DNA of 60,166 nucleotides, from contig JABDJB010000049.1 of assembly GCA_013003425.1 (NCBI GenBank), positions 1 through 60,166 of the forward strand, given 5' to 3'. Positions 1 to 60,166 of the stretch are shown one piece after another (within the stretch, counting starts at the first letter, position 1; every line of letters begins with the position of its first letter). The stretch is from Gammaproteobacteria bacterium. Lineage in GTDB: Bacteria; Pseudomonadota; Gammaproteobacteria; Steroidobacterales; JABDKV01. Both the position numbers and the translations under genes were made by a program. The notes beneath the pieces are model-generated. The model was not told where the DNA came from and did no database searches. It saw only the letters and a list, made by a program, of their open reading frames with translations.

Positions 1-1361
1 TCGATGCCCACCGGTTCGAACCGGTCGGTAATCACGTTGTAGTTGCTGTCCAGTGGCGTGAGCGTGACGTTGATGCCCTGGTTGCTGTCGTCGAGGCAGG
101 TAACGAAGTCGTCAAAGCTCGCCGGCAGCGTGTACGGGCCATAGCCCTGGATCGGGCCGATTGTCGGGCCGTCCATGCAGCTGCCGAAAATCGCCTGGAC
201 GTCCTGCAGCATACCGAGGATCGGCGAGCAGGCATTGATGAGGTTGCTGCAATCGATATAAGGCGGTCTTAGGATTATGCTGCAACCCCTGTCGAACTGC
301 GTCTGGCAGGACAGTCCCTGGTTAAGCAGAGGTTCCAGTTCCCCGAAGTCCAGCAACAGGTCAACGTACACCGCGTGGGAAACACCCGGCTCGACATCGG
401 GTACCAGCAGTTGTTTGCGGTATTTGCCGGTAGCCGAATCCCAGAATTCCAGAGGGATCGATCGGTCGGCGAGGTCAAACGTCGCGTCGACCTGCACATA
501 CGGGATCGCGGTAGCCACACCCTCGGTCAGCGCCTTGAAACTGCCGGATGCATTAAGCACGGCAGTGACGCCGACTGTAGTGTTGGGAATGTCCTCGATA
601 TCCAGCTCGAATTCCGGCATGCGTCCGCACCAGTCCGGTTGCGGGTCAAGCAGCGGTTCGAACACATCCAGCACGACGCCGGCGGCATCCGAGATATCCA
701 CGACCACTTCTTCGAGCATGACGGTCGGCGTGTTGGCGTAGTCATCGCGAACGTCAACGATGACTGCCCCGGTCGGAAAGCTTGCGCTGGCCGGGACGTT
801 GTTGTCTTCGTTGGTCTCCACGATGATGTTGGCCGGGTCGACCTGCGCGAACAGGAAGTACTCGCCTGCCGGGATCGGGTTGTAGTCGATCGCGGGCTCA
901 CCGCCGCAGTCGGCGCCGGCGCACGGTGCCACGTTGGGCATCGTGTAAGGCACCAGCATCTCGGTGGTGTAGGTGTTAGTGCCCGCGGCCAGGTTAAACC
1001 CGGTCGCCCCTACAGCGAGCCGGCCGGCATCGTCATTGTTCAGGGTGTCCTGGATCCACAACATCACGCCGACATTATCGACGGCCTTGTTGGATGTGAT
1101 GGTCAGCGATACCTTGGAAGGATGGCCGATTTGCAGTTCCGGCGCCGGCAGGGCATTGCCCTGCTTGTCGGTTACCGCAACGGTCGTTACGGTGAAGTCG
1201 GTGCCGGTAGTGCCACCGCCACCGCCGCCGCCGGTACCGCCACCGCCGCCACCGCCGCCGGTACCGCCGCCGTCACCCCCGCCGCCGCCGCCACAAGCGG
1301 CCATCGACAGCGCGAGTAAGAACGCCGAAAACAGCGTTATAAACCGTGATGGTCTGTTCAT
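1..1361 (-). CDS. Secreted lipoprotein with poly-Gly linker and CARDB-like region (3' end missing)
   Basis: The gene starts at ATG 1361-1359 behind a perfect AAGGAGGTG ribosome-binding site (about 1366-1374) and stays open to the window edge, giving about 453 residues; its C-terminus lies outside. Residues 1-23 are a lipoprotein signal peptide with lipobox SMAAC. They are followed by a very Gly/Thr-rich linker of about 35 residues, which accounts for the low-complexity DNA at about 1205-1295. Residues of about 55-165 resemble a CARDB-type beta-sandwich adhesion module, with the typical phrase VETNEDNN. The remainder has several Cys (for example CSNLINAC) that could form disulfides outside the cytoplasm. 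The role is unknown; a surface-exposed or periplasmic lipoprotein is inferred. Its own promoter would lie in 1362-1555. Confidence 0.8.
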   Translation of the reverse strand, partial: MNRPSRFITLFSAFLLALSMAACGGGGGGDGGGTGGGGGGGGTGGGGGGGTTGTDFTVTTVAVTDKQGNALPAPELQIGHPSKVSLTITSNKAVDNVGVMLWIQDTLNNDDAGRLAVGATGFNLAAGTNTYTTEMLVPYTMPNVAPCAGADCGGEPAIDYNPIPAGEYFLFAQVDPANIIVETNEDNNVPASASFPTGAVIVDVRDDYANTPTVMLEEVVVDISDAAGVVLDVFEPLLDPQPDWCGRMPEFELDIEDIPNTTVGVTAVLNASGSFKALTEGVATAIPYVQVDATFDLADRSIPLEFWDSATGKYRKQLLVPDVEPGVSHAVYVDLLLDFGELEPLLNQGLSCQTQFDRGCSIILRPPYIDCSNLINACSPILGMLQDVQAIFGSCMDGPTIGPIQGYGPYTLPASFDDFVTCLDDSNQGINVTLTPLDSNYNVITDRFEPVGI

Positions 1362-1555
1362 GCTGCACCTCCTTGCTTCGGCCTTGTCGCCATAATCGGC
1401 GGCAGAAGCCAAGAAGCTGATTCAGCATTCCCAGATTAGGTAAAGTCGGTTGCCGCTGGAATGGATCGAATGTTCCATCCGGCTGGGTCAATCAGCTGGC
1501 GGTATGCGCAGATATGCGGATCAGTTGATCTATACGCCGCGGCGGCGTGATCGTC

Positions 1556-2200
1556 TTACAGCAACCCCGCGCGCAGGCTGAGGATGACGGCCTCCAGGCG
1601 GTTGCGCACGCCCAGCTTGGAAAGAATGTTGTGTATGTGATTGCGGACTGTGGCCCGGCTGATGTTGAGGTGCTCGGCGATCTCGGGCGAGGTTTTTCCG
1701 GTAGACATGGCCTGGAGGATTTCACGTTCGCGCCGGGTCATCTCGATGCCCGCGGAGTTGTCCTGCGACGGCGCGCCAGCTTTCAGCCTGGCCACGTCGC
1801 CGGTCAGTTCGCCGACCAGCGCTTCGATGTGCTTGTGGGTGCTGATATCCCGCACCAGGTGCACCAGCACGCTCAGCTCGCTCCATGACGACGGCACCTG
1901 CAGCGTGCTGACGCTGGTCCAGCGCTCGCTGCCGTCCTTGTGGTGCACAGACATGTGGCGGGGTCGAATGGCCTGTTGCTCGGCCCGTGCTTTCATCGCC
2001 GGGCAGTCGGGGCGGCACACTGCGCAGCCGTCGTCGGCGGTGCCGCCGATGATGTCGTAGCAGGGCTTGCCCAGCACCTCGTCGGCGGTATAGCCGAATA
2101 TCTCGCGGCACGCATCGTTCCAGAAAACGATACGTTGCAGCCTGTCGATCGCGAATGCTCCATCACCTGCGGACCTTATTAGTTCTATGACTCGCTCCAC
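1556..2200 (-). CDS. PAS-LuxR family transcriptional regulator
   Basis: This is a 214-residue regulator. Residues of about 3-120 form a PAS domain (AIDRLQRIVFWNDACREIFG, then a DGSERW turn), and residues of about 150-214 form a LuxR/GerE helix-turn-helix (LTRREREIL-type start, ISRATVRNHIHNILSKLGV recognition helix). The PAS domain carries C47, C59, C62 and C66 in a C..CxxCxxxC arrangement, which in PAS families may bind a metal or sense redox; that is inference. No receiver domain is present, so the PAS domain probably senses a ligand directly. The start used is GTG at 2200; no good ribosome-binding site is visible, so the N-terminus is uncertain. The gene stands alone on the minus strand, and its target is unknown. 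Confidence 0.85.
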   Translation of the reverse strand: MERVIELIRSAGDGAFAIDRLQRIVFWNDACREIFGYTADEVLGKPCYDIIGGTADDGCAVCRPDCPAMKARAEQQAIRPRHMSVHHKDGSERWTSVSTLQVPSSWSELSVLVHLVRDISTHKHIEALVGELTGDVARLKAGAPSQDNSAGIEMTRREREILQAMSTGKTSPEIAEHLNISRATVRNHIHNILSKLGVRNRLEAVILSLRAGLL

Positions 2201-2248
2201 GAGGGGAGTGTAGAGCCAGCCAGCTGCGGGCAGTTGTGAACAAAGGTG

Positions 2249-3580
2249 TCAGTGCAGCAGCCTGCCGTCGAGATGCTGCAGCGCCTCCACCGCTTCGCCG
2301 TAGTCCATCGGCAGGCCGTCCCAGCCACAGGCGCCGGTGTCCTTATTTACAGGTATTTCCGGCACCGGGCTGACGTCGGCCTGGCCCGGCTGCGGCAGGG
2401 CCGCATCGGGAATGACGTTACCGCGGGGGGATTTGAACTCGAAATGGTTGGCCCCGGACCGGCGCACCGCGAAGCCTTCCTCATGCACCAGCCGGTGATG
2501 GTGCCGGCACAGCGTGACCAGATTGGCCAGCGAGGTCTCACCGCCATCGGCCCAGTGCTCGATGTGATGACCATCGACAAAGCGGCTGCGGTCACAGCCG
2601 GGAAAACGGCAGCCGCCATCGCGCAACAGCATCGCGCGACGCATCGGTGGCGGAATGGTGCGGCTTTTGCGGCCGATGCTGACCGGCTCGCCGTTATGAT
2701 CCAGCGCAATATGACGGCGCGATGCATCGCAGCCCAGCCGGCGCATCTTGTGCATACTGATCACCGGGCCATTGTCGATACGGCACTCGCCGGTTTCCGC
2801 GTCACCACGCAACACCGCGCTATCAGCAATAAGTATGACCTGGTGGCGGTCGCCACCGTTCAGCGCGGCCGGCCCTTTTGCCAGGAAAGTCTCGGCCATC
2901 AGCGCCAGGCCATCGGCACGGCGTTGTGGCCATTCCACCGGTTCGGGCTCTTCCGGCGTTACCGCGGTAACGTCGGCGGCCGCTTCGCGCCCGGCTTCCA
3001 GGGCTGTCAAAAATAACGCGCCCTGTTCAGGCGTGAGCCGCGCCCTGACCACCAACGCACCATCGTCATCCCAGTGGTAGTGACAGTAGCGGTCTTCGAG
3101 GTGTTTTTCGTCAGCGGCTTTTTCCTCGTCGTGACGGATGCGCCAGCGGTAGCCGCGCACCAGCTTTTCGACGTGGCTGGCGGTGCCGTGCAGCGCGATG
3201 TCGAGCAGGTAGCCCTCGTTTTCCGGCGTCGCCACGCGCGTCATCGCGCGCACCTTGGAATAACTGATGCGCCCGGCGGCAAAACTGGCATGAATATCCG
3301 GCAGCGATACCAGCGCCCGCGCGGTGCGGACTTTTTCGCGCGCTGCGTTCATGCCGATGCCGCACTTCCAGTTGAGCCAGTGGGCACAGCTTGCTGCCCC
3401 CTGTTCGGCATAGCCGCCGAGCTCGTCGAACTCGGCAACCAGTTCGAGAAAGCGGCAGTTGGCCGCGTTGAGATAGCCGGCCAGCTCGCCGATCTGGTCG
3501 GCCAGCTTTTCGATGTGCTGCAGTTTGGGGTTGGGTACGGGCGTAAACGGGCGGACGGCCTGGCGGGCTGCAACTTCCAT
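2249..3580 (-). CDS. DUF222 / 13E12-type HNH endonuclease
   Basis: This 443-residue protein has an N-terminal DUF222 helical region (about residues 15-300) and a C-terminal HNH nuclease motif around residues 325-395: RDGGCRFPGCDRS, then DGHHIEHWADGG and LVTLCRHHHRLVHE. The paired Cys and the HH/N/H residues of a zinc-stabilised HNH fold are all present, so it should be catalytically competent. The family (REP13E12-like) is common in actinobacteria and scattered in gammaproteobacteria; its cellular job is not settled. The start is ATG 3580 with AAGGA about 10 nt upstream. A strong sigma-70 promoter overlapped by a LexA box lies directly upstream, so induction by DNA damage is expected. Confidence 0.9.
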   Translation of the reverse strand: MEVAARQAVRPFTPVPNPKLQHIEKLADQIGELAGYLNAANCRFLELVAEFDELGGYAEQGAASCAHWLNWKCGIGMNAAREKVRTARALVSLPDIHASFAAGRISYSKVRAMTRVATPENEGYLLDIALHGTASHVEKLVRGYRWRIRHDEEKAADEKHLEDRYCHYHWDDDGALVVRARLTPEQGALFLTALEAGREAAADVTAVTPEEPEPVEWPQRRADGLALMAETFLAKGPAALNGGDRHQVILIADSAVLRGDAETGECRIDNGPVISMHKMRRLGCDASRRHIALDHNGEPVSIGRKSRTIPPPMRRAMLLRDGGCRFPGCDRSRFVDGHHIEHWADGGETSLANLVTLCRHHHRLVHEEGFAVRRSGANHFEFKSPRGNVIPDAALPQPGQADVSPVPEIPVNKDTGACGWDGLPMDYGEAVEALQHLDGRLLH

Positions 3581-3609
3581 GTCGACGGCTTCCTTTTCGG
3601 TGGAATATG

Positions 3610-3629
3610 TACTGATTAAATATACAGTA
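3610..3629 (-). promoter_or_regulatory. LexA (SOS) box upstream of the HNH endonuclease
   Basis: Read on the minus strand the site is TACTGTATATTTAATCAGTA. It contains CTG-N10-CAG and matches the gammaproteobacterial LexA consensus at nearly every position. It lies just downstream of the -10 hexamer, covering the probable transcription start, which is a classic repressor position. Confidence 0.88.
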
Positions 3630-3657
3630 TTCTAGCCAAAAAATATCGCCAGTGCAA
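3629..3657 (-). promoter_or_regulatory. Sigma-70 promoter of the HNH endonuclease gene
   Basis: On the minus strand, TTGCAC (3657-3652) and TAGAAT (3634-3629) are separated by exactly 17 bp, close to the -35/-10 consensus. The -10 adjoins the LexA box. Confidence 0.8.
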
Positions 3658-3682
3658 TAAGTTACGAGCAAATACCGGCGGG

Positions 3683-3889
3683 TTTCAGAAGGCCGGCTGC
3701 AGCTGGCTGCAGGCGAAGCCGGCATCGCCCTCGCCGGTAGCGCCCGGGACGCCAGCCGGAAGTCGCGGTAGCTGACAAAGGCATCGACCGCCGGCGCGGG
3801 TTTGAGCTGCAGGCGTACCCCGGGCAGGCAAAAACGGCGCGCGATTGTGGCAGGGTGGCGGTGGAATGTCCCGCAGTTTCCGCTAACCT
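3683..3889 (-). pseudogene. Possible decayed coding remnant in a 309-bp intergenic stretch
   Basis: The intergenic stretch 3581-3889 holds the SOS promoter at one end. In the rest, the minus strand shows a protein-like segment (CLPGVRLQLKPAPAVDAF, then VSYRDF) that seems to continue after one frameshift as LPAGVPGATGEGDAGF and then CSQLQPAF before a TGA. There is no convincing start or ribosome-binding site, and the segment abuts the start of the next plus-strand gene. It may be the tail of a degraded gene or chance open frame; no family is recognised. Confidence 0.2.
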
Positions 3890-4930
3890 ATGGGCATGAG
3901 AAGGGCGCTGTTGGCACTGCTGCTGTTTGTTTTGCCGTTGACCGGCACGGCCGGCGAGGTGAAGCCGCTGTTCGCGTCGGACGAGCCGTTGCAGGTCACC
4001 ATCGAGGCGCCGTTGCGGGGACTGGCGCGTGACACAGATCCGGCGCCCGAGTACCGGCCGGCAAAGTTCAGCTTTGTCGATGCGGCCGGGGTGCAGCAAA
4101 GCTTTGATATCGGCATACGCCCGCGTGGCAAAAACCGGCGCAAGAAAGAGGTGTGTGATCACCCGCCACTGCGGCTCAACTTTCGCGGCGGCCAGGTAAA
4201 GGACACGCTGTTCGACAATCAGGACAAGCTGAAGCTGGTGGTCCGCTGCCGCCGCGGTGCTTCGTTCGAGCAGTATGTGCTGCAGGAATACCTGGTGTAC
4301 CGGCTGTACAACCTGCTCACCGAGCACAGCTTCCGCGTGCGCCTGCTGGATGTGACCTTTATCGAGAGTGGCGGCAAGGGCAAGCCCCGCACGAGCCCGG
4401 CATTTATCATCGAAGACCGCAGGCACATGGCAAAGCGTGGCGGCTACAAATACCGGACGCCCGAGTCGATCCAGCGTTTCGAGCTCGACGAGAGCAGCTC
4501 GACGCTGCTGGGCGTGTTTCAGTACTTCATCGGCAACACTGACTGGTCGATGCTGTCAGGGCCGGACGACCATTGCTGTCACAACTCAGTGTTGATCGCC
4601 GAAAAGAACAAGGAGCCATACATTCCGGTTCCGTACGATTTTGATTACAGCGGCATCATCGACACGCCGTATGCGGTGCCGGCAAAATCGGCGAAAGTAA
4701 AAACCGTGCGCCAGCGTGCTTACCGCGGTTTTTGTAAACCGCAGCCGGTTCTGGATAAAGCATTGGACCGCTTCCGTGAGCAGAAGCAGGCAATCTACGA
4801 CCTGTACAACAACCAGCCGGGTCTGTCGTCGGGGACACTGAAGAAAACTATCCGTTACCTGGATGAGTTTTACGCAACCATCGACGAGCCGAAGAAGCTG
4901 GAAAAATATATCGTCGGGCGCTGTCGCTAG
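3890..4930 (+). CDS. CotH kinase-like secreted protein
   Basis: This 346-residue protein has a Sec signal peptide (RRALLALLLFVLPLTGTAG, cleavage near residue 22). It has the general layout of CotH-family proteins: an Arg-rich IRPRGKNRRKK segment followed by PPLRLNF, LKLVVRC and QEYLVYRLYNLL, and a later catalytic-like region with FIGNTDWS, a conserved HN, and PYDFDYSG. In CotH kinases equivalent Asp/Asn residues bind ATP-Mg; whether this one phosphorylates anything is unknown. ATG 3890 and ATG 3896 are both possible starts. CotH proteins are often found with DUF4956 membrane proteins and VTC polyphosphate polymerases; a DUF4956 gene lies nearby at 6665-7312. The gene ends tail-to-tail with, and overlapping by four bases, the minus-strand hydrolase. 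Confidence 0.72.
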   Translation: MGMRRALLALLLFVLPLTGTAGEVKPLFASDEPLQVTIEAPLRGLARDTDPAPEYRPAKFSFVDAAGVQQSFDIGIRPRGKNRRKKEVCDHPPLRLNFRGGQVKDTLFDNQDKLKLVVRCRRGASFEQYVLQEYLVYRLYNLLTEHSFRVRLLDVTFIESGGKGKPRTSPAFIIEDRRHMAKRGGYKYRTPESIQRFELDESSSTLLGVFQYFIGNTDWSMLSGPDDHCCHNSVLIAEKNKEPYIPVPYDFDYSGIIDTPYAVPAKSAKVKTVRQRAYRGFCKPQPVLDKALDRFREQKQAIYDLYNNQPGLSSGTLKKTIRYLDEFYATIDEPKKLEKYIVGRCR

Positions 4931-5835
4931 AGCCAGTCGGCTACCAGCTTTGTCAGGCGCGGGTGAATGAGATAACCCACCGAGCTGTGCGGATTGGATT
5001 TGCCGTAGCGCACCGTCAGGTTGTAGATGCGAAAATCGTCGATGCTGCTGATCTGTTGCTGTTTCAGCATGGCATTGAAATCATCGGCCACCGTCTTGTC
5101 GTGGCAGATGAAGTCATCCTCGGCGGCGAGGTTTGTCCAGGCCAGGATGTTTGACGGGTAGCAGTCCTTGCCGCTGCGATCAGCGCCGGCCAGGTTTTTT
5201 TGTACAGTGCGGTTGCCCAGCGCGCAGCCCAGGGTGAACAGCCGGTCGACTTTCTCCTCGCGCCCGGCCTGTGACAGCCCCCACAGTACATCGTAGGTAA
5301 TCACGGCGCCGAGGCAATGCGAAATAACCATCACCTTTACTGAATCACGCAACACCTCATCCAGTATTTCGTGTACCCGCGCCCGCGCGGTCTGCTGCAG
5401 ACCGCCGGTGTCACTCCAGTACTCGGCCAGCTCGGGTGAGATCTTCTCGATCAGTTTTTTCTCCAGCCCGACCTTGCCCAGCACCGGCGAGCCGATGTCG
5501 GCCAGCGCTTCTTTCAGCGCCGACTTGCCCGGCAGCTGTTCGTAGGTGTAACGCTTGAACTTCTTCGGTTTTGGAATTTCCTGCAGTTTGACCAGAGCAT
5601 TCCTGCGATCCGCCACATCGAGTGCTTCGTCGTATTCTCCGCCGAGCAGCGCGTTGGACAAATCGCCGTAGTAGGCCATGCGGCGGTTCAGGTCGTCGTA
5701 AGCGGCCAGCTTTTTGGGAAAGTCGCGTTCGATGCCCCAGCGCAGGGCATCATTCCAAAGCTCGTCGAGCGTACCGGCATCGGGCTTGTAGTGATGGCCG
5801 TGAACAAAAACAAGCGACTTTGCGTGCAGCGTCAT
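4927..5835 (-). CDS. Alpha/beta hydrolase-like protein with SHCLG nucleophile elbow
   Basis: This is a 302-residue cytoplasmic protein (no signal peptide). It begins with a beta strand and oxyanion-type loop, LVFVHGHHY, and near residue 173 has VMVISHCLGA, the G/S-x-S-x-G-like nucleophile elbow of lipases with Ser as probable nucleophile. A candidate acid is in the DDFICHD region and a candidate His in NPHSSVGY near residue 285. The substrate is not predictable. It is the last gene of a three-gene minus-strand unit: its ATG overlaps the upstream stop as ATGA (5832-5835), implying translational coupling. Confidence 0.72.
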   Translation of the reverse strand: MTLHAKSLVFVHGHHYKPDAGTLDELWNDALRWGIERDFPKKLAAYDDLNRRMAYYGDLSNALLGGEYDEALDVADRRNALVKLQEIPKPKKFKRYTYEQLPGKSALKEALADIGSPVLGKVGLEKKLIEKISPELAEYWSDTGGLQQTARARVHEILDEVLRDSVKVMVISHCLGAVITYDVLWGLSQAGREEKVDRLFTLGCALGNRTVQKNLAGADRSGKDCYPSNILAWTNLAAEDDFICHDKTVADDFNAMLKQQQISSIDDFRIYNLTVRYGKSNPHSSVGYLIHPRLTKLVADWL

Positions 5836-6668
5836 GACTTCGGCCCGTACACGGCGAGCCGTGCCTTTTTTGTGCGGCCCTCGTCAGCCAGAATCAGGGT
5901 CGCGCCGGCCAGCGCGATTCCTTCGGCCTGGCGGTGACGTTTGGCCAGTGGTAATACAAATGAATCAATGACTTTACCGTCCATGCGCACTTCGGCAATG
6001 GCGCGCTGGCGCGCGGCCACCAGCAACAGGTTGCCGGTGGCGGCATCAACCTCTATGCCTGACGGGTTGAACTGCTTGCCCGGGATGCCTTTGTGCAGCG
6101 CCGAGCGCTTCACGATGATGGTGTCTTTCTCGACTATGCGATGGGCAGACAATGACCAGCTGAATATGGCGATGTCGCCATCCAGCTCACTGCTGCGTGG
6201 CTGCTTGCAGACCAGCAGCAGGCGGTCGCGTTTGGCGTCATGTGCCAGCCCCTCGATTTCGCAGCGGTTTTTCAGGCCGGTGGCAATGGACTGGTAGGGA
6301 ACGCGCTGGCCGTTGTCGCCCTCGCGGGCAAAGTACAGCCGCCCGTCGCTGGTCACCAGCCAGAAATTATCGCCGGCAATCGCGATACCCTCGAAATCGT
6401 CCTGTACCGTGCGCCGCCCGAGGGCAAACGCTTTTACCAGGCGGCCCTTGTTGTAGTCGATCTGGTAGACGATGCCCTGCTGGTCGTCGTGACCGTAAAG
6501 CCGGCCGTCGTGGAACACCAGCCCGCTGATTTCACGCAGCTTGTTGGGCAGCTTCCACTGCGTGAGTTTTTTATCTTCGAAATCAAAACGCGACAGCGCG
6601 GTATCGCCGGCATGCGCCGGTGCGGTCGCGATCAGCGCAGCGAGCAGCAGCAGGCAGCAGCGCTTCAT
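5832..6668 (-). CDS. SdiA-regulated (YjiK-like) secreted beta-propeller protein
   Basis: This is a 278-residue protein if started at ATG 6668, which gives a clean signal peptide (MKRCCLLLLAALIATAPAHA); an upstream extension lacks secretory character. The body has the propeller phrases of the SdiA-regulated/YjiK family: REISGLVFHDGRLYGHDDQQ, DDFEGIAIAGDNFWLVTSDG, EIEGLAHDAKRDRLLLVCK and FNPSGIEVDAATGNLLLVAA. The members' function is unknown; a periplasmic or outer-membrane-associated propeller is likely. Its ATG overlaps the stop of the DUF4956 gene (ATGA), so the three genes 7312-4927 form one unit. Confidence 0.75.
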   Translation of the reverse strand: MKRCCLLLLAALIATAPAHAGDTALSRFDFEDKKLTQWKLPNKLREISGLVFHDGRLYGHDDQQGIVYQIDYNKGRLVKAFALGRRTVQDDFEGIAIAGDNFWLVTSDGRLYFAREGDNGQRVPYQSIATGLKNRCEIEGLAHDAKRDRLLLVCKQPRSSELDGDIAIFSWSLSAHRIVEKDTIIVKRSALHKGIPGKQFNPSGIEVDAATGNLLLVAARQRAIAEVRMDGKVIDSFVLPLAKRHRQAEGIALAGATLILADEGRTKKARLAVYGPKS

Positions 6669-7312
6669 AGGTCCTGGTCGGTATCGCGTACCGAGATAAA
6701 CGACAGAAACTTGCCACGCAGGTTGCCGCCATATTCCAGCTTCCACAGTGCCAGCGTGGCATAGACGAAGGCAATCGAGATGACCGTTGCCACCCCCAGT
6801 GCGCCGATACCCGCACCCAGGCCGATGCCGATAGCGGCAAAAATATAGAGCGCATGCGCCGGCTGATCGAGGGTAAAACGAAAACGCACCGCGGCAACGA
6901 TGCCGGCCAGGCTGAACGCCAGTGCCAGGCTGTTTTGCACGATGGTGGCGATACCGGCAACAACGATCGGCAACATGACGACGGTCTGCACGAATGACTG
7001 GTCAATTTCCTTGCGGCCATAGGTGATGAAATACACCCACGAGATCGGCACCATCAGCACCGCCGTGCCCAGCATGGCCACCGCCAGCCGGATGGCGCCG
7101 ATGTGGGTATAAATGCCGGGCTCGCTCTCTTCGGTGTAGACCGGCTCGAAGGAGTCGCCGGAGCGATCGCCGGTAAACTCGATGCCGCCGACGGGGAAAA
7201 AGTCACGAACGGCCGGGAAGGCGTCGAGCAGCCAAAGCGCACCGAGGATTGCCACCAGGTAGTACACCGTGATGATCGACGCAGGAATAGCGATGCCAAT
7301 TGATTTACGCAT
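6665..7312 (-). CDS. DUF4956 family integral membrane protein
   Basis: This 215-residue protein has an N-terminal transmembrane helix (about residues 8-30), a periplasmic segment, and three or four further helices. The stretch SFVQTVVMLPIVVAGI followed by NSLALAFSLAGIVAAVRFRF, LYIFAAIGIGLGAGIG and FVYATLALW is the signature of DUF4956, where the invariant RFR follows an A-F-x-L-x-G helix. In other bacteria DUF4956 genes accompany CotH kinases and VTC-domain polyphosphate polymerases, suggesting a shared, still undefined process. Here the CotH-like gene is near (3890-4930) but no VTC gene is in the window. It is the first gene of the coupled minus-strand unit. Confidence 0.85.
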   Translation of the reverse strand: MRKSIGIAIPASIITVYYLVAILGALWLLDAFPAVRDFFPVGGIEFTGDRSGDSFEPVYTEESEPGIYTHIGAIRLAVAMLGTAVLMVPISWVYFITYGRKEIDQSFVQTVVMLPIVVAGIATIVQNSLALAFSLAGIVAAVRFRFTLDQPAHALYIFAAIGIGLGAGIGALGVATVISIAFVYATLALWKLEYGGNLRGKFLSFISVRDTDQDL

Positions 7313-7365
7313 AATGTAACCGGCCGCGGGCCTGTACTAATTAAAGACTGCGCAAGCGGGTTTGT

Positions 7366-9114
7366 CTACGGCGTACGCGGCCAGGTTGCCAGTATTTCAT
7401 CGCGGCGGGTGAGTATGGCCTTGCGCTGACGCTTGCTGATCAGCTTGCCCAGTTCGGTTTCGAGACCGGCAGCGTCCAGCGTCTCAAGCCGTCGCGCAAG
7501 TTCAGCAGGCAGTGCCACTTCAGCCTGTTGCAGGTAGCCGGGCAGTCCGGTGCCGCTGCCGAAAGCGCGGGCAAAGCCGGTAATTGCCAGGCTCATGGCC
7601 GGGCCGTGATACAGCATGCCGGCACGGGTGCGGCCTTCGTTCATGGTCAGCGCATCGAAGGCATACATCAGGTTGAACGGGTTGCCGCGCGCACAAACCG
7701 GCGTCACCGGCCGGTTGCTTTCTGATCGTTCTTTTTCGTCGATGTACCCGGGCGGGCGCGCGCTCAGCGCGCCGCGATTGCTGCCGATACGGCGCTGCAC
7801 GGTAACCGGCACCAGACCGAGCCCGAGCATCCGGTCCAGCCGGTAGGCGGCCAGCTCACGGGCGTGATCGGGCCGCGGGACAAACCGGGCTTGCACACCC
7901 CCGGCAAGTTCCACGACGCCGGTTTCGCTGTCGAAACTGCTTACTTCGTTGTTGGCAAGGATGCGCTGCAGTTCGTCGCCGGCAGGCAGCAGCGCTTTAC
8001 TGTGTTCCCCGGCGTAAGTGACGTTTGCCGTGCCGTTGTCGATGGTGAGTATCGCCGGTACCCCGCCGTAAAAGTCGTTCAGCATGCCGGTATCCATGAC
8101 GATAACGCGGTCATCGAGACGGCGGTCGACGCGATAGTCGCGCGTGACCGTGTGGCCGACCACGACACGCCCGGCGCCAAGACGGTCGAGTGCCGCCGCG
8201 ATAACGCCGGTTTCCAGCACGGGATGACAAAGCGCACTGCCGCGATACCACAGCGGGCCGTCGGCATCGAAAATATCCGAGCGCGACAGGCGCACGAACT
8301 CGTTGATCATCTCGGCATGCTCCGGTGGTGTTGCAACTGTAGCGAGCTGACGTTCGAGCCGGCTGGCGGCCTTGTGCGCATCTCCGTTTGCTTTGACCAC
8401 GCCCAGGGCCATCAGCTCGTGCCACAGCCGCACAAACTGTTCCAGCTCGCTGGTAAGCGTGGCGTTGACCTGTTCCAGCCCTTCGCTGGCCACCAGCGGC
8501 GGCAGGCCACCGTGGGTAAATGCGGTGCGGTCGATCACGATCAGCAGTGGCAGCCCGAGCAGCCAGCGGCCGTAATAGCCGTCCGGGGAAAACGCTGCGC
8601 GGTGACCGAAATAGCCGGGCGGGTGCAGGCGGTCGAACTCGGCCTCGGCCAGCGCCGGGTCTGTCATGTTGGCAGCAACAAAATCGGCCAGCGCACTTTC
8701 GCGCACGCCGGCTGGCTCGGCGTCGGCAAAAGCGAGGTATTCGCGGCTGCTGACATAGCGCAGGTCACCGGTGAGGTTCATCACTTCGTGATTGCCAAGC
8801 AATACGTGCATGCGGCCGCCGGCCTGTTGCGCCTCGGACTGCAGCCGCATCAGCAGGTCCATTACCTTGCGCGAGTCGGCGCCGCGGTCGACCAGGTCGC
8901 CGGTGCTGACTACGTGCGTATTGCCACCGGACCAGGCATTGTTTTCATCGATCACGCCGGTACGGCGCAGCAACATAACCAGTTCGTCGTAGGCGCCGTG
9001 CACATCGGCGAACGCGACCACGTGCTCGACACCGGACCAGCGCAGTTGTTCGGCCGATGCGGGTGCCGGCAGCAGCAGCGCCGCCGCCAGCAGAGTTAAA
9101 CAAATACGAATCAT
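7366..9114 (-). CDS. Secreted calcineurin-like (Shewanella-like) metallophosphoesterase
   Basis: This 582-residue protein has a Sec signal peptide (residues 1-21, ending PASA). The PPP-family metal-binding motifs are clear: ADVHG (37-40), TGDLVDRG (71-78), LLGNHEVMNL (from 106) and, further on, VVGHTVT. The arrangement, with a long C-terminal extension of about 200 residues, fits the Shewanella-like phosphatase group of periplasmic enzymes, acting on phosphoesters or phosphotyrosine/serine; the natural substrate is unknown. Its ATG shares one base (9114) with the stop of the upstream mmsA gene, so it is probably co-transcribed with, or at least translated after, the pyrimidine-degradation arm. 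A metabolic link is not evident. Confidence 0.85.
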   Translation of the reverse strand: MIRICLTLLAAALLLPAPASAEQLRWSGVEHVVAFADVHGAYDELVMLLRRTGVIDENNAWSGGNTHVVSTGDLVDRGADSRKVMDLLMRLQSEAQQAGGRMHVLLGNHEVMNLTGDLRYVSSREYLAFADAEPAGVRESALADFVAANMTDPALAEAEFDRLHPPGYFGHRAAFSPDGYYGRWLLGLPLLIVIDRTAFTHGGLPPLVASEGLEQVNATLTSELEQFVRLWHELMALGVVKANGDAHKAASRLERQLATVATPPEHAEMINEFVRLSRSDIFDADGPLWYRGSALCHPVLETGVIAAALDRLGAGRVVVGHTVTRDYRVDRRLDDRVIVMDTGMLNDFYGGVPAILTIDNGTANVTYAGEHSKALLPAGDELQRILANNEVSSFDSETGVVELAGGVQARFVPRPDHARELAAYRLDRMLGLGLVPVTVQRRIGSNRGALSARPPGYIDEKERSESNRPVTPVCARGNPFNLMYAFDALTMNEGRTRAGMLYHGPAMSLAITGFARAFGSGTGLPGYLQQAEVALPAELARRLETLDAAGLETELGKLISKRQRKAILTRRDEILATWPRTP

Positions 9115-10640
9115 CAGTTATTGCTGGGGAAGGAAAAGTTTGCCTTTTCACGGACGCCACCAGACGGCCAGCGTTGGGTGATGGTCTTGCGGCGGGTATA
9201 GAACCGGATTGCATCCGGGCCGTACGCATACAGGTCGCCAAACAGCGAGCGCTTCCAGCCGCCGAAGCTGTGGGTGGCCACCGGCACCGGCAGCGGCACG
9301 TTTATGCCGACCATGCCGACGCGGATGTTGTCGCTGAAGTAGCGCGCTGCTTCGCCGTCGCGGGTGAAGATACAGGTGCCGTTGCCATACTCGTGCGCGT
9401 CGATCAGCCGCATGGCTTCTTCCTGCGAGTCGACCCGCACCACGCACAGTACCGGGCCAAAAATTTCATCTTCGTAGATGCTCATACCCGGTTTGACCTG
9501 GTCGAACAGGCAGGCGCCGAGAAAATAGCCGTCTTCGCGTTCACTTACTTTCAGACCACGCCCGTCGACGACCAGTTCGGCGCCTTCGCTCACGCCGGTG
9601 TCAACATAGCCTTTGACCTTGTCGAAATGCGGCGCGCTGATCAGCGGGCCCATATCACTGCCCGGATCGGTGCCGTCACCCACTTTGAGCTCGGCGATAC
9701 GCTGCTGCAGTTTGCTTACGATGGTGTCGGCAGTTTGCTCGCCGACACACACGGCAACGGAAATCGCCATGCAGCGCTCGCCACAGGAGCCAAACGCCGC
9801 GCCCATCAGTGCAGCGGCGGCGTTTTCCATGTCGGCATCGGGCATCACCACGGCATGGTTTTTCGCGCCGCCCAGCGCCTGAACGCGTTTACCGTGGCTG
9901 GTGCCGGTCTGGTAGATGTATTCGGCAACCGCGGTCGAACCGACAAAGCTCACTGCTTCGACGTCTTTGTGCGTCAACAGCGTATCGACGGCCTCCTTGT
10001 CGCCGTTGACCACGTTCAGCACGCCGTCGGGCAGGCCGGCTTCGCCAAGCAGCTGGGCGCAGCGCAGCGGAGCGCTGGGGTCTTTTTCCGAAGGTTTCAA
10101 TACAAAGGTGTTACCGCAGACTATTGCCAGCGGGTACATCCACATCGGCACCATCGCCGGGAAGTTGAACGGGGTGATGCCGGCCACCACGCCCAGCGGC
10201 TGCTGCTCGGACCAGCTGTCGATGTTGGGTCCGACGTTTTTTGTGTGTTCGCCCTTGAGCAGTTCCGGCGCGGCGCAGGCGTACTCGACAACTTCGACGC
10301 CGCGGCCAAACTCGCCACGCGCATCGTCGAGCACCTTGCCGTGCTCGGCAGTGAGCAATGCGACTATTTCATCGGCGTGTTGCTCCAGCAGTTGCTTGAA
10401 GCGGAACATGATGCGGGCGCGTTTCAGCGGAGGCGTATCGCGCCACGCCGGAAATGCCGCGTGCGCCGCGGCAATGGCCTGTTGCACCGTCGCCTGCGAT
10501 GCCATCGCCACGTGACGGCAAGCCTCGCCGGTTGCCGGGTTATAAACGGGCAGCGGGCGGTTGTCGTCGGCGACCACCTGGCCATTAATATAATGTCCCA
10601 GCGTGGTGCCGGCTTCGGGTTTTATCGCTTGTACAGTCAT
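9114..10640 (-). CDS. mmsA: CoA-acylating (methyl)malonate-semialdehyde dehydrogenase
   Basis: This 508-residue aldehyde dehydrogenase oxidises malonate semialdehyde to acetyl-CoA and methylmalonate semialdehyde to propionyl-CoA with CO2 release, the last step of pyrimidine and beta-alanine degradation. Family-specific phrases are VVAGITPFNFPAMVPMWMYP, KPSEKDPSAPL, QALGGAKNH and the catalytic-Cys region GSCGERCMAIS (Cys near residue 290). The EIFGPV and FGGWKRS motifs are also present. It follows the aminotransferase by 5 nt (10641-10645), a head-to-tail operon on the arm that runs opposite to the uptake and ring-opening genes. Confidence 0.95.
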   Translation of the reverse strand: MTVQAIKPEAGTTLGHYINGQVVADDNRPLPVYNPATGEACRHVAMASQATVQQAIAAAHAAFPAWRDTPPLKRARIMFRFKQLLEQHADEIVALLTAEHGKVLDDARGEFGRGVEVVEYACAAPELLKGEHTKNVGPNIDSWSEQQPLGVVAGITPFNFPAMVPMWMYPLAIVCGNTFVLKPSEKDPSAPLRCAQLLGEAGLPDGVLNVVNGDKEAVDTLLTHKDVEAVSFVGSTAVAEYIYQTGTSHGKRVQALGGAKNHAVVMPDADMENAAAALMGAAFGSCGERCMAISVAVCVGEQTADTIVSKLQQRIAELKVGDGTDPGSDMGPLISAPHFDKVKGYVDTGVSEGAELVVDGRGLKVSEREDGYFLGACLFDQVKPGMSIYEDEIFGPVLCVVRVDSQEEAMRLIDAHEYGNGTCIFTRDGEAARYFSDNIRVGMVGINVPLPVPVATHSFGGWKRSLFGDLYAYGPDAIRFYTRRKTITQRWPSGGVREKANFSFPSNN

Positions 10641-10645
10641 GGGTA

Positions 10646-11968
10646 TTACTCGATACGGTCCAGCACGCGGCGGACGGTTTCAAATGTATTGGAAATGTCT
10701 TCGGGTTTCGAGTTGAGGAACGGCGAGAACTGCAGGATATCCATGCCGTTGCGGATGACGAGGTTTTCGTCCCAGAAGCACGTCTTGTGCGCCTCCATGC
10801 CGCGTGCGCCGGGCGCGCCCTCGCGTGAGGCCAGCTCGACCGCGCCCATCAGGCCGAAGTTACGCACATCGGTTACCAGCCAGTGGTCGGCCAGTGAATG
10901 CAGTGCAGCTTCGAAGTGGCTTTCCAGTGCGCGCGCCTGTTCGAAGGTCCCTTCATCCTGGTAAACCTGTAGCGCTGCCAGTCCGGCGGCGGCGGCCACC
11001 GGGTGACCGGAATAGGTGTAGCCATGAAACAGCTCGATCATGTGCGGCGGGCCCTGCATGTAGGCCTGGTAGATCTCGTCGCGCACGATGACCGCGCCCA
11101 TCGGGATGACGCCGTTTGTCAGCCCCTTTGCGGTGGTAATGATATCGGGCATAACGCCAAAACGCTCCGCGCCGAATGACGCGCCGACACGGCCGAAGGC
11201 GGTAATGACTTCGTCGAAGATCAGCAGGATGCCGTGCTGGTCACAGATTTCACGCAGCCGCTCGAGGTAACCGACCGGCGGCGGCAGGATACCGGTGGAG
11301 CCGGCTACCGGTTCAACGATTACCGCGGCGATGTTGCTGCCGTCGTGCAGCGCCGCGATGCGCTCCAGCTCGTCGGCCAGGTGCGCGCCCCACTTGGGCT
11401 GGCCCTTGCTGAATGCATTGTGTTCAAGATTATGCGTATGCGGCAGGTGATCGACACCGGGTATCAGGTTGGCACTGTAAACCTTGCGGTTCGGTGCCAT
11501 GCCGCCGACCGAGATGCCGCCGAAGTTGACGCCGTGATAACCGCGCTCGCGACCGATCAGCCGGGTGCGATGGCCTTCGCCGACGGCGCGGTGATAACCC
11601 AGCGCAATTTTCAGCGCGGTGTCGACCGCTTCTGATCCGGAGTTGGTAAAAAAACAGTGATTGAATCCTTCCGGCGCCAGGTCGGTGAGTTTGCCGGCCA
11701 GTTCACAAGCCTTGTCGTTGGTCGCCTGGAAACCCATGCAGTAGTCCATCGTCGCGACCTGCTGCTGCACGGCCTCGACAATTTTCGGATGACAGTGCCC
11801 CAGGCCTGAAGTCCACAGGCCGGAAAAAGCATCGTAAAGACGGCGCCCGTCGTCGGTGGTGTAGTAGTGACCGCTGGCGCCGGATATCACGCGCGGCTGT
11901 TTTTTGAAGTCGCGGTTGGAGGTAAACGGCAACCAGTAGGATTCAATGTGTTCGGCGCTGACAGTCAT
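10646..11968 (-). CDS. Omega-amino acid (beta-alanine):pyruvate aminotransferase
   Basis: This 440-residue class III PLP-dependent aminotransferase transfers the amino group of beta-alanine (or 3-aminoisobutyrate from thymine) to pyruvate, giving malonate semialdehyde for MmsA. Evidence is the family start YWLPFTSNRDFKKQPR, SGLWTSGLGHCHPKI, NSGSEAVDTALKIA, RGYHGVNFGGISVGGM, IFDEVITAFGR and the PLP-lysine region TTAKGLTNGVIPMGA. Length and motifs match the omega-APT group rather than GabT. It is the first gene of the minus-strand arm, transcribed away from the amidohydrolase gene across a short intergenic region (11969-12090). Confidence 0.93.
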   Translation of the reverse strand: MTVSAEHIESYWLPFTSNRDFKKQPRVISGASGHYYTTDDGRRLYDAFSGLWTSGLGHCHPKIVEAVQQQVATMDYCMGFQATNDKACELAGKLTDLAPEGFNHCFFTNSGSEAVDTALKIALGYHRAVGEGHRTRLIGRERGYHGVNFGGISVGGMAPNRKVYSANLIPGVDHLPHTHNLEHNAFSKGQPKWGAHLADELERIAALHDGSNIAAVIVEPVAGSTGILPPPVGYLERLREICDQHGILLIFDEVITAFGRVGASFGAERFGVMPDIITTAKGLTNGVIPMGAVIVRDEIYQAYMQGPPHMIELFHGYTYSGHPVAAAAGLAALQVYQDEGTFEQARALESHFEAALHSLADHWLVTDVRNFGLMGAVELASREGAPGARGMEAHKTCFWDENLVIRNGMDILQFSPFLNSKPEDISNTFETVRRVLDRIE

Positions 11969-12090
11969 AATTGTTCCGCGGTAACAGCGTTATTGCCAAG
12001 CAGTTTAATACCCGCGTGTTTGCGGCGCTAAGCTATTGATTAGTATACGGCCATTTGCAAGAATGTAAGGCTGGACAGGGGGAAATCGAG
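11969..12090. promoter_or_regulatory. Divergent intergenic region between the two pyrimidine-catabolism arms
   Basis: This gap of about 120 bp must hold the promoters of both arms. On the minus strand a possible -10 TATACT lies near 12040, with only a weak -35. No strong inverted repeat was found, and no regulator gene is adjacent. Only the location supports this call. Confidence 0.4.
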
Positions 12091-12963
<873 letters not shown>

Positions 12964-12983
12964 ACCTAAGGGGGCGCAACGCC

Positions 12984-17232
<4,249 letters not shown>

Positions 17233-17240
<8 letters not shown>

Positions 17241-18534
17241 CCTGGGCTGCAAATTTCTCGGCATACCTTCGCCGAACCCGTTCTGGCTCGCATCGGCGCC
17301 GCCGACCGACAAGGCTTACAACGTTACCCGGGCCTTTGAGGCCGGCTGGGGTGGCGCGGTGTGGAAGACCCTTGGCGTCGATCCACCGATTGTGAATGTT
17401 AGCGGCCCGCGCTACGGCGCAATCCACAGCAACGAGCGTCGCGTAATAGGGTTCAACAACGTCGAGCTGATTACCGACCGCCCGCTGCAGACAAACCTGG
17501 ATGAAATGCGCCAGATCAAACGCGACTGGCCGGACCGCGCGCTGGTGGCATCGGTGATGCTGCCGATGGAAGAAAAATACTGGGCCGAATACATGCCGCG
17601 TATCGAAGATACCGGTGTTGATGCTTTTGAGCTCAATTTCGGCTGCCCGCACGGAATGTCAGAACGCGGTATGGGTGCGGCCGTGGGCCAGGTGCCGGAA
17701 TACATCCAGCTCGCCACTGAATGGGGCAAGCGTTACGCCCGGGTGCCGGTCATTATCAAGCTCACGCCAAACGTCACCAACATCCTGCCGCCGGCGAAGG
17801 CGGCGCGCGATGGCGGCGCGGATGCAGTTTCGTTAATCAATACGCTCAACAGCATCATGCGGGTCAACTACGACACGCTCACCATGTACCCGGCCACCGA
17901 CGGCAAGGGTTCGCACGGCGGTTACTGCGGCCCGGCGGTCAAACCGATTGCGCTGCACATGGTGGCCGAGATCGCGCGCAACAAGGAAACCGCCGGCTTG
18001 CCGGTGTCGGGCATTGGCGGAATCACCGACTGGCGTGACGCGGTCGATTTTATCGCGCTGGGCGCCAGCAACGTGCAGGTATGCACGGCGGCGATGGTGT
18101 ACGGCTTCAAGGTGATCGACGATCTGGTCGATGGATTGAGCAATTTCCTCGACGAAAAAGGCATGAAGAGCGTCGACGAGCTGGTCGGTCGCGCCGTTCC
18201 CAGCGTTACCGACTGGCAGTTTCTCAACCTCAACCACGTCGAGAAGGCATACATCGATCAGGACCTGTGCATCAAGTGCGGCCGCTGTCATATCGCCTGT
18301 GAGGACACTGCGCACCAGGCAATCACCACGCAGGTTAATGGCGAACGGCACTTCGAGGTTATCGACGAAGAGTGTGTCGGGTGCAACCTGTGCGTCAGTG
18401 TCTGCCCGGTCGAAAACTGCATCACCATGCGGCCGCTGACCAGCGGCGTCGATCCGCGCACCGGTGAACCGATCGTTGACGAACCGGCCGACTGGACCAC
18501 GCATCCAAATAACCCCATGCGCAAGGACGCGTGA
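17233..18534 (+). CDS. preA: NAD-dependent dihydropyrimidine dehydrogenase, catalytic subunit PreA
   Basis: This is a 433-residue FMN and Fe-S subunit that reduces uracil or thymine to the dihydro form. The TIM-barrel part carries the catalytic-Cys loop NFGCPHGMSERGMG and the conserved KLTPNVTNI and SGIGGI segments. The C-terminus has two [4Fe-4S] motifs, CIKCGRCHIACED (from C346) and CVGCNLCVSVCPVENC (from C381). ATG 17233 sits behind CTGGAGGTG and overlaps the preT stop by 8 nt. Together PreT and PreA are the split bacterial equivalent of mammalian DPYD. Confidence 0.96.
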
Positions 18535-18977
18535 AGCCCGACTACCCGGCAATGCTGGCGGTTGCCGTCGACGAGGCCCGTGCCGGTCTGGCCGAGGGCG
18601 GCATACCCATTGGCGCGGCGTTGTTCGACCAGTCCGGGCAACTGCTGGGGCGCGGGCATAACCGGCGCGTGCAGGAAGACGATCCCTCTATACATGGCGA
18701 GACCGATGCGTTTCGCAAGGCCGGTCGCCAGACCAGCTACCGTGACACCATCATGGTCACCACGCTGGCACCCTGCTGGTACTGCAGCGGGCTGGTGCGG
18801 CAGTTCAACATTCCAACCGTCGTGGTTGGCGAGTCGGTGAATTTCAGCGGTGGAATCGACTGGCTGCGTGAATCCGGCGTCGAGGTTATCGACCTGGCGT
18901 CATCTGAATGCATCGAGCTGCTCGGCGACTACATCCGTGCCAACCCGGCGATCTGGAATGAAGATATAGGTGAATGA
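18531..18977 (+). CDS. Yeast-type (Fcy1-like) cytosine deaminase
   Basis: This is a 148-residue zinc deaminase with HGE (H55, E57) and PCWYC (C82, C85). It resembles yeast cytosine deaminase more than the tRNA-adenosine or guanine deaminases: GGIPIG, LGRGHNRR, a TTLxPC segment, VVGESVNF and the C-terminal NEDIGE all have close counterparts in Fcy1. It would convert cytosine to uracil, feeding PreTA. The GTG start overlaps the preA stop as GTGA (18531-18534), so it belongs to the operon. Most bacteria use the unrelated CodA amidohydrolase for this step. Confidence 0.85.
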   Translation: MKPDYPAMLAVAVDEARAGLAEGGIPIGAALFDQSGQLLGRGHNRRVQEDDPSIHGETDAFRKAGRQTSYRDTIMVTTLAPCWYCSGLVRQFNIPTVVVGESVNFSGGIDWLRESGVEVIDLASSECIELLGDYIRANPAIWNEDIGE

Positions 18978-18981
18978 CCGT

Positions 18982-19064
18982 GTGGGAGCGGCGATCTCGT
19001 GGGAGCGGCATCTTGCCGCGATTCCCTCTGGTCAGGATCTATCGCGCCTGGAAGGCGCTCCCAC
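18982..19064. repeat. REP-like element with GTGGGAGCGGC arms
   Basis: Two direct copies of GTGGGAGCGGC (18982-18992 and 18999-19009) are followed by an inverted CGCTCCCAC (19056-19064), with a small inner hairpin GCGCC..GGCGC. Such arms are typical of repetitive extragenic palindromes in pseudomonads and xanthomonads. It lies between convergent genes, where REPs can also stop transcription. Confidence 0.65.
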
Positions 19065-19076
19065 GTGCGGTTGACG

Positions 19077-19667
19077 CTAGCGGCGGCTGCGGTAGACGCC
19101 GAAATGTACGTACTGCTCATTCGTGGCGGTGCCCGGCGCTACTGATGCAGGAACCCGGTTGGCAACGGGTTGCAGACTGCGCAGGTACGCCACGATCGCG
19201 CCGACATCGGGGTCGCTCAGCCGCGCGTACGCCGGCCACGGCATGACCGGTGCGGCCATCCGACCGTGACGGCCGGTGCCGCTGCGAATCGCGCCGGCAA
19301 TTTCAGCGTCGGTCCACCGCCCCAGCCCGGTCTCTTTGTCAGACGTGAGATTGCTCGGGAACAGCACACCGGGGTTGTCGGTTTCCAGCGGATTGGAATA
19401 CGCAATGCCGATACGTGAGCCTGCCAGCCAGTGATCCATGCGCGGTTGACCGACCAGCGCGCCGCCGGTGTGGCAGGTGCTGCAACCCAGTAATTCGACC
19501 AGGTAGCGGCCACGCACGCTTGCATCGCCTGATGCCGCTGCGCGGCGAGCCTCGGGTGCGCTCATCATTGTCGCCGGTTGCACGCTTTCGTAATCGTTCA
19601 GCGGATCAAGTGTAGTCGTACTGCAGGCTGCCAGCAGGAACAGCGGGATCACCAGACTGTGGCGCAT
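19077..19667 (-). CDS. Lipoprotein c-type cytochrome (monoheme)
   Basis: This is a 196-residue lipoprotein from ATG 19667 (signal peptide MRHSLVIPLFLLAAC, lipidated C15; the upstream in-frame ATG adds hydrophilic residues and is less likely). It has a single heme site CSTCH (C62, C65, H66) and a probable axial Met in APVMPWPAY. The layout (YLVELLGCSTCHTGG, DKETGLGRWTDAEI, IVAYLRSL) is that of small class I cytochromes found with quinone- or alcohol-oxidising systems. No partner oxidoreductase is adjacent. It faces away from the glycosyltransferase gene at 19743. Confidence 0.85.
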   Translation of the reverse strand: MRHSLVIPLFLLAACSTTTLDPLNDYESVQPATMMSAPEARRAAASGDASVRGRYLVELLGCSTCHTGGALVGQPRMDHWLAGSRIGIAYSNPLETDNPGVLFPSNLTSDKETGLGRWTDAEIAGAIRSGTGRHGRMAAPVMPWPAYARLSDPDVGAIVAYLRSLQPVANRVPASVAPGTATNEQYVHFGVYRSRR

Positions 19668-19742
19668 CAGATTACTCCATGGTGCGTGCAATCTGATAAT
19701 AACGCATTACGCCGCAGGCGGCGCTGGAGTATCCTGCGTCGC

Positions 19743-20780
19743 ATGTCTGCCACGCCGTATGTTGCCCATCTGAATCTCGCGTCCGGCTTTCGCGGCGGTG
19801 AACGCCAGACGCTGGCGCTGATCGAGGCGCTGGCCGGGACATTGCGCCAGCGCGCTATCGTGCGTCGTGGCGGCGAACTGGCGGAGCAGCTTGCCGACGT
19901 GGATGTGGAGCTGATTGCGGTCAGCGGTACGCCGATAAGTGCGGTTCGCGCCACCGCCGGCTGCGACCTGCTGCACGTTCATGAAGGTCGCAGCGTGCAG
20001 ACCGCAGCACTGCGCCGGTTGGTGTCGCGCACGCCTTTTATAGTCACCCGCAGGATTCCGCAGCGACCGTCGGCGACTGCATTGTGGTGCTACCGGCAGG
20101 CGCATACGGTGGTATCCGTTTCGGCGGCGATCGGCAAAGTTCTCACTGCCTGCGATAAGCGCATTCGGCCGGTAACGGTGCCCGACTGCGTGCCGCCTCT
20201 CAGTGCAGACCCGGCAGTAGCCGCGCGCTTGCGGGGCGACACCGAACTGGTGGTCGGGCAATGTGGTGAACTACACGATGCACACAAAGGGCAGCGACTC
20301 ACGATCGAGGTCGCGCGTCGCATGGCCGAAACGCATCCGCAGGTTGAGTTCTGGCTGATCGGCCAGGGCCGCGATGAGCAGGACCTGCGCGCAGCCGCAG
20401 CCGGCCTGCAAAACGTGCGTTTCGTTGGCTGGACCGACAATGTTGCCGATTACTATGCCGCGATGGACGTAATGGTTTATCCGTCGCGTTACGAGGGCCT
20501 GGGCTCGGCAATACTGGAGGCGATGTTATTCGGTGTTCCGGTTGTTGCCGCCCGGGTCGGCGGTATTCCCGAGATCGTGGTGCATGAAGAAAACGGACTG
20601 CTGTTTGCGCCAGGCGACGCCGACGATTTTGTGACCCGGCTGACGGCGCTTGTTGAAAACCCGGCATTGCGCGAACGGCTGGGTGCTGCGGCGCGCCAAC
20701 AGGCGGCACGCCACACACCCGAGGTGATGGCCGGGCAATACCGGGACATCTACGCCCAAATCCTCGGTCATGCCGCGTGA
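19743..20780 (+). CDS. Family 4 glycosyltransferase (GT-B)
   Basis: This 345-residue protein, from ATG 19743, has the GT-B fold of family 4 retaining transferases: LNLASGFRGGERQTLALIEAL near the N-terminus and, in the donor-binding half, WLIGQGRDEQDLRAAA, RFVGWTDNVADYYAAMDVMV and the EX7E motif in SRYEGLGSAILEAMLFGVP. It probably adds a sugar to lipopolysaccharide core or another envelope glycan. A longer in-frame start at 19578 would overlap the divergent cytochrome gene and adds non-homologous residues. It overlaps or abuts the GT2 gene downstream. Confidence 0.88.
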   Translation: MSATPYVAHLNLASGFRGGERQTLALIEALAGTLRQRAIVRRGGELAEQLADVDVELIAVSGTPISAVRATAGCDLLHVHEGRSVQTAALRRLVSRTPFIVTRRIPQRPSATALWCYRQAHTVVSVSAAIGKVLTACDKRIRPVTVPDCVPPLSADPAVAARLRGDTELVVGQCGELHDAHKGQRLTIEVARRMAETHPQVEFWLIGQGRDEQDLRAAAAGLQNVRFVGWTDNVADYYAAMDVMVYPSRYEGLGSAILEAMLFGVPVVAARVGGIPEIVVHEENGLLFAPGDADDFVTRLTALVENPALRERLGAAARQQAARHTPEVMAGQYRDIYAQILGHAA

Positions 20781-20793
20781 TAGGCTGCCGGCC

Positions 20794-21558
20794 ATGACGG
20801 ATAACAAGCCCGGGCTGAGTGGCTGCATCATTGCTTTCAATGAAGAAGATCGCATTGCCGACTGCCTGCGCTCGCTGAGTTTTTGCGATGAAGTTGTCGT
20901 GGTGGACTCACACTCGCAGGACCGTACCCGCGAAGTGGCCACCGAACTCGGCGCGCGCGTAATCGAACGCGACTGGCCCGGACATGTGCGGCAGAAAGAA
21001 TTTACCATTCGCCAGGCACAACACGACTGGGTGTTGTGCGTCGATGCCGACGAGCGAATCAGTGGGCCGTTACGTGAGGAAATCGAGGCGCTGCGTGCTG
21101 ACGGCTTTGGCGACCGTGCCGGCTACCGCATGCCGCGTTGTTCGCAATACCTGAACCGTTTTTTGCGGCATGGCTCGTGGTACCCGGACCGGCAACTGCG
21201 CCTGTTCGACCGGCGCCGCGGCTACTGGGGTGGTAACGATCCACATGACCGGGTCGAGCTGGAGGGTCCGGTGAGCCGGCTGCGCGGCGACCTGCTGCAT
21301 TTTCCTTACCGCAGTTTCGCGGAGCACCTGCGTACGATCGATAATTACACAACCGTGATGGCGCGTGGCCTGACCGAGCGTGGCAAGCGTGTCGGGCTGC
21401 GTCATTTGGTGCTCAACCCGGCGTGGCGTTTTTTTCGGGTTTACGTGATCAAGCACGGCTTTCTCGACGGCTGGCGCGGCCTTGTGATGGCCTATCTCGA
21501 GGCCTATTACACGCGGTTGAAGTACATCAAGGCGTTTATTACACAACGCGAAGAATAA
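20794..21558 (+). CDS. Family 2 glycosyltransferase, WaaE/KdtX-like
   Basis: This 254-residue GT-A protein has SGCIIAFNEEDRIADCLRSL, DEVVVVDSHSQDRTREVA and the metal-binding DAD in LCVDADERI, followed by YRMPR and WYPDRQLRLFDRRRG, the pattern of LPS-core beta-glucosyltransferases (WaaE-like). ATG 20794 is used; an ATG at 20770 overlapping the upstream stop is also possible (eight more residues). It forms a two-gene unit with the preceding GT4 and ends just before a strong terminator. Confidence 0.87.
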   Translation: MTDNKPGLSGCIIAFNEEDRIADCLRSLSFCDEVVVVDSHSQDRTREVATELGARVIERDWPGHVRQKEFTIRQAQHDWVLCVDADERISGPLREEIEALRADGFGDRAGYRMPRCSQYLNRFLRHGSWYPDRQLRLFDRRRGYWGGNDPHDRVELEGPVSRLRGDLLHFPYRSFAEHLRTIDNYTTVMARGLTERGKRVGLRHLVLNPAWRFFRVYVIKHGFLDGWRGLVMAYLEAYYTRLKYIKAFITQREE

Positions 21559-21559
21559 A

Positions 21560-21587
21560 AAAGGCCCGTCCATCCGGACGGGCCTTT
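21560..21587. terminator. Bidirectional rho-independent terminator
   Basis: AAAGGCCCGTCC and GGACGGGCCTTT form a perfect 12-bp stem with an ATCC loop, flanked by A-run and T-run. It lies between the convergent GT2 gene and the Cys-repeat gene and can serve both. Confidence 0.93.
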
Positions 21588-21611
21588 GTGCTTTGCCGTT
21601 ATCGCGTTGGC

Positions 21612-22142
21612 TTAGCTGCGCTTGCGGCGCAGGCCCAGCAGACCCAGCAGGCCGAGCAGACTCAGCGGGCCGGTGGCGCCACTGCCTGAGGCCTTGTCGG
21701 CTGCTGCGTCGACTGCTTTGCTGGCAGCCTCGCCGGCGGCTTTCATGGCGTCGTCGGCCTTGTCGCCGCCACAGGAACCTTCGGCAGCCTTGTCGCCACC
21801 ACAGGAACCTTCGGCAGCCTTGTCGCCACCACAGGAGCCTTCGGCAGCTTTGTCGCCGCCACAGGAACCTTCGGCAGCCTTGTCGCCGCCACAGGAACCT
21901 TCGGCAGCTTTGTCGCCGCCGCATTTGCCTTCACCGCAGGAACCTTCGGTTTTGGCTTTGTCGCCGCCGCACTTGCCTTCGCCGCAGGAGCCTTCGCCCA
22001 GGTCGGCGACCATATAGCCGCTCGACAGCGTGGTCATGCTGAACGGGTTGGTGTCGGCCTGAGCCGGCGCCGTCGCCAGGGACGTTGCCAGTGCCGTGCT
22101 GACCGCGGCTGCCAGAGGCGTGATATTCAGTTTCTTAGCCAT
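21612..22142 (-). CDS. HvfA-like Cys-repeat RiPP precursor candidate with GlyGly-CTERM-like tail
   Basis: This is a 176-residue exported protein. A signal peptide ends near residue 29 (APAQA), followed by NPFSMTTLSSGYMVADLG, which is typical of HvfA-type oxazolone/thioamide-modified RiPP metallophores. The core has nine Cys in EGSCG/EGKCG units: two EGSCGEGKCGG pairs (C53-C74), then five identical EGSCGGDKAA-type units (C84, C94, C104, C114, C124). An Ala-rich segment follows, and the C-terminus is ATGPLSLLGLLGLLGLRRKR, a hydrophobic tail with terminal Arg cluster like GlyGly-CTERM/rhombosortase substrates. In HvfA systems a DUF692-type MNIO with a partner protein modifies the Cys to bind copper; neither gene is adjacent. 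A TGGAGA site precedes ATG 22142. Confidence 0.75.
   Translation of the reverse strand: MAKKLNITPLAAAVSTALATSLATAPAQADTNPFSMTTLSSGYMVADLGEGSCGEGKCGGDKAKTEGSCGEGKCGGDKAAEGSCGGDKAAEGSCGGDKAAEGSCGGDKAAEGSCGGDKAAEGSCGGDKADDAMKAAGEAASKAVDAAADKASGSGATGPLSLLGLLGLLGLRRKRS
21761..21910. repeat. Five near-identical 30-bp tandem repeats (coding)
   Basis: Five consecutive 30-bp units begin at 21761, 21791, 21821, 21851 and 21881 and differ only at a few synonymous positions. Each encodes one ten-residue Cys unit of the HvfA-like protein. Copy number is likely to vary between strains by slippage. Confidence 0.95.
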
Positions 22143-22234
22143 CTTGAAAAAATCTCCAGTCTTTGGAATTTAAGGATCGAGTCGATGCCGTTGCAGCCGG
22201 CACGAATCAGCACTGTTGTTTTTGTCGGTCGGGA

Positions 22235-22276
22235 ATTATAGGCAAACAGCATCTACGCCGTTTGACCTTTATAAGG
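22235..22276 (-). promoter_or_regulatory. Candidate promoter of the HvfA-like gene with adjacent inverted repeat
   Basis: On the minus strand TATAAT (22240-22235) is a perfect -10, but no good -35 lies 16-18 bp upstream. At 22266-22276 the arms CCTT and AAGG flank TAT, extended to GACCTT..AAGGACC. A weak -35 beside a dyad suggests an activator-dependent promoter; the regulator is unknown. Confidence 0.4.
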
Positions 22277-22345
22277 ACCGGCTGGCCGCGGGAAATGTTT
22301 CAGCTGTCAATTTTATTATTATTTTCAGCGGCTTGTCAGTGGAAA

Positions 22346-22600
22346 TCAGGGGTCCCGGCTGATACTCAGGGTGGGTGTCAGGACTTGCTCATCGACGTAA
22401 ATACGCAGGGTGATAGTGGTCGGCGCGCCTGTCGGCGCCTCGGCCTCGATGAAGGCCCGGTAATCACCGGCGCCGATATCGGAGAGAATTGCGCCCCCGA
22501 GTGGCTGGCCGGAGATGAGTGGGCGCACTTTGAGTTCGACCCGCGTGTCCAGCCCGAGTGCGTGAATCATCCCGTCACGATCTGATTTTACATAAGTCAT
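22346..22600 (-). CDS. Small hypothetical protein, 84 aa
   Basis: This small gene starts at ATG 22600 with GCAGGA about 5 nt upstream. The protein has no signal peptide or Cys and looks like a compact beta-rich domain (TRVELKVRPLISG, GDYRAFIEAEAP, TTITLRIYVDEQ). No family is recognised. It is divergent from the TonB receptor and shares the short region containing the Fur-like box, so iron control of both is possible. It is the only gene between the HvfA-like gene and the receptor; 22143-22345 holds no other gene. Confidence 0.5.
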   Translation of the reverse strand: MTYVKSDRDGMIHALGLDTRVELKVRPLISGQPLGGAILSDIGAGDYRAFIEAEAPTGAPTTITLRIYVDEQVLTPTLSISRDP

Positions 22601-22638
22601 TGTCCTGCAACGGCATTTCGCGGGATACGTATTTGCCG

Positions 22639-22668
22639 AAATGAGAATCATTGCTATTTACATTCTCA
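22639..22668 (+). promoter_or_regulatory. Fur-like box upstream of TonB-dependent receptor
   Basis: AAATGAGAATCATTGCTAT (22639-22657), followed by an inverted ATTCTCA (22662-22668), closely resembles Fur sites of the AATGAGAATCATT type. It lies about 25-50 nt before the receptor start at 22692. Confidence 0.75.
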
Positions 22669-22691
22669 ATAAGCCATGACAAGGTAAGCGC

Positions 22692-24890
22692 ATGCCACAA
22701 AGTCCGATATACCTCGCAGTCACGGCAATGCTGCTGGTTGCGACAACAGCCGGTGCAACAGGCGAGCCGACCCGGCTGGAAGAAGTTTCGATCCTTGGCG
22801 ATCCGGATCGCATCGACACCATTCCCGGATCAGCTCACCTGCTTGACGATGAGTTTCTGGCACGTTTTGAATCGGCCGACATACTGCGGGTACTGCAGTC
22901 GGTGCCTGGCGTGTACCTCCAGGAAGAAGATGGGCAGGGACTGCGGCCGAATATCGGCATTCGCGGTTCCGGCCTGGATCGTTCAAGTCGCATTGCATTG
23001 CTGGAAGATGGCGTGTTGATTGCGCCGGCACCGTACGCCGCACCGGCGGCGTATTACTTTCCGACACAGCGGCGAATGAACAGTATCGAAGTACTGAAAG
23101 GCCCGGCCTCTGTCAGTCTCGGTTCGCGCACTACCGGTGGCGCGCTGAATATGGTGTCAACGCCAATTCCTGATGACCTCGCTGCGCGGGCAGATCTATT
23201 TGCCGGCCAGGATGGTTTTCGTGAGGGGCACCTGTGGTACGGCGACACCAGTACAAACGCCGGATGGCTGGTCGAAACCGTGCAACAGCGTAGCGATGGC
23301 TTCAAGCAGCTCGATACCGGCGGAAGCACTGGTTTCGATATACGTGATTACGTGGGCAAGTTTCGCCTCAACACCGCCCGTGACAGCGGGATAAATCACG
23401 GTGTTGAGATGAAAATTGGCTACACCGACCAGGTTTCGGACGAAACATACCTGGGCCTGACCGAAGACGATTTTAACGCCACGCCGTATCGTCGTTACGC
23501 GGCCTCACAGCTTGATCAGATCCGTACCACGCATCGCCAGCACCAGCTGACCTATTTTGTTGAGCCGGTGCAGGGACGCTGGTCGGCTGACATAACGGTT
23601 TATAACAACGAGTTTTCTCGCAACTGGTTCAAGCTCGGTTCGGTCGCCGGTACCGGTATCAGCACGATACTCGACAACGCCGACGCGTTCGCAACCGAGC
23701 TGGCATGGATACGCGGCGAACAGGACAGCCCCGATGATGCGCTGAACCTGCGTAACAACAATCGCAGCTATTTCTCACGCGGGGTACAGGCGGCCGCGGG
23801 CTGGCAGTTTGACAGCGGTTTTGCGGACCACAGTCTGCGTGTCGGGTTGCGGCTGCACGAAGACGAAGTAGACCGATTCCAGCACGATGATGAGTTCGCG
23901 ATACGCGACTCGCTGCTGGTGCTGACAACGGCAGGCGCTCCGGGTTCGCAGTCCAACCGGGTGAGCAGCTCCACGGCAACGTCACTGTTTATTGAGGACC
24001 GCATTGCTTTTGGCGCATGGGAAGTATCTCCGGGCCTACGGCTCGAGCGCATCGAGATGGAGCGACTGGATTTTTCCACCGCCGATCCGGATCGTGCAGA
24101 CGGCCCGACGCGCGAGCGCGACAATACCGTCGATGTTTTTATTCCCGGCCTGGGCATTACCTATTCGCTGGATAATGGCTGGCGGCTTATCGGCGGCCTG
24201 CATCGCGGTTTTAACCCGCCGTCGCCTGGCAGCAGCGCCGACGAGGAAGACAGCACCAACCTGGAGTTTGGTGCGCGTTATAGCAACGGCATCTTCGATG
24301 CCGAGTTAATAGCGTTTTATACCGACTACTCCAACCTGGTAGGCACCTGCACCGCATCGACAGGTGGTGACTGCATGATCGGCGATCAGTTCGACGGTGG
24401 TGCGGCGACCATTGCCGGTGTAGAGAGTGTTGTCGGTTTCGAGTTTGCCGAGGTGGCGGGCACCGCACTGCGGTTGCCGCTGCGCCTTGCCTATACCTGG
24501 ACTGCAACTGCCGAGTTCGACAGTGGCTTCGACAGCGGTTTTGATCCCTGGGGCGAGGTTGCAGCCGGTGACGAATTGCCGTACGTGCCGCAGCACCAGG
24601 CGCAAATCGCTGCCGACCTGAAAGGGGCAAACTGGCGCGCCGGGCTCAATGTCAGCTACGTCGATGCGGCCCGCACCATGGCCGGGCAGGGCCCGATTCC
24701 GGCTGGCCAGGGCACGGATTCACGCTGGACCGTTGACCTGTCCGGCAGCTATCGGCTGAGCGCTAGCTTCGAGCTTTATGGCCGTATCGATAACCTGCTG
24801 GATGAAGACTATCTGGTGGCGCGCCGGCCGGCCGGACTCCGGCCGGGTAAACCACGCTCCGCGGTCATCGGTTTTCGCTTCGAACTGTAG
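22692..24890 (+). CDS. TonB-dependent outer-membrane receptor, FecA-like
   Basis: This 732-residue outer-membrane protein has a signal peptide of about 22 residues, a plug domain (about 30-160) and a beta-barrel ending in the usual aromatic/hydrophobic residue (GFRFEL). The TonB box region is LEEVSILG. The plug motifs SVPGVYLQEEDGQGLRPNIG and RMNSIEVLKGPASVSLGS match the FecA/iron-chelate receptors, but there is no N-terminal signalling domain and no FecIR pair. With the Fur-like box upstream, uptake of an iron complex is likely; another metal or ligand is not excluded. It ends 5 nt from the convergent repeat protein. Confidence 0.9.
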   Translation: MPQSPIYLAVTAMLLVATTAGATGEPTRLEEVSILGDPDRIDTIPGSAHLLDDEFLARFESADILRVLQSVPGVYLQEEDGQGLRPNIGIRGSGLDRSSRIALLEDGVLIAPAPYAAPAAYYFPTQRRMNSIEVLKGPASVSLGSRTTGGALNMVSTPIPDDLAARADLFAGQDGFREGHLWYGDTSTNAGWLVETVQQRSDGFKQLDTGGSTGFDIRDYVGKFRLNTARDSGINHGVEMKIGYTDQVSDETYLGLTEDDFNATPYRRYAASQLDQIRTTHRQHQLTYFVEPVQGRWSADITVYNNEFSRNWFKLGSVAGTGISTILDNADAFATELAWIRGEQDSPDDALNLRNNNRSYFSRGVQAAAGWQFDSGFADHSLRVGLRLHEDEVDRFQHDDEFAIRDSLLVLTTAGAPGSQSNRVSSSTATSLFIEDRIAFGAWEVSPGLRLERIEMERLDFSTADPDRADGPTRERDNTVDVFIPGLGITYSLDNGWRLIGGLHRGFNPPSPGSSADEEDSTNLEFGARYSNGIFDAELIAFYTDYSNLVGTCTASTGGDCMIGDQFDGGAATIAGVESVVGFEFAEVAGTALRLPLRLAYTWTATAEFDSGFDSGFDPWGEVAAGDELPYVPQHQAQIAADLKGANWRAGLNVSYVDAARTMAGQGPIPAGQGTDSRWTVDLSGSYRLSASFELYGRIDNLLDEDYLVARRPAGLRPGKPRSAVIGFRFEL

Positions 24891-24895
24891 CCCCG

Positions 24896-27322
24896 TTAAA
24901 GCTCCGAGCAGTCCAGCGCGTTGTTGTCGTCGCGCAAACCCTCCAGCAACCAGTCGTTGACGAACCCGGCGTCGTTGCCTTTGCCGTTACCCTGCGGCAG
25001 GCCGCAATCTTCGGGTCCGTCCATTTCATCGTCCGAGCAGGAGCGATGGAACTTTGATTCGCCGATCAGGTTACCGGCGCTGTCGAAAATCTCCCAGTGC
25101 ACATCATTCGGGGCATCGGCAGCGGTGAAATCGCCTGCCGTGACTTCATTGCCGATGAACAGGTCACCCGATGTATACACCAGGTCCGACCCCGGATCAC
25201 CTGCGTAGGCGCGAATATTGACCGGCTCGACCATGCCATCCCAGATCATGGTCAGTTCACGCAGCTTGCCGTCGCAGTCGCCGAACGGATTCGACCCCGG
25301 CTCGAAGCTAATACTGCAGCCCTCGGCAAAAGTCACCGTAATGGCAATGTCGTCGGGTTGCGCCTGCTTGTACTTCTCCTTGAACTTGATTTCGAGCGTG
25401 CTGGTCTTGCCGGCCTCGATCTGCCGATCCTTGAGCTTGCCGCTGAACGAGTCGATGGTGGCGGCGGGCGGTGCCAGCTGTTCTTCGAAGATCTTGTCAC
25501 CTTCCAGTTTCACTTCGCGCAGCGCGCCAAACTCGTTCGGCCAGGACACTTCGATTGACTCGATGGTTGCGAAGTCGGCACCGGTGTTGCTGATATCCCA
25601 TTTGAGGGCGTCATCCTTGAGCTCGAATCCATCCGGGCTGACCTGGCAAGGTGGCGGCATTGCGACTGTAATTGGTGCGGTATCGAACGCCTCGCAGCGC
25701 AGGCCGTCGACATTGGCCACCAGCGTGGCGGTGCCGCTGACCGGGCCATTGATGATAGTCATGGCCTCGAGAATCGCACTCATACCCGGCGCCAGGGACG
25801 CGATCGGAGAGCCGGGCACGGTTGGCGGTTCGAGTGAAGTGTCAGTAACAGTTATGTCTGTCGCCAGCCCGGGACCCGGGTTGTCGACGATATAGCGGTA
25901 GAGCACTTCGATGCCGCCACGCACGGTTCCCTGTTCATCATTGGTAAAACCAGCAACCGTCATGGCGCCAAAGCTGTCGCCGATTGCCAGCGGCTGCGAG
26001 CAGGACGTGTGCAGGCGGATATGTTGTAACAGCATTCCGGACGGGTCGCGTATTTCGATCTCGACCTCGCTGTCAAACTCATCGCGGCCGGCAGCGGCGG
26101 CGCTGGCTTCGATCAGGTCGCCCGGCATCACATCATTGATATTGGCGTACACGTTGCTGCCCTTGTAGATAGTGACGCTCACCGGGCCGTCGGCGTCGTC
26201 CAGATCGGTGCACTCGAACTTGTCTGACGGCTGGTCATTGTCCGAATCCGGGCAGGCGGCACCGGTGTAACTGAACTGGATCTGCGTGGGTCGGTCGTCG
26301 CAGGCGGCCTCGCCCGCAGCCGGGATTTCACAGCTGTCGGCAAACTCTGGATCAGGTAAGCCGACGACATTGCCTTCTTTGTCGATAAACGCCTCGACCA
26401 GCCAGTTGGGCGAAGGATCGCCCTTGGGGTCGTTCAGCGGAGCGGGCTGGCCGGCAACGAATGGTGTGGAGCAACTGGTATGCAGCTCTTCGGCAACGCC
26501 GTCGATCGTGATCGTGGTACGTGAACCCAGGTCGTCTTCTCCACTTAGCGCGGCATCGATGCTGTAGCCGTTTTGTCCGGCCAGCACTGTTTCGTTGGTG
26601 GCCAGTTCTGCCGAATAGCTGGCGCTCGCGCCGGAGGCCCCGGTAATGGTGATGTCACTTACGCCATCGAAACCCGGACCGATATAGCGAAACCGTGCCG
26701 CGGCAATTTTTGATTCGCAGGCCAGGTTATTGCTGGCCGCTGATACCACCAGGCATTGTTTGTCCAGGGTGAGGTTGCAGTCGCTGGCACCGCCGACGCG
26801 GCCAAGCGTACCCTTGGCTTTGCCAGAGAAGTCTTTGAAGAATGTGCCGTCGAAAGTCGAGTTTTCACTGACAAGGTTCATTCCCAGTTCAGCTCCGGAA
26901 TAGCTGCCGGCCATGGAACCGCCGGTCACGGTAAACAGCAGGTCGTAAATATCGGTTGGACCGGACGAATTGACGACGGTGAACCGGGAGATTTCTGCTT
27001 CGAGCAGGACACCGGTGGCGTCGCGGACCTGCAGGTCAGGTCCGGGAGTGCCACCGAGCAGCGTGCCGAATTCGTCGATGCGAATGTTCAGGTTCAGTTC
27101 GGCCGGGCGTGGCACCGGCTGCGGGGTTGCACCGGGTGCCGGCTGCACGGCCAGTGGGATTGACTGCACATTGAACTCGAAAGCCGCCGAGCTGTAATAA
27201 GTGACGCCTTCGGCATTGAAAAACATCAACGGATGTCCCAGCTGCAGGCCCTGGGCCGAGGCAGTGCTGGCGAATAATACGGCGAGGGCCGCCGCGTGGC
27301 GGAGCAGGTGCAGGTTTGGCAT
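24896..27322 (-). CDS. Large secreted protein with three H[TR]SCS repeat domains
   Basis: This 808-residue protein has a signal peptide (cleavage near residue 23, ASA). The same motif closes three domains: LHTSCSTPF at 280-288, LHTSCSQPL at 437-445 and FHRSCSDDE at 758-766. Each is preceded by about 90 residues of the type VSVTIYKGSNVYANI...GDLI...VEIEIRD. Residues of about 465-550 resemble a DUF11-like conserved repeat (VLYRYIVDNPGPGLATDITV). Many Cys suggest disulfides. The domain resembles a poorly characterised repeat in surface or exoproteins (possibly DUF7467-like); the role is unknown, though a cell-surface or released structural protein seems likely. It is monocistronic and convergent with the TonB receptor. 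Confidence 0.75.
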   Translation of the reverse strand: MPNLHLLRHAAALAVLFASTASAQGLQLGHPLMFFNAEGVTYYSSAAFEFNVQSIPLAVQPAPGATPQPVPRPAELNLNIRIDEFGTLLGGTPGPDLQVRDATGVLLEAEISRFTVVNSSGPTDIYDLLFTVTGGSMAGSYSGAELGMNLVSENSTFDGTFFKDFSGKAKGTLGRVGGASDCNLTLDKQCLVVSAASNNLACESKIAAARFRYIGPGFDGVSDITITGASGASASYSAELATNETVLAGQNGYSIDAALSGEDDLGSRTTITIDGVAEELHTSCSTPFVAGQPAPLNDPKGDPSPNWLVEAFIDKEGNVVGLPDPEFADSCEIPAAGEAACDDRPTQIQFSYTGAACPDSDNDQPSDKFECTDLDDADGPVSVTIYKGSNVYANINDVMPGDLIEASAAAAGRDEFDSEVEIEIRDPSGMLLQHIRLHTSCSQPLAIGDSFGAMTVAGFTNDEQGTVRGGIEVLYRYIVDNPGPGLATDITVTDTSLEPPTVPGSPIASLAPGMSAILEAMTIINGPVSGTATLVANVDGLRCEAFDTAPITVAMPPPCQVSPDGFELKDDALKWDISNTGADFATIESIEVSWPNEFGALREVKLEGDKIFEEQLAPPAATIDSFSGKLKDRQIEAGKTSTLEIKFKEKYKQAQPDDIAITVTFAEGCSISFEPGSNPFGDCDGKLRELTMIWDGMVEPVNIRAYAGDPGSDLVYTSGDLFIGNEVTAGDFTAADAPNDVHWEIFDSAGNLIGESKFHRSCSDDEMDGPEDCGLPQGNGKGNDAGFVNDWLLEGLRDDNNALDCSEL

Positions 27323-27471
27323 GACGCGTCCCGATTATTTGTTTGTTCTGGGCCCGGAAGGGCAAACCCGAAATGAGCAGTTCGAGTTCATATATAAGAT
27401 AACCCCGGCGCGCCATCGGAGCAAGGCAATCCGGACATAAGCATATGTTTTATTGCGCTATTTTGACATAT

Positions 27472-27924
27472 TCAGCGGAATCTACGCACCCCGGCGAGGC
27501 GATCGCGAAAATACGGGTTGTCGGTGCGGGTGACGCTGACCTGTTTGCCGGATGACGGTGCATGAACAAATCGGCCGTGGCCCAGGTAAATGCCGGAGTG
27601 GGAGACACGGCCGCTAATGCGGAAAAACAGCACGTCGCCGGGCTGCAGGTTTGGCGGTTCCTGGCGCACATGCCGGTACTGCAGCGCGGTGGTTCTTGGC
27701 AGGCTGATACCGTGACTGGCATGGGCGTACTGCACCAGGCCGCTACAGTCGAAACCGTCGGGATCGCTGCCGCCGTAGCGATAAGGCGTGCCGAGCATGT
27801 CCAGTGCAGTGCGGGCGATGGATGCGCCGAGCGTGGTTGCGGGTGGCGACTCAAGACGTGTCGCGCAGCCAGCCAGCGCGCACACAAACGCCAGCACGAA
27901 AGCGAGCAGGCGACGCCCGGGCAT
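27472..27924 (-). CDS. NlpC/P60 family lipoprotein peptidase
   Basis: This 150-residue lipoprotein (lipobox CALAGC, C20) has a complete NlpC/P60 catalytic triad: C60 in DGFDCSGLVQYAH, H109 in VSHSGIYLGHG and H121 in VHAPS. These enzymes cut gamma-D-Glu-diaminopimelate bonds in peptidoglycan; the small size matches Spr/MepS-like endopeptidases. The start at 27924 shares one base with the stop of the triheme cytochrome gene. The pairing with a cytochrome is unusual and gives no clear hint about role. Confidence 0.92.
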   Translation of the reverse strand: MPGRRLLAFVLAFVCALAGCATRLESPPATTLGASIARTALDMLGTPYRYGGSDPDGFDCSGLVQYAHASHGISLPRTTALQYRHVRQEPPNLQPGDVLFFRISGRVSHSGIYLGHGRFVHAPSSGKQVSVTRTDNPYFRDRLAGVRRFR

Positions 27925-28625
27925 CAGCGCAGTTGCGGCTCCAGCGACGACAGGTATTCGGCTATCTGTGCGGCTTCGGCGTCACTGATCCAGTCGGGTG
28001 CTTTTAACTGCATGCGCTTAACCAGCAGCGGCCACGCGGGGTCCAGCTTGGTCTCCACGTAAAGATAGCTGCGTTCGAGCGGATGACAACCGGCACAGCG
28101 TCCCTTGAATACTTCCGCGGGCCCGCCGTTAATCTCATTGTGCTCGGGGCGGGTGATACCGCGTGCGCCGCCGGCCATGTACGCGATAATTCTCTCGGCG
28201 TCTTCTGCGGAGATCCATTGCGGCGCACGCCTGCGCATGCGTTCGACGATTGCGCGAAACTCATCGTTGGTGATCGGCTCCAGAAACGCCCGACCGACTG
28301 AGTGACACATGCCGCATTTTTCTTCGAACAGGTAGCGCTGTTCGGTGACGGCGAGTATCTGGTTTACGTCAACGCCGTGATGCCGCAGGAAGCCGACGAC
28401 TTCATTACGCTGGTCGGCACTGAGATTTTCCACCGGCCCCATCGCATGCATACGCGACAGCCAGTCGGCGCCCGTCAGGCCACCGGGATTTGCCACATCG
28501 TGGCAGGTGGTGCATTTGCGCTCCAGGTCAAGCGGCTGCACGTTCGGGGTATCGGCACTGCTGGTGCTGGCAGCAAAAGCGCTCAGCAGCAGCATGACCA
28601 GCGGCAGGGGTCGCATCGCTTTCAT
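27924..28625 (-). CDS. Periplasmic triheme cytochrome c-like protein
   Basis: This is a 233-residue exported protein from ATG 28625, which follows GGAGG at 7 nt; a longer start at 28676 lacks this. The signal peptide ends near SSA (about residue 24). It has three heme sites: CTTCH (about 38-42), CGMCH and CAGCH, each followed by a repeated phrase of the type F..+V.RM+..AP.WIS..+A..I..Y, so it is three copies of one cytochrome module. A role in periplasmic electron transfer is likely; the donor and acceptor are unknown. No partner oxidoreductase is adjacent. Confidence 0.88.
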   Translation of the reverse strand: MKAMRPLPLVMLLLSAFAASTSSADTPNVQPLDLERKCTTCHDVANPGGLTGADWLSRMHAMGPVENLSADQRNEVVGFLRHHGVDVNQILAVTEQRYLFEEKCGMCHSVGRAFLEPITNDEFRAIVERMRRRAPQWISAEDAERIIAYMAGGARGITRPEHNEINGGPAEVFKGRCAGCHPLERSYLYVETKLDPAWPLLVKRMQLKAPDWISDAEAAQIAEYLSSLEPQLR

Positions 28626-28774
28626 GGCAGGCCTCCAGACCCTGATTTGCCCGAGTCTATGGGGCAAAGCATACACTGAATATCGGGGTTTCTACGTAAA
28701 CGCCGGCAGTTTAGCGCGGTTGCCGCGGTGCACACCGAAGCAGTACAGTCCGTGCTTGCGCGGGTTCCGGGATT

Positions 28775-30205
28775 TTGCGTTTGCAATTCGATTCGATTCT
28801 GCCGTTTCTGCTACCCGCAGCGCACCTGTTGCTGGCGACGCTGAGCGCCGGGCACGCGCTGATGTACAAGCGTGACCCACGGGCATCAGTCACGTGGATT
28901 GTTGTGTGCGTCATGATCCCGTTCGTCGGCCCCTTTACCTACTACCTGCTGGGGGTCAATCGCGTGCAGCGCACCGCGAGGGCTTATCGCAAAGATCGCG
29001 GCCTGGTGGGATACGAGCGCTCCGAGCGCTCCACGCAAGAAGAAAAGGACTGCGGACCGGTGCCGCATCATCCGCTGAGCGCTGTCGGTGCTGCCATCAG
29101 CGGTCACCTGCCGTTGCCAGGCAACGCCGTAACATCTCTTTACAACGGCGACGAGGTTTACGCACACATGCTCGAAGCCATCGCTACGGCACGCGAGTCT
29201 GTCCGTCTGTCGACCTATATTTTTGAAACAAAAGAAACCGGGCGCCGCTTTGTCGACGCACTCGCGGCAGCCAGGGAGCGAGGCGTTGAGGTCAGGGTAC
29301 TGATCGACGGGGTAGGCCAGCACTATGGCTGGCCGTCTGCACGCCGGCTGCTGCGTCGCCGCGGTGTCGATGTGCGCCTGTTTCTGCCTTTTCGCCTGTT
29401 GCCGCCGGCACTGCATTTCAACCTGCGTAATCATCGCAAGATTCTGGTGGTGGACGGGGTAGTCGCCTTTACCGGCGGTATCAATATCGGTCATCGTCAT
29501 GTGGCACAGGCCGATGGCAGTTACCTGGTTACTGATGTGCATTTCGAAATGCGTGGCCCGATTGTCAGTGAGCTCGATAATGCGTTTTGTGAAGACTGGC
29601 TGTTTGCCGGCGGCAAGAAGCTGCAGCCTGCTGCCATGGATTCGACCGCCTGTGGCCCTGCCACCTGCCGGCTGATCCTGGATGACCCCGGCGAAAACCT
29701 CGATCGGCTCGCAATGGTGATCAATGGCGTGGTCGGTGCGGCAAGCCGCAGGGTCGATATCATGACCCCGTACTTCCTGCCGTCGCGTGAACTAATCGCC
29801 GCGCTGCAGGCCGCGCGCAGCCGCGGCGTACAGGTGCGAGTGGTGCTGCCGGCGAAGAATAATTTGCCGTACATGCACTGGGCGACCCGCAACCTGTTGT
29901 GGGAATTGCTGATGTGGGACATCGAGGTGTGCTACCAGCAGCCGCCGTTTTGCCACTCCAAGTTGCTGGTCGTCGACGATGAATACGCGCTTGTCGGTTC
30001 GGCCAACCTCGACCCGCGCAGCCTGCGGCTGAACTTTGAGCTGGGCGTGGAGGTCTTTGACGAAGAACTGGTCAGCCGGCTCAGCGCCCACTTCGCCGAG
30101 GTCTGCAGCACGGCTTACAGCGTGACGCTTGCCGAGGTCGACGGCCGACCCTTGTGGCAGCGTCTGCGCGATTCGCTGGTCTGGCTGTTTTCACCTTATC
30201 TGTAA
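28775..30205 (+). CDS. cls: Cardiolipin synthase
   Basis: This 476-residue phospholipase D-family enzyme condenses two phosphatidylglycerols into cardiolipin at the inner membrane. Two N-terminal membrane helices (about 8-25 and 42-58) precede two HxKxxxxD motifs: NHRKILVVDG near residue 220 and CHSKLLVVDDEYALVGSANL near residue 395. The start TTG 28775 is used because it includes the first membrane helix; the ribosome-binding site is weak and TTG 28781 is an alternative. The gene is followed closely by a DUF899 gene. Confidence 0.93.
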   Translation: MRLQFDSILPFLLPAAHLLLATLSAGHALMYKRDPRASVTWIVVCVMIPFVGPFTYYLLGVNRVQRTARAYRKDRGLVGYERSERSTQEEKDCGPVPHHPLSAVGAAISGHLPLPGNAVTSLYNGDEVYAHMLEAIATARESVRLSTYIFETKETGRRFVDALAAARERGVEVRVLIDGVGQHYGWPSARRLLRRRGVDVRLFLPFRLLPPALHFNLRNHRKILVVDGVVAFTGGINIGHRHVAQADGSYLVTDVHFEMRGPIVSELDNAFCEDWLFAGGKKLQPAAMDSTACGPATCRLILDDPGENLDRLAMVINGVVGAASRRVDIMTPYFLPSRELIAALQAARSRGVQVRVVLPAKNNLPYMHWATRNLLWELLMWDIEVCYQQPPFCHSKLLVVDDEYALVGSANLDPRSLRLNFELGVEVFDEELVSRLSAHFAEVCSTAYSVTLAEVDGRPLWQRLRDSLVWLFSPYL

Positions 30206-30219
30206 CACGGGAGAAGGCT

Positions 30220-30882
30220 ATGGGGCGTTTTCACGACTATCGTTTTCCCAACGAAAGTGATGCATATCGCGCTGCGCGTGATGATTTGCTGGCGGCCGAG
30301 ACAGAGCTGCGCCGCCAGGTCGAACGGGTGGCGGCGCAGCGCCGGGCATTACCTGCGGGCGGGTCTGTCGCAGAGGACTATCACTTCGCCGGTGCCGATG
30401 GTGCGGTTGCGATGTCCGAATTGTTTGTCGCGCCGCGCGACACGCTGGTGATTTACAGTTTCATGTTCCCACCCGGCAAAAGCCCGTGCCCGATGTGCAC
30501 CTCGATGCTCGACGGATTAAATGGCAACGCACCGCAGGTCATGCAGCGGGTGAATCTCGCCGTTGTTGCCAGGGCGACGATTGCGCAGTTGACAGCCTTT
30601 GCTGCCAGTCGTGGCTGGCACAACCTGCCGTTGTATTCGACGGGCCCGGGTAGCTACAGCCGAGACTATCTTGGCGAGAATGCCCAGGGAACACAGATGC
30701 CCATGCTCAATGTGTTCAGCCGCCACGATGGTGCCATCGTGCACCGCTACGGTACCGAGCTGATGGTGGCTGACGCTGAGCCAGGCCAGGACCCGCGTCA
30801 TGTCGATCCTGTCTGGCCGCTGTGGAACCTGCTGGACTTCACGCCTGACGGACGCGGCGAAGGGTATCCACAGGTGTTGTGA
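30220..30882 (+). CDS. DUF899 family thioredoxin-like protein
   Basis: This is a 220-residue cytoplasmic protein from ATG 30220, behind GGGAGAAGG, 14 nt after the cls stop. The N-terminus (YRAARDDLLAAETELRRQ) and the core VIYSFMFPPGKSPCPMCTSM are diagnostic of DUF899, whose CxxC sits at a thioredoxin-like active site; WPLWNLLDFTPDGRGE closes the protein. The biochemical role is undefined; a redox or peroxidase-like function is only a suggestion. 30883-31062 holds no further gene. Confidence 0.88.
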   Translation: MGRFHDYRFPNESDAYRAARDDLLAAETELRRQVERVAAQRRALPAGGSVAEDYHFAGADGAVAMSELFVAPRDTLVIYSFMFPPGKSPCPMCTSMLDGLNGNAPQVMQRVNLAVVARATIAQLTAFAASRGWHNLPLYSTGPGSYSRDYLGENAQGTQMPMLNVFSRHDGAIVHRYGTELMVADAEPGQDPRHVDPVWPLWNLLDFTPDGRGEGYPQVL

Positions 30883-31062
30883 TAGCGGCCACCCGACATA
30901 ACGCCTGAGTAATCGCGCGTGAAATAGAAAGTCACAATCTTTTAACGTGGTTACGTGAAGGATGTCACGAAATACCTGATCAATAGCAGGCAGTATCGTC
31001 GGCAGCGTAAGGACGCCAACCAAATTTCACGACAGGGATTATGTCAGAGAGGCCGACGCTTT

Positions 31063-32055
31063 ATGATTGAACCTGCAATTCCGCACGACGAAGAGGCGCG
31101 CGTAAAGGCGCTGGAAGATACCGGCGTGCTCGACACACCGGCCGAAGAACGCTTCGATCGTTATACACGCCTGACCCGGCGCCTGTTTGATGTTCCCATC
31201 GCGCTGGTCAGCCTGGTGGACCGCGAGCGGCAGTGGTTCAAGTCAAAGCAGGGGCTGGACGCCTGTGAAACGTCGCGCGATATTTCCTTCTGCGGCCACG
31301 CCATCCTCGGCGATGAGGTATTCGTGGTGGGCAATGCGCTTAACGACGAGCGCTTCAGCGATAACCCGCTGGTGGTCAACGATCCGAGCATACGTTTTTA
31401 TGCCGGCTGTCCCCTGACCTCACCGGACGGCTATCGTCTCGGCACGCTGTGTATCATTGACCGCGAGCCGCGGGAGCTGGCCGATAAAGACCTCGATGCG
31501 CTGCAGGATATCGCCACCATGGTGTCGAACGAGCTGGCGGCGCTGCGGCTGGCCACCATCGACGAGCTTACCGGGCTGTCCAACCGGCGTGCATTTAACA
31601 TGATTGCCGACCAGTCACTGCACATGTGTTCGCGCAGCAACCGCAGCGCGTCTTTGCTGATGCTTGACCTGGATGGCTTCAAGCAGATCAACGACGAGCT
31701 GGGCCATGCTGCCGGCGACAAGGCGCTGGTCGAGTTTGCGCACACGCTACGTTCCTCGTTTCGCGATTCTGACGTTGTGGCGCGACTGGGCGGCGATGAA
31801 TTCTGCGTGCTGCTGACCGATACTGACCTGGAGCATGCCTGGTGCAGCGTTGAGCGCTTTCGTGATGCTCTCGATGTCAAAAACGATCTGCCCGGCCGCA
31901 AATACCGGCTGATGTTCAGCGCTGGCGTTATCCAGCGGGATCCGGACCGGCACCAGACGGTTGCCGATCTGCTCAACGACGCTGACATACTCATGTATGA
32001 GCGCAAGCGCGCCAAGCCCCTGCCGAAGTCGGTCGACGCAATAATCGCTTCCTAG
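31063..32055 (+). CDS. GAF-GGDEF diguanylate cyclase
   Basis: This is a 330-residue cytoplasmic enzyme. A GAF domain (about 25-160: FDVPIALVSLVDRERQWFKS, SFCGHAIL, FYAGCPLTSPDGYRLGTLC) is followed by a GGDEF domain (about 165-325) with DELTGLSNRRAF, LLMLDLDGFKQINDELGH and an intact LGGDEF active site, so c-di-GMP synthesis is expected. No RxxD inhibitory site is obvious five residues before GGDEF (SDVVARLGGDEF reads DVVA). The GAF domain may sense a small ligand or redox state. The gene stands alone; in-frame codons upstream of ATG 31063 look non-coding. Confidence 0.92.
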   Translation: MIEPAIPHDEEARVKALEDTGVLDTPAEERFDRYTRLTRRLFDVPIALVSLVDRERQWFKSKQGLDACETSRDISFCGHAILGDEVFVVGNALNDERFSDNPLVVNDPSIRFYAGCPLTSPDGYRLGTLCIIDREPRELADKDLDALQDIATMVSNELAALRLATIDELTGLSNRRAFNMIADQSLHMCSRSNRSASLLMLDLDGFKQINDELGHAAGDKALVEFAHTLRSSFRDSDVVARLGGDEFCVLLTDTDLEHAWCSVERFRDALDVKNDLPGRKYRLMFSAGVIQRDPDRHQTVADLLNDADILMYERKRAKPLPKSVDAIIAS

Positions 32056-32112
32056 CGGCCGCCCCACCGGGCCAGCGGACACCCGATCCGGGTGGGATAT
32101 ACTTTGCCCGCA

Positions 32113-32955
32113 ATGTCGATGGCAAAGCCTTTAGCTGTAGAAAAAGTCACCGAAGCCGGGCGCAGTACGCAACCGGATGCCGTGGCAGTCGAAGAGCCAC
32201 TGGAAATCAGGCTCGGTTACAGCGACGACGCGGGGCGTACGGCGCGCAGTATTTCGATCACCATGCGCACACCGGGCAATGACATTGAGCTTGCCCTGGG
32301 CTTCCTGTACGGCGAAGGCATCATCAACGATGCCGCTGCCGTCAATTCTGCTGAACATTGCGGTCCACCGGCGCCGGACAGCGGGCTGCACAACATCGTG
32401 CGTGTCGAGCTGGCGGACGGCGAAAACCCGGATATCGCGAGACTGGAACGTCATTTCTACAGCACTTCGAGCTGTGGTGTCTGCGGCAAAAGCTCACTCG
32501 CGGCGCTTTCCCTCGACGGCAGCGTCACGTTGGAAAAGGATGCATGCAGGTTCAGCGCAGGCAGTCTGACGCAGCTGCCGGCTAAGCTGCGGGCACAGCA
32601 GGCGACGTTTGCGGCAACCGGCGGGCTGCACGCTGCAGCCCTGTTTGACCTGAGCGGCGAGATACAGCTGGTGCGTGAAGATGTTGGTCGCCACAATGCA
32701 GTCGACAAGGTAGTTGGCAGCCTGTTGCAGGCGCGTCGTCTGCCAGCCGTCGGCCACGGTTTGCTGGTCAGCGGCCGGGCGAGTTTCGAGCTGATGCAGA
32801 AAGCCTTGCGTGCCGGCATCCCGCTGCTGGCAGCGGTGGGCGCGCCATCGAGCCTGGCAGTCTCTCTCGCTGCCGAATACGGTATGACGCTGGTCGGGTT
32901 CCTGCGTGACGGCCGTTTCAATATTTATTCAGGCGAACGACGGGTTGGTCAGTGA
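32113..32955 (+). CDS. fdhD: FdhD, molybdenum-cofactor sulfurtransferase for formate dehydrogenase-type enzymes
   Basis: This is a 280-residue protein from ATG 32113. The family transfers sulfur from a cysteine desulfurase to the Mo-bis-MGD cofactor of formate dehydrogenases. The conserved swinging-loop motif STSSCGVCGKSS (C121, C124), ELALGFLYGEG, GGLHAAAL, REDVGRHNAVDKV and the LLVSGRASFELMQKA region are present. It leads a three-gene unit: its TGA overlaps the GTG of the next gene (GTGA at 32952), pointing to service of the YdeP-type enzyme encoded two genes on. A GTG at 32092 is a possible longer start. Confidence 0.94.
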   Translation: MSMAKPLAVEKVTEAGRSTQPDAVAVEEPLEIRLGYSDDAGRTARSISITMRTPGNDIELALGFLYGEGIINDAAAVNSAEHCGPPAPDSGLHNIVRVELADGENPDIARLERHFYSTSSCGVCGKSSLAALSLDGSVTLEKDACRFSAGSLTQLPAKLRAQQATFAATGGLHAAALFDLSGEIQLVREDVGRHNAVDKVVGSLLQARRLPAVGHGLLVSGRASFELMQKALRAGIPLLAAVGAPSSLAVSLAAEYGMTLVGFLRDGRFNIYSGERRVGQ

Positions 32956-33308
32956 AGCTGAGGATAAAAGCTAACAGCCTGCGGCTGCGGCTCACACAGG
33001 GTGAGGTTGCGCATCTTGCGCAACACGGCAGTGTAGTCGAGCAAATGAACATGGCCGGCGCAGTGCTCGAGTATGCCGTGCACTCTGCCGATGTGCAGAG
33101 CATCACGGCAGACCTGGATAGTGACAGCCTGGTTGTAACGCTGCCGGCAGCCATGGTGCAGTCATGGGCGGATAGCGCCGAAGTGTCCCTGCAGGACCAA
33201 CATGGGCCCCTGAAGATCCTGGTGGAAAAGGATTTTGCCTGCCTGGTGCCGCGTGACGGCGAAGATGATGCCGACGCCTATCCTCACCCCGGCCAGGAAG
33301 CCTGTTGA
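32952..33308 (+). CDS. DUF7009-like small protein between fdhD and the molybdoenzyme gene
   Basis: This is a 118-residue acidic cytoplasmic protein (MKLRIKANSLRLRLTQGEV, LEYAVHSA, WADSAEVSLQ, ILVEKDFACLVPRDGEDDAD). Proteins of this type are usually beside formate dehydrogenase-like genes, but their function is not known; a chaperone-like or cofactor-handling role is only inferred from position. It is embedded by overlaps on both sides: GTGA with fdhD and TTGA with the oxidoreductase gene. Confidence 0.75.
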   Translation: MKLRIKANSLRLRLTQGEVAHLAQHGSVVEQMNMAGAVLEYAVHSADVQSITADLDSDSLVVTLPAAMVQSWADSAEVSLQDQHGPLKILVEKDFACLVPRDGEDDADAYPHPGQEAC

Positions 33309-35569
33309 GCAAGAAGAACAGGATTCGTATCAACAAACCTGCCGAGATTGCCGGCGGGGCAACGGCAGTAGTCAATGCGTTGCGTCATGCGGTCGGCAAA
33401 GCCGGAGTGGGTCGCGGTCTTGCGGCACTGCGCAAGGTCAACCAGGCTGACGGCTTCGATTGCCCCGGCTGCGGCTGGCCAGAGGCTGAAAAGCGATCGA
33501 TCGCGGAGTTTTGCGAGAACGGCGCCAAGGCAGTGGCAGACGAGGCCACGAAAAAAACTGTCGACGCGGAGTTTTTCGCCCGCCACAGTATCGATGAGCT
33601 GCGCCGGCAAAGCGGTCGCTGGCTCAACGCGCAGGGCCGCCTGGCCGAACCTGTCGTGCTGCGCGAGGGTGATACGCATTACAGCGCCATTTCCTGGGAC
33701 GACGCATTCGACCTGATCGCTGCGCAGCTGCGTATGCTGGATTCTCCCGATGACGCGGTTTTCTACACCTCGGGACGCACCAGCAACGAGGCGGCTTTCC
33801 TTTACCAGCTGCTGGCACGACGCTTCGGCACCAACAACCTGCCGGATTGCTCCAACCTGTGTCACGAGTCCAGCGGCCGCGCCCTGCAGGAGGTGCTCGG
33901 CAGCAGCAAGGGTACGGTGACGCAGGCTGATTTCGAGCTCGCCGATACCATTGTTATTGCCGGACAGAATCCGGGCTCTAATCATCCGCGCATGCTGGCA
34001 ACACTGGAGCGTGCCGGCCGTCGCGGCGCGCATATCATCAGTATCAATCCGCTGGACGAGACCGGGCTGCGGCGCTTTCGTAATCCGCAAAAACTGTCTG
34101 GCTACATCGGTGGCGGCACACTGCTGGCGAATCTGCACATGCCGGTGCGCATAAATGGCGACGTGGCGTTGCTGCAGGCGATCGCCAAAGCATTGTTCGA
34201 GCTGGAGCAGGCCAGCCCCGGCATACTCGATGGAGAATTCATAACGCAACGTACTGCGGGCTTCGAGGCCTATCGTGAGCATGTGCGCGGTATGGCGTGG
34301 GGGACACTGACAAGAGTCAGCGGCGTCGATATCGACATGATACGGGCCGCAGCAGAAATGCTTGCCAAATCCAAACGGGTAATCTTCTGTTGGGCCATGG
34401 GCCTGACCCAGCACCACAACGCCGTCTCCAACATCCAGGAAATCGTCAATCTGCTGTTGCTGGGGGGGCATGTCGGCCGGCCAGGCAGTGGTGCCTGCCC
34501 GGTGCGCGGGCACAGCAACGTGCAGGGCGATCGCACCATGGGTATCTGGGTCAATCCGGACACTGGCCTTGGGAAATCGCTGCAGCGCCGTTACGGATTT
34601 AGCGCGCCGCAGAAGCCGGGCTTTGACACCGTCGACAGCATCCACGCAATGCGTGCGGGCACCATACAGGTGCTAATCGCGATGGGCGGTAATTTTCTTG
34701 CCGCGACGCCGGACTGGGAAACTACCCAGCGAGCGCTGGCGCGCTGCCGCCTTACCGTGCAGATATCGACAAAGCTCAATCGCTCACATTTGTATACAGG
34801 CAGGACGGCGCTGATCCTGCCGGCGCTGAGCCGCACCGAGACCGATGTGCAGGATGGGCAGCAGCAAAGCGTCACCGTGGAAAATTCCATGGGCGTGGTT
34901 CGTCGCTCGACCGGTGTGCTGGAACCTGTCAGTACGCAGCTGCGCAGCGAGGTGCAGATTGTTGCCGAAATCGGTCGGCGCCTGTTTGGCGACCGCGATC
35001 CGCTCGACTGGCGCAATATTGCGGGCGACTATGATCGTGTGCGCGATGAAATAGCTGGCGTTATTCCCGGCTGCGAAAATTACAATGAACGCCTCGCAGA
35101 AACCGGCGAGTTCACCCTGGCTCACGCGGTGCGCGACAAGCGCGAATTTCACACGGCCACCGGCAAGGCGCACTTCACGGTGCATCCGCTCGACGAAATC
35201 GAGCTGGAGGAGGAGCAGTTCATCCTCACATCAATCCGCAGCCATGATCAGTTCAACACGACTGTTTATTCCAACAATGACCGCTACCGCGGCATCGAGG
35301 GCAGTCGCAAAATTCTGCTGGCGAATATTTTGGATATAGAAGAGCTGGGCATGGCCGATGGCATGCATGTTGACATCACGAGCCATTTTCGTGGCCATAC
35401 CCGTACCCTGGGTGATTTCAGGCTCGTGGCCTACGAGATTCCGCGCGGCTGTATGGCCGGTTACTATCCCGAGCTGAATCCGCTGGTCCCGCTCGAGCAC
35501 GTCGCGCGCGGATCAAACACGCCGGGCTACAAATCCCTGGTGGTGAGCCTGAAACCGGCGGCGCGCTGA
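33305..35569 (+). CDS. FdhF/YdeP family molybdopterin oxidoreductase
   Basis: This is a 754-residue cytoplasmic Mo-bis-MGD enzyme. The N-terminus has CPGCGWP and FCENG (C53, C56, C70), a reduced version of the usual four-Cys cluster site. The probable Mo ligand is C186 in CSNLCHESSG. VIAGQNPGSNHPRM, GGHVGRPGSGACPVRGHSNV and a C-terminal MopB_4 region with TSIRSHDQFNTTVY and YYPELNPLVPLEH match the YdeP group. The reaction is unknown: E. coli YdeP is linked to acid resistance, and formate oxidation is not established. The start is TTG 33305, overlapping the previous TGA. It is the last gene of the fdhD unit and is convergent with arginine deiminase, directly abutting it. Confidence 0.9.
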   Translation: MSKKNRIRINKPAEIAGGATAVVNALRHAVGKAGVGRGLAALRKVNQADGFDCPGCGWPEAEKRSIAEFCENGAKAVADEATKKTVDAEFFARHSIDELRRQSGRWLNAQGRLAEPVVLREGDTHYSAISWDDAFDLIAAQLRMLDSPDDAVFYTSGRTSNEAAFLYQLLARRFGTNNLPDCSNLCHESSGRALQEVLGSSKGTVTQADFELADTIVIAGQNPGSNHPRMLATLERAGRRGAHIISINPLDETGLRRFRNPQKLSGYIGGGTLLANLHMPVRINGDVALLQAIAKALFELEQASPGILDGEFITQRTAGFEAYREHVRGMAWGTLTRVSGVDIDMIRAAAEMLAKSKRVIFCWAMGLTQHHNAVSNIQEIVNLLLLGGHVGRPGSGACPVRGHSNVQGDRTMGIWVNPDTGLGKSLQRRYGFSAPQKPGFDTVDSIHAMRAGTIQVLIAMGGNFLAATPDWETTQRALARCRLTVQISTKLNRSHLYTGRTALILPALSRTETDVQDGQQQSVTVENSMGVVRRSTGVLEPVSTQLRSEVQIVAEIGRRLFGDRDPLDWRNIAGDYDRVRDEIAGVIPGCENYNERLAETGEFTLAHAVRDKREFHTATGKAHFTVHPLDEIELEEEQFILTSIRSHDQFNTTVYSNNDRYRGIEGSRKILLANILDIEELGMADGMHVDITSHFRGHTRTLGDFRLVAYEIPRGCMAGYYPELNPLVPLEHVARGSNTPGYKSLVVSLKPAAR

Positions 35570-36787
35570 TCAGTCGCGTTCGAGCGGGCAGCTCATGCAG
35601 CGCGGGCCACCACGGCCGCGACCCAGTTCCTCACCGGGTATGGTGACCACGTCGATGCCGGCCTGCTGCATTTTTTCGATTGTGTGTACATTGCGCTCGT
35701 AGCCGATCACCCGGCCTGGCCGCACGGTAAGCACGTTGTTGGCGTCGTTCCACTGCTCGCGCTCGGCAGCATACTTGTCGCCGCCGGTTTCGACGAGACG
35801 CAGTGATTCCAGCCCCATGGTTTTGGCCAGCGCGTCGAAGAAGCGCCGCTGCGGCCGCACCTGCAGGCTGTTACGTTTACCCGGCGTGACCTCCCAGCAT
35901 GAAAGATCAGCATGAATGGTCGGTGGGTAGATGCTGAAACAGTCATGGTCGAGCTGTGTCATCACCGTATCGAGATGCATGCAGCTGCGGCTCTTTGGCA
36001 GGTCCACCACGATGACTTTCTTTACCGCCTGCCTGTCGAACAGGCGCTTTGTAAGCATTTCGATCGCCTGCGGCGTGGTGCGTTCACTGATGCCCATCAG
36101 TAATGCATCATTGCCAATGACCAGTATGTCGCCCCCTTCCAGCGAGGCGCCGTCCTGCGGGAAATCGTCGCCGCGATACCACACATCGAATTTTGCATCG
36201 CGAAAAGCCGGGTGAAACTTGTAAACCGCCCGCAGGTGAACGCTTTCACGGCGGCGCGCGGTTTTTGCCATCGGGTTTACCGATACGCCGGAATACAGCC
36301 AGCATGAGGTGTCACGCGTGAACAGGTGATTTGGCAGTGGCGGTAAAAGAAAGTCGGTGTCCTGCATCAGCAGTTCCGTAGTAATGCTCTGCACCGAAAC
36401 TTCGATATCGTCCTGGGTTACACCACCGATCAGGGCACTGGACAGCGCGGCACTGTCGAGGTCGGCGAGCTGCTCCCGCATGGCGCCGGTCAGCATCGGC
36501 CCGAGCTGGTGCTCCGATACCTGGCGTTCGACCACCCACTTTCGCGCCTCGGGCTGATCCAGCGTCTGCGTCAGCAGGTCATGCAGCAGCAATACCTCGA
36601 CATCGTGCGCGCGCAGTGTGCTGGCGAACTGATCGTGTTCCTGGGCTGCGCGCTCGACTCGCAGCACATCGTCGAACAGCAGGTCCTCGAAGTTGCGCGG
36701 GGTCAGTCGCTTGAGGCTCAGCTCCGGCCGGTGCAGCAGCACCCGCCGTAACCGCGTTACCTCGGATCCGACGTAAAACCTCGACAT
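35570..36787 (-). CDS. arcA: Arginine deiminase
   Basis: This is a 405-residue enzyme that hydrolyses arginine to citrulline and ammonia. The start is ATG 36787 (MSRFYVGSEVTRLRRVLLHR), matching the family N-terminus; longer in-frame starts are not conserved. Active-site features: NHLFTRDTS, SLEGGDILVIG, the catalytic His in CMHLDTVMT and the catalytic Cys (C397) in RGRGGPRCMSCPLER at the C-terminus. arcB, arcC and an arginine/ornithine antiporter are absent here, so a full ATP-yielding pathway cannot be claimed from this window. Confidence 0.93.
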   Translation of the reverse strand: MSRFYVGSEVTRLRRVLLHRPELSLKRLTPRNFEDLLFDDVLRVERAAQEHDQFASTLRAHDVEVLLLHDLLTQTLDQPEARKWVVERQVSEHQLGPMLTGAMREQLADLDSAALSSALIGGVTQDDIEVSVQSITTELLMQDTDFLLPPLPNHLFTRDTSCWLYSGVSVNPMAKTARRRESVHLRAVYKFHPAFRDAKFDVWYRGDDFPQDGASLEGGDILVIGNDALLMGISERTTPQAIEMLTKRLFDRQAVKKVIVVDLPKSRSCMHLDTVMTQLDHDCFSIYPPTIHADLSCWEVTPGKRNSLQVRPQRRFFDALAKTMGLESLRLVETGGDKYAAEREQWNDANNVLTVRPGRVIGYERNVHTIEKMQQAGIDVVTIPGEELGRGRGGPRCMSCPLERD

Positions 36788-36952
36788 GTAAAGCACCGTG
36801 GCTGGGAAAGAGGGCGCAGGGTACGCCGCTGCCTGAGGTGGATCAATGCTGCAGGGCGCAAAATTAAAGATCTGCCGGTTGCGGACGATATGTTCAATGG
36901 GAAGCCGTGTCGATGGACTACGCGGTGTGGGTTCGTACGCGCAGGGAACGCA

Positions 36953-39157
36953 GTGATTAAAGCAAAGCTGACAAATGGCAGCCCGGATGCCGAGGAGTTG
37001 CGCTCGTGGCTGATGCCGCTGGCGCTGGCGCTGGGAGTCATGGGCCTGGCGGTGTCGTGGTCCGTTTTCAACATGGTTGTGAACGGGCATGAGGCCCGGC
37101 TGGCGAACGATTTTCGCCTCGATGTAAACCGGCAGCTGGCCAAGCTCGACCAGGGTCTGCGTCGCACCTCGGAACAACTGCGCTCGGTAAGCGCTTTCTT
37201 TCTGAGCTCCGATAGTGTCGGGGCAAGTGAATTTCGCAATTTTACGGCGACCTATCTGCGCCAGGAGGCGGGGCTTTCCATGCTGGCGTGGGCGCCGATG
37301 GAGATGATCGATGATCCGGGCCTGGAAGAGGCCGTAGACGAGGAATCGTTGATCGCCGGCATCAGCCTTCCACTTGAACATATTGAGCCGGGACCCCGGG
37401 ATGAGCTGGCTTTTGGCAAAGATCTGCTGAATGTGCCCGGCATGAAAGCGGCAGTGGAAAACTCGTTCCAGTCCGGCAACGTACAGTCGGTCATCACTGG
37501 CGAACGCATCATCCTGATAACCCCGACACTGGATTTTATCGACTGGTCCGGGGTTGCGATTGCAGTATTGCCGACCGACTCGCTGGCTGCCTGGATCAAT
37601 CTCGGCGAGTGGGACGCAAAGGTTTCAATCGTCGAGGAGCGCAGCAGCAGGATCATCCTGGAAAACGGCGCGCCGCCCGAGGGGGCCAGCGCTTTTGTAT
37701 CTTCGCTGTCGCTGGCTGGTGAGATCTGGCGGGTAACCGCCTGGCCGGGTGAGGTAGTGCGCGTCCCGGCAGGTGCCTGGGGCACACTGGCCGCCGGTGT
37801 AGTGATTACCGGCCTGGTGCTGCTATTGCTGGTCACCCTGGCAAACAGCGCCGAGCACGCAGCGCGTGAAGTTCGTGTCAGGACACGGGAGCTGCAACAG
37901 GCTGAGCAGGAGGCGCGCAACCAGGCGGTGCGCCTGGCCGACGAGGTCTCGCACACCGGGCAGGTATTGTCGGCAATACCCTCGATCCTGATCGGTCTCG
38001 ACCTGGACAGCCGCATCAACCAGTGGAACAGCGCGGCGCGCGAGATCAGCGGTATATCCGCCGCAGATGCGGTTGGCAGGCCGATTGGTGACTGCGGCTG
38101 GAGCGGCGACGTGGAAATACTGTCAGACGGCGTGGCGCGATGCCTGTCAGACCGCGAAGTTGTGCGTCTCGACGAACTGTGCTTCGAACGGCCGGATTCC
38201 GAGCAGGCAACCCTGGGCGTTGCCATTGTTCCGGTGCATAACAGCGAGAAGGTGCAAATTGGCTGCCTGTTGATCGGTGCAGATGTCACCGAGAAGAACA
38301 TGATGGAAATCCAGCTGCGCGAGGCCCAGCGTCTCGAAGCCGTTGGTCGTCTCGCGGCCGGCATTGCTCACGAAGTCAACACGCCGTCGCAGTTTGTCTC
38401 CGATAACACGACGTTTCTGCAGGAGGCCTTTACCGACCTGATCGAACTCGAAGCGGTGTACAACGAGATTTGTTCTGCACCGGGTTTGCTGAGTGATGAG
38501 CAAAAGCAGCGCATCGAGGCGGCCCGCGAGGCGGCCGATCGAGACTTCCTGCTGGAAGAGGTGCCGCAGGCACTGGCGCAGTCACTCGACGGGATACGCC
38601 GCATCGCAGATATCGTGCGTGCGATGAAGGAGTTTTCACACCCCGGTGGTGGCGGACACAAGGAACAGGCCGACCTGAACCGGTTGATCAACAATGCCAT
38701 CACGGTAGCCGCGAACGAGTGGAAATACCACGCCGAAGTGGAAACCGAATTCGACGAAAACCTGCCGCCGGTGCCGTGCTTCCCGCGCGAACTGAACCAG
38801 GTTGTGTTGAACCTGCTGATCAATGGCGCCCACGCAATTGCTGACCGTCTCGGTGACAGCGGCGAGCGCGGCAAGATCAGGATTACGACGGCACTACGCG
38901 ACAATGCAGTCGAGATGCGGGTCAGCGATTCCGGCACCGGCATCCCGGAGCATATTCGGAACAACGTATTCGAGCCGTTTTTCACCACCAAGGAAGTCGG
39001 GCGTGGCAGCGGCCAGGGACTGGCGCTGGCGTATTCGGCAGTGGTGGAGCAGCACGGCGGTGAGTTGTCATTTGAGACTGAAACAGATGTAGGTACGACG
39101 TTTATCGTCAGCCTGCCGCTGAAGTCGCAGAAAACAGAGGAAGAGGTAACCGCATGA
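36953..39157 (+). CDS. CHASE-PAS sensor histidine kinase
   Basis: This is an inner-membrane sensor of about 734 residues. Two membrane helices (about 20-38 and 278-300) enclose a periplasmic CHASE-like ligand domain (LAWAPMEMIDD, FGKDLLNVPGMKAAVENSFQ). A PAS domain (about 345-440) and the kinase core follow: HisKA with the phospho-acceptor in AGIAHEVNTPSQFV (about H473), the long HDOD-partner-type helices, then ATP-binding LNQVVLNLLINGAHAI, DSGTGIPEHI and GRGSGQGLALAYS. GTG 36953, preceded by AGGGA, is preferred; ATG 36890 would add 21 residues without kinase features. Its stop overlaps the next gene as ATGA, so the pair is co-translated. Confidence 0.88.
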   Translation: MIKAKLTNGSPDAEELRSWLMPLALALGVMGLAVSWSVFNMVVNGHEARLANDFRLDVNRQLAKLDQGLRRTSEQLRSVSAFFLSSDSVGASEFRNFTATYLRQEAGLSMLAWAPMEMIDDPGLEEAVDEESLIAGISLPLEHIEPGPRDELAFGKDLLNVPGMKAAVENSFQSGNVQSVITGERIILITPTLDFIDWSGVAIAVLPTDSLAAWINLGEWDAKVSIVEERSSRIILENGAPPEGASAFVSSLSLAGEIWRVTAWPGEVVRVPAGAWGTLAAGVVITGLVLLLLVTLANSAEHAAREVRVRTRELQQAEQEARNQAVRLADEVSHTGQVLSAIPSILIGLDLDSRINQWNSAAREISGISAADAVGRPIGDCGWSGDVEILSDGVARCLSDREVVRLDELCFERPDSEQATLGVAIVPVHNSEKVQIGCLLIGADVTEKNMMEIQLREAQRLEAVGRLAAGIAHEVNTPSQFVSDNTTFLQEAFTDLIELEAVYNEICSAPGLLSDEQKQRIEAAREAADRDFLLEEVPQALAQSLDGIRRIADIVRAMKEFSHPGGGGHKEQADLNRLINNAITVAANEWKYHAEVETEFDENLPPVPCFPRELNQVVLNLLINGAHAIADRLGDSGERGKIRITTALRDNAVEMRVSDSGTGIPEHIRNNVFEPFFTTKEVGRGSGQGLALAYSAVVEQHGGELSFETETDVGTTFIVSLPLKSQKTEEEVTA

Positions 39158-40323
39158 AACGGATTTTATTTGTAGATGATGAGCCGATGGTGCTGACCGG
39201 CCTGCGACGAATGCTGCGCGGACTGCGGCAGGAATGGGACATGCAGTTCCTGCCATCCGGCGAGGCGGCGCTGGCCGCAATGGGCGAAGCGCCTTGCGAC
39301 GTCATAGTCAGCGACATGCGAATGCCGGGTATGGATGGGGTGCAGCTGCTCACCGCAGTAAAAGAAAACTATCCCAATACGGTGCGTATTGCACTGTCCG
39401 GGCATGCCGACATGGAGATGGTTCTGGAGTGTATCGGCGCGACCCACCAGTACCTTGCCAAGCCGTGCGACGCGGAGACGGTCAAAACCACTATTGACCG
39501 CGCCTGTTCACTGCGTGACCTGATAAATGACAGGAGCCTGCAGGAACTGGTTACCGAGATGGGATCGCTGCCGAGCCTGCCAACGCTCTATACCGAGGTC
39601 ATGGCAGCGGTACGCGACGGCAAGGCGCTGACGGATATAGGCGAAATTATCGCGCAGGACGTGTCGATGACGGCCAAGGTGCTGAAGGTCGTCAACTCTG
39701 CCTTCTTCGGCTTGAATCGGCACGTGGAAAGCCCTGCTCAGGCTGCCGCCATACTCGGGCTGGATGCCGTGCGCGGCCTGGTGCTTACGGCAAAGGTCTT
39801 TTCCGATTTCGACAGCGCAGCGCTGGACCTCGAGCGATTGTGGGAGCACAGTGCGGAGACCGGTGCGCTGGCGCGGCGTTTCGCCGCCGATAACCAGCAG
39901 CCACGCAAGCTGGTCGATTATGCGCAAATGGCCGGCATGCTGCATGACATCGGCAAACTGGTGCTGGCTTCTCAATATCCGGAGCGATACAAAAAGGTCA
40001 TCGCAGCGCAGCAGTCAACCGGCAAGCCCGACTGGGTCTGTGAGCAGGAGGAGTTCGGCCACAACCACATGGTGGTTGGCGCCTACCTGCTGGGACTGTG
40101 GGGTTTGCCCAACCCGATCGTCGAGGCGGCGGCTTTTCACCACGAGCCACAGCGTGGGGCTGGAGACCAGTTTTCACCACTGACAGCTGTGCATGTAGCC
40201 AACGCTATGGTGCACGTGCCCAATGACCCGGAGCAGGCGCAGTTCGACATGGAATACCTGGGACGGCTGAACCTCGAGCCCTGTGAGGCCTGGTTCGAGT
40301 CGGCATGCGAGGTGACAGCTTGA
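39154..40323 (+). CDS. Response regulator with HDOD output domain
   Basis: This 389-residue protein has a receiver domain (about 1-125: FVDDEP, phospho-acceptor D54 in VSDMRMPGMDG, switch Lys in YLAKPCD) and a HDOD domain (about 135-340: SLPSLPTLYTEVM, DVSMTAKVLKVVNSAFFGLN, MAGMLHDIGKLVL). HDOD outputs lack confirmed phosphodiesterase activity and act by protein interaction in signalling. It is translationally coupled to the upstream kinase, its likely phosphodonor, and overlaps the next response regulator gene. Confidence 0.92.
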   Translation: MKRILFVDDEPMVLTGLRRMLRGLRQEWDMQFLPSGEAALAAMGEAPCDVIVSDMRMPGMDGVQLLTAVKENYPNTVRIALSGHADMEMVLECIGATHQYLAKPCDAETVKTTIDRACSLRDLINDRSLQELVTEMGSLPSLPTLYTEVMAAVRDGKALTDIGEIIAQDVSMTAKVLKVVNSAFFGLNRHVESPAQAAAILGLDAVRGLVLTAKVFSDFDSAALDLERLWEHSAETGALARRFAADNQQPRKLVDYAQMAGMLHDIGKLVLASQYPERYKKVIAAQQSTGKPDWVCEQEEFGHNHMVVGAYLLGLWGLPNPIVEAAAFHHEPQRGAGDQFSPLTAVHVANAMVHVPNDPEQAQFDMEYLGRLNLEPCEAWFESACEVTA

Positions 40324-41444
40324 GCACACCAAAAGTATTGTTTGTTGATGATGAAAAGCCGGTGCTCGATGCCTGTCGTCGCGCGCTGCGCAAGAAAATC
40401 AGTATCGATACAGCGCTTGGCCCGGCAAAAGCGCTCGAACACATCGATGATTGCGCTGACTACGCAGTCATCGTCAGCGACATGCGTATGCCTGAGATGA
40501 CGGGCGTGGAGCTGCTGGCCGAGGTCAAGCGGCGCAGCCCGAACACGGTACGCATGATGCTCACCGGTAATTCGGACCAGCAGACTGCCATCGATGCAGT
40601 AAACGAGGGCGATATATTCCGCTTCCTCAACAAGCCGTGCCCGCCGGACAAGCTGTGGAATTCGGTCGAGGCTGCGATGGAACAGCACCGGCTGCTCGTC
40701 GCCGAACGCGACCTGCTGGAGAACACCCTCCAGGGAACGATCCAGGTGCTGGCAGACGTGCTTGCGCTGGTCAATCCCGGCGCCTTCGGCCGTACGACGC
40801 GCATCCGGACGCATGTGGCCGCGATAGCAACAAAGCTGGGGCTGGCAGAGCTGTGGCGCTACGAGACCATGGCCACGCTGTCGCAGATTGGCTGCGTGAC
40901 CGTTCCCGATGCTGTGCTGGAGAAGGTATCGCTCGGGCATCAGCTGGCGGAATACGAACAGGCACTGTTCGACCAGCACCCGGTAGTCGCCGGCGATCTT
41001 ATTGCGCGTATTCCGCGCCTCGGTGAAGTAGCCGACGCCATTCGCCTGCAGGATGCCGGCTTCGATAACAGCCCGGATGCACCGATCGGTTCGCGTATAC
41101 TGAAAGTGGTGCTGGATTTTGAACGGATTGAATCGCGTGGCGTGGCAAGTTCCGAGGCTTTCGACGAACTGAAGCTGCGCAGCAACCGTTACGACCCCCA
41201 GGTGCTTGAAGCCCTGGAAGCGGTGCTGGGAACCGAATCCGAAATGGAAGCGCGCGAAGTCGAAGTAGGGAAGCTGCTGGACGACATGATGCTGGCTGTC
41301 GATGTCAACTCGCTGCAGGGCGCTCTGGTGTTGTGCAAGGGTCAGCAGACGACCGAATCTGTCCGCGCACGCCTGGTCAACTTTGCCCGCAACGGCGTAA
41401 TCGCAGGTAAGGTCATGGTCTGGGTGCCGGCTGGCACCGGGTGA
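40320..41444 (+). CDS. Response regulator with degenerate HD-GYP-like domain
   Basis: This 374-residue protein has a receiver domain (VLFVDDEKPVLDACRRAL, D54 in VSDMRMPEMTG, LNKPCPP), a connecting helix and an HD-GYP-like region. The fold phrases remain (HVAAIATKLGLAE, IPDxxL-like VTVPDAVLEKVSLG, QHPVVAGDLIARIPRLGEVADAI), but the metal-binding HD is replaced by SQIGCVTV and the HHE..DG.GYP site by LQDAGFDN. It therefore should not hydrolyse c-di-GMP. TTG 40320, preceded by GAGGTG and overlapping the upstream TGA as TTGA, is preferred; ATG 40305 is an alternative. Confidence 0.82.
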   Translation: MSTPKVLFVDDEKPVLDACRRALRKKISIDTALGPAKALEHIDDCADYAVIVSDMRMPEMTGVELLAEVKRRSPNTVRMMLTGNSDQQTAIDAVNEGDIFRFLNKPCPPDKLWNSVEAAMEQHRLLVAERDLLENTLQGTIQVLADVLALVNPGAFGRTTRIRTHVAAIATKLGLAELWRYETMATLSQIGCVTVPDAVLEKVSLGHQLAEYEQALFDQHPVVAGDLIARIPRLGEVADAIRLQDAGFDNSPDAPIGSRILKVVLDFERIESRGVASSEAFDELKLRSNRYDPQVLEALEAVLGTESEMEAREVEVGKLLDDMMLAVDVNSLQGALVLCKGQQTTESVRARLVNFARNGVIAGKVMVWVPAGTG

Positions 41445-41452
41445 TAAATATC

Positions 41453-42019
41453 ATGCCACCTGCAAAGGTGCTCGCGTTTGCCTGCCTGTTCGAAGGCGCT
41501 TTGCTGGTCGTAGCGTACGGGCTGGGCTGGATTGTGGGCGTCGACCCGCTGGCGGCGCTGTCGGGCGGGTTTTTTGCGTTCGCCATTGGGCTGGCCGCCG
41601 TTTTGCCAATGCTGTTGCTGTTGTGGTGGGGGCTGCGAAATCCGGGCACAGCCATGGGTCGCGCAACCGGCGAGGCACGCCAGTTCGTACGCCAGTTTTT
41701 CAACGGCATCGGGCCTGCCGGGTTCCTGCTGGTATCGCTGCTTGCCGGCCTGTGTGAAGAAGCACTGTTTCGCGGCCTGCTGCAGGTATTCATTGCCGGG
41801 CACAGCTCTGTGCTGGTCGGGCTGGTAGCCGCTTCCGTACTCTTTGGCCTGGCCCATGCTGTTTCTCTCGCCTATGCCGTGACGGCAACCATAATCGGGG
41901 TATACCTCGGCGCGCTGTTCCTGCTGACCGGCAGTCTCGCTGCCCCGGTCATTTGCCACGCTGTATACGACTTCATCGCACTGCTGTGGCTCAGCCGGCT
42001 TCCGGCGACATCGCGCTGA
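41453..42019 (+). CDS. CPBP family intramembrane protease (CAAX-protease-like)
   Basis: This is a 188-residue membrane protein with about five helices. The Abi/CPBP catalytic motifs are complete: EEALFRGLLQ, FGLAHA and the C-terminal HAVYDF. Substrates are unknown in most members. ATG 41453 follows GGTGAT at 7 nt; GTG 41441, overlapping the upstream stop, is another possibility. It lies directly after the two-response-regulator unit and may be part of it. Confidence 0.87.
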   Translation: MPPAKVLAFACLFEGALLVVAYGLGWIVGVDPLAALSGGFFAFAIGLAAVLPMLLLLWWGLRNPGTAMGRATGEARQFVRQFFNGIGPAGFLLVSLLAGLCEEALFRGLLQVFIAGHSSVLVGLVAASVLFGLAHAVSLAYAVTATIIGVYLGALFLLTGSLAAPVICHAVYDFIALLWLSRLPATSR

Positions 42020-42047
42020 ACTCGCGCGTCCGGGCCGAGCCTGTACA

Positions 42048-43064
42048 ATGCCCGCCGTGACAGAGACTGCCGTATCAACAGAGCTGCTGGTAGAGCGCTG
42101 GATGAGTCGTGATCCCGAGTGCGTCGGGCCGGACACCGCGCTGGAGGAAGTCGCGTCGCTGATGGGGATCCGGCGACATTCCTGCATCGTGGTTACTGAG
42201 GGCCACAAGGCGATCGGCCTGATCAGCGAGCGTGACCTGGTGCGTGAGCTGGCGCGAGCGCTCGGTGGCAAATCTGCCGAAGCAACCGCTGGCGCAGCCA
42301 TGTCTCAACCGGTGATCTGTATAGCCGGACACGAGACGGTAGATGCCGCTGTCAAGCTGATGACGGATCATCGCATTCGGCGCCTCGTCGTCACCGACGA
42401 AGAAGATGAGATCGTTGGCGTGCTGACCCAGTCCGACCTGATGCGCGCCAATATCAGCCGTGCAGATATGCACCGCCGCACGCTCGAAGCGCAAGTTGCA
42501 ACACGGACAGCCGAACTGGAAACTGCGGTAGAACAGCTCGAGGCCCTTGCACGGGTCGATCCGCTGATGAATATCGGCAATCGTCGTTCAATGGACGAGG
42601 CGCTGGCCATGGCCCACCAGCGGTCGTTGCGTTATCGCCGCACTTACTCGGTCATTCTGCTGGATGTAGACAAGTTCAAGTCATACAACGATTCGTATGG
42701 TCATCCGCGCGGCGACCGCGTGTTGCGCGACATTGCCGGCGAGGTACTTGCCTGCGCGCGGGTGCTGGACAGGCCGTTTCGTTACGGCGGCGAGGAAATA
42801 CTCGTCCTGCTGCCGGAAACCGACGGCCAGGGCACAGTGGCCGTGGCGGAGCGGGTGCGTCGGGCGGTTGTCGCACTGGATATAGAGCATCGAGGGTCGA
42901 CGCACGGCGTGGTCACAATCAGTGCCGGGGTCGCGACCTCGGTGCCGCGCAAGGATGGCAGCGTGCCAGCGGCACTGGACTTGCTGGCGGCAGCCGACCG
43001 CTCGCTTTACGAAGCAAAGGGTGCCGGCCGAAACCGGTTGGGGCCCGTGTACCAGCCCGACTAG
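42048..43064 (+). CDS. Tandem-CBS GGDEF diguanylate cyclase
   Basis: This is a 338-residue cytoplasmic protein with two CBS repeats (about 15-70 and 80-135: GIRRHSCIVVTEGHKAIGLI, DHRIRRLVVTDEEDEIVGVL), a short coiled coil (TAELETAVEQLEALARVD) and a GGDEF domain with ILLDVDKFKSYNDSYGHPRG and the signature YGGEEI. GGEEF-type sites are usually active. CBS pairs bind adenylates, so cyclase activity may be tuned by cellular energy status; this is inference. It lies tail-to-tail with the HDOD/degenerate GGDEF gene, 7 nt apart. Confidence 0.88.
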   Translation: MPAVTETAVSTELLVERWMSRDPECVGPDTALEEVASLMGIRRHSCIVVTEGHKAIGLISERDLVRELARALGGKSAEATAGAAMSQPVICIAGHETVDAAVKLMTDHRIRRLVVTDEEDEIVGVLTQSDLMRANISRADMHRRTLEAQVATRTAELETAVEQLEALARVDPLMNIGNRRSMDEALAMAHQRSLRYRRTYSVILLDVDKFKSYNDSYGHPRGDRVLRDIAGEVLACARVLDRPFRYGGEEILVLLPETDGQGTVAVAERVRRAVVALDIEHRGSTHGVVTISAGVATSVPRKDGSVPAALDLLAAADRSLYEAKGAGRNRLGPVYQPD

Positions 43065-43071
43065 GCGGGCG

Positions 43072-44544
43072 TTACGGCGCCAGCGCGGGAGTCCTGACCT
43101 CGTCGCAGGTTGCAAGGTCGCCCAGTTGTGCGCCCGCCAGCGCCTTGTGAGCGGCATCGACCAGGTCAGCGGCGCAGTCAAATGAATGTGTGGTATCCAT
43201 TGCGGCAACGCCAAGTGCGAGGCTGGTCGAAACGTCATGATCACCGGCAAACTGCCGCACCACTTCTTTGTAGTCACGCAGTATCCGGCGGCCGGCTACC
43301 TGTGCTGCATCGTGATTGCAGTCATTGATCCATAGCAGAATCTCGTTTTCGGTGTACTGCCCGATGACCCGCGAACCGCCATTGTTCAACATTACGCGCG
43401 CGGTTTCCCGAATCAGCCGTTCGGCGGCATCGACCCCATGTCTGGCGCGCACCTGGTCGAGGTTGTCGACGCCAGCCATGACCACACCCACCTCGGCGCC
43501 AGCTTGACGGGCAGCGTCGAATTCCTTGTTCAGTACTTCGTTCAGTTCCGCACGATGCTGCATGCGCAGCAGCGTTATTGAGGCAGGCGGTCGGGTCTGT
43601 GCAGCGTCGTTGTGTTCATTGAGTATGTGGTCCACGCCACGTTCCATGAGCAGCTCGCGCGCTTCTTCCAGCGCGGCAAAACCTGCGACCGGGGCAAGCA
43701 GGTCCTTCTCAAACATGGCTTCGGTTTCAGGTATCCGGTCGCGCAGTTCATCCAGCACCACGCCGAGCTGGTGATCATCAAGGTCCAGGCTGGTTACGGC
43801 GACGCTGACCAGTTCACGGAACGACAGCGCCCAGTCGCTGGCCAGCCAGACGTCAGCAAGCGGCCCGGACAGGGCGACACAGCGGGCAAACTCGTCGGGC
43901 GGCACAGCGCACGGCTCATGGCTGGCGGCAACGGCCTGGTACAGCGGTTGCGGCAGTTTCCAGCGCTGCAGCAGCCACTCACCCACGTCGGCATGGGTGC
44001 ATTGCAGCTGTGATCTTTCGTAGTCAGCGAGGGCATCATGATTGCGTTGCAGGTCACCGGCTTCGGCATACAAACCCGGATCCGCCTTGTCCAGCGCCAG
44101 CATGCCGATATCCTGCAACAATGCAGCGAGGAATAGCGCTTCGCGATCAGTACGATTCAGCGCGCGTCCCAGTGCGCCGGCGGCGGTTGCTGCCAGCAAC
44201 GAGCGGCGCCAGTAATATTCGTGGCTCAGGCCCTGAGTCTTGTCCCGCTTGAGCGCGATGACCAGCGAAAAGCTCAACGCGACAATCAGCGTTGCATCGA
44301 GCCCCAGCGTGAGCAGCGCGCGGCGCAATGTATTGACGCCGCCGGGCACGGCATAAGCTGCAGAATTGGCCATGCGCATGACCTTGGCGGAAATTACCGG
44401 GTCTGCGGTAATTACGTCCGCAACGGCACGCAGGCTTATATCCGGGTCACGCGCTGCCTCGATAATTTTCATGGCTACGCGCGGCGGGCTTGGCAGCCCA
44501 CTGAGTTTCTCCAGTTTCCGCGCCAGTTTATTGTCTATGCTCAC
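43072..44544 (-). CDS. HDOD protein with degenerate GGDEF domain, last gene of the motor operon
   Basis: This 490-residue protein has an N-terminal HDOD domain (about 12-215: LSGLPSPPRVAMKIIEAA, DPVISAKVMRMANSAAYAVP, AALLQDIGMLAL) and a C-terminal GGDEF-like fold (about 325-470) with GVVMAGVDNLDQVRARHG where LL.DiD.FK..ND..GH is usual. The active-site hairpin reads GQYTENEILLW, so the GGDEF sequence is lost and it cannot be a cyclase. It probably acts as a signal-receiving or scaffold protein. It is 38 nt downstream of the PilZ gene, in the flgAMN-pomAB unit. Confidence 0.82.
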   Translation of the reverse strand: MSIDNKLARKLEKLSGLPSPPRVAMKIIEAARDPDISLRAVADVITADPVISAKVMRMANSAAYAVPGGVNTLRRALLTLGLDATLIVALSFSLVIALKRDKTQGLSHEYYWRRSLLAATAAGALGRALNRTDREALFLAALLQDIGMLALDKADPGLYAEAGDLQRNHDALADYERSQLQCTHADVGEWLLQRWKLPQPLYQAVAASHEPCAVPPDEFARCVALSGPLADVWLASDWALSFRELVSVAVTSLDLDDHQLGVVLDELRDRIPETEAMFEKDLLAPVAGFAALEEARELLMERGVDHILNEHNDAAQTRPPASITLLRMQHRAELNEVLNKEFDAARQAGAEVGVVMAGVDNLDQVRARHGVDAAERLIRETARVMLNNGGSRVIGQYTENEILLWINDCNHDAAQVAGRRILRDYKEVVRQFAGDHDVSTSLALGVAAMDTTHSFDCAADLVDAAHKALAGAQLGDLATCDEVRTPALAP

Positions 44545-44582
44545 AACTCCGCCTCCATGCGTCGTGTTCAGCTCGGGGTTAT

Positions 44583-45206
44583 TCAGGTAGCCGTGGTTTC
44601 CGGTTCCTCCGAAGCCTCGGCAGCCATGCGCCGGGCGCGCAGCAGCGCCAGCTCGCGACTCATGGTGTATTTGACCAGCAGCTCGCGGTGCTGATCGGAA
44701 ATCAGCGTGAAATCCACCGCAATGCGATAACTGAAGCCATCGCGCGGGTTCTTCATCGGCTGGCAGCGCACGACTTTCGCGTAAGCAGCCACATAATAAT
44801 AATCCGGGGCAAGCACCAGGCGCAGGTACAAATTCGCGCCCGCCTCGAGCGGTTCCTCGTTGACAAACGCAATACCCGTAGCACTGACATTTGTCTTGCG
44901 CATTGGCTGCTCGAAAATATTTTCTTCCTCGCCCTGCAGCAGGGGCATCAGGTTGATCAGCGCGTTCAGCTTGTTGTTCAGCAGCTCCATCGACTGGGCG
45001 ATCTCGGGCGAACGCTGGCGTACCCGGCTGATGCGGCCTTTCAGTTCCGCCTCCATACCGAATAATGTCGCGGACATGCCGCCAGGCAGAAAGCCGCCGT
45101 CCTTGATCTCGGCCGCGTTGCGCTTGACTTCACTTTCGTCTACTACTTTATAGACCAGCGCTACCGGATTATCGATCCTGAAGCTGGTCCGCCTCTCTGC
45201 ACTCAT
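44583..45206 (-). CDS. PilZ domain protein coupled to the flagellar motor genes
   Basis: This 207-residue protein has the c-di-GMP-binding arrangement of PilZ proteins: an Arg-rich switch ERRTSFRI near the N-terminus and, after a helical insertion (about 40-100), NVSATGIAFVNEEPLEAG in the NxSxxG position. The C-terminal half is beta-rich (YRIAVDFTLISDQHRELLVKY). Its ATG overlaps the pomB stop (ATGA at 45203-45206), so it is made together with the stator proteins and may act as a c-di-GMP-responsive motility brake. Confidence 0.85.
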   Translation of the reverse strand: MSAERRTSFRIDNPVALVYKVVDESEVKRNAAEIKDGGFLPGGMSATLFGMEAELKGRISRVRQRSPEIAQSMELLNNKLNALINLMPLLQGEEENIFEQPMRKTNVSATGIAFVNEEPLEAGANLYLRLVLAPDYYYVAAYAKVVRCQPMKNPRDGFSYRIAVDFTLISDQHRELLVKYTMSRELALLRARRMAAEASEEPETTAT

Positions 45207-46069
45207 GATTCAGCTCCTGCTGGTTGTTCCTCCTCCCCTGTGGCCTGCACCTGTTGTTCGCTGTCGGCCCCGCCGCGTACAACAGTTATCTCGACCCGGC
45301 GATTGGCTGCGCGATTCGCCTCGGTGTCATTGGACGCACGCGGTATGGTGTCGGCATGACCGGCGATGACCATACGCGACGGATCGACGGAGCCTCCGCG
45401 CATCAGCTCGTGTGCGACCGATACGGCACGCGCAGCCGACAATTCCCAGTTGGAGCGGAATCGCACCGTGCTTATTGGTACATCATCTGTGTGACCGGCA
45501 ACCATTACGGCGCCGTTCAGACCCGCCAGCAGCACGCGGACCTTGCCAAGCACCGGGACAAAGCCGCCCTTGACCTCATCCGAGCCCGAATCGAATGATG
45601 CCTGCTCGTTGATACTGATAATGATGCGTTGACCTTCCAGGTCGACGTTTAGCTGGTCGGAACTTATTTCTTCCTCGAGCGCCTTGCGTATACGTTCCAC
45701 GTCTTCCTGCAGTTCTTCCTGGGTCGGGCCTTCGCCCTCGCCGCTGTCGAGGATATCGAGCGTGTTGCGGTTCGAGTTGATAGTGAACTGCCGTACAGAC
45801 CTCATTGGCGTTGGCTGCGGCCGTCCCGGAGTGAACTCCTTGGTGATGATGCTGGTGCCTTTCGGCATCATTTTTGCCTCGATATCGGCCTGCACACCGA
45901 AGGCATCTTTCATCGAGCCCGACAGCAGTTTGAAGCGCTGTGCGTCCATTTCAGAGAACGCCAGCATCAATACAAAAAAGCACATCAACAGGGACATCAG
46001 GTCGGCAAATGTCATTACCCATGCCGGCGCACCTGCTGATTCTTCTTCCTGTGGAAACTCGTCGTCCAT
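45203..46069 (-). CDS. pomB: Flagellar stator protein PomB/MotB-like
   Basis: This 288-residue stator subunit has an N-terminal helix with the ion-binding Asp in WVMTFADLMSLLMCFFVLML, a plug and linker region, and a C-terminal OmpA-like peptidoglycan-binding domain (about 165-270) with VMVAGHTDDVPI, NWELSAARAVSVAHEL and ANRRVEITV. The helix wording (FADLMSLLMCFFVLM) is that of PomB from sodium-driven motors. The start overlaps the pomA stop by one base (TAATG). Confidence 0.92.
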   Translation of the reverse strand: MDDEFPQEEESAGAPAWVMTFADLMSLLMCFFVLMLAFSEMDAQRFKLLSGSMKDAFGVQADIEAKMMPKGTSIITKEFTPGRPQPTPMRSVRQFTINSNRNTLDILDSGEGEGPTQEELQEDVERIRKALEEEISSDQLNVDLEGQRIIISINEQASFDSGSDEVKGGFVPVLGKVRVLLAGLNGAVMVAGHTDDVPISTVRFRSNWELSAARAVSVAHELMRGGSVDPSRMVIAGHADTIPRASNDTEANRAANRRVEITVVRGGADSEQQVQATGEEEQPAGAES

Positions 46070-46842
46070 TACGCGGTCACCGCAGCCTCGCCTTCAATCT
46101 TGCGTTTCGAGCGTGGCAGGTAGTTTTGCAGCATGCCCTCGATCACACGCGGGTTCTGACCCTCGAGTATTGCCATCAGTGCATCGATGACCAGCGACTT
46201 GGCGCGGCGTTCTTCTTCGCTGCGCAACCCCAGCTTGTCGGCGATTGGTATTGCAATAACGTTGGCCAGGATCGCACCGTACAGCGTAGTCAGCAGCGCG
46301 ACCGCCATGGCCGGACCGATCTGCTTGGGGTCGTCCATCACCGACAGCATCTGCACCAGGCCGATAAGCGTACCGATCATGCCCATGGCCGGCCCGACAT
46401 CGCCGATAGCTTTGAAAATATTGCGTCCGGTGGTGTGGCGCTCCAGCGTCTGTGTCATGTCCTTGGCCATCACCGCGCGCACCATGTCCGGTTCGTGACC
46501 GTCGACAATCAGGTTGATGCCGGCCTTCATGAAGTCATCCGGCACTTCGGCGTTTTCCAGCGACAACAGTCCGCCCTGGCGCGAGGTCTGGGCCAGCTCG
46601 ACGGCCTTGTCGATAAGTGCCACCGGGTCCGACGCCTTGTGCATGAATGCCTTGATGGCGATGACGCCGGCGCTGAGAAACTGCTTGAGGCTGAATTTCA
46701 TCATCACCACGAGGATCGTTCCGACCAGAACGATCAGCAGTGACGGTATATTGACAAATACCAGCGCTGCGCCGCCGAGTGCGATGGTTACGATGATTAT
46801 GCCGACCGCACCTACCAGGCCGATCAGCGTTGCAAGATCCAC
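46069..46842 (-). CDS. pomA: Flagellar stator protein PomA/MotA-like
   Basis: This 257-residue membrane protein has four helices. The rotor-facing cytoplasmic loop has charged residues in KAFMHK and the RQGGLLSLE segment, and helices 3-4 contain GPAMGMIGTLIGLVQML and ALLTTLYGAILANVIAIPIADKL, characteristic of the PomA/MotA family and closer to sodium-type PomA than to long proton-type MotA. A sigma-28-like promoter lies upstream at 46932-46958. With pomB and the PilZ gene it makes an overlapping unit. Confidence 0.92.
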   Translation of the reverse strand: MDLATLIGLVGAVGIIIVTIALGGAALVFVNIPSLLIVLVGTILVVMMKFSLKQFLSAGVIAIKAFMHKASDPVALIDKAVELAQTSRQGGLLSLENAEVPDDFMKAGINLIVDGHEPDMVRAVMAKDMTQTLERHTTGRNIFKAIGDVGPAMGMIGTLIGLVQMLSVMDDPKQIGPAMAVALLTTLYGAILANVIAIPIADKLGLRSEEERRAKSLVIDALMAILEGQNPRVIEGMLQNYLPRSKRKIEGEAAVTA

Positions 46843-46931
46843 GTGTTGTTCCTCTTCCTGTCCGGGTCACTCGCAGCAGGGTCCGTCGGCACTGGACATA
46901 ACCTGGCGCAAACGGTTTTCCGTCAGCCGAA

Positions 46932-46958
46932 ATATCGGCGGGTAGGGGGGATCCTGAA
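46932..46958 (-). promoter_or_regulatory. Sigma-28-like promoter before pomA
   Basis: On the minus strand TTCAGGAT, 11 nt, then GCCGATAT. The -10 element matches the FliA consensus GCCGATAA at seven of eight positions; the -35 is weaker. It lies between flgN and pomA, about 90 nt from the pomA start. Confidence 0.6.
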
Positions 46959-46963
46959 GCTGC

Positions 46964-47443
46964 TCAGATCTCGGCGTGGACGTGAGTTCCGGCGTTTTCG
47001 TCGACTTCGCCGGTGTCGCCGTAGACGGCGTTGTTTGCTGCTTCGCCGTGCAGCAGGCCCAGCGCCTCGGTAACGCGGCGTTTTTGCAGCCGCACGATGA
47101 CGCCGTTGCTGGTGTTTGCTTCGCGACAGGCTTCCAGTTGCCCGAGCAGCTGGTTCCAGCTATCGGTCAGCGCGCCGGCAGGATCGGCCTGTAGTAACAG
47201 GTGTTCCATACCGCTGCGGTCTGTAGTGACGCCGGCTGTTGCACACAGCTGACGACGTTCCCCGTCGAGTGCACTGAGGCCTTCGATGCAGTCATGCTTG
47301 CGGGCAGTCGCAGCATCCAGTGCTGCGGGATCGACTGCACGCAGCGCTTCGCGCTCACCTGCAAGAGCATCGCCGAGTTGTTTGGCAAGCGCCAGCTCGT
47401 GCCCGATGATGTCGCGCAGGGATTTATGCCACTGCTGGTTCAT
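46964..47443 (-). CDS. flgN: FlgN, flagellar export chaperone for FlgK and FlgL
   Basis: This is a 159-residue, mostly helical protein from ATG 47443, one nucleotide after the flgM stop. Family-like phrases are LRDIIGHELALAKQLGDALAGEREAL and the C-terminal NTSNGVIVRLQKRRVTEALGLLHG. It keeps the hook-associated proteins soluble and delivers them to the export gate. Both clients are encoded in the divergent plus-strand operon. Confidence 0.85.
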   Translation of the reverse strand: MNQQWHKSLRDIIGHELALAKQLGDALAGEREALRAVDPAALDAATARKHDCIEGLSALDGERRQLCATAGVTTDRSGMEHLLLQADPAGALTDSWNQLLGQLEACREANTSNGVIVRLQKRRVTEALGLLHGEAANNAVYGDTGEVDENAGTHVHAEI

Positions 47444-47444
47444 A

Positions 47445-47744
47445 TCAGCTGCGGTTGAGGCCCATTTCCATGCGCAGCACTTCTGCCGCGACTTTTTCGG
47501 CGTTGACCGAGTAGGTGCCGTCCGCGATAGCCTGCTTGATCTGGTCGACACGGCCGCGATCGACGGTCGGCAGATCCTCCAGGATCTTCTCCAGCCGCAC
47601 CATCAGGCGTGCCGACTCGGTCAGGCTGACCTGGTCGACGGGCGACGCCGGTGCCGGTTCGCTGGTCTTGCGGACATCGCCGGACCGCTGACCGCTCTCG
47701 ATGCGCGGTGAGCCACCGGGTATCCCATTGATTTTCGGATTCAC
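47445..47744 (-). CDS. flgM: FlgM, anti-sigma-28 factor
   Basis: This is a 99-residue protein starting at GTG 47744, behind GGAGAGGGAG; a longer ATG start at 47774 lacks a site. The N-terminus (VNPKINGIPGG) is disordered, and the C-terminus forms the sigma-binding helices (RLEKILEDLPTVDRGRVDQI, GTYSVNAEKVAAEVLRMEM). It inhibits FliA until the hook is complete and FlgM is exported. It has its own sigma-28 promoter at 47781-47807, giving the usual feedback. Confidence 0.9.
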   Translation of the reverse strand: MNPKINGIPGGSPRIESGQRSGDVRKTSEPAPASPVDQVSLTESARLMVRLEKILEDLPTVDRGRVDQIKQAIADGTYSVNAEKVAAEVLRMEMGLNRS

Positions 47745-47780
47745 GATACTCCCTCTCCGGATAATCCTGATCAACTATGA

Positions 47781-47807
47781 GTATCGGCAGCCGGGGCATA
47801 TTCTTTA
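47781..47807 (-). promoter_or_regulatory. Sigma-28 promoter of flgM
   Basis: On the minus strand TAAAGAAT, 11 nt, then GCCGATAC: near-perfect FliA consensus (TAAAGTTT-N11-GCCGATAA). It lies about 35-60 nt before the flgM start and just downstream of flgA. Confidence 0.9.
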
Positions 47808-47817
47808 ATGATTATTG

Positions 47818-48504
47818 TCAGTTGACGAGAATTTCGACGCGCTCGGCGGACCGCACCACGCCTTCCAGCACCCGCCCGGAGGAGGCGTTTTCGACCCTGA
47901 TCCGTTGTCGCAGTGCACCATCGGCCAGGGCCTTGCCGGCCATCTGGATCTGCACGCCGCCGCCGGTGTCGGCAAACAGCGTGATGCTCTGGCCACGGCG
48001 CACCGCGCGGGCAGATTGCAGCATGCCGGGGATCAACACGGCGCCCGGGGCGACCGGGCGGCGCAGCACCTGCCCGGTGGCAACATTCGCCTCGGTCAGG
48101 TACCCGTATGGCAGCCGGTCCAGGTCGAATTCGGCCAGCTCGAGGTCCGCTGCAGTCAGGCTGTGGCCACGCGGCAGTGCCCGTCGGGCCACGACTACCT
48201 GGCCTGTCATGCGGCTGCGCACCGGCACGAAGACGCGCCAGGCCACCTGCCCGAGGCAGCGCACGCCAACGGTCATGTTGGCGCCGGCGCGAGTGCCCTG
48301 CGGTAAAAACGGCTCCAGCCGCCCGGAACAATCACGCAGTCGCAGGCGCGCATCAAGCATGCCGGCAGAATACTCACGCGCGGCGTCAGCATTCAGCCGG
48401 CTCGCGTAGCGCTCTGCCGCGGCCTGTATCTCTTCCAGAGACTGCCACTGCGCCGCGGTGCTGAATCCGGGCAGCAATAGCAAAAGGAAAAACAGTCGTC
48501 GCAT
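47818..48504 (-). CDS. flgA: FlgA, periplasmic P-ring assembly chaperone
   Basis: This is a 228-residue exported protein with signal peptide MRRLFFLLLLLPGFSTAAQ. The SAF-like domain (about 95-155: VVVARRALPRGHSLTAADLE, PYGYLTEANVATGQVLRRPV) and the C-terminal VQIQMAGKALADGALRQRIR and SSGRVLEGVV are diagnostic of FlgA. It helps FlgI polymerise around the rod. The gene is first on the minus-strand flagellar arm and is driven by the sigma-54 promoter at 48551-48567. Confidence 0.95.
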   Translation of the reverse strand: MRRLFFLLLLLPGFSTAAQWQSLEEIQAAAERYASRLNADAAREYSAGMLDARLRLRDCSGRLEPFLPQGTRAGANMTVGVRCLGQVAWRVFVPVRSRMTGQVVVARRALPRGHSLTAADLELAEFDLDRLPYGYLTEANVATGQVLRRPVAPGAVLIPGMLQSARAVRRGQSITLFADTGGGVQIQMAGKALADGALRQRIRVENASSGRVLEGVVRSAERVEILVN

Positions 48505-48550
48505 CGGTGTCCTTCTTTAAGGCACGGCCAACAGCCGTTGCAAAACACGA

Positions 48551-48567
48551 TGCAACTGTCGTGCCAA
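48551..48567 (-). promoter_or_regulatory. Sigma-54 promoter of flgA
   Basis: On the minus strand TTGGCACGACAGTTGCA: perfect GG/GC -24/-12 spacing with TGGCACG-N4-TTGCA. It faces flgA, about 50 nt upstream of its start. Confidence 0.9.
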
Positions 48568-48695
48568 GCCGAACACCGGGGTTTTTGCCGGTTTCCTGTC
48601 CGCAAACGCACCTCCGATTGCCGCCCGGGCGGAAAGGCCTTGCCGCTTTATGCCGCCGGTTCTGATAAACACGCTTGAAAACTGCCGTTTCGAAG

Positions 48696-48712
48696 CTGGC
48701 ACGCTACTTGCA
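48696..48712 (+). promoter_or_regulatory. Sigma-54 promoter of the flgB operon
   Basis: CTGGCACGCTACTTGCA matches the RpoN consensus YTGGCACG-N4-TTGCW at every position. It lies 50 nt upstream of flgB and directs the flgB-L operon. Activation by a FlrC/FleR-type enhancer protein encoded elsewhere is expected. Confidence 0.93.
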
Positions 48713-48761
48713 CCGTGTCCGGCAGGGCCGTTGTGCCCGGTGACTATCTGGAGACTCAAGG

Positions 48762-49163
48762 ATGGCTTTCAGTTTCGATACGGCATTAGGGATTCACCCG
48801 CAGGCAGTCATGGTGCGCAGCAGGCGCATGCAGGTAATTGCTTCGAACCTGGCCAATGCCGATACCCCGGGCTACCAGGCGCGCGACCTGGATTTTCGCG
48901 AGATGCTGCGTAGCGAGAGCAGCGGCGCTCGCATCATGCGTACTCATGCGCGTCACCTGGACAGTGCCGCAGCCGGCAACAGTGCCGGCGGCGAACTGAA
49001 ATACCGTAACCCGCTGCAGCCGTCAGTCGATGGCAACACGGTTGAGCCGCAGTTCGAGCAGGCCGCGTTTGCCGACAACGCGATTCGTTACCAGGCCAGT
49101 CTGCGGTTTCTCGAAGGACGCATCCGCAGCCTGTCCGATGCAATAACCGGAGGATTACGCTGA
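48762..49163 (+). CDS. flgB: FlgB, flagellar proximal rod protein
   Basis: This 133-residue rod protein has the N-terminal rod motif QVIASNLANADTPGYQARDLDF. It is the innermost rod subunit above the MS ring. The length is usual. Its TGA overlaps the flgC ATG as TGATG, and it is the first gene of the operon flgBCDEFGHIJKL. Confidence 0.95.
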   Translation: MAFSFDTALGIHPQAVMVRSRRMQVIASNLANADTPGYQARDLDFREMLRSESSGARIMRTHARHLDSAAAGNSAGGELKYRNPLQPSVDGNTVEPQFEQAAFADNAIRYQASLRFLEGRIRSLSDAITGGLR

Positions 49164-49576
49164 TGTCCATGTTCAGTATTTTTGAAATTGCCGGATCCGG
49201 CATAGCCGCACAATCGGTGCGACTCAACGTTACTGCCAGCAACCTGGCCAACGCCGACATGGTGGCCGGCAGCCCCGACGAGGTTTACCGCGCACGCCAG
49301 CCGGTATTTTCCACCTGGATGGACTCGCTCAGCCCCGACCCTTCGGCCGCAGGTGTACGCGTAAACGGCATTACCACCAGCGATGTCGCGCCACAGAAGA
49401 CCTATCAGCCGGGTCATCCGAGTGCAGACCAGGACGGCTTTGTCTATGGCAGCAATGTCGACACCGTCGAAGAGATGGTCAACATGATGTCGGCGTCGCG
49501 TTCGTACCAGAACAACATCGAGATACTCAACACGACCAAGGAGCTGTTGCTGCGGACCATCAACATGGGCCGTTAG
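49163..49576 (+). CDS. flgC: FlgC, flagellar proximal rod protein
   Basis: This 137-residue rod subunit has VRLNVTASNLANADMVAGSP at the N-terminus and the family C-terminus VDTVEEMVNMMSASRSYQNN. It is coupled to flgB by a one-base overlap. Confidence 0.95.
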   Translation: MSMFSIFEIAGSGIAAQSVRLNVTASNLANADMVAGSPDEVYRARQPVFSTWMDSLSPDPSAAGVRVNGITTSDVAPQKTYQPGHPSADQDGFVYGSNVDTVEEMVNMMSASRSYQNNIEILNTTKELLLRTINMGR

Positions 49577-49595
49577 GCAGCACAGGAAATTTCAC

Positions 49596-50276
49596 ATGCC
49601 AATCAGTAACGACATTGATCTGAACGCGCTGGGCCTGACGCTTGGCGCAACGGGCAGCAAGCAACCGGCAAACAGCGTTGCGGAATCGGAAGACACCTTC
49701 CTCACGCTGATGATGACGCAGCTGCAGTACCAGGACCCGTTCCAGCCGCTGGAAAGTGGCGAGTTCCTGTCACAGCTGGCGCAGTTCGAAACCGCGGCCG
49801 GCGTCCAGGGCATACAGAACGGTCTGAACGCGCTGGCCGAGTCGATGTTTTCCAGCCAGGTGCTGGAATCGGCAGCACTGGTTGGCAAGACAGTGTTTGC
49901 CGAGCAGTCACAGGCCAGCCTCGAATCTGACGGCACGATTGAAGGGGCCGTTGATGTACCGCCCGGCGCTGGCGCCGTGGTGGTCGAAATCAAGGATGAG
50001 GCCGGCCAGATCGTGCGCCGCCTCGATCTCGGTTTGCCGCCGGCCGGACGTCAGCCGTTCGTGTGGGACGGTCTGAATGAAAACGGCGCGGCCGCTGCGG
50101 CGGGTAACTACGCCATCAGCGCGCGTATTGAATCCGGTGGCGAATCCTATACGGGCCGGGTGCTCGTTTCCGACCGGGTCCGCAGCGTCACGCTGGGTGG
50201 CGGCGGTCAGCCGCCCATTCTCAACCTGGCCGGTGGTGGCCAGATCAGTTTCTCCCAGGTTCTGGAAATCCGATAA
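49596..50276 (+). CDS. flgD: FlgD, hook-capping scaffold
   Basis: This 226-residue protein has the conserved N-terminal TFLTLMMTQLQYQDPFQPLE and EFLSQLAQFETAAGVQ, then a central beta domain (VVVEIKDEAGQIVRRLDLGL) and FVWDGLNENG, as in hook-cap proteins. It caps the growing hook and is removed on completion. It lies between flgC and flgE, as in most gammaproteobacteria. Confidence 0.95.
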   Translation: MPISNDIDLNALGLTLGATGSKQPANSVAESEDTFLTLMMTQLQYQDPFQPLESGEFLSQLAQFETAAGVQGIQNGLNALAESMFSSQVLESAALVGKTVFAEQSQASLESDGTIEGAVDVPPGAGAVVVEIKDEAGQIVRRLDLGLPPAGRQPFVWDGLNENGAAAAAGNYAISARIESGGESYTGRVLVSDRVRSVTLGGGGQPPILNLAGGGQISFSQVLEIR

Positions 50277-50291
50277 GGCAGGAGTACAGAT

Positions 50292-51470
50292 ATGCCATTT
50301 CGTATCGCACTTAGCGGGCTCAATGCCGCTTCCGCAGATCTGAGTGTCACGGCGCACAACATAGCCAACGCGTCGACACTCGGTTTCAAGCAATTTCGTT
50401 CAGAGTTTTCCGATGTTCTGAGCGACGGCGTACAGCTGGCCGCTGAATCGCAGCTGTTCAGCCAGGGCGCCGTCGATTTCACCGGCAGTCCGCTCGACCT
50501 GTCGATTACCGGTGACGGTTTCTTCACGCTGAGCGACGGTGGTGGCCTTGTCTACTCGCGCGCCGGCGCCTTTGGTGTCGATTCCGACGGTTTCGTCGTC
50601 AACAGTGCGCAACAGCGGTTGCAGGTGTACCCGGATGCCGGGTCCGGCATTTTCGATGTCGGCGCACTGGAAGACCTGCGTCTTGTGACGTCGTCGAGCA
50701 AGCCGGTCGCGACTACCGAAACGGAGGTTGGCGTGAACCTGCCGACCGAGAGCGCCGTGCCGGGCGGTCCGTTCGATCCTGACGATCCGAGTACTTTCAA
50801 TCACACGACATCGGTAACGATTTACGATTCGCTCGGTGCCGAGCACACCGCCACGCTGTATTTCAGCCGCAGTGCGGTGCCAAACTTCTGGGACACGCGC
50901 CTGTACGTCGACGACGTCGCGGTGGGTGGTGCAAATACCCTGGAGTTTTCCTCGACCGGCACGCTGATAAACCCGGCCGGCGGCATTGTCACTGCACCGC
51001 CATACGATCCTGGTAACGGCGCCGACCCGCTGACGATGGATTTCGATTACAGCCTGAGTACGCAGTATGGCGGTGAGTTTGTCGTCAACACGCTGACCCA
51101 GGATGGACTCAATGTCGGCCGGCTGACCGGTATAGATATTGATGGTTCCGGACGGGTGCTGGCGCGATTCACCAATGGGCGTTCGACCTCGCTGGGGCAG
51201 GTCGCATTGACCAATTTCTCCAACCCGCAGGGGCTGAAGTCGCTGGGCGACAACACCTGGAGCGAAACTTTTTCATCCGGTTCACCGCTGCGTGGTGAGG
51301 CGGGCAAAGGATCGCTCGGGCTGGTCCAGTCAGGTTCGCTTGAGCAGTCAAACGTCGACCTGACCGCACAGCTGGTGCAGATGATCACGGCGCAGCGCAA
51401 CTTCCAGGCCAACGCGCAGATGATCTCTACCGCCGACACGATAACCCAGACCATCATCAACCTGCGGTAA
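50292..51470 (+). CDS. flgE: FlgE, hook protein
   Basis: This is a 392-residue hook subunit. The N-terminal SGLNAASADLSVTAHNIANA and the C-terminal SNVDLTAQLVQMITAQRNFQ bundle flank the middle domain; the FlgE domain SVTIYDSLGAEHTATLYF is present, and GNTWSETFSSGSP is close to the family GDN.W.et..SG. Length is at the short end of the usual range. Confidence 0.95.
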   Translation: MPFRIALSGLNAASADLSVTAHNIANASTLGFKQFRSEFSDVLSDGVQLAAESQLFSQGAVDFTGSPLDLSITGDGFFTLSDGGGLVYSRAGAFGVDSDGFVVNSAQQRLQVYPDAGSGIFDVGALEDLRLVTSSSKPVATTETEVGVNLPTESAVPGGPFDPDDPSTFNHTTSVTIYDSLGAEHTATLYFSRSAVPNFWDTRLYVDDVAVGGANTLEFSSTGTLINPAGGIVTAPPYDPGNGADPLTMDFDYSLSTQYGGEFVVNTLTQDGLNVGRLTGIDIDGSGRVLARFTNGRSTSLGQVALTNFSNPQGLKSLGDNTWSETFSSGSPLRGEAGKGSLGLVQSGSLEQSNVDLTAQLVQMITAQRNFQANAQMISTADTITQTIINLR

Positions 51471-51479
51471 TAAAACACG

Positions 51480-52220
51480 ATGGATAAAATGATCTATGTT
51501 GCAATGACCGGCGCGCGCCACATGATGCTGGCGCAGACGGTCAACGCGCATAACCTGGCCAACGCCAGCACCACCGGGTTTCGCGCCGACCTGATCGAGG
51601 TCGAGAGTTTCCCCGTGGAAGGTCCGGGCCACCGTAGTCGTATCAACGCGATAAAGACCACCGGTGGGGTGAATTTCGAAACCGGCCCGATGGAGCAGAC
51701 CGGGCGCAAGCTTGATGTTGCTGTCCAGGGCCCCGGTTTTATCGCCGTGCAGGGTCCCGAAGGCGAAGAGGTTTACACCCGCGCCGGCGACCTGCGCCTG
51801 GGCAGCGGCGGCATCCTTACCAACGCCGCCGGCCAGGTCGTGCTGGGCGAGGGCGGACCGGTTGCTATCCCGCCACACCAGGAGCTGGAAATCGGCGCCG
51901 ACGGCAGCATCTCGATAGTGCCGCTTGGGCAGACCGCCAATACGCTGGCGACGGTCGATCGTATCCGCCTGGTCAATCCGGAACGCGAGCTCCTGGTAAA
52001 GGGTAGTGACGGTCTGATCCGTACTCGTGACGAGTCAGTGCCGGAGGCTGATGCCAACGTAAAACTTGCTGCCGGCGTGCTCGAGGGCAGCAACGTCAAC
52101 TCCATCGAAAGCCTCGTCTCGATGCTGGAATATTCCCGTGCCTACGAAATGCACGTGAAATTGATGGAAACCGCCGACAACAACGCCGCGGCTGCTGCGC
52201 GCTTGATGCAGCTGAGCTGA
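51480..52220 (+). CDS. flgF: FlgF, flagellar distal rod protein
   Basis: This is a 246-residue protein. The start MDKMIYVAMTGARHMMLAQ, then [33 protein letters not shown] and the C-terminal ESLVSMLEYSRAYEMHVKLM are typical of FlgF. It forms part of the rod between FlgC and FlgG. Confidence 0.95.
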   Translation: MDKMIYVAMTGARHMMLAQTVNAHNLANASTTGFRADLIEVESFPVEGPGHRSRINAIKTTGGVNFETGPMEQTGRKLDVAVQGPGFIAVQGPEGEEVYTRAGDLRLGSGGILTNAAGQVVLGEGGPVAIPPHQELEIGADGSISIVPLGQTANTLATVDRIRLVNPERELLVKGSDGLIRTRDESVPEADANVKLAAGVLEGSNVNSIESLVSMLEYSRAYEMHVKLMETADNNAAAAARLMQLS

Positions 52221-52235
52221 TTTAGGAGTCAAGGA

Positions 52236-53021
52236 ATGAACACAGCTTTATGGGCAGCAAAAACCGGTCTCGATGCACAGCAGACCAAGATTGCCGTCAT
52301 CTCAAACAATCTGGCCAACGCCAGCACCACCGGCTTCAAGGCCGGTCGCGCGATGTTCGAAGACCTGGTTTACCAGAACGTGCGCCAGGTTGGCGGCCAG
52401 ACGTCGCAGCAGACGCAGTTACCCTCCGGGCTGATGCTGGGTACCGGCGTACGTGTGGTCGCCACTGCAAAAACTTTTGTGCAGGGCGCCGTGTCGCAGA
52501 CCGAAAATGCGCTGGACGTTGCAGTTACCGGTCGCGGCTTTTTCCAGGTGTTGCTGCCGGACGGGACGATCTCGTACACCCGCGACGGCGCCTTCCAGGT
52601 CAACGCCGACGGCGAACTGGTGACGTCCAGCGGCTACCAGGTACAGCCGGGTATCAGCATTCCCAGTGATGCCCAGTCGGTGACCATCGGCGATGATGGT
52701 GTGGTGTCGGCAGCCCTGGCTGGACAGCCTGATCCGATCCAGGTCGGCACAATCCAGCTTGCTGACTTCATCAACCCGGCCGGTCTGCAGTCACGCGGCC
52801 AGAACATGTTCCTGGAAACAGCCGCAAGTGGCGCGGCCCAGACCGGCACCCCGGGGCTGAACGGGCTTGGCTCGCTGCAGCAAAACGCGCTGGAAAGCTC
52901 CAATGTCAACGTTGTTGCCGAGCTGGTGAGCATGATCGAAACGCAGCGTGCCTACGAGTTGAACTCACGCGCCGTCGCGACCAGCGACGAAATGCTGCAG
53001 TACCTGACAAACAACGTCTAG
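52236..53021 (+). CDS. flgG: FlgG, flagellar distal rod protein
   Basis: This is a 261-residue rod protein. [60 protein letters not shown] and the C-terminal [20 protein letters not shown] match the family over its whole length (the usual length is about 260). It is the main distal rod component passing through the P and L rings. Confidence 0.96.
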
Positions 53022-53025
53022 GGGC

Positions 53026-53715
53026 ATGGCGATGAATAACAAGCGACTCGCCTTTCTCGTAATGGCCACAATGCTGGCAAGCGGCTGTTCGCTGCTGCCC
53101 GAGCGCGGCACAAACAAGCAGGTATGGCATCCCGCCGAGCCTGTCGCAATGCCGGATGAGATCAGGACGCCGGGCGCGATCTTCAGCCTCAATACCCAGC
53201 GCGAGCTGTTTTCCGACGTGAAGGCACGGCGTATCGGCGACATCATCACTATACGGCTGGTGGAAAAAACGGCGGCGCGCAAGAGCTCCAGCACGTCCAC
53301 CAGCAAGGATACGTCGATCAATAACCAGAACCCGAAACTGTTCGGCGTTGACCTGCGCAGTGGCGGCAACCCGATCCTGGCGCAGACCATCGACGGTAGC
53401 CAAAGCTTCGACGGTGATGGCGCCAGCAGCCAGAGCAATGAGCTGCAAGGCAGCATTACCGTCACCGTGGCGCAGCGGCTGCCGAACGGCAATCTCTACG
53501 TGCGCGGCGAAAAATGGCTGACGCTTAACCAGGGCGAGGAATTTGTCCGCATCTCCGGGATCGTGCGGCCATTCGATGTCGGTCCGGATAACGCCGTGCC
53601 ATCGAGCAAGGTTGCCGACGCCCGCATCGTATACAGCGGCAAAGGGCCGCTGGCCGACGCCAATCGCCAGGGCTGGCTGGCACGTTTCTTCAGCCGTCCG
53701 CTGATGCCGTTCTGA
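53026..53715 (+). CDS. flgH: FlgH, L-ring lipoprotein
   Basis: This is a 229-residue outer-membrane lipoprotein (lipobox LASGC, C21). SLFSD-like ELFSDVKARRIGDIITIRLV, SNELQGSITVTVAQRLPNGN and VRISGIVRPFDV are the FlgH family signatures. It forms the L ring. ATG 53026 and ATG 53032 are both possible; the AGGGG site fits the second better. Confidence 0.95.
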   Translation: MAMNNKRLAFLVMATMLASGCSLLPERGTNKQVWHPAEPVAMPDEIRTPGAIFSLNTQRELFSDVKARRIGDIITIRLVEKTAARKSSSTSTSKDTSINNQNPKLFGVDLRSGGNPILAQTIDGSQSFDGDGASSQSNELQGSITVTVAQRLPNGNLYVRGEKWLTLNQGEEFVRISGIVRPFDVGPDNAVPSSKVADARIVYSGKGPLADANRQGWLARFFSRPLMPF

Positions 53716-53727
53716 CGAGGACCTGTT

Positions 53728-54828
53728 ATGCACCGCATTACTCTTGTTTTTCTTTTTCTTGCCGTACTGCTGCAGCCGGTACAGGCCGAGCGCATCAAGG
53801 ACCTTGCCTCGATCGCCGGCGTTCGTAACAACCAGCTGGTCGGTTACGGCCTGGTCGTGGGCCTCGAAGGCACCGGTGACCAGACCAGCCAGGCGCCGTT
53901 TACGGTGCAGAGCATAAAGAACTTCCTGCAGCAGTTTGGCATTACCGTTCCGGAAAACGTCAACCCGCAGCTGAAAAATGTCGCGGCGGTATCGATCCAT
54001 GCCGATCTGCCGCCGTTTTCCAAGCCCGGTCAGTCTATTGACGTGACGATATCGTCACTGGGCAATGCGCAAAGCCTGCGTGGTGGCAGCCTGCTGATGG
54101 CGCCGCTGCGTGGTGCGGACGGTGAAATCTACGCGATGGCGCAAGGCAGCGTTATCGTCAGTGGATTTGGTGCGTCCGGTAATGACGGTTCGCGAGTTAC
54201 GGTCAACACCACCAGTGCCGGGCGCATACCCAATGGCGCAACCGTGGAGCGGTCGGTACCCTCCAACTTCGTGACGCTGCCGGCGGTGTTCCTGAACCTC
54301 AATACTCCCGATTTCACCACCGCGAACCGGCTGACCGAAGCGGTCAACGCGATGCTTGGTGCCGGTACGGCCCAGGCACTGGATCCGGTATCGATCAAGG
54401 TCGCCGCGCCGATCGACCCGTCACAGCGCATCAGCTTTGTCTCCGTACTGGAGAACATCGAACTCGAGCCCGGCGAGGCGCCGGCCCGGGTGATCGTCAA
54501 TTCACGCACCGGTACCGTTGTTATTGGTTCACACGTCACCGTGAGGCCAGCCGCGGTCTCGCACGGCTCACTCACCGTCACCATTACCGAAACGCCACGT
54601 GCCAGCCAGCCAGGTGCCTTCAGCAGCGGCGACACGGTAGTCGTGAATCGCTCTGACATTGAGATCATCGAGGATGCCCAGCGCATGTTCCTGTTCGAGC
54701 CGGGCGTGACGCTCAACGAGATCGTCACGGCGGTAAACCAGGTAGGTGCCGCACCGGGTGACCTGGTCGCAATACTCGAGGCGCTGAAACAGGCCGGCTC
54801 ATTACGCGCGGAGCTGATTGTCATCTGA
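53728..54828 (+). CDS. flgI: FlgI, P-ring protein
   Basis: This 366-residue exported protein has a signal peptide ending [62 protein letters not shown] and the C-terminal [20 protein letters not shown] are diagnostic. It polymerises in the peptidoglycan layer with help from FlgA. It is coupled to flgJ by TGATG. Confidence 0.96.
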
Positions 54829-55652
54829 TGAGTGCGTACAGCGGCATCGACACGGACCTCAACGGGCTGGCGCGTCTGCGCACGCAGGCGCAGCAGCGCC
54901 CGCAGGCCGCGCTGGAAGAGGTAGCCGGGCAGTTCGAAGCACTGTTCACCCGCATGATGCTAAAGACCATGCGCGAATCCAGCATGAACAGCGACCTGAT
55001 GAGCAGCAGCCAGTCGTCGCAGTACCTGGAGATGTTTGACGGCCAGATTGCGCAGGAAATGTCACGTGGTCGCGGCCTGGGACTGAAGGAGCTGCTGATT
55101 CGGCAGCTCGGCCAGCTCGACGGTGCCGCACCTCTGGAGCGCCCGGTCCAGGCCCAACGCCTGGAACCTGGCAGCAAAGAAGATTTCATCGCCGGACTGC
55201 GGCCTTTCGCGCGGCAGGTAGAGCAGGAGCTGGGGATTTCACATCGCGCGGTACTGGCGCAGGCGGCGCTGGAAAGCGGCTGGGGCCGGCACACCATGCG
55301 CAAGCCGGACGGCAGTGACAGCTTTAACTTTTTCGGCATCAAGGCAGATGCATCGTGGAATGGTGAGCGGGTGGCAAAACGCACGCTGGAGTTTCGTGAC
55401 GGTATCGGTACCCGGGAAACGGCGAATTTCCGTTCCTACGACTCTATGGGCGAAGCGGTAAAAGATTATGCAGAATTTATTCGCAGCAACCCGCGCTACG
55501 AACAGGCCATAGAACGGGGTGCCGATCCGCATGCTTACGCGCAGGAACTGCAGCGCGCCGGCTATGCCACCGATCCGAAGTACGCGCAGAAAATTGTGGC
55601 GATTCTCGACAGTGATGTACTGCGGGATGAAGGCCAGGCAGGAGTATTGTAA
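54828..55652 (+). CDS. flgJ: FlgJ, rod cap and peptidoglycan hydrolase
   Basis: This is a 274-residue two-domain protein. An N-terminal rod-binding domain (about 1-95: QFEALFTRMMLKTMRESSM, YLEMFDGQIAQEMS) is followed by a glucosaminidase domain (about 120-270: AVLAQAALESGWGRHTM, NFFGIKAD, FRSYDSMGEAVKDYAEFIRS) that opens the wall for the rod. The fused form is typical of beta- and gammaproteobacteria. Its TAA overlaps the flgK ATG (TAATG). Confidence 0.95.
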   Translation: MSAYSGIDTDLNGLARLRTQAQQRPQAALEEVAGQFEALFTRMMLKTMRESSMNSDLMSSSQSSQYLEMFDGQIAQEMSRGRGLGLKELLIRQLGQLDGAAPLERPVQAQRLEPGSKEDFIAGLRPFARQVEQELGISHRAVLAQAALESGWGRHTMRKPDGSDSFNFFGIKADASWNGERVAKRTLEFRDGIGTRETANFRSYDSMGEAVKDYAEFIRSNPRYEQAIERGADPHAYAQELQRAGYATDPKYAQKIVAILDSDVLRDEGQAGVL

Positions 55653-57523
55653 TGACTGATTTTCTCACCAGCGGCGTGTCCGGGCTGATCGCTTTCCAGC
55701 GCGCGCTCGCCACGACCAGCCACAACATCGCCAATGCCAATACGGTCGGCTTCAGCCGCCAGCAGGCACTGCTGGCAGCGCGTCCGGCGCGTGGCACGGC
55801 AATGTCCGGGCTCGGTACTGAAGTGACCAGCGTGCGGCGGATCTATGACCAGTACCTGGTAGGGCAGGTGCAGAGCAACACATCGTCTTTCAATCGTCTT
55901 GATGCGTTTCACCGCCTGGCGACCCAGGTCGACGACATGCTCGCCGGCGGCGGGACGAGCGTAGGCACGATGCTGCAGGACTTTTTTAACGCGCTCGATA
56001 CGGTTGCCGACGACCCGGCGGCGTTGATCACTCGCGAGGCAATGCTGGGCCAGGCCCGTGCGCTGACACAGCGTTTTGACCAGGCTGAGTCCCGGCTCAA
56101 TGCGCTCGACCGCGACGTCAACAGCCGCATTACTAACTCGGTGTCCGAAATCAACGCGCTGGCGCAATCGCTGGCGGACCTCAACAGCCAGATCGTCGCC
56201 AGCAGCTTCGGTGGCCAGGCCAGCAATGACCTGCTCGACCAGCGCGACAACCTGTTGACCGAACTGAACAGTCATGTCTCCGTCACCACGGTTACGCAGG
56301 ATGACGGTGCGACAAACGTGTTTATCGGTAACGGACTGGTGCTGGTGCGCGGCGGTACTTCCGAGGCCCTGGCGACCACGCAGAACGAATTCGAACCGTC
56401 ACGGCTGGGGATAAAGTTTGCCGACGGCGCGGAGATAACCAGTCGTCTGAGCGGTGGCGAGATCGGTGGCGCGCTGGACTTTCGCCGCGAAGTTCTTGAT
56501 CCGGCGCGTAATGCCCTCGGTCGTCTGGCCAACGGCATTGCCGCGACCTTGAACCAGCAGCATCGCGCCGGCATTGACCTGACCGGCAGTCGCGGCGGCG
56601 ATTTGTTCGCCACAGGCGCACCGGTGTCGCAGGCTTCTTCGTTCAACGCCGGCAGCGCGCCGGTGACGACGACCATCGACGATATCGCAACGCTGACAAC
56701 GGACGATTATGTATTGCGCTACGACGGCGCATCCTGGTCACTGGAGAACAGCGACACCGGCGTGGCCGTGCCGATGACCGGCACTGGCACCGCGGCTGAT
56801 CCGTTTCGCGCCAACGGACTGACAATCGAAGTCGGGCCCGGCGCCGCCGCTGGCGACCGTTACCTGATCCGGCCAAACAGCAATGCGGCGGCCGGCATGG
56901 AATTGCTTGTCAGTGACCCGGCAAAGATTGCCGCGGCCGCCGCCATTATCGGATCTACCTCGACCAGTAACGCCGGCGATGCACAGGTCAGTGCAGGTGT
57001 GGTGGTCGACGCCGAACATCCCGACCTGCTCAATTCGGTGAACATCGTTTTCATTGACGCAAACAATTACCAGGTCGACGGCACCGGCCCGGTGCCCTAC
57101 GCGAGTGGCGACCCGATCATCTATAACGGCTGGCAGGTGGAGATAAGCGGCAGCCCGCAGGCTGGCGATACCTTCACCGTGAGTGCAAATACGGCCGGAA
57201 GTGCCGATAACCGTAATGCGCTGTTGCTCAGCGGGCTGCAGAGTGCCGGTGCACTCGACAATGGTTCGTCGAGCCTCAGCGACAGTTTCGGCACGCTGGT
57301 CGCCAGCGTTGGCACCGTGACGCAGTTTGCTGCGATAAACCGTGATGCGCAGCAGGTGTTGCTGGCTGATTCGGAGCAGGCTCGTCTGGCCGTATCCGGG
57401 GTAAACCTGGATGAAGAGGCGGCCAACCTGCTGCGATTCGAGCAGGCCTACCAGGCTGCGGCGCAGGTGATCAGCGTGGCCGATGAATTATTCCAGACAC
57501 TGATCGGGGCGGTGAGACGATGA
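55652..57523 (+). CDS. flgK: FlgK, hook-associated protein 1
   Basis: This 623-residue hook-filament junction protein has GLIAFQRALATTSHNIANAN near the N-terminus, a long middle region, and the C-terminal EEAANLLRFEQAYQAAAQVI with VADELFQTLI. It is a FlgN client. Its length slightly exceeds the E. coli protein (547) because of the middle domain. Its TGA overlaps the flgL ATG (ATGA at 57520). Confidence 0.95.
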   Translation: MTDFLTSGVSGLIAFQRALATTSHNIANANTVGFSRQQALLAARPARGTAMSGLGTEVTSVRRIYDQYLVGQVQSNTSSFNRLDAFHRLATQVDDMLAGGGTSVGTMLQDFFNALDTVADDPAALITREAMLGQARALTQRFDQAESRLNALDRDVNSRITNSVSEINALAQSLADLNSQIVASSFGGQASNDLLDQRDNLLTELNSHVSVTTVTQDDGATNVFIGNGLVLVRGGTSEALATTQNEFEPSRLGIKFADGAEITSRLSGGEIGGALDFRREVLDPARNALGRLANGIAATLNQQHRAGIDLTGSRGGDLFATGAPVSQASSFNAGSAPVTTTIDDIATLTTDDYVLRYDGASWSLENSDTGVAVPMTGTGTAADPFRANGLTIEVGPGAAAGDRYLIRPNSNAAAGMELLVSDPAKIAAAAAIIGSTSTSNAGDAQVSAGVVVDAEHPDLLNSVNIVFIDANNYQVDGTGPVPYASGDPIIYNGWQVEISGSPQAGDTFTVSANTAGSADNRNALLLSGLQSAGALDNGSSSLSDSFGTLVASVGTVTQFAAINRDAQQVLLADSEQARLAVSGVNLDEEAANLLRFEQAYQAAAQVISVADELFQTLIGAVRR

Positions 57524-58719
57524 GCGGACGCATTTCAACCCAGGCGCTGTACCTGCAGTCGCTGGCATCGATGCTGAACCAGCAGGCAGCGCTGGCGCGC
57601 ACGCAGCAGCAGGTCGGCACCGGGCGGCGCTTTGCTACAGCGGCCGATGACCCCGTGGCAGCATCACGCGAACTCGACCTCAACCGCTCGCTCGGCCGGC
57701 TGGCCCAGCTGAAGCAGAACATCAGCGTTGCCAACCACCGTCTCGGCCTGGAGGACAACGCACTGGCCGAAGTCACTGACACACTGCAGCGGGTGCGTGA
57801 GCTGGCAGTGCTGGCCAACTCCGATACTAACGAAGGGTCGCGTGACGTAATCGTCGAAGAACTCAACCAGCTGCTGGGTCACCTGGTGCAGACTGCCAAT
57901 GCCAGTGACGGCGAGGGTGGCTACCTGTTTTCCGGTTTTTCCGCGGACGGCCAGCCATTCGTTCGCGACAACACCGTAGTGCAGTATCGCGGCGACCAGG
58001 GCCAGCGTTTCCTGCAGATTGGTCCCGAGCGTCGCGTTGCCGACAGTGATTCCGGTGCCGCGGTGTTCCAGTTTGTGCGCAACGGCAACGGCAGCTTTAC
58101 AACGGCGGCAGCGTCCGAGAACAGCGGCAGCGCAATCATCGATAACGGCGCCGTGCGAAATGCCGGTGCGTGGGTCCCGGGCAGGTACGAAATCTCCTTC
58201 GGCACGGCGAATGACTACGAAGTAAAAGACGATTTCGGTGCGGTAGTGGCCAGCGGTACCTACGAGGACGGCGGTGTGATCAGCTTTAACGGCATCGATG
58301 TCTCGCTCAGCGGGCCGGCTGCGTCGGGCGATCTTTTCGTGATCGAGCCGGCGCAGTACCAGGATATTTTTGCCATGGTGCAGGGCTTTATTGATACCGC
58401 GACCGGCCAGTCGGCCGACAGCGGGGCGCGCGCCATATTTCACTCTGAAATGAATACCGTGCTCGGTAACCTCGACCAGGCACTGGAGCATATCGCCCGC
58501 GTACGCACCCGCGTCGGTACCCGGCTGAGCGCGCTTGACGACCAGCAGCAGATGAATCTCGACAGCAAACTTTCGCTGGAAACCACCTTGTCTGATGTAC
58601 GCGATATCGACCTGATCGAAGCGGCCAGCCGTCTCGATCTGGAGCGCGTTGCGCTGCAGGCCGCGCAGCAGGCTTTCCTGCGGGTACAGAACCTGTCGCT
58701 GTTCCGTCTGCTCGGCTGA
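57520..58719 (+). CDS. flgL: FlgL, hook-associated protein 3
   Basis: This is a 399-residue flagellin-like junction protein. MSGRISTQALYLQSLASMLN, ARTQQQVGTGRRFATAADDP, RVRELAVLANSDTNEGSRDV and the C-terminal SDVRDIDLIEAASRLDLERV are family features. It forms the second junction layer beneath the filament and ends the flgB operon. Confidence 0.94.
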   Translation: MSGRISTQALYLQSLASMLNQQAALARTQQQVGTGRRFATAADDPVAASRELDLNRSLGRLAQLKQNISVANHRLGLEDNALAEVTDTLQRVRELAVLANSDTNEGSRDVIVEELNQLLGHLVQTANASDGEGGYLFSGFSADGQPFVRDNTVVQYRGDQGQRFLQIGPERRVADSDSGAAVFQFVRNGNGSFTTAAASENSGSAIIDNGAVRNAGAWVPGRYEISFGTANDYEVKDDFGAVVASGTYEDGGVISFNGIDVSLSGPAASGDLFVIEPAQYQDIFAMVQGFIDTATGQSADSGARAIFHSEMNTVLGNLDQALEHIARVRTRVGTRLSALDDQQQMNLDSKLSLETTLSDVRDIDLIEAASRLDLERVALQAAQQAFLRVQNLSLFRLLG

Positions 58720-58778
58720 CCTGTCGCTGCCCGATACCCGACTGGAGGGGTCGCTATATAACAGAATACGGATATTGC

Positions 58779-58805
58779 TCAAGGAATTTCATCCTGGGTC
58801 GATAC
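58779..58805 (+). promoter_or_regulatory. Sigma-28 promoter of the flagellin gene
   Basis: TCAAGGAA, 11 nt, then GTCGATAC, close to the FliA consensus with exact spacing. It lies about 90 nt upstream of the flagellin ATG, between flgL and fliC. Confidence 0.75.
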
Positions 58806-58896
58806 AGCGGCTGGAGGGAGACACGTCACACGGCGTGAATCCAGGACAGCAGGCCATTGGCCCGCTTGTGGAGTATCAACCAGGAGGGGAGCAACA

Positions 58897-60166
58897 ATGG
58901 CTCTGACCATCAACACCAATGTGATGTCACTGAATGCCCAGCGAAATCTGTCGACTTCCGACAGCACTCTCGCACAGGCACTACAGCGGCTGTCGACCGG
59001 GCTGCGTATCAACAGCGCCAAGGACGATGCCGCTGGTCTCGCGATTTCCGACCGGTTCACCACGCAGATTCGTGGCCTGAACCAGGCAGTGCGAAATGCC
59101 AACGACGGTATTTCACTTGCCCAGACAGCGGAAAGCGCACTCAGCGAGGTTAGCAATAACCTGCAGCGGATTCGTGAACTTGCCGTACAGTCGGCCAACG
59201 CCACGAACTCTGATTCCGATCGCGCAGCACTCGATGCCGAGGTGCAGCAGCGCCTCGCAGAGATTGACCGCATCGCGTCGCAGACTACGTTCAACAACCG
59301 CAAGGTTCTGGACGGCAGCTTCGGCGATGCGGTGTTCCAGGTTGGCGCCAACGTCGCCGAGACCATCCAGGTCAGCCTGAACTCGGGCGTGCGTATTAAC
59401 CAGATGGGCCAGATCGCGTCGCTGGAAGGCAACGCGGTAACCAGCTCGGATCTTACTGACGGTGGGTTCACTATCCAGATCGGCAGTAACGAAGCTGTTG
59501 TTATTGGTTCCAGCGTTGACGGCGCCGAGGCGGTTGGCCAGGCGGCAGACAGTGCGTATGCGAAAAAATTCGCTATCGACGCTGCCGGCGTTACCGGCCT
59601 GACCGTACAGGCCAACTCCAGCGTCACTTCGACATTTGCCGATGTGACGGATGCTGTCAGTGGTACCTATTCGTTGTCGATCAATGGCGTGTCTGTCTAC
59701 GACGGGTTTGATCTCAGCGATCCAGGCAATGATCCGCTGAACAAGGCGACGGTTGTAACCGCAGTCAACCAGAAAGCGGCTGACACCGGCGTGCGCGCAT
59801 CAATCGATGGCAGTGGTGATGTCGTGTTAACGTCGGCCGAAGGCCGCAATATCCAGGTCGATGAGACGGCGGGAGCAGCCCAGGGTTTTACCGGCACTAT
59901 TGGTGGTACGGCCTTCACGACTGCCGGCGCACAGACCGGGACCGAGCGTGGCACGCTGACGCTCAGCGCTTCTGAGAACATCGCCCTGAGTGGCGCCGAC
60001 GCTGCCTTCATCGGCTTCGCCGATGGCCAGACCGTTACCGTCGATACCACGACGCTTGCCACCGTTGATATCACCAGTGTTGCGGACGCGAACAACGTGA
60101 TTCAACGGGTCGACGCGGCGCTGACCTCGGTCAGCAGCTTCCGCAGCACGCTTGGTGCGATCCAGA
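58897..60166 (+). CDS. fliC: Flagellin (3' end cut by window)
   Basis: This gene is open from ATG 58897 (behind AGGAGGGG) to the window end, giving 423 residues. The D0/D1 N-terminus is complete: [60 protein letters not shown]. The central variable domain (about 175-375) is Thr/Ser/Ala-rich. The final residues ([17 protein letters not shown]) are the start of the conserved C-terminal D0/D1 helix, so about 55-60 residues are missing. It is made late under FliA. Confidence 0.95.

Follow-up and report, generated by a model that had tools for sequence, protein, structure and literature searches.

The window, that is, the whole stretch of 60,166 nucleotides that was analysed, is contig C49 of a 3.26 Mb genome (G000) that is 95.5% complete. 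An open reading frame at 21612-22142 on the minus strand, for which the name hvfA2 is used here, begins with ATG and encodes 176 amino acids including nine Cys. The initial annotation had described it as an HvfA-like precursor with a signal peptide, EGSCG/EGKCG units and nine Cys, and its boundaries proved to be exact. A second genome of the same genus (G001) and three genomes of another family of the same order, f5 (G008, G022 and G035), served repeatedly for comparison. The features of the locus are listed below, with the basis of each in brackets.

21612..22142, minus strand: hvfA2, an hvfA-like gene for a RiPP precursor that ends in a sorting tail (ORF, profile scores and a homologue at the corresponding locus of the congeneric G001)
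22056..22142, minus strand: predicted Sec signal peptide, residues 1-29 (sequence; cleavage after AQA placed by eye)
22011..22049, minus strand: conserved NPFSMTTLSSGYM segment (N-terminal alignment of 19 precursors)
21759..21995, minus strand: core of two EGSCGEGKCGGDK units, then five EGSCGGDK units, with nine Cys (presumed MNIO targets)
21690..21758, minus strand: Ala-rich linker, residues 129-151 (sequence; linkers are alike in other tailed proteins)
21615..21689, minus strand: GlyGly-CTERM-type tail SGSGATGPLSLLGLLGLLGLRRKRS (Gly/Ser motif, short hydrophobic stretch and basic end; kept in G001, G008, G022 and G035)
21560..21587, no strand assigned: terminator-like hairpin with flanking A- and T-runs, between a convergent glycosyltransferase gene and hvfA2 (sequence read directly)
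22236..22247, minus strand: TTTGCCTATAAT, a -10-like element upstream of hvfA2 (identical in G001; upstream sequences compared)

The Sec-type signal region of hvfA2 reads MAKKLNITPLAAAVSTALATSLATAPAQA; in HvfA and bufferin the Sec signal also serves as the RiPP leader (PMC13419390). The NPFSMTTLSSGYM segment is common to the tailed and untailed HvfA-like precursors of the alignment. The EGSCGGDKAA units of the core come from a 30-bp tandem array at 21757-21920 (5.5 copies, 94% matches, score 293), and the hydrophobic stretch of the tail was judged by eye to be about 13-15 residues long. The candidate terminator hairpin implies that hvfA2 is monocistronic.

Divergent from hvfA2 lies a gene for a TonB receptor of the FecA/siderophore type (22692-24890, plus strand; 72% identity to the receptor of G001), with a Fur-box-like palindrome, GAGAATCATTGCTATTTACATTCTC, upstream of it (22643-22667) that is kept in G001. 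The hvfA2/TonB locus may respond to iron, along with or instead of copper. A functional link between hvfA2 and the receptor was considered but not adopted; the two are direct neighbours in G000 and G001, but the only receptor seen in G008 is about 4 kb off and just 22.6% identical. The next gene (24896-27322, minus strand) encodes a protein of 808 aa that looks secreted, contains two DUF7467 stretches and matches no NCBIfam model; it occupies the same position in G001.

The hvfA2 protein scored 39.5 bits against a cut-off of 19.5 on the repeat model NF050137 (KCGExKCG_twice, 'HvfA family'). On the full-length HvfA equivalog model NF050188 it scored 32.7 bits, below the cut-off of 95, and the product is therefore termed HvfA-family and not HvfA itself. 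The score on TIGR03501 (GlyGly_CTERM) was 15.5 bits, equal to the cut-off of 15.5; when all six frames of the genome were searched, the tail reached 18.3 bits, the second-highest score among five GlyGly-CTERM matches with E ≤ 1. The tailed proteins of relatives scored 15.7, 15.7 and 14.2 bits, one of them below the cut-off, giving a range of 14.2-15.7 for the four full-length tailed proteins. A Pfam scan of the hvfA2 protein returned nothing above cut-off. By domain model and by the maturase content of the genome, the predicted product belongs to the EGKCG/HvfA repeat family but not to the HvfA equivalog, and by the criteria that can be computed it qualifies, if only marginally on the model score, as a GlyGly-CTERM protein. 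The resemblance of the C-terminus to GlyGly-CTERM substrates, claimed in the initial annotation, is upheld by these scores, and the HMM check proposed there for HvfA succeeded at the level of the repeat family and failed at that of the equivalog.

Several other sorting routes were examined and rejected. A MYXO-CTERM (myxosortase) substrate is contradicted by a tail without the invariant Cys and by a TIGR03901 score of 14.9 bits against a cut-off of 20, and the scores for VPDSG-CTERM, WGxxGxxG and related tails were likewise below cut-off. A NedA-like lipoprotein RiPP was set aside as the signal region ends in APAQADTNPF and the first Cys does not occur before residue 53, so that there is no lipobox Cys.

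The putative partners of hvfA2 are encoded on other contigs. On C16, one MNIO gene is followed by a DUF2063-type partner and then by a DoxX-type protein (hvfBCX), scoring on the NCBIfam models 421.7 bits for the HvfB-family MNIO (cut-off 360), 308.1 for HvfC (cut-off 142) and 228.6 for HvfX (cut-off 80); absence of an MNIO from the genome is thus ruled out. The sequence 5' of hvfB is masked with N (L015 7001-13001), which makes the hvfB start look truncated and leaves its first residues and any preceding gene unreadable. A rhombosortase (TIGR03902; 147.7-148.3 bits, cut-off 84) is encoded on C78 and retains WRLLS, SGILH and AHLYGAVIG, the family's loop and catalytic motifs being WRxxS, SGxLH and AHxxGxxxG (PMC3237569). 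Its gene is divergent from adjoining gspG-like pseudopilin genes, a neighbourhood shared with G003, G004, G008 and G035. The genome also encodes GspD, of the type II secretion system (544.5 bits, cut-off 351), and further ORFs with GlyGly-CTERM-type ends lie on C18, C96, C12 and C19. The initial annotation had proposed to search the genome for an MNIO, a DUF2063-type partner and a rhombosortase, and had named the lack of an MNIO or rhombosortase and of any HvfA match as counting against it; all three proteins were found above the NCBIfam cut-offs, alongside the HvfA-family match.

The same annotation had called the gene an orphan whose expected MNIO (DUF692) and partner are not adjacent. This is correct for the position of the gene, hvfA2 being on C49 and hvfBCX on C16, but not for the genome, which encodes HvfB, HvfC and HvfX. 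Nor is the separation an oddity. In G001-G003, G008, G022 and G035 hvfB is likewise apart from any hvfA, with a DUF1841-type gene upstream that is mostly preceded by nth; unlinked precursor and maturase genes are therefore the rule in this lineage, and an orphan placement peculiar to hvfA2 was ruled out by its congeners and family f5. Adjacency of the two is usual for the HvfA family, not required. Elsewhere in the order (G019, G044 and G053) a repeat precursor is found no more than about 1.3 kb from hvfB, and in G019 (L168) the gene immediately ahead of hvfB encodes an EGSCG-type precursor, in support of EGSCG being a genuine core unit.

These arrangements bear on whether the Cys of hvfA2 are modified at all. 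A precursor that undergoes rhombosortase processing and membrane attachment but is left unmodified by HvfBC, with a plain Cys array binding metal as thiols, would be in keeping with the lack of an adjacent MNIO and with units that are mostly EGSCGGDK and not paired EGKCG. We regard this as quite improbable, since HvfBCX is kept in the lineage though adjacent to no precursor, the leader segment is conserved, the EGSCG-type precursor of G019 adjoins hvfB and the tailed proteins of G008 and G022 contain canonical EGKCGEGKCG units. As to the type of modification, the initial annotation had suggested oxazolone/thioamide groups; the literature now assigns a 5-thiooxazole, formed by HvfBC from the Cys of EGKCG with a preference for precursor that still carries its Sec signal (PMC13097082, PMC13419390).

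The C-termini were compared among proteins of the relatives, of wider searches and of a scan of named-genome contigs. The repeat family is present in 27 of 59 relatives. At the whole-genome loci, nearly all untailed precursors stop soon after their final Cys unit, with 2-6 further residues in most and no more than 17 in any, a single frame-changing ORF aside; tailed precursors run 36-53 residues past this unit and include a strongly hydrophobic stretch. In the named-contig set, 77 of 79 are without a hydrophobic tail (one of these, interrupted by N, does not allow a judgement), and the other two are the G022 and G001 loci again. Of the more than 100 other HvfA-like precursors examined, nearly all end soon after the final Cys unit. 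Partly overlapping sets of 396, 369 and 398 genomes were searched with a profile built from the last repeat and the tail, and end-to-end matches came from five genomes only, namely G000 and G001 of one genus and G008, G022 and G035, the three examined from family f5. The tailed form is rare but recurrent. In two genomes of family f5 (L051 2441-5353; L054 7630-10334) the tailed precursor comes after msrA and a signal peptidase I gene (PF10502).

Such rarity would be in keeping with a decaying or accidental fusion, in which a copy of hvfA gained a hydrophobic reading frame that has no sorting function. This explanation appears highly improbable: two families of the order retain the same three-part tail, and within the genus the changes in the tail are mostly synonymous (6 synonymous and 3 non-synonymous differences over 19 ungapped codons between G000 and G001, with GSGATGPLSLL unchanged) and the position beside the same TonB receptor and the TTTGCCTATAAT element are both conserved. 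Selection seems to have preserved the tail. A tree built on the signal region groups the four tailed proteins with an N-terminus (that of the G035 copy is missing at a contig edge) together, with weak support (0.63), which hints that the tailed proteins share one origin.

Both hvfB and rhombosortase occur in all five tailed genomes. Rhombosortase is nevertheless common in the order (41 of 59 genomes), and by our own arithmetic the chance of finding it in all five without any coupling is about 0.16; co-occurrence was accordingly rejected as statistical proof. It does weigh against a plain C-terminal membrane anchor, left uncut by rhombosortase, that would hold a modified copper-binding peptide at the periplasmic face of the inner membrane. 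A signal peptide and a hydrophobic C-terminus with a basic end would be enough for such a topology, and the borderline GlyGly-CTERM scores would agree with it. The Gly/Ser-rich motif just ahead of the hydrophobic stretch is, however, kept in all five tailed genomes, and the stretch itself is short for a stable anchor. On balance we consider a plain anchor unlikely.

The reading we favour, and hold to be likely, is that hvfA2 encodes an oxazolin/captophorin-type (HvfA-family) RiPP precursor with a rhombosortase tail, which is modified by HvfBC in trans, exported by Sec and processed by rhombosortase to give an envelope-attached copper binder. In its favour are the repeat model above cut-off and the GlyGly-CTERM model at cut-off in a single ORF; the HvfB, HvfC, HvfX and rhombosortase equivalogs in one genome; the conserved rhombosortase motifs with pseudopilin neighbours and GspD; the other GlyGly-CTERM-type ORFs; and the recurrence of the tailed architecture in G001 and family f5 with mostly synonymous change in the tail. 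Against it stand a GlyGly-CTERM score that only equals the cut-off, with one relative below it, the weakness of the five-out-of-five coupling where rhombosortase is common, the missed HvfA equivalog cut-off and core units that are mostly single-Cys EGSCGGDK instead of the biochemically studied EGKCGEGKCG.

In the proposed pathway, the HvfBC proteins encoded on C16 would bind the precursor in the cytoplasm, in trans, through its signal/leader region and would convert the EGSCG/EGKCG Cys residues to 5-thiooxazoles. The sequence suggests Sec export with removal of the signal peptide, after which the C-terminal hydrophobic stretch would retain the precursor in the inner membrane until the C78 rhombosortase cuts the Gly/Ser motif. 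Rhombosortase cuts VesB of Vibrio in its Gly motif, and the new end gains a glycerophosphoethanolamine-containing moiety (PMC6219818); by analogy, the new C-terminus of the hvfA2 product may be joined to a moiety of this type. The product would be a copper-binding thiooxazole peptide attached to the envelope. A second hvfA-like gene, on C17, has no tail and would yield a soluble periplasmic form, so that the organism may hold two pools of one copper ligand.

A tail and rhombosortase suffice for membrane association, and crossing of the outer membrane needs an additional secretion signal (PMC13393428). The initial annotation had left the peptide either tethered or released by the sorting protease; tethering is the better supported, rhombosortase processing leading to membrane attachment (PMC13393428), and release the less so. 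The tail suggests a peptide fixed to the cell envelope and not loose in the periplasm. Type II secretion to the outer surface is possible but not implied by this pathway. The wider proposal, of an MNIO-made RiPP that is covalently sorted at its C-terminus by rhombosortase and displayed on the surface through type II secretion, with thiooxazole copper chemistry taking place outside the cell and a soluble untailed twin in the periplasm, is tentative and we place it somewhat short of an even chance.

Among known systems, the hvfA2 product most resembles the EGKCG captophorins (Buf_EGKCG), i.e. HvfA/oxazolin, FonA/fontiphorin and MmrA/bulbicupramide, with which it shares a signal/leader, a (N/S)PF-x-LSSGYM-like segment and repeated EG[K/S]CG units, its genome also encoding an HvfB MNIO, HvfC (DUF2063) and HvfX (DoxX). 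It differs from them in the added linker and GlyGly-CTERM-type tail, in its mostly single-Cys EGSCGGDK units, in being unlinked from the maturases and in scoring below the HvfA equivalog cut-off. NedA of Neisseria dentiae is a lipidated oxazolin for which a loss of 12 Da for three motifs and lipidation were shown in E. coli (PMC12636315). It too is an EGKCG RiPP attached to the membrane, as is predicted for the hvfA2 product, but NedA is anchored N-terminally by the lipoprotein pathway, whereas hvfA2 combines a normal signal peptide with a C-terminal rhombosortase-type signal. These cases suggest that anchoring of such copper ligands arose at least twice, by N-terminal lipidation (NedA) and by C-terminal sorting (hvfA2).

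With VesB and other GlyGly-CTERM proteins (Vibrio cholerae; PMC6219818, PMC13393428) the hvfA2 product has in common a Sec signal, linker, Gly/Ser motif, hydrophobic stretch and basic end, in a genome with rhombosortase and type II secretion. Cargo of the VesB type consists mostly of folded hydrolases (proteases, DNase), unlike the repetitive, presumably modified metal-binding peptide of hvfA2, which is also without an IG-type secretion domain. About 16% of Buf2 bufferins carry lipoprotein signals (PMC12452194); these are likewise MNIO-modified, exported copper-binding peptides predicted to be membrane-anchored, but they belong to another precursor family and their anchoring is N-terminal. GlyGly and CTERM go unmentioned in the MNIO landscape paper, which does list lipoprotein-type bufferins as well as large fusions. 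In the literature searched, C-terminal rhombosortase anchoring of a RiPP was not found described, no paper was found combining DUF692 with GlyGly-CTERM, and GlyGly-CTERM and copper appeared together only in a general type II secretion review. The hvfA2 gene thus joins a known RiPP class to a known sorting signal, a pairing not found described in these papers. According to a 2026 study (PMC13419390), mature oxazolins may either work within the periplasm or undergo export through a mechanism as yet unknown. A natural pair of paralogues with and without a rhombosortase tail, which one HvfBC would serve, makes the site of oxazolin action testable, and the range of candidate rhombosortase cargo is widened from mostly hydrolases to a presumably modified metal-binding peptide.

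The untailed gene on C17 adjoins an anti-sigma-like gene, and in relatives the corresponding neighbours are a sigma factor and anti-sigma pair; the loci concerned, that of C17 included, are L016 6739-7899, L057 9049-10238, L052 3337-4605 and L056 3664-5035. The tailed hvfA2 is without a sigma/anti-sigma neighbour. Such an arrangement has been reported for Buf1, not Buf2, bufferins (PMC12452194). Near the untailed locus, short repeats (L016 5467-6090; L057 149-703) read ESRQDAAPTK or KIAAGCRSYEA depending on the frame, and have the look of a dispersed repeat family, not of a gene.
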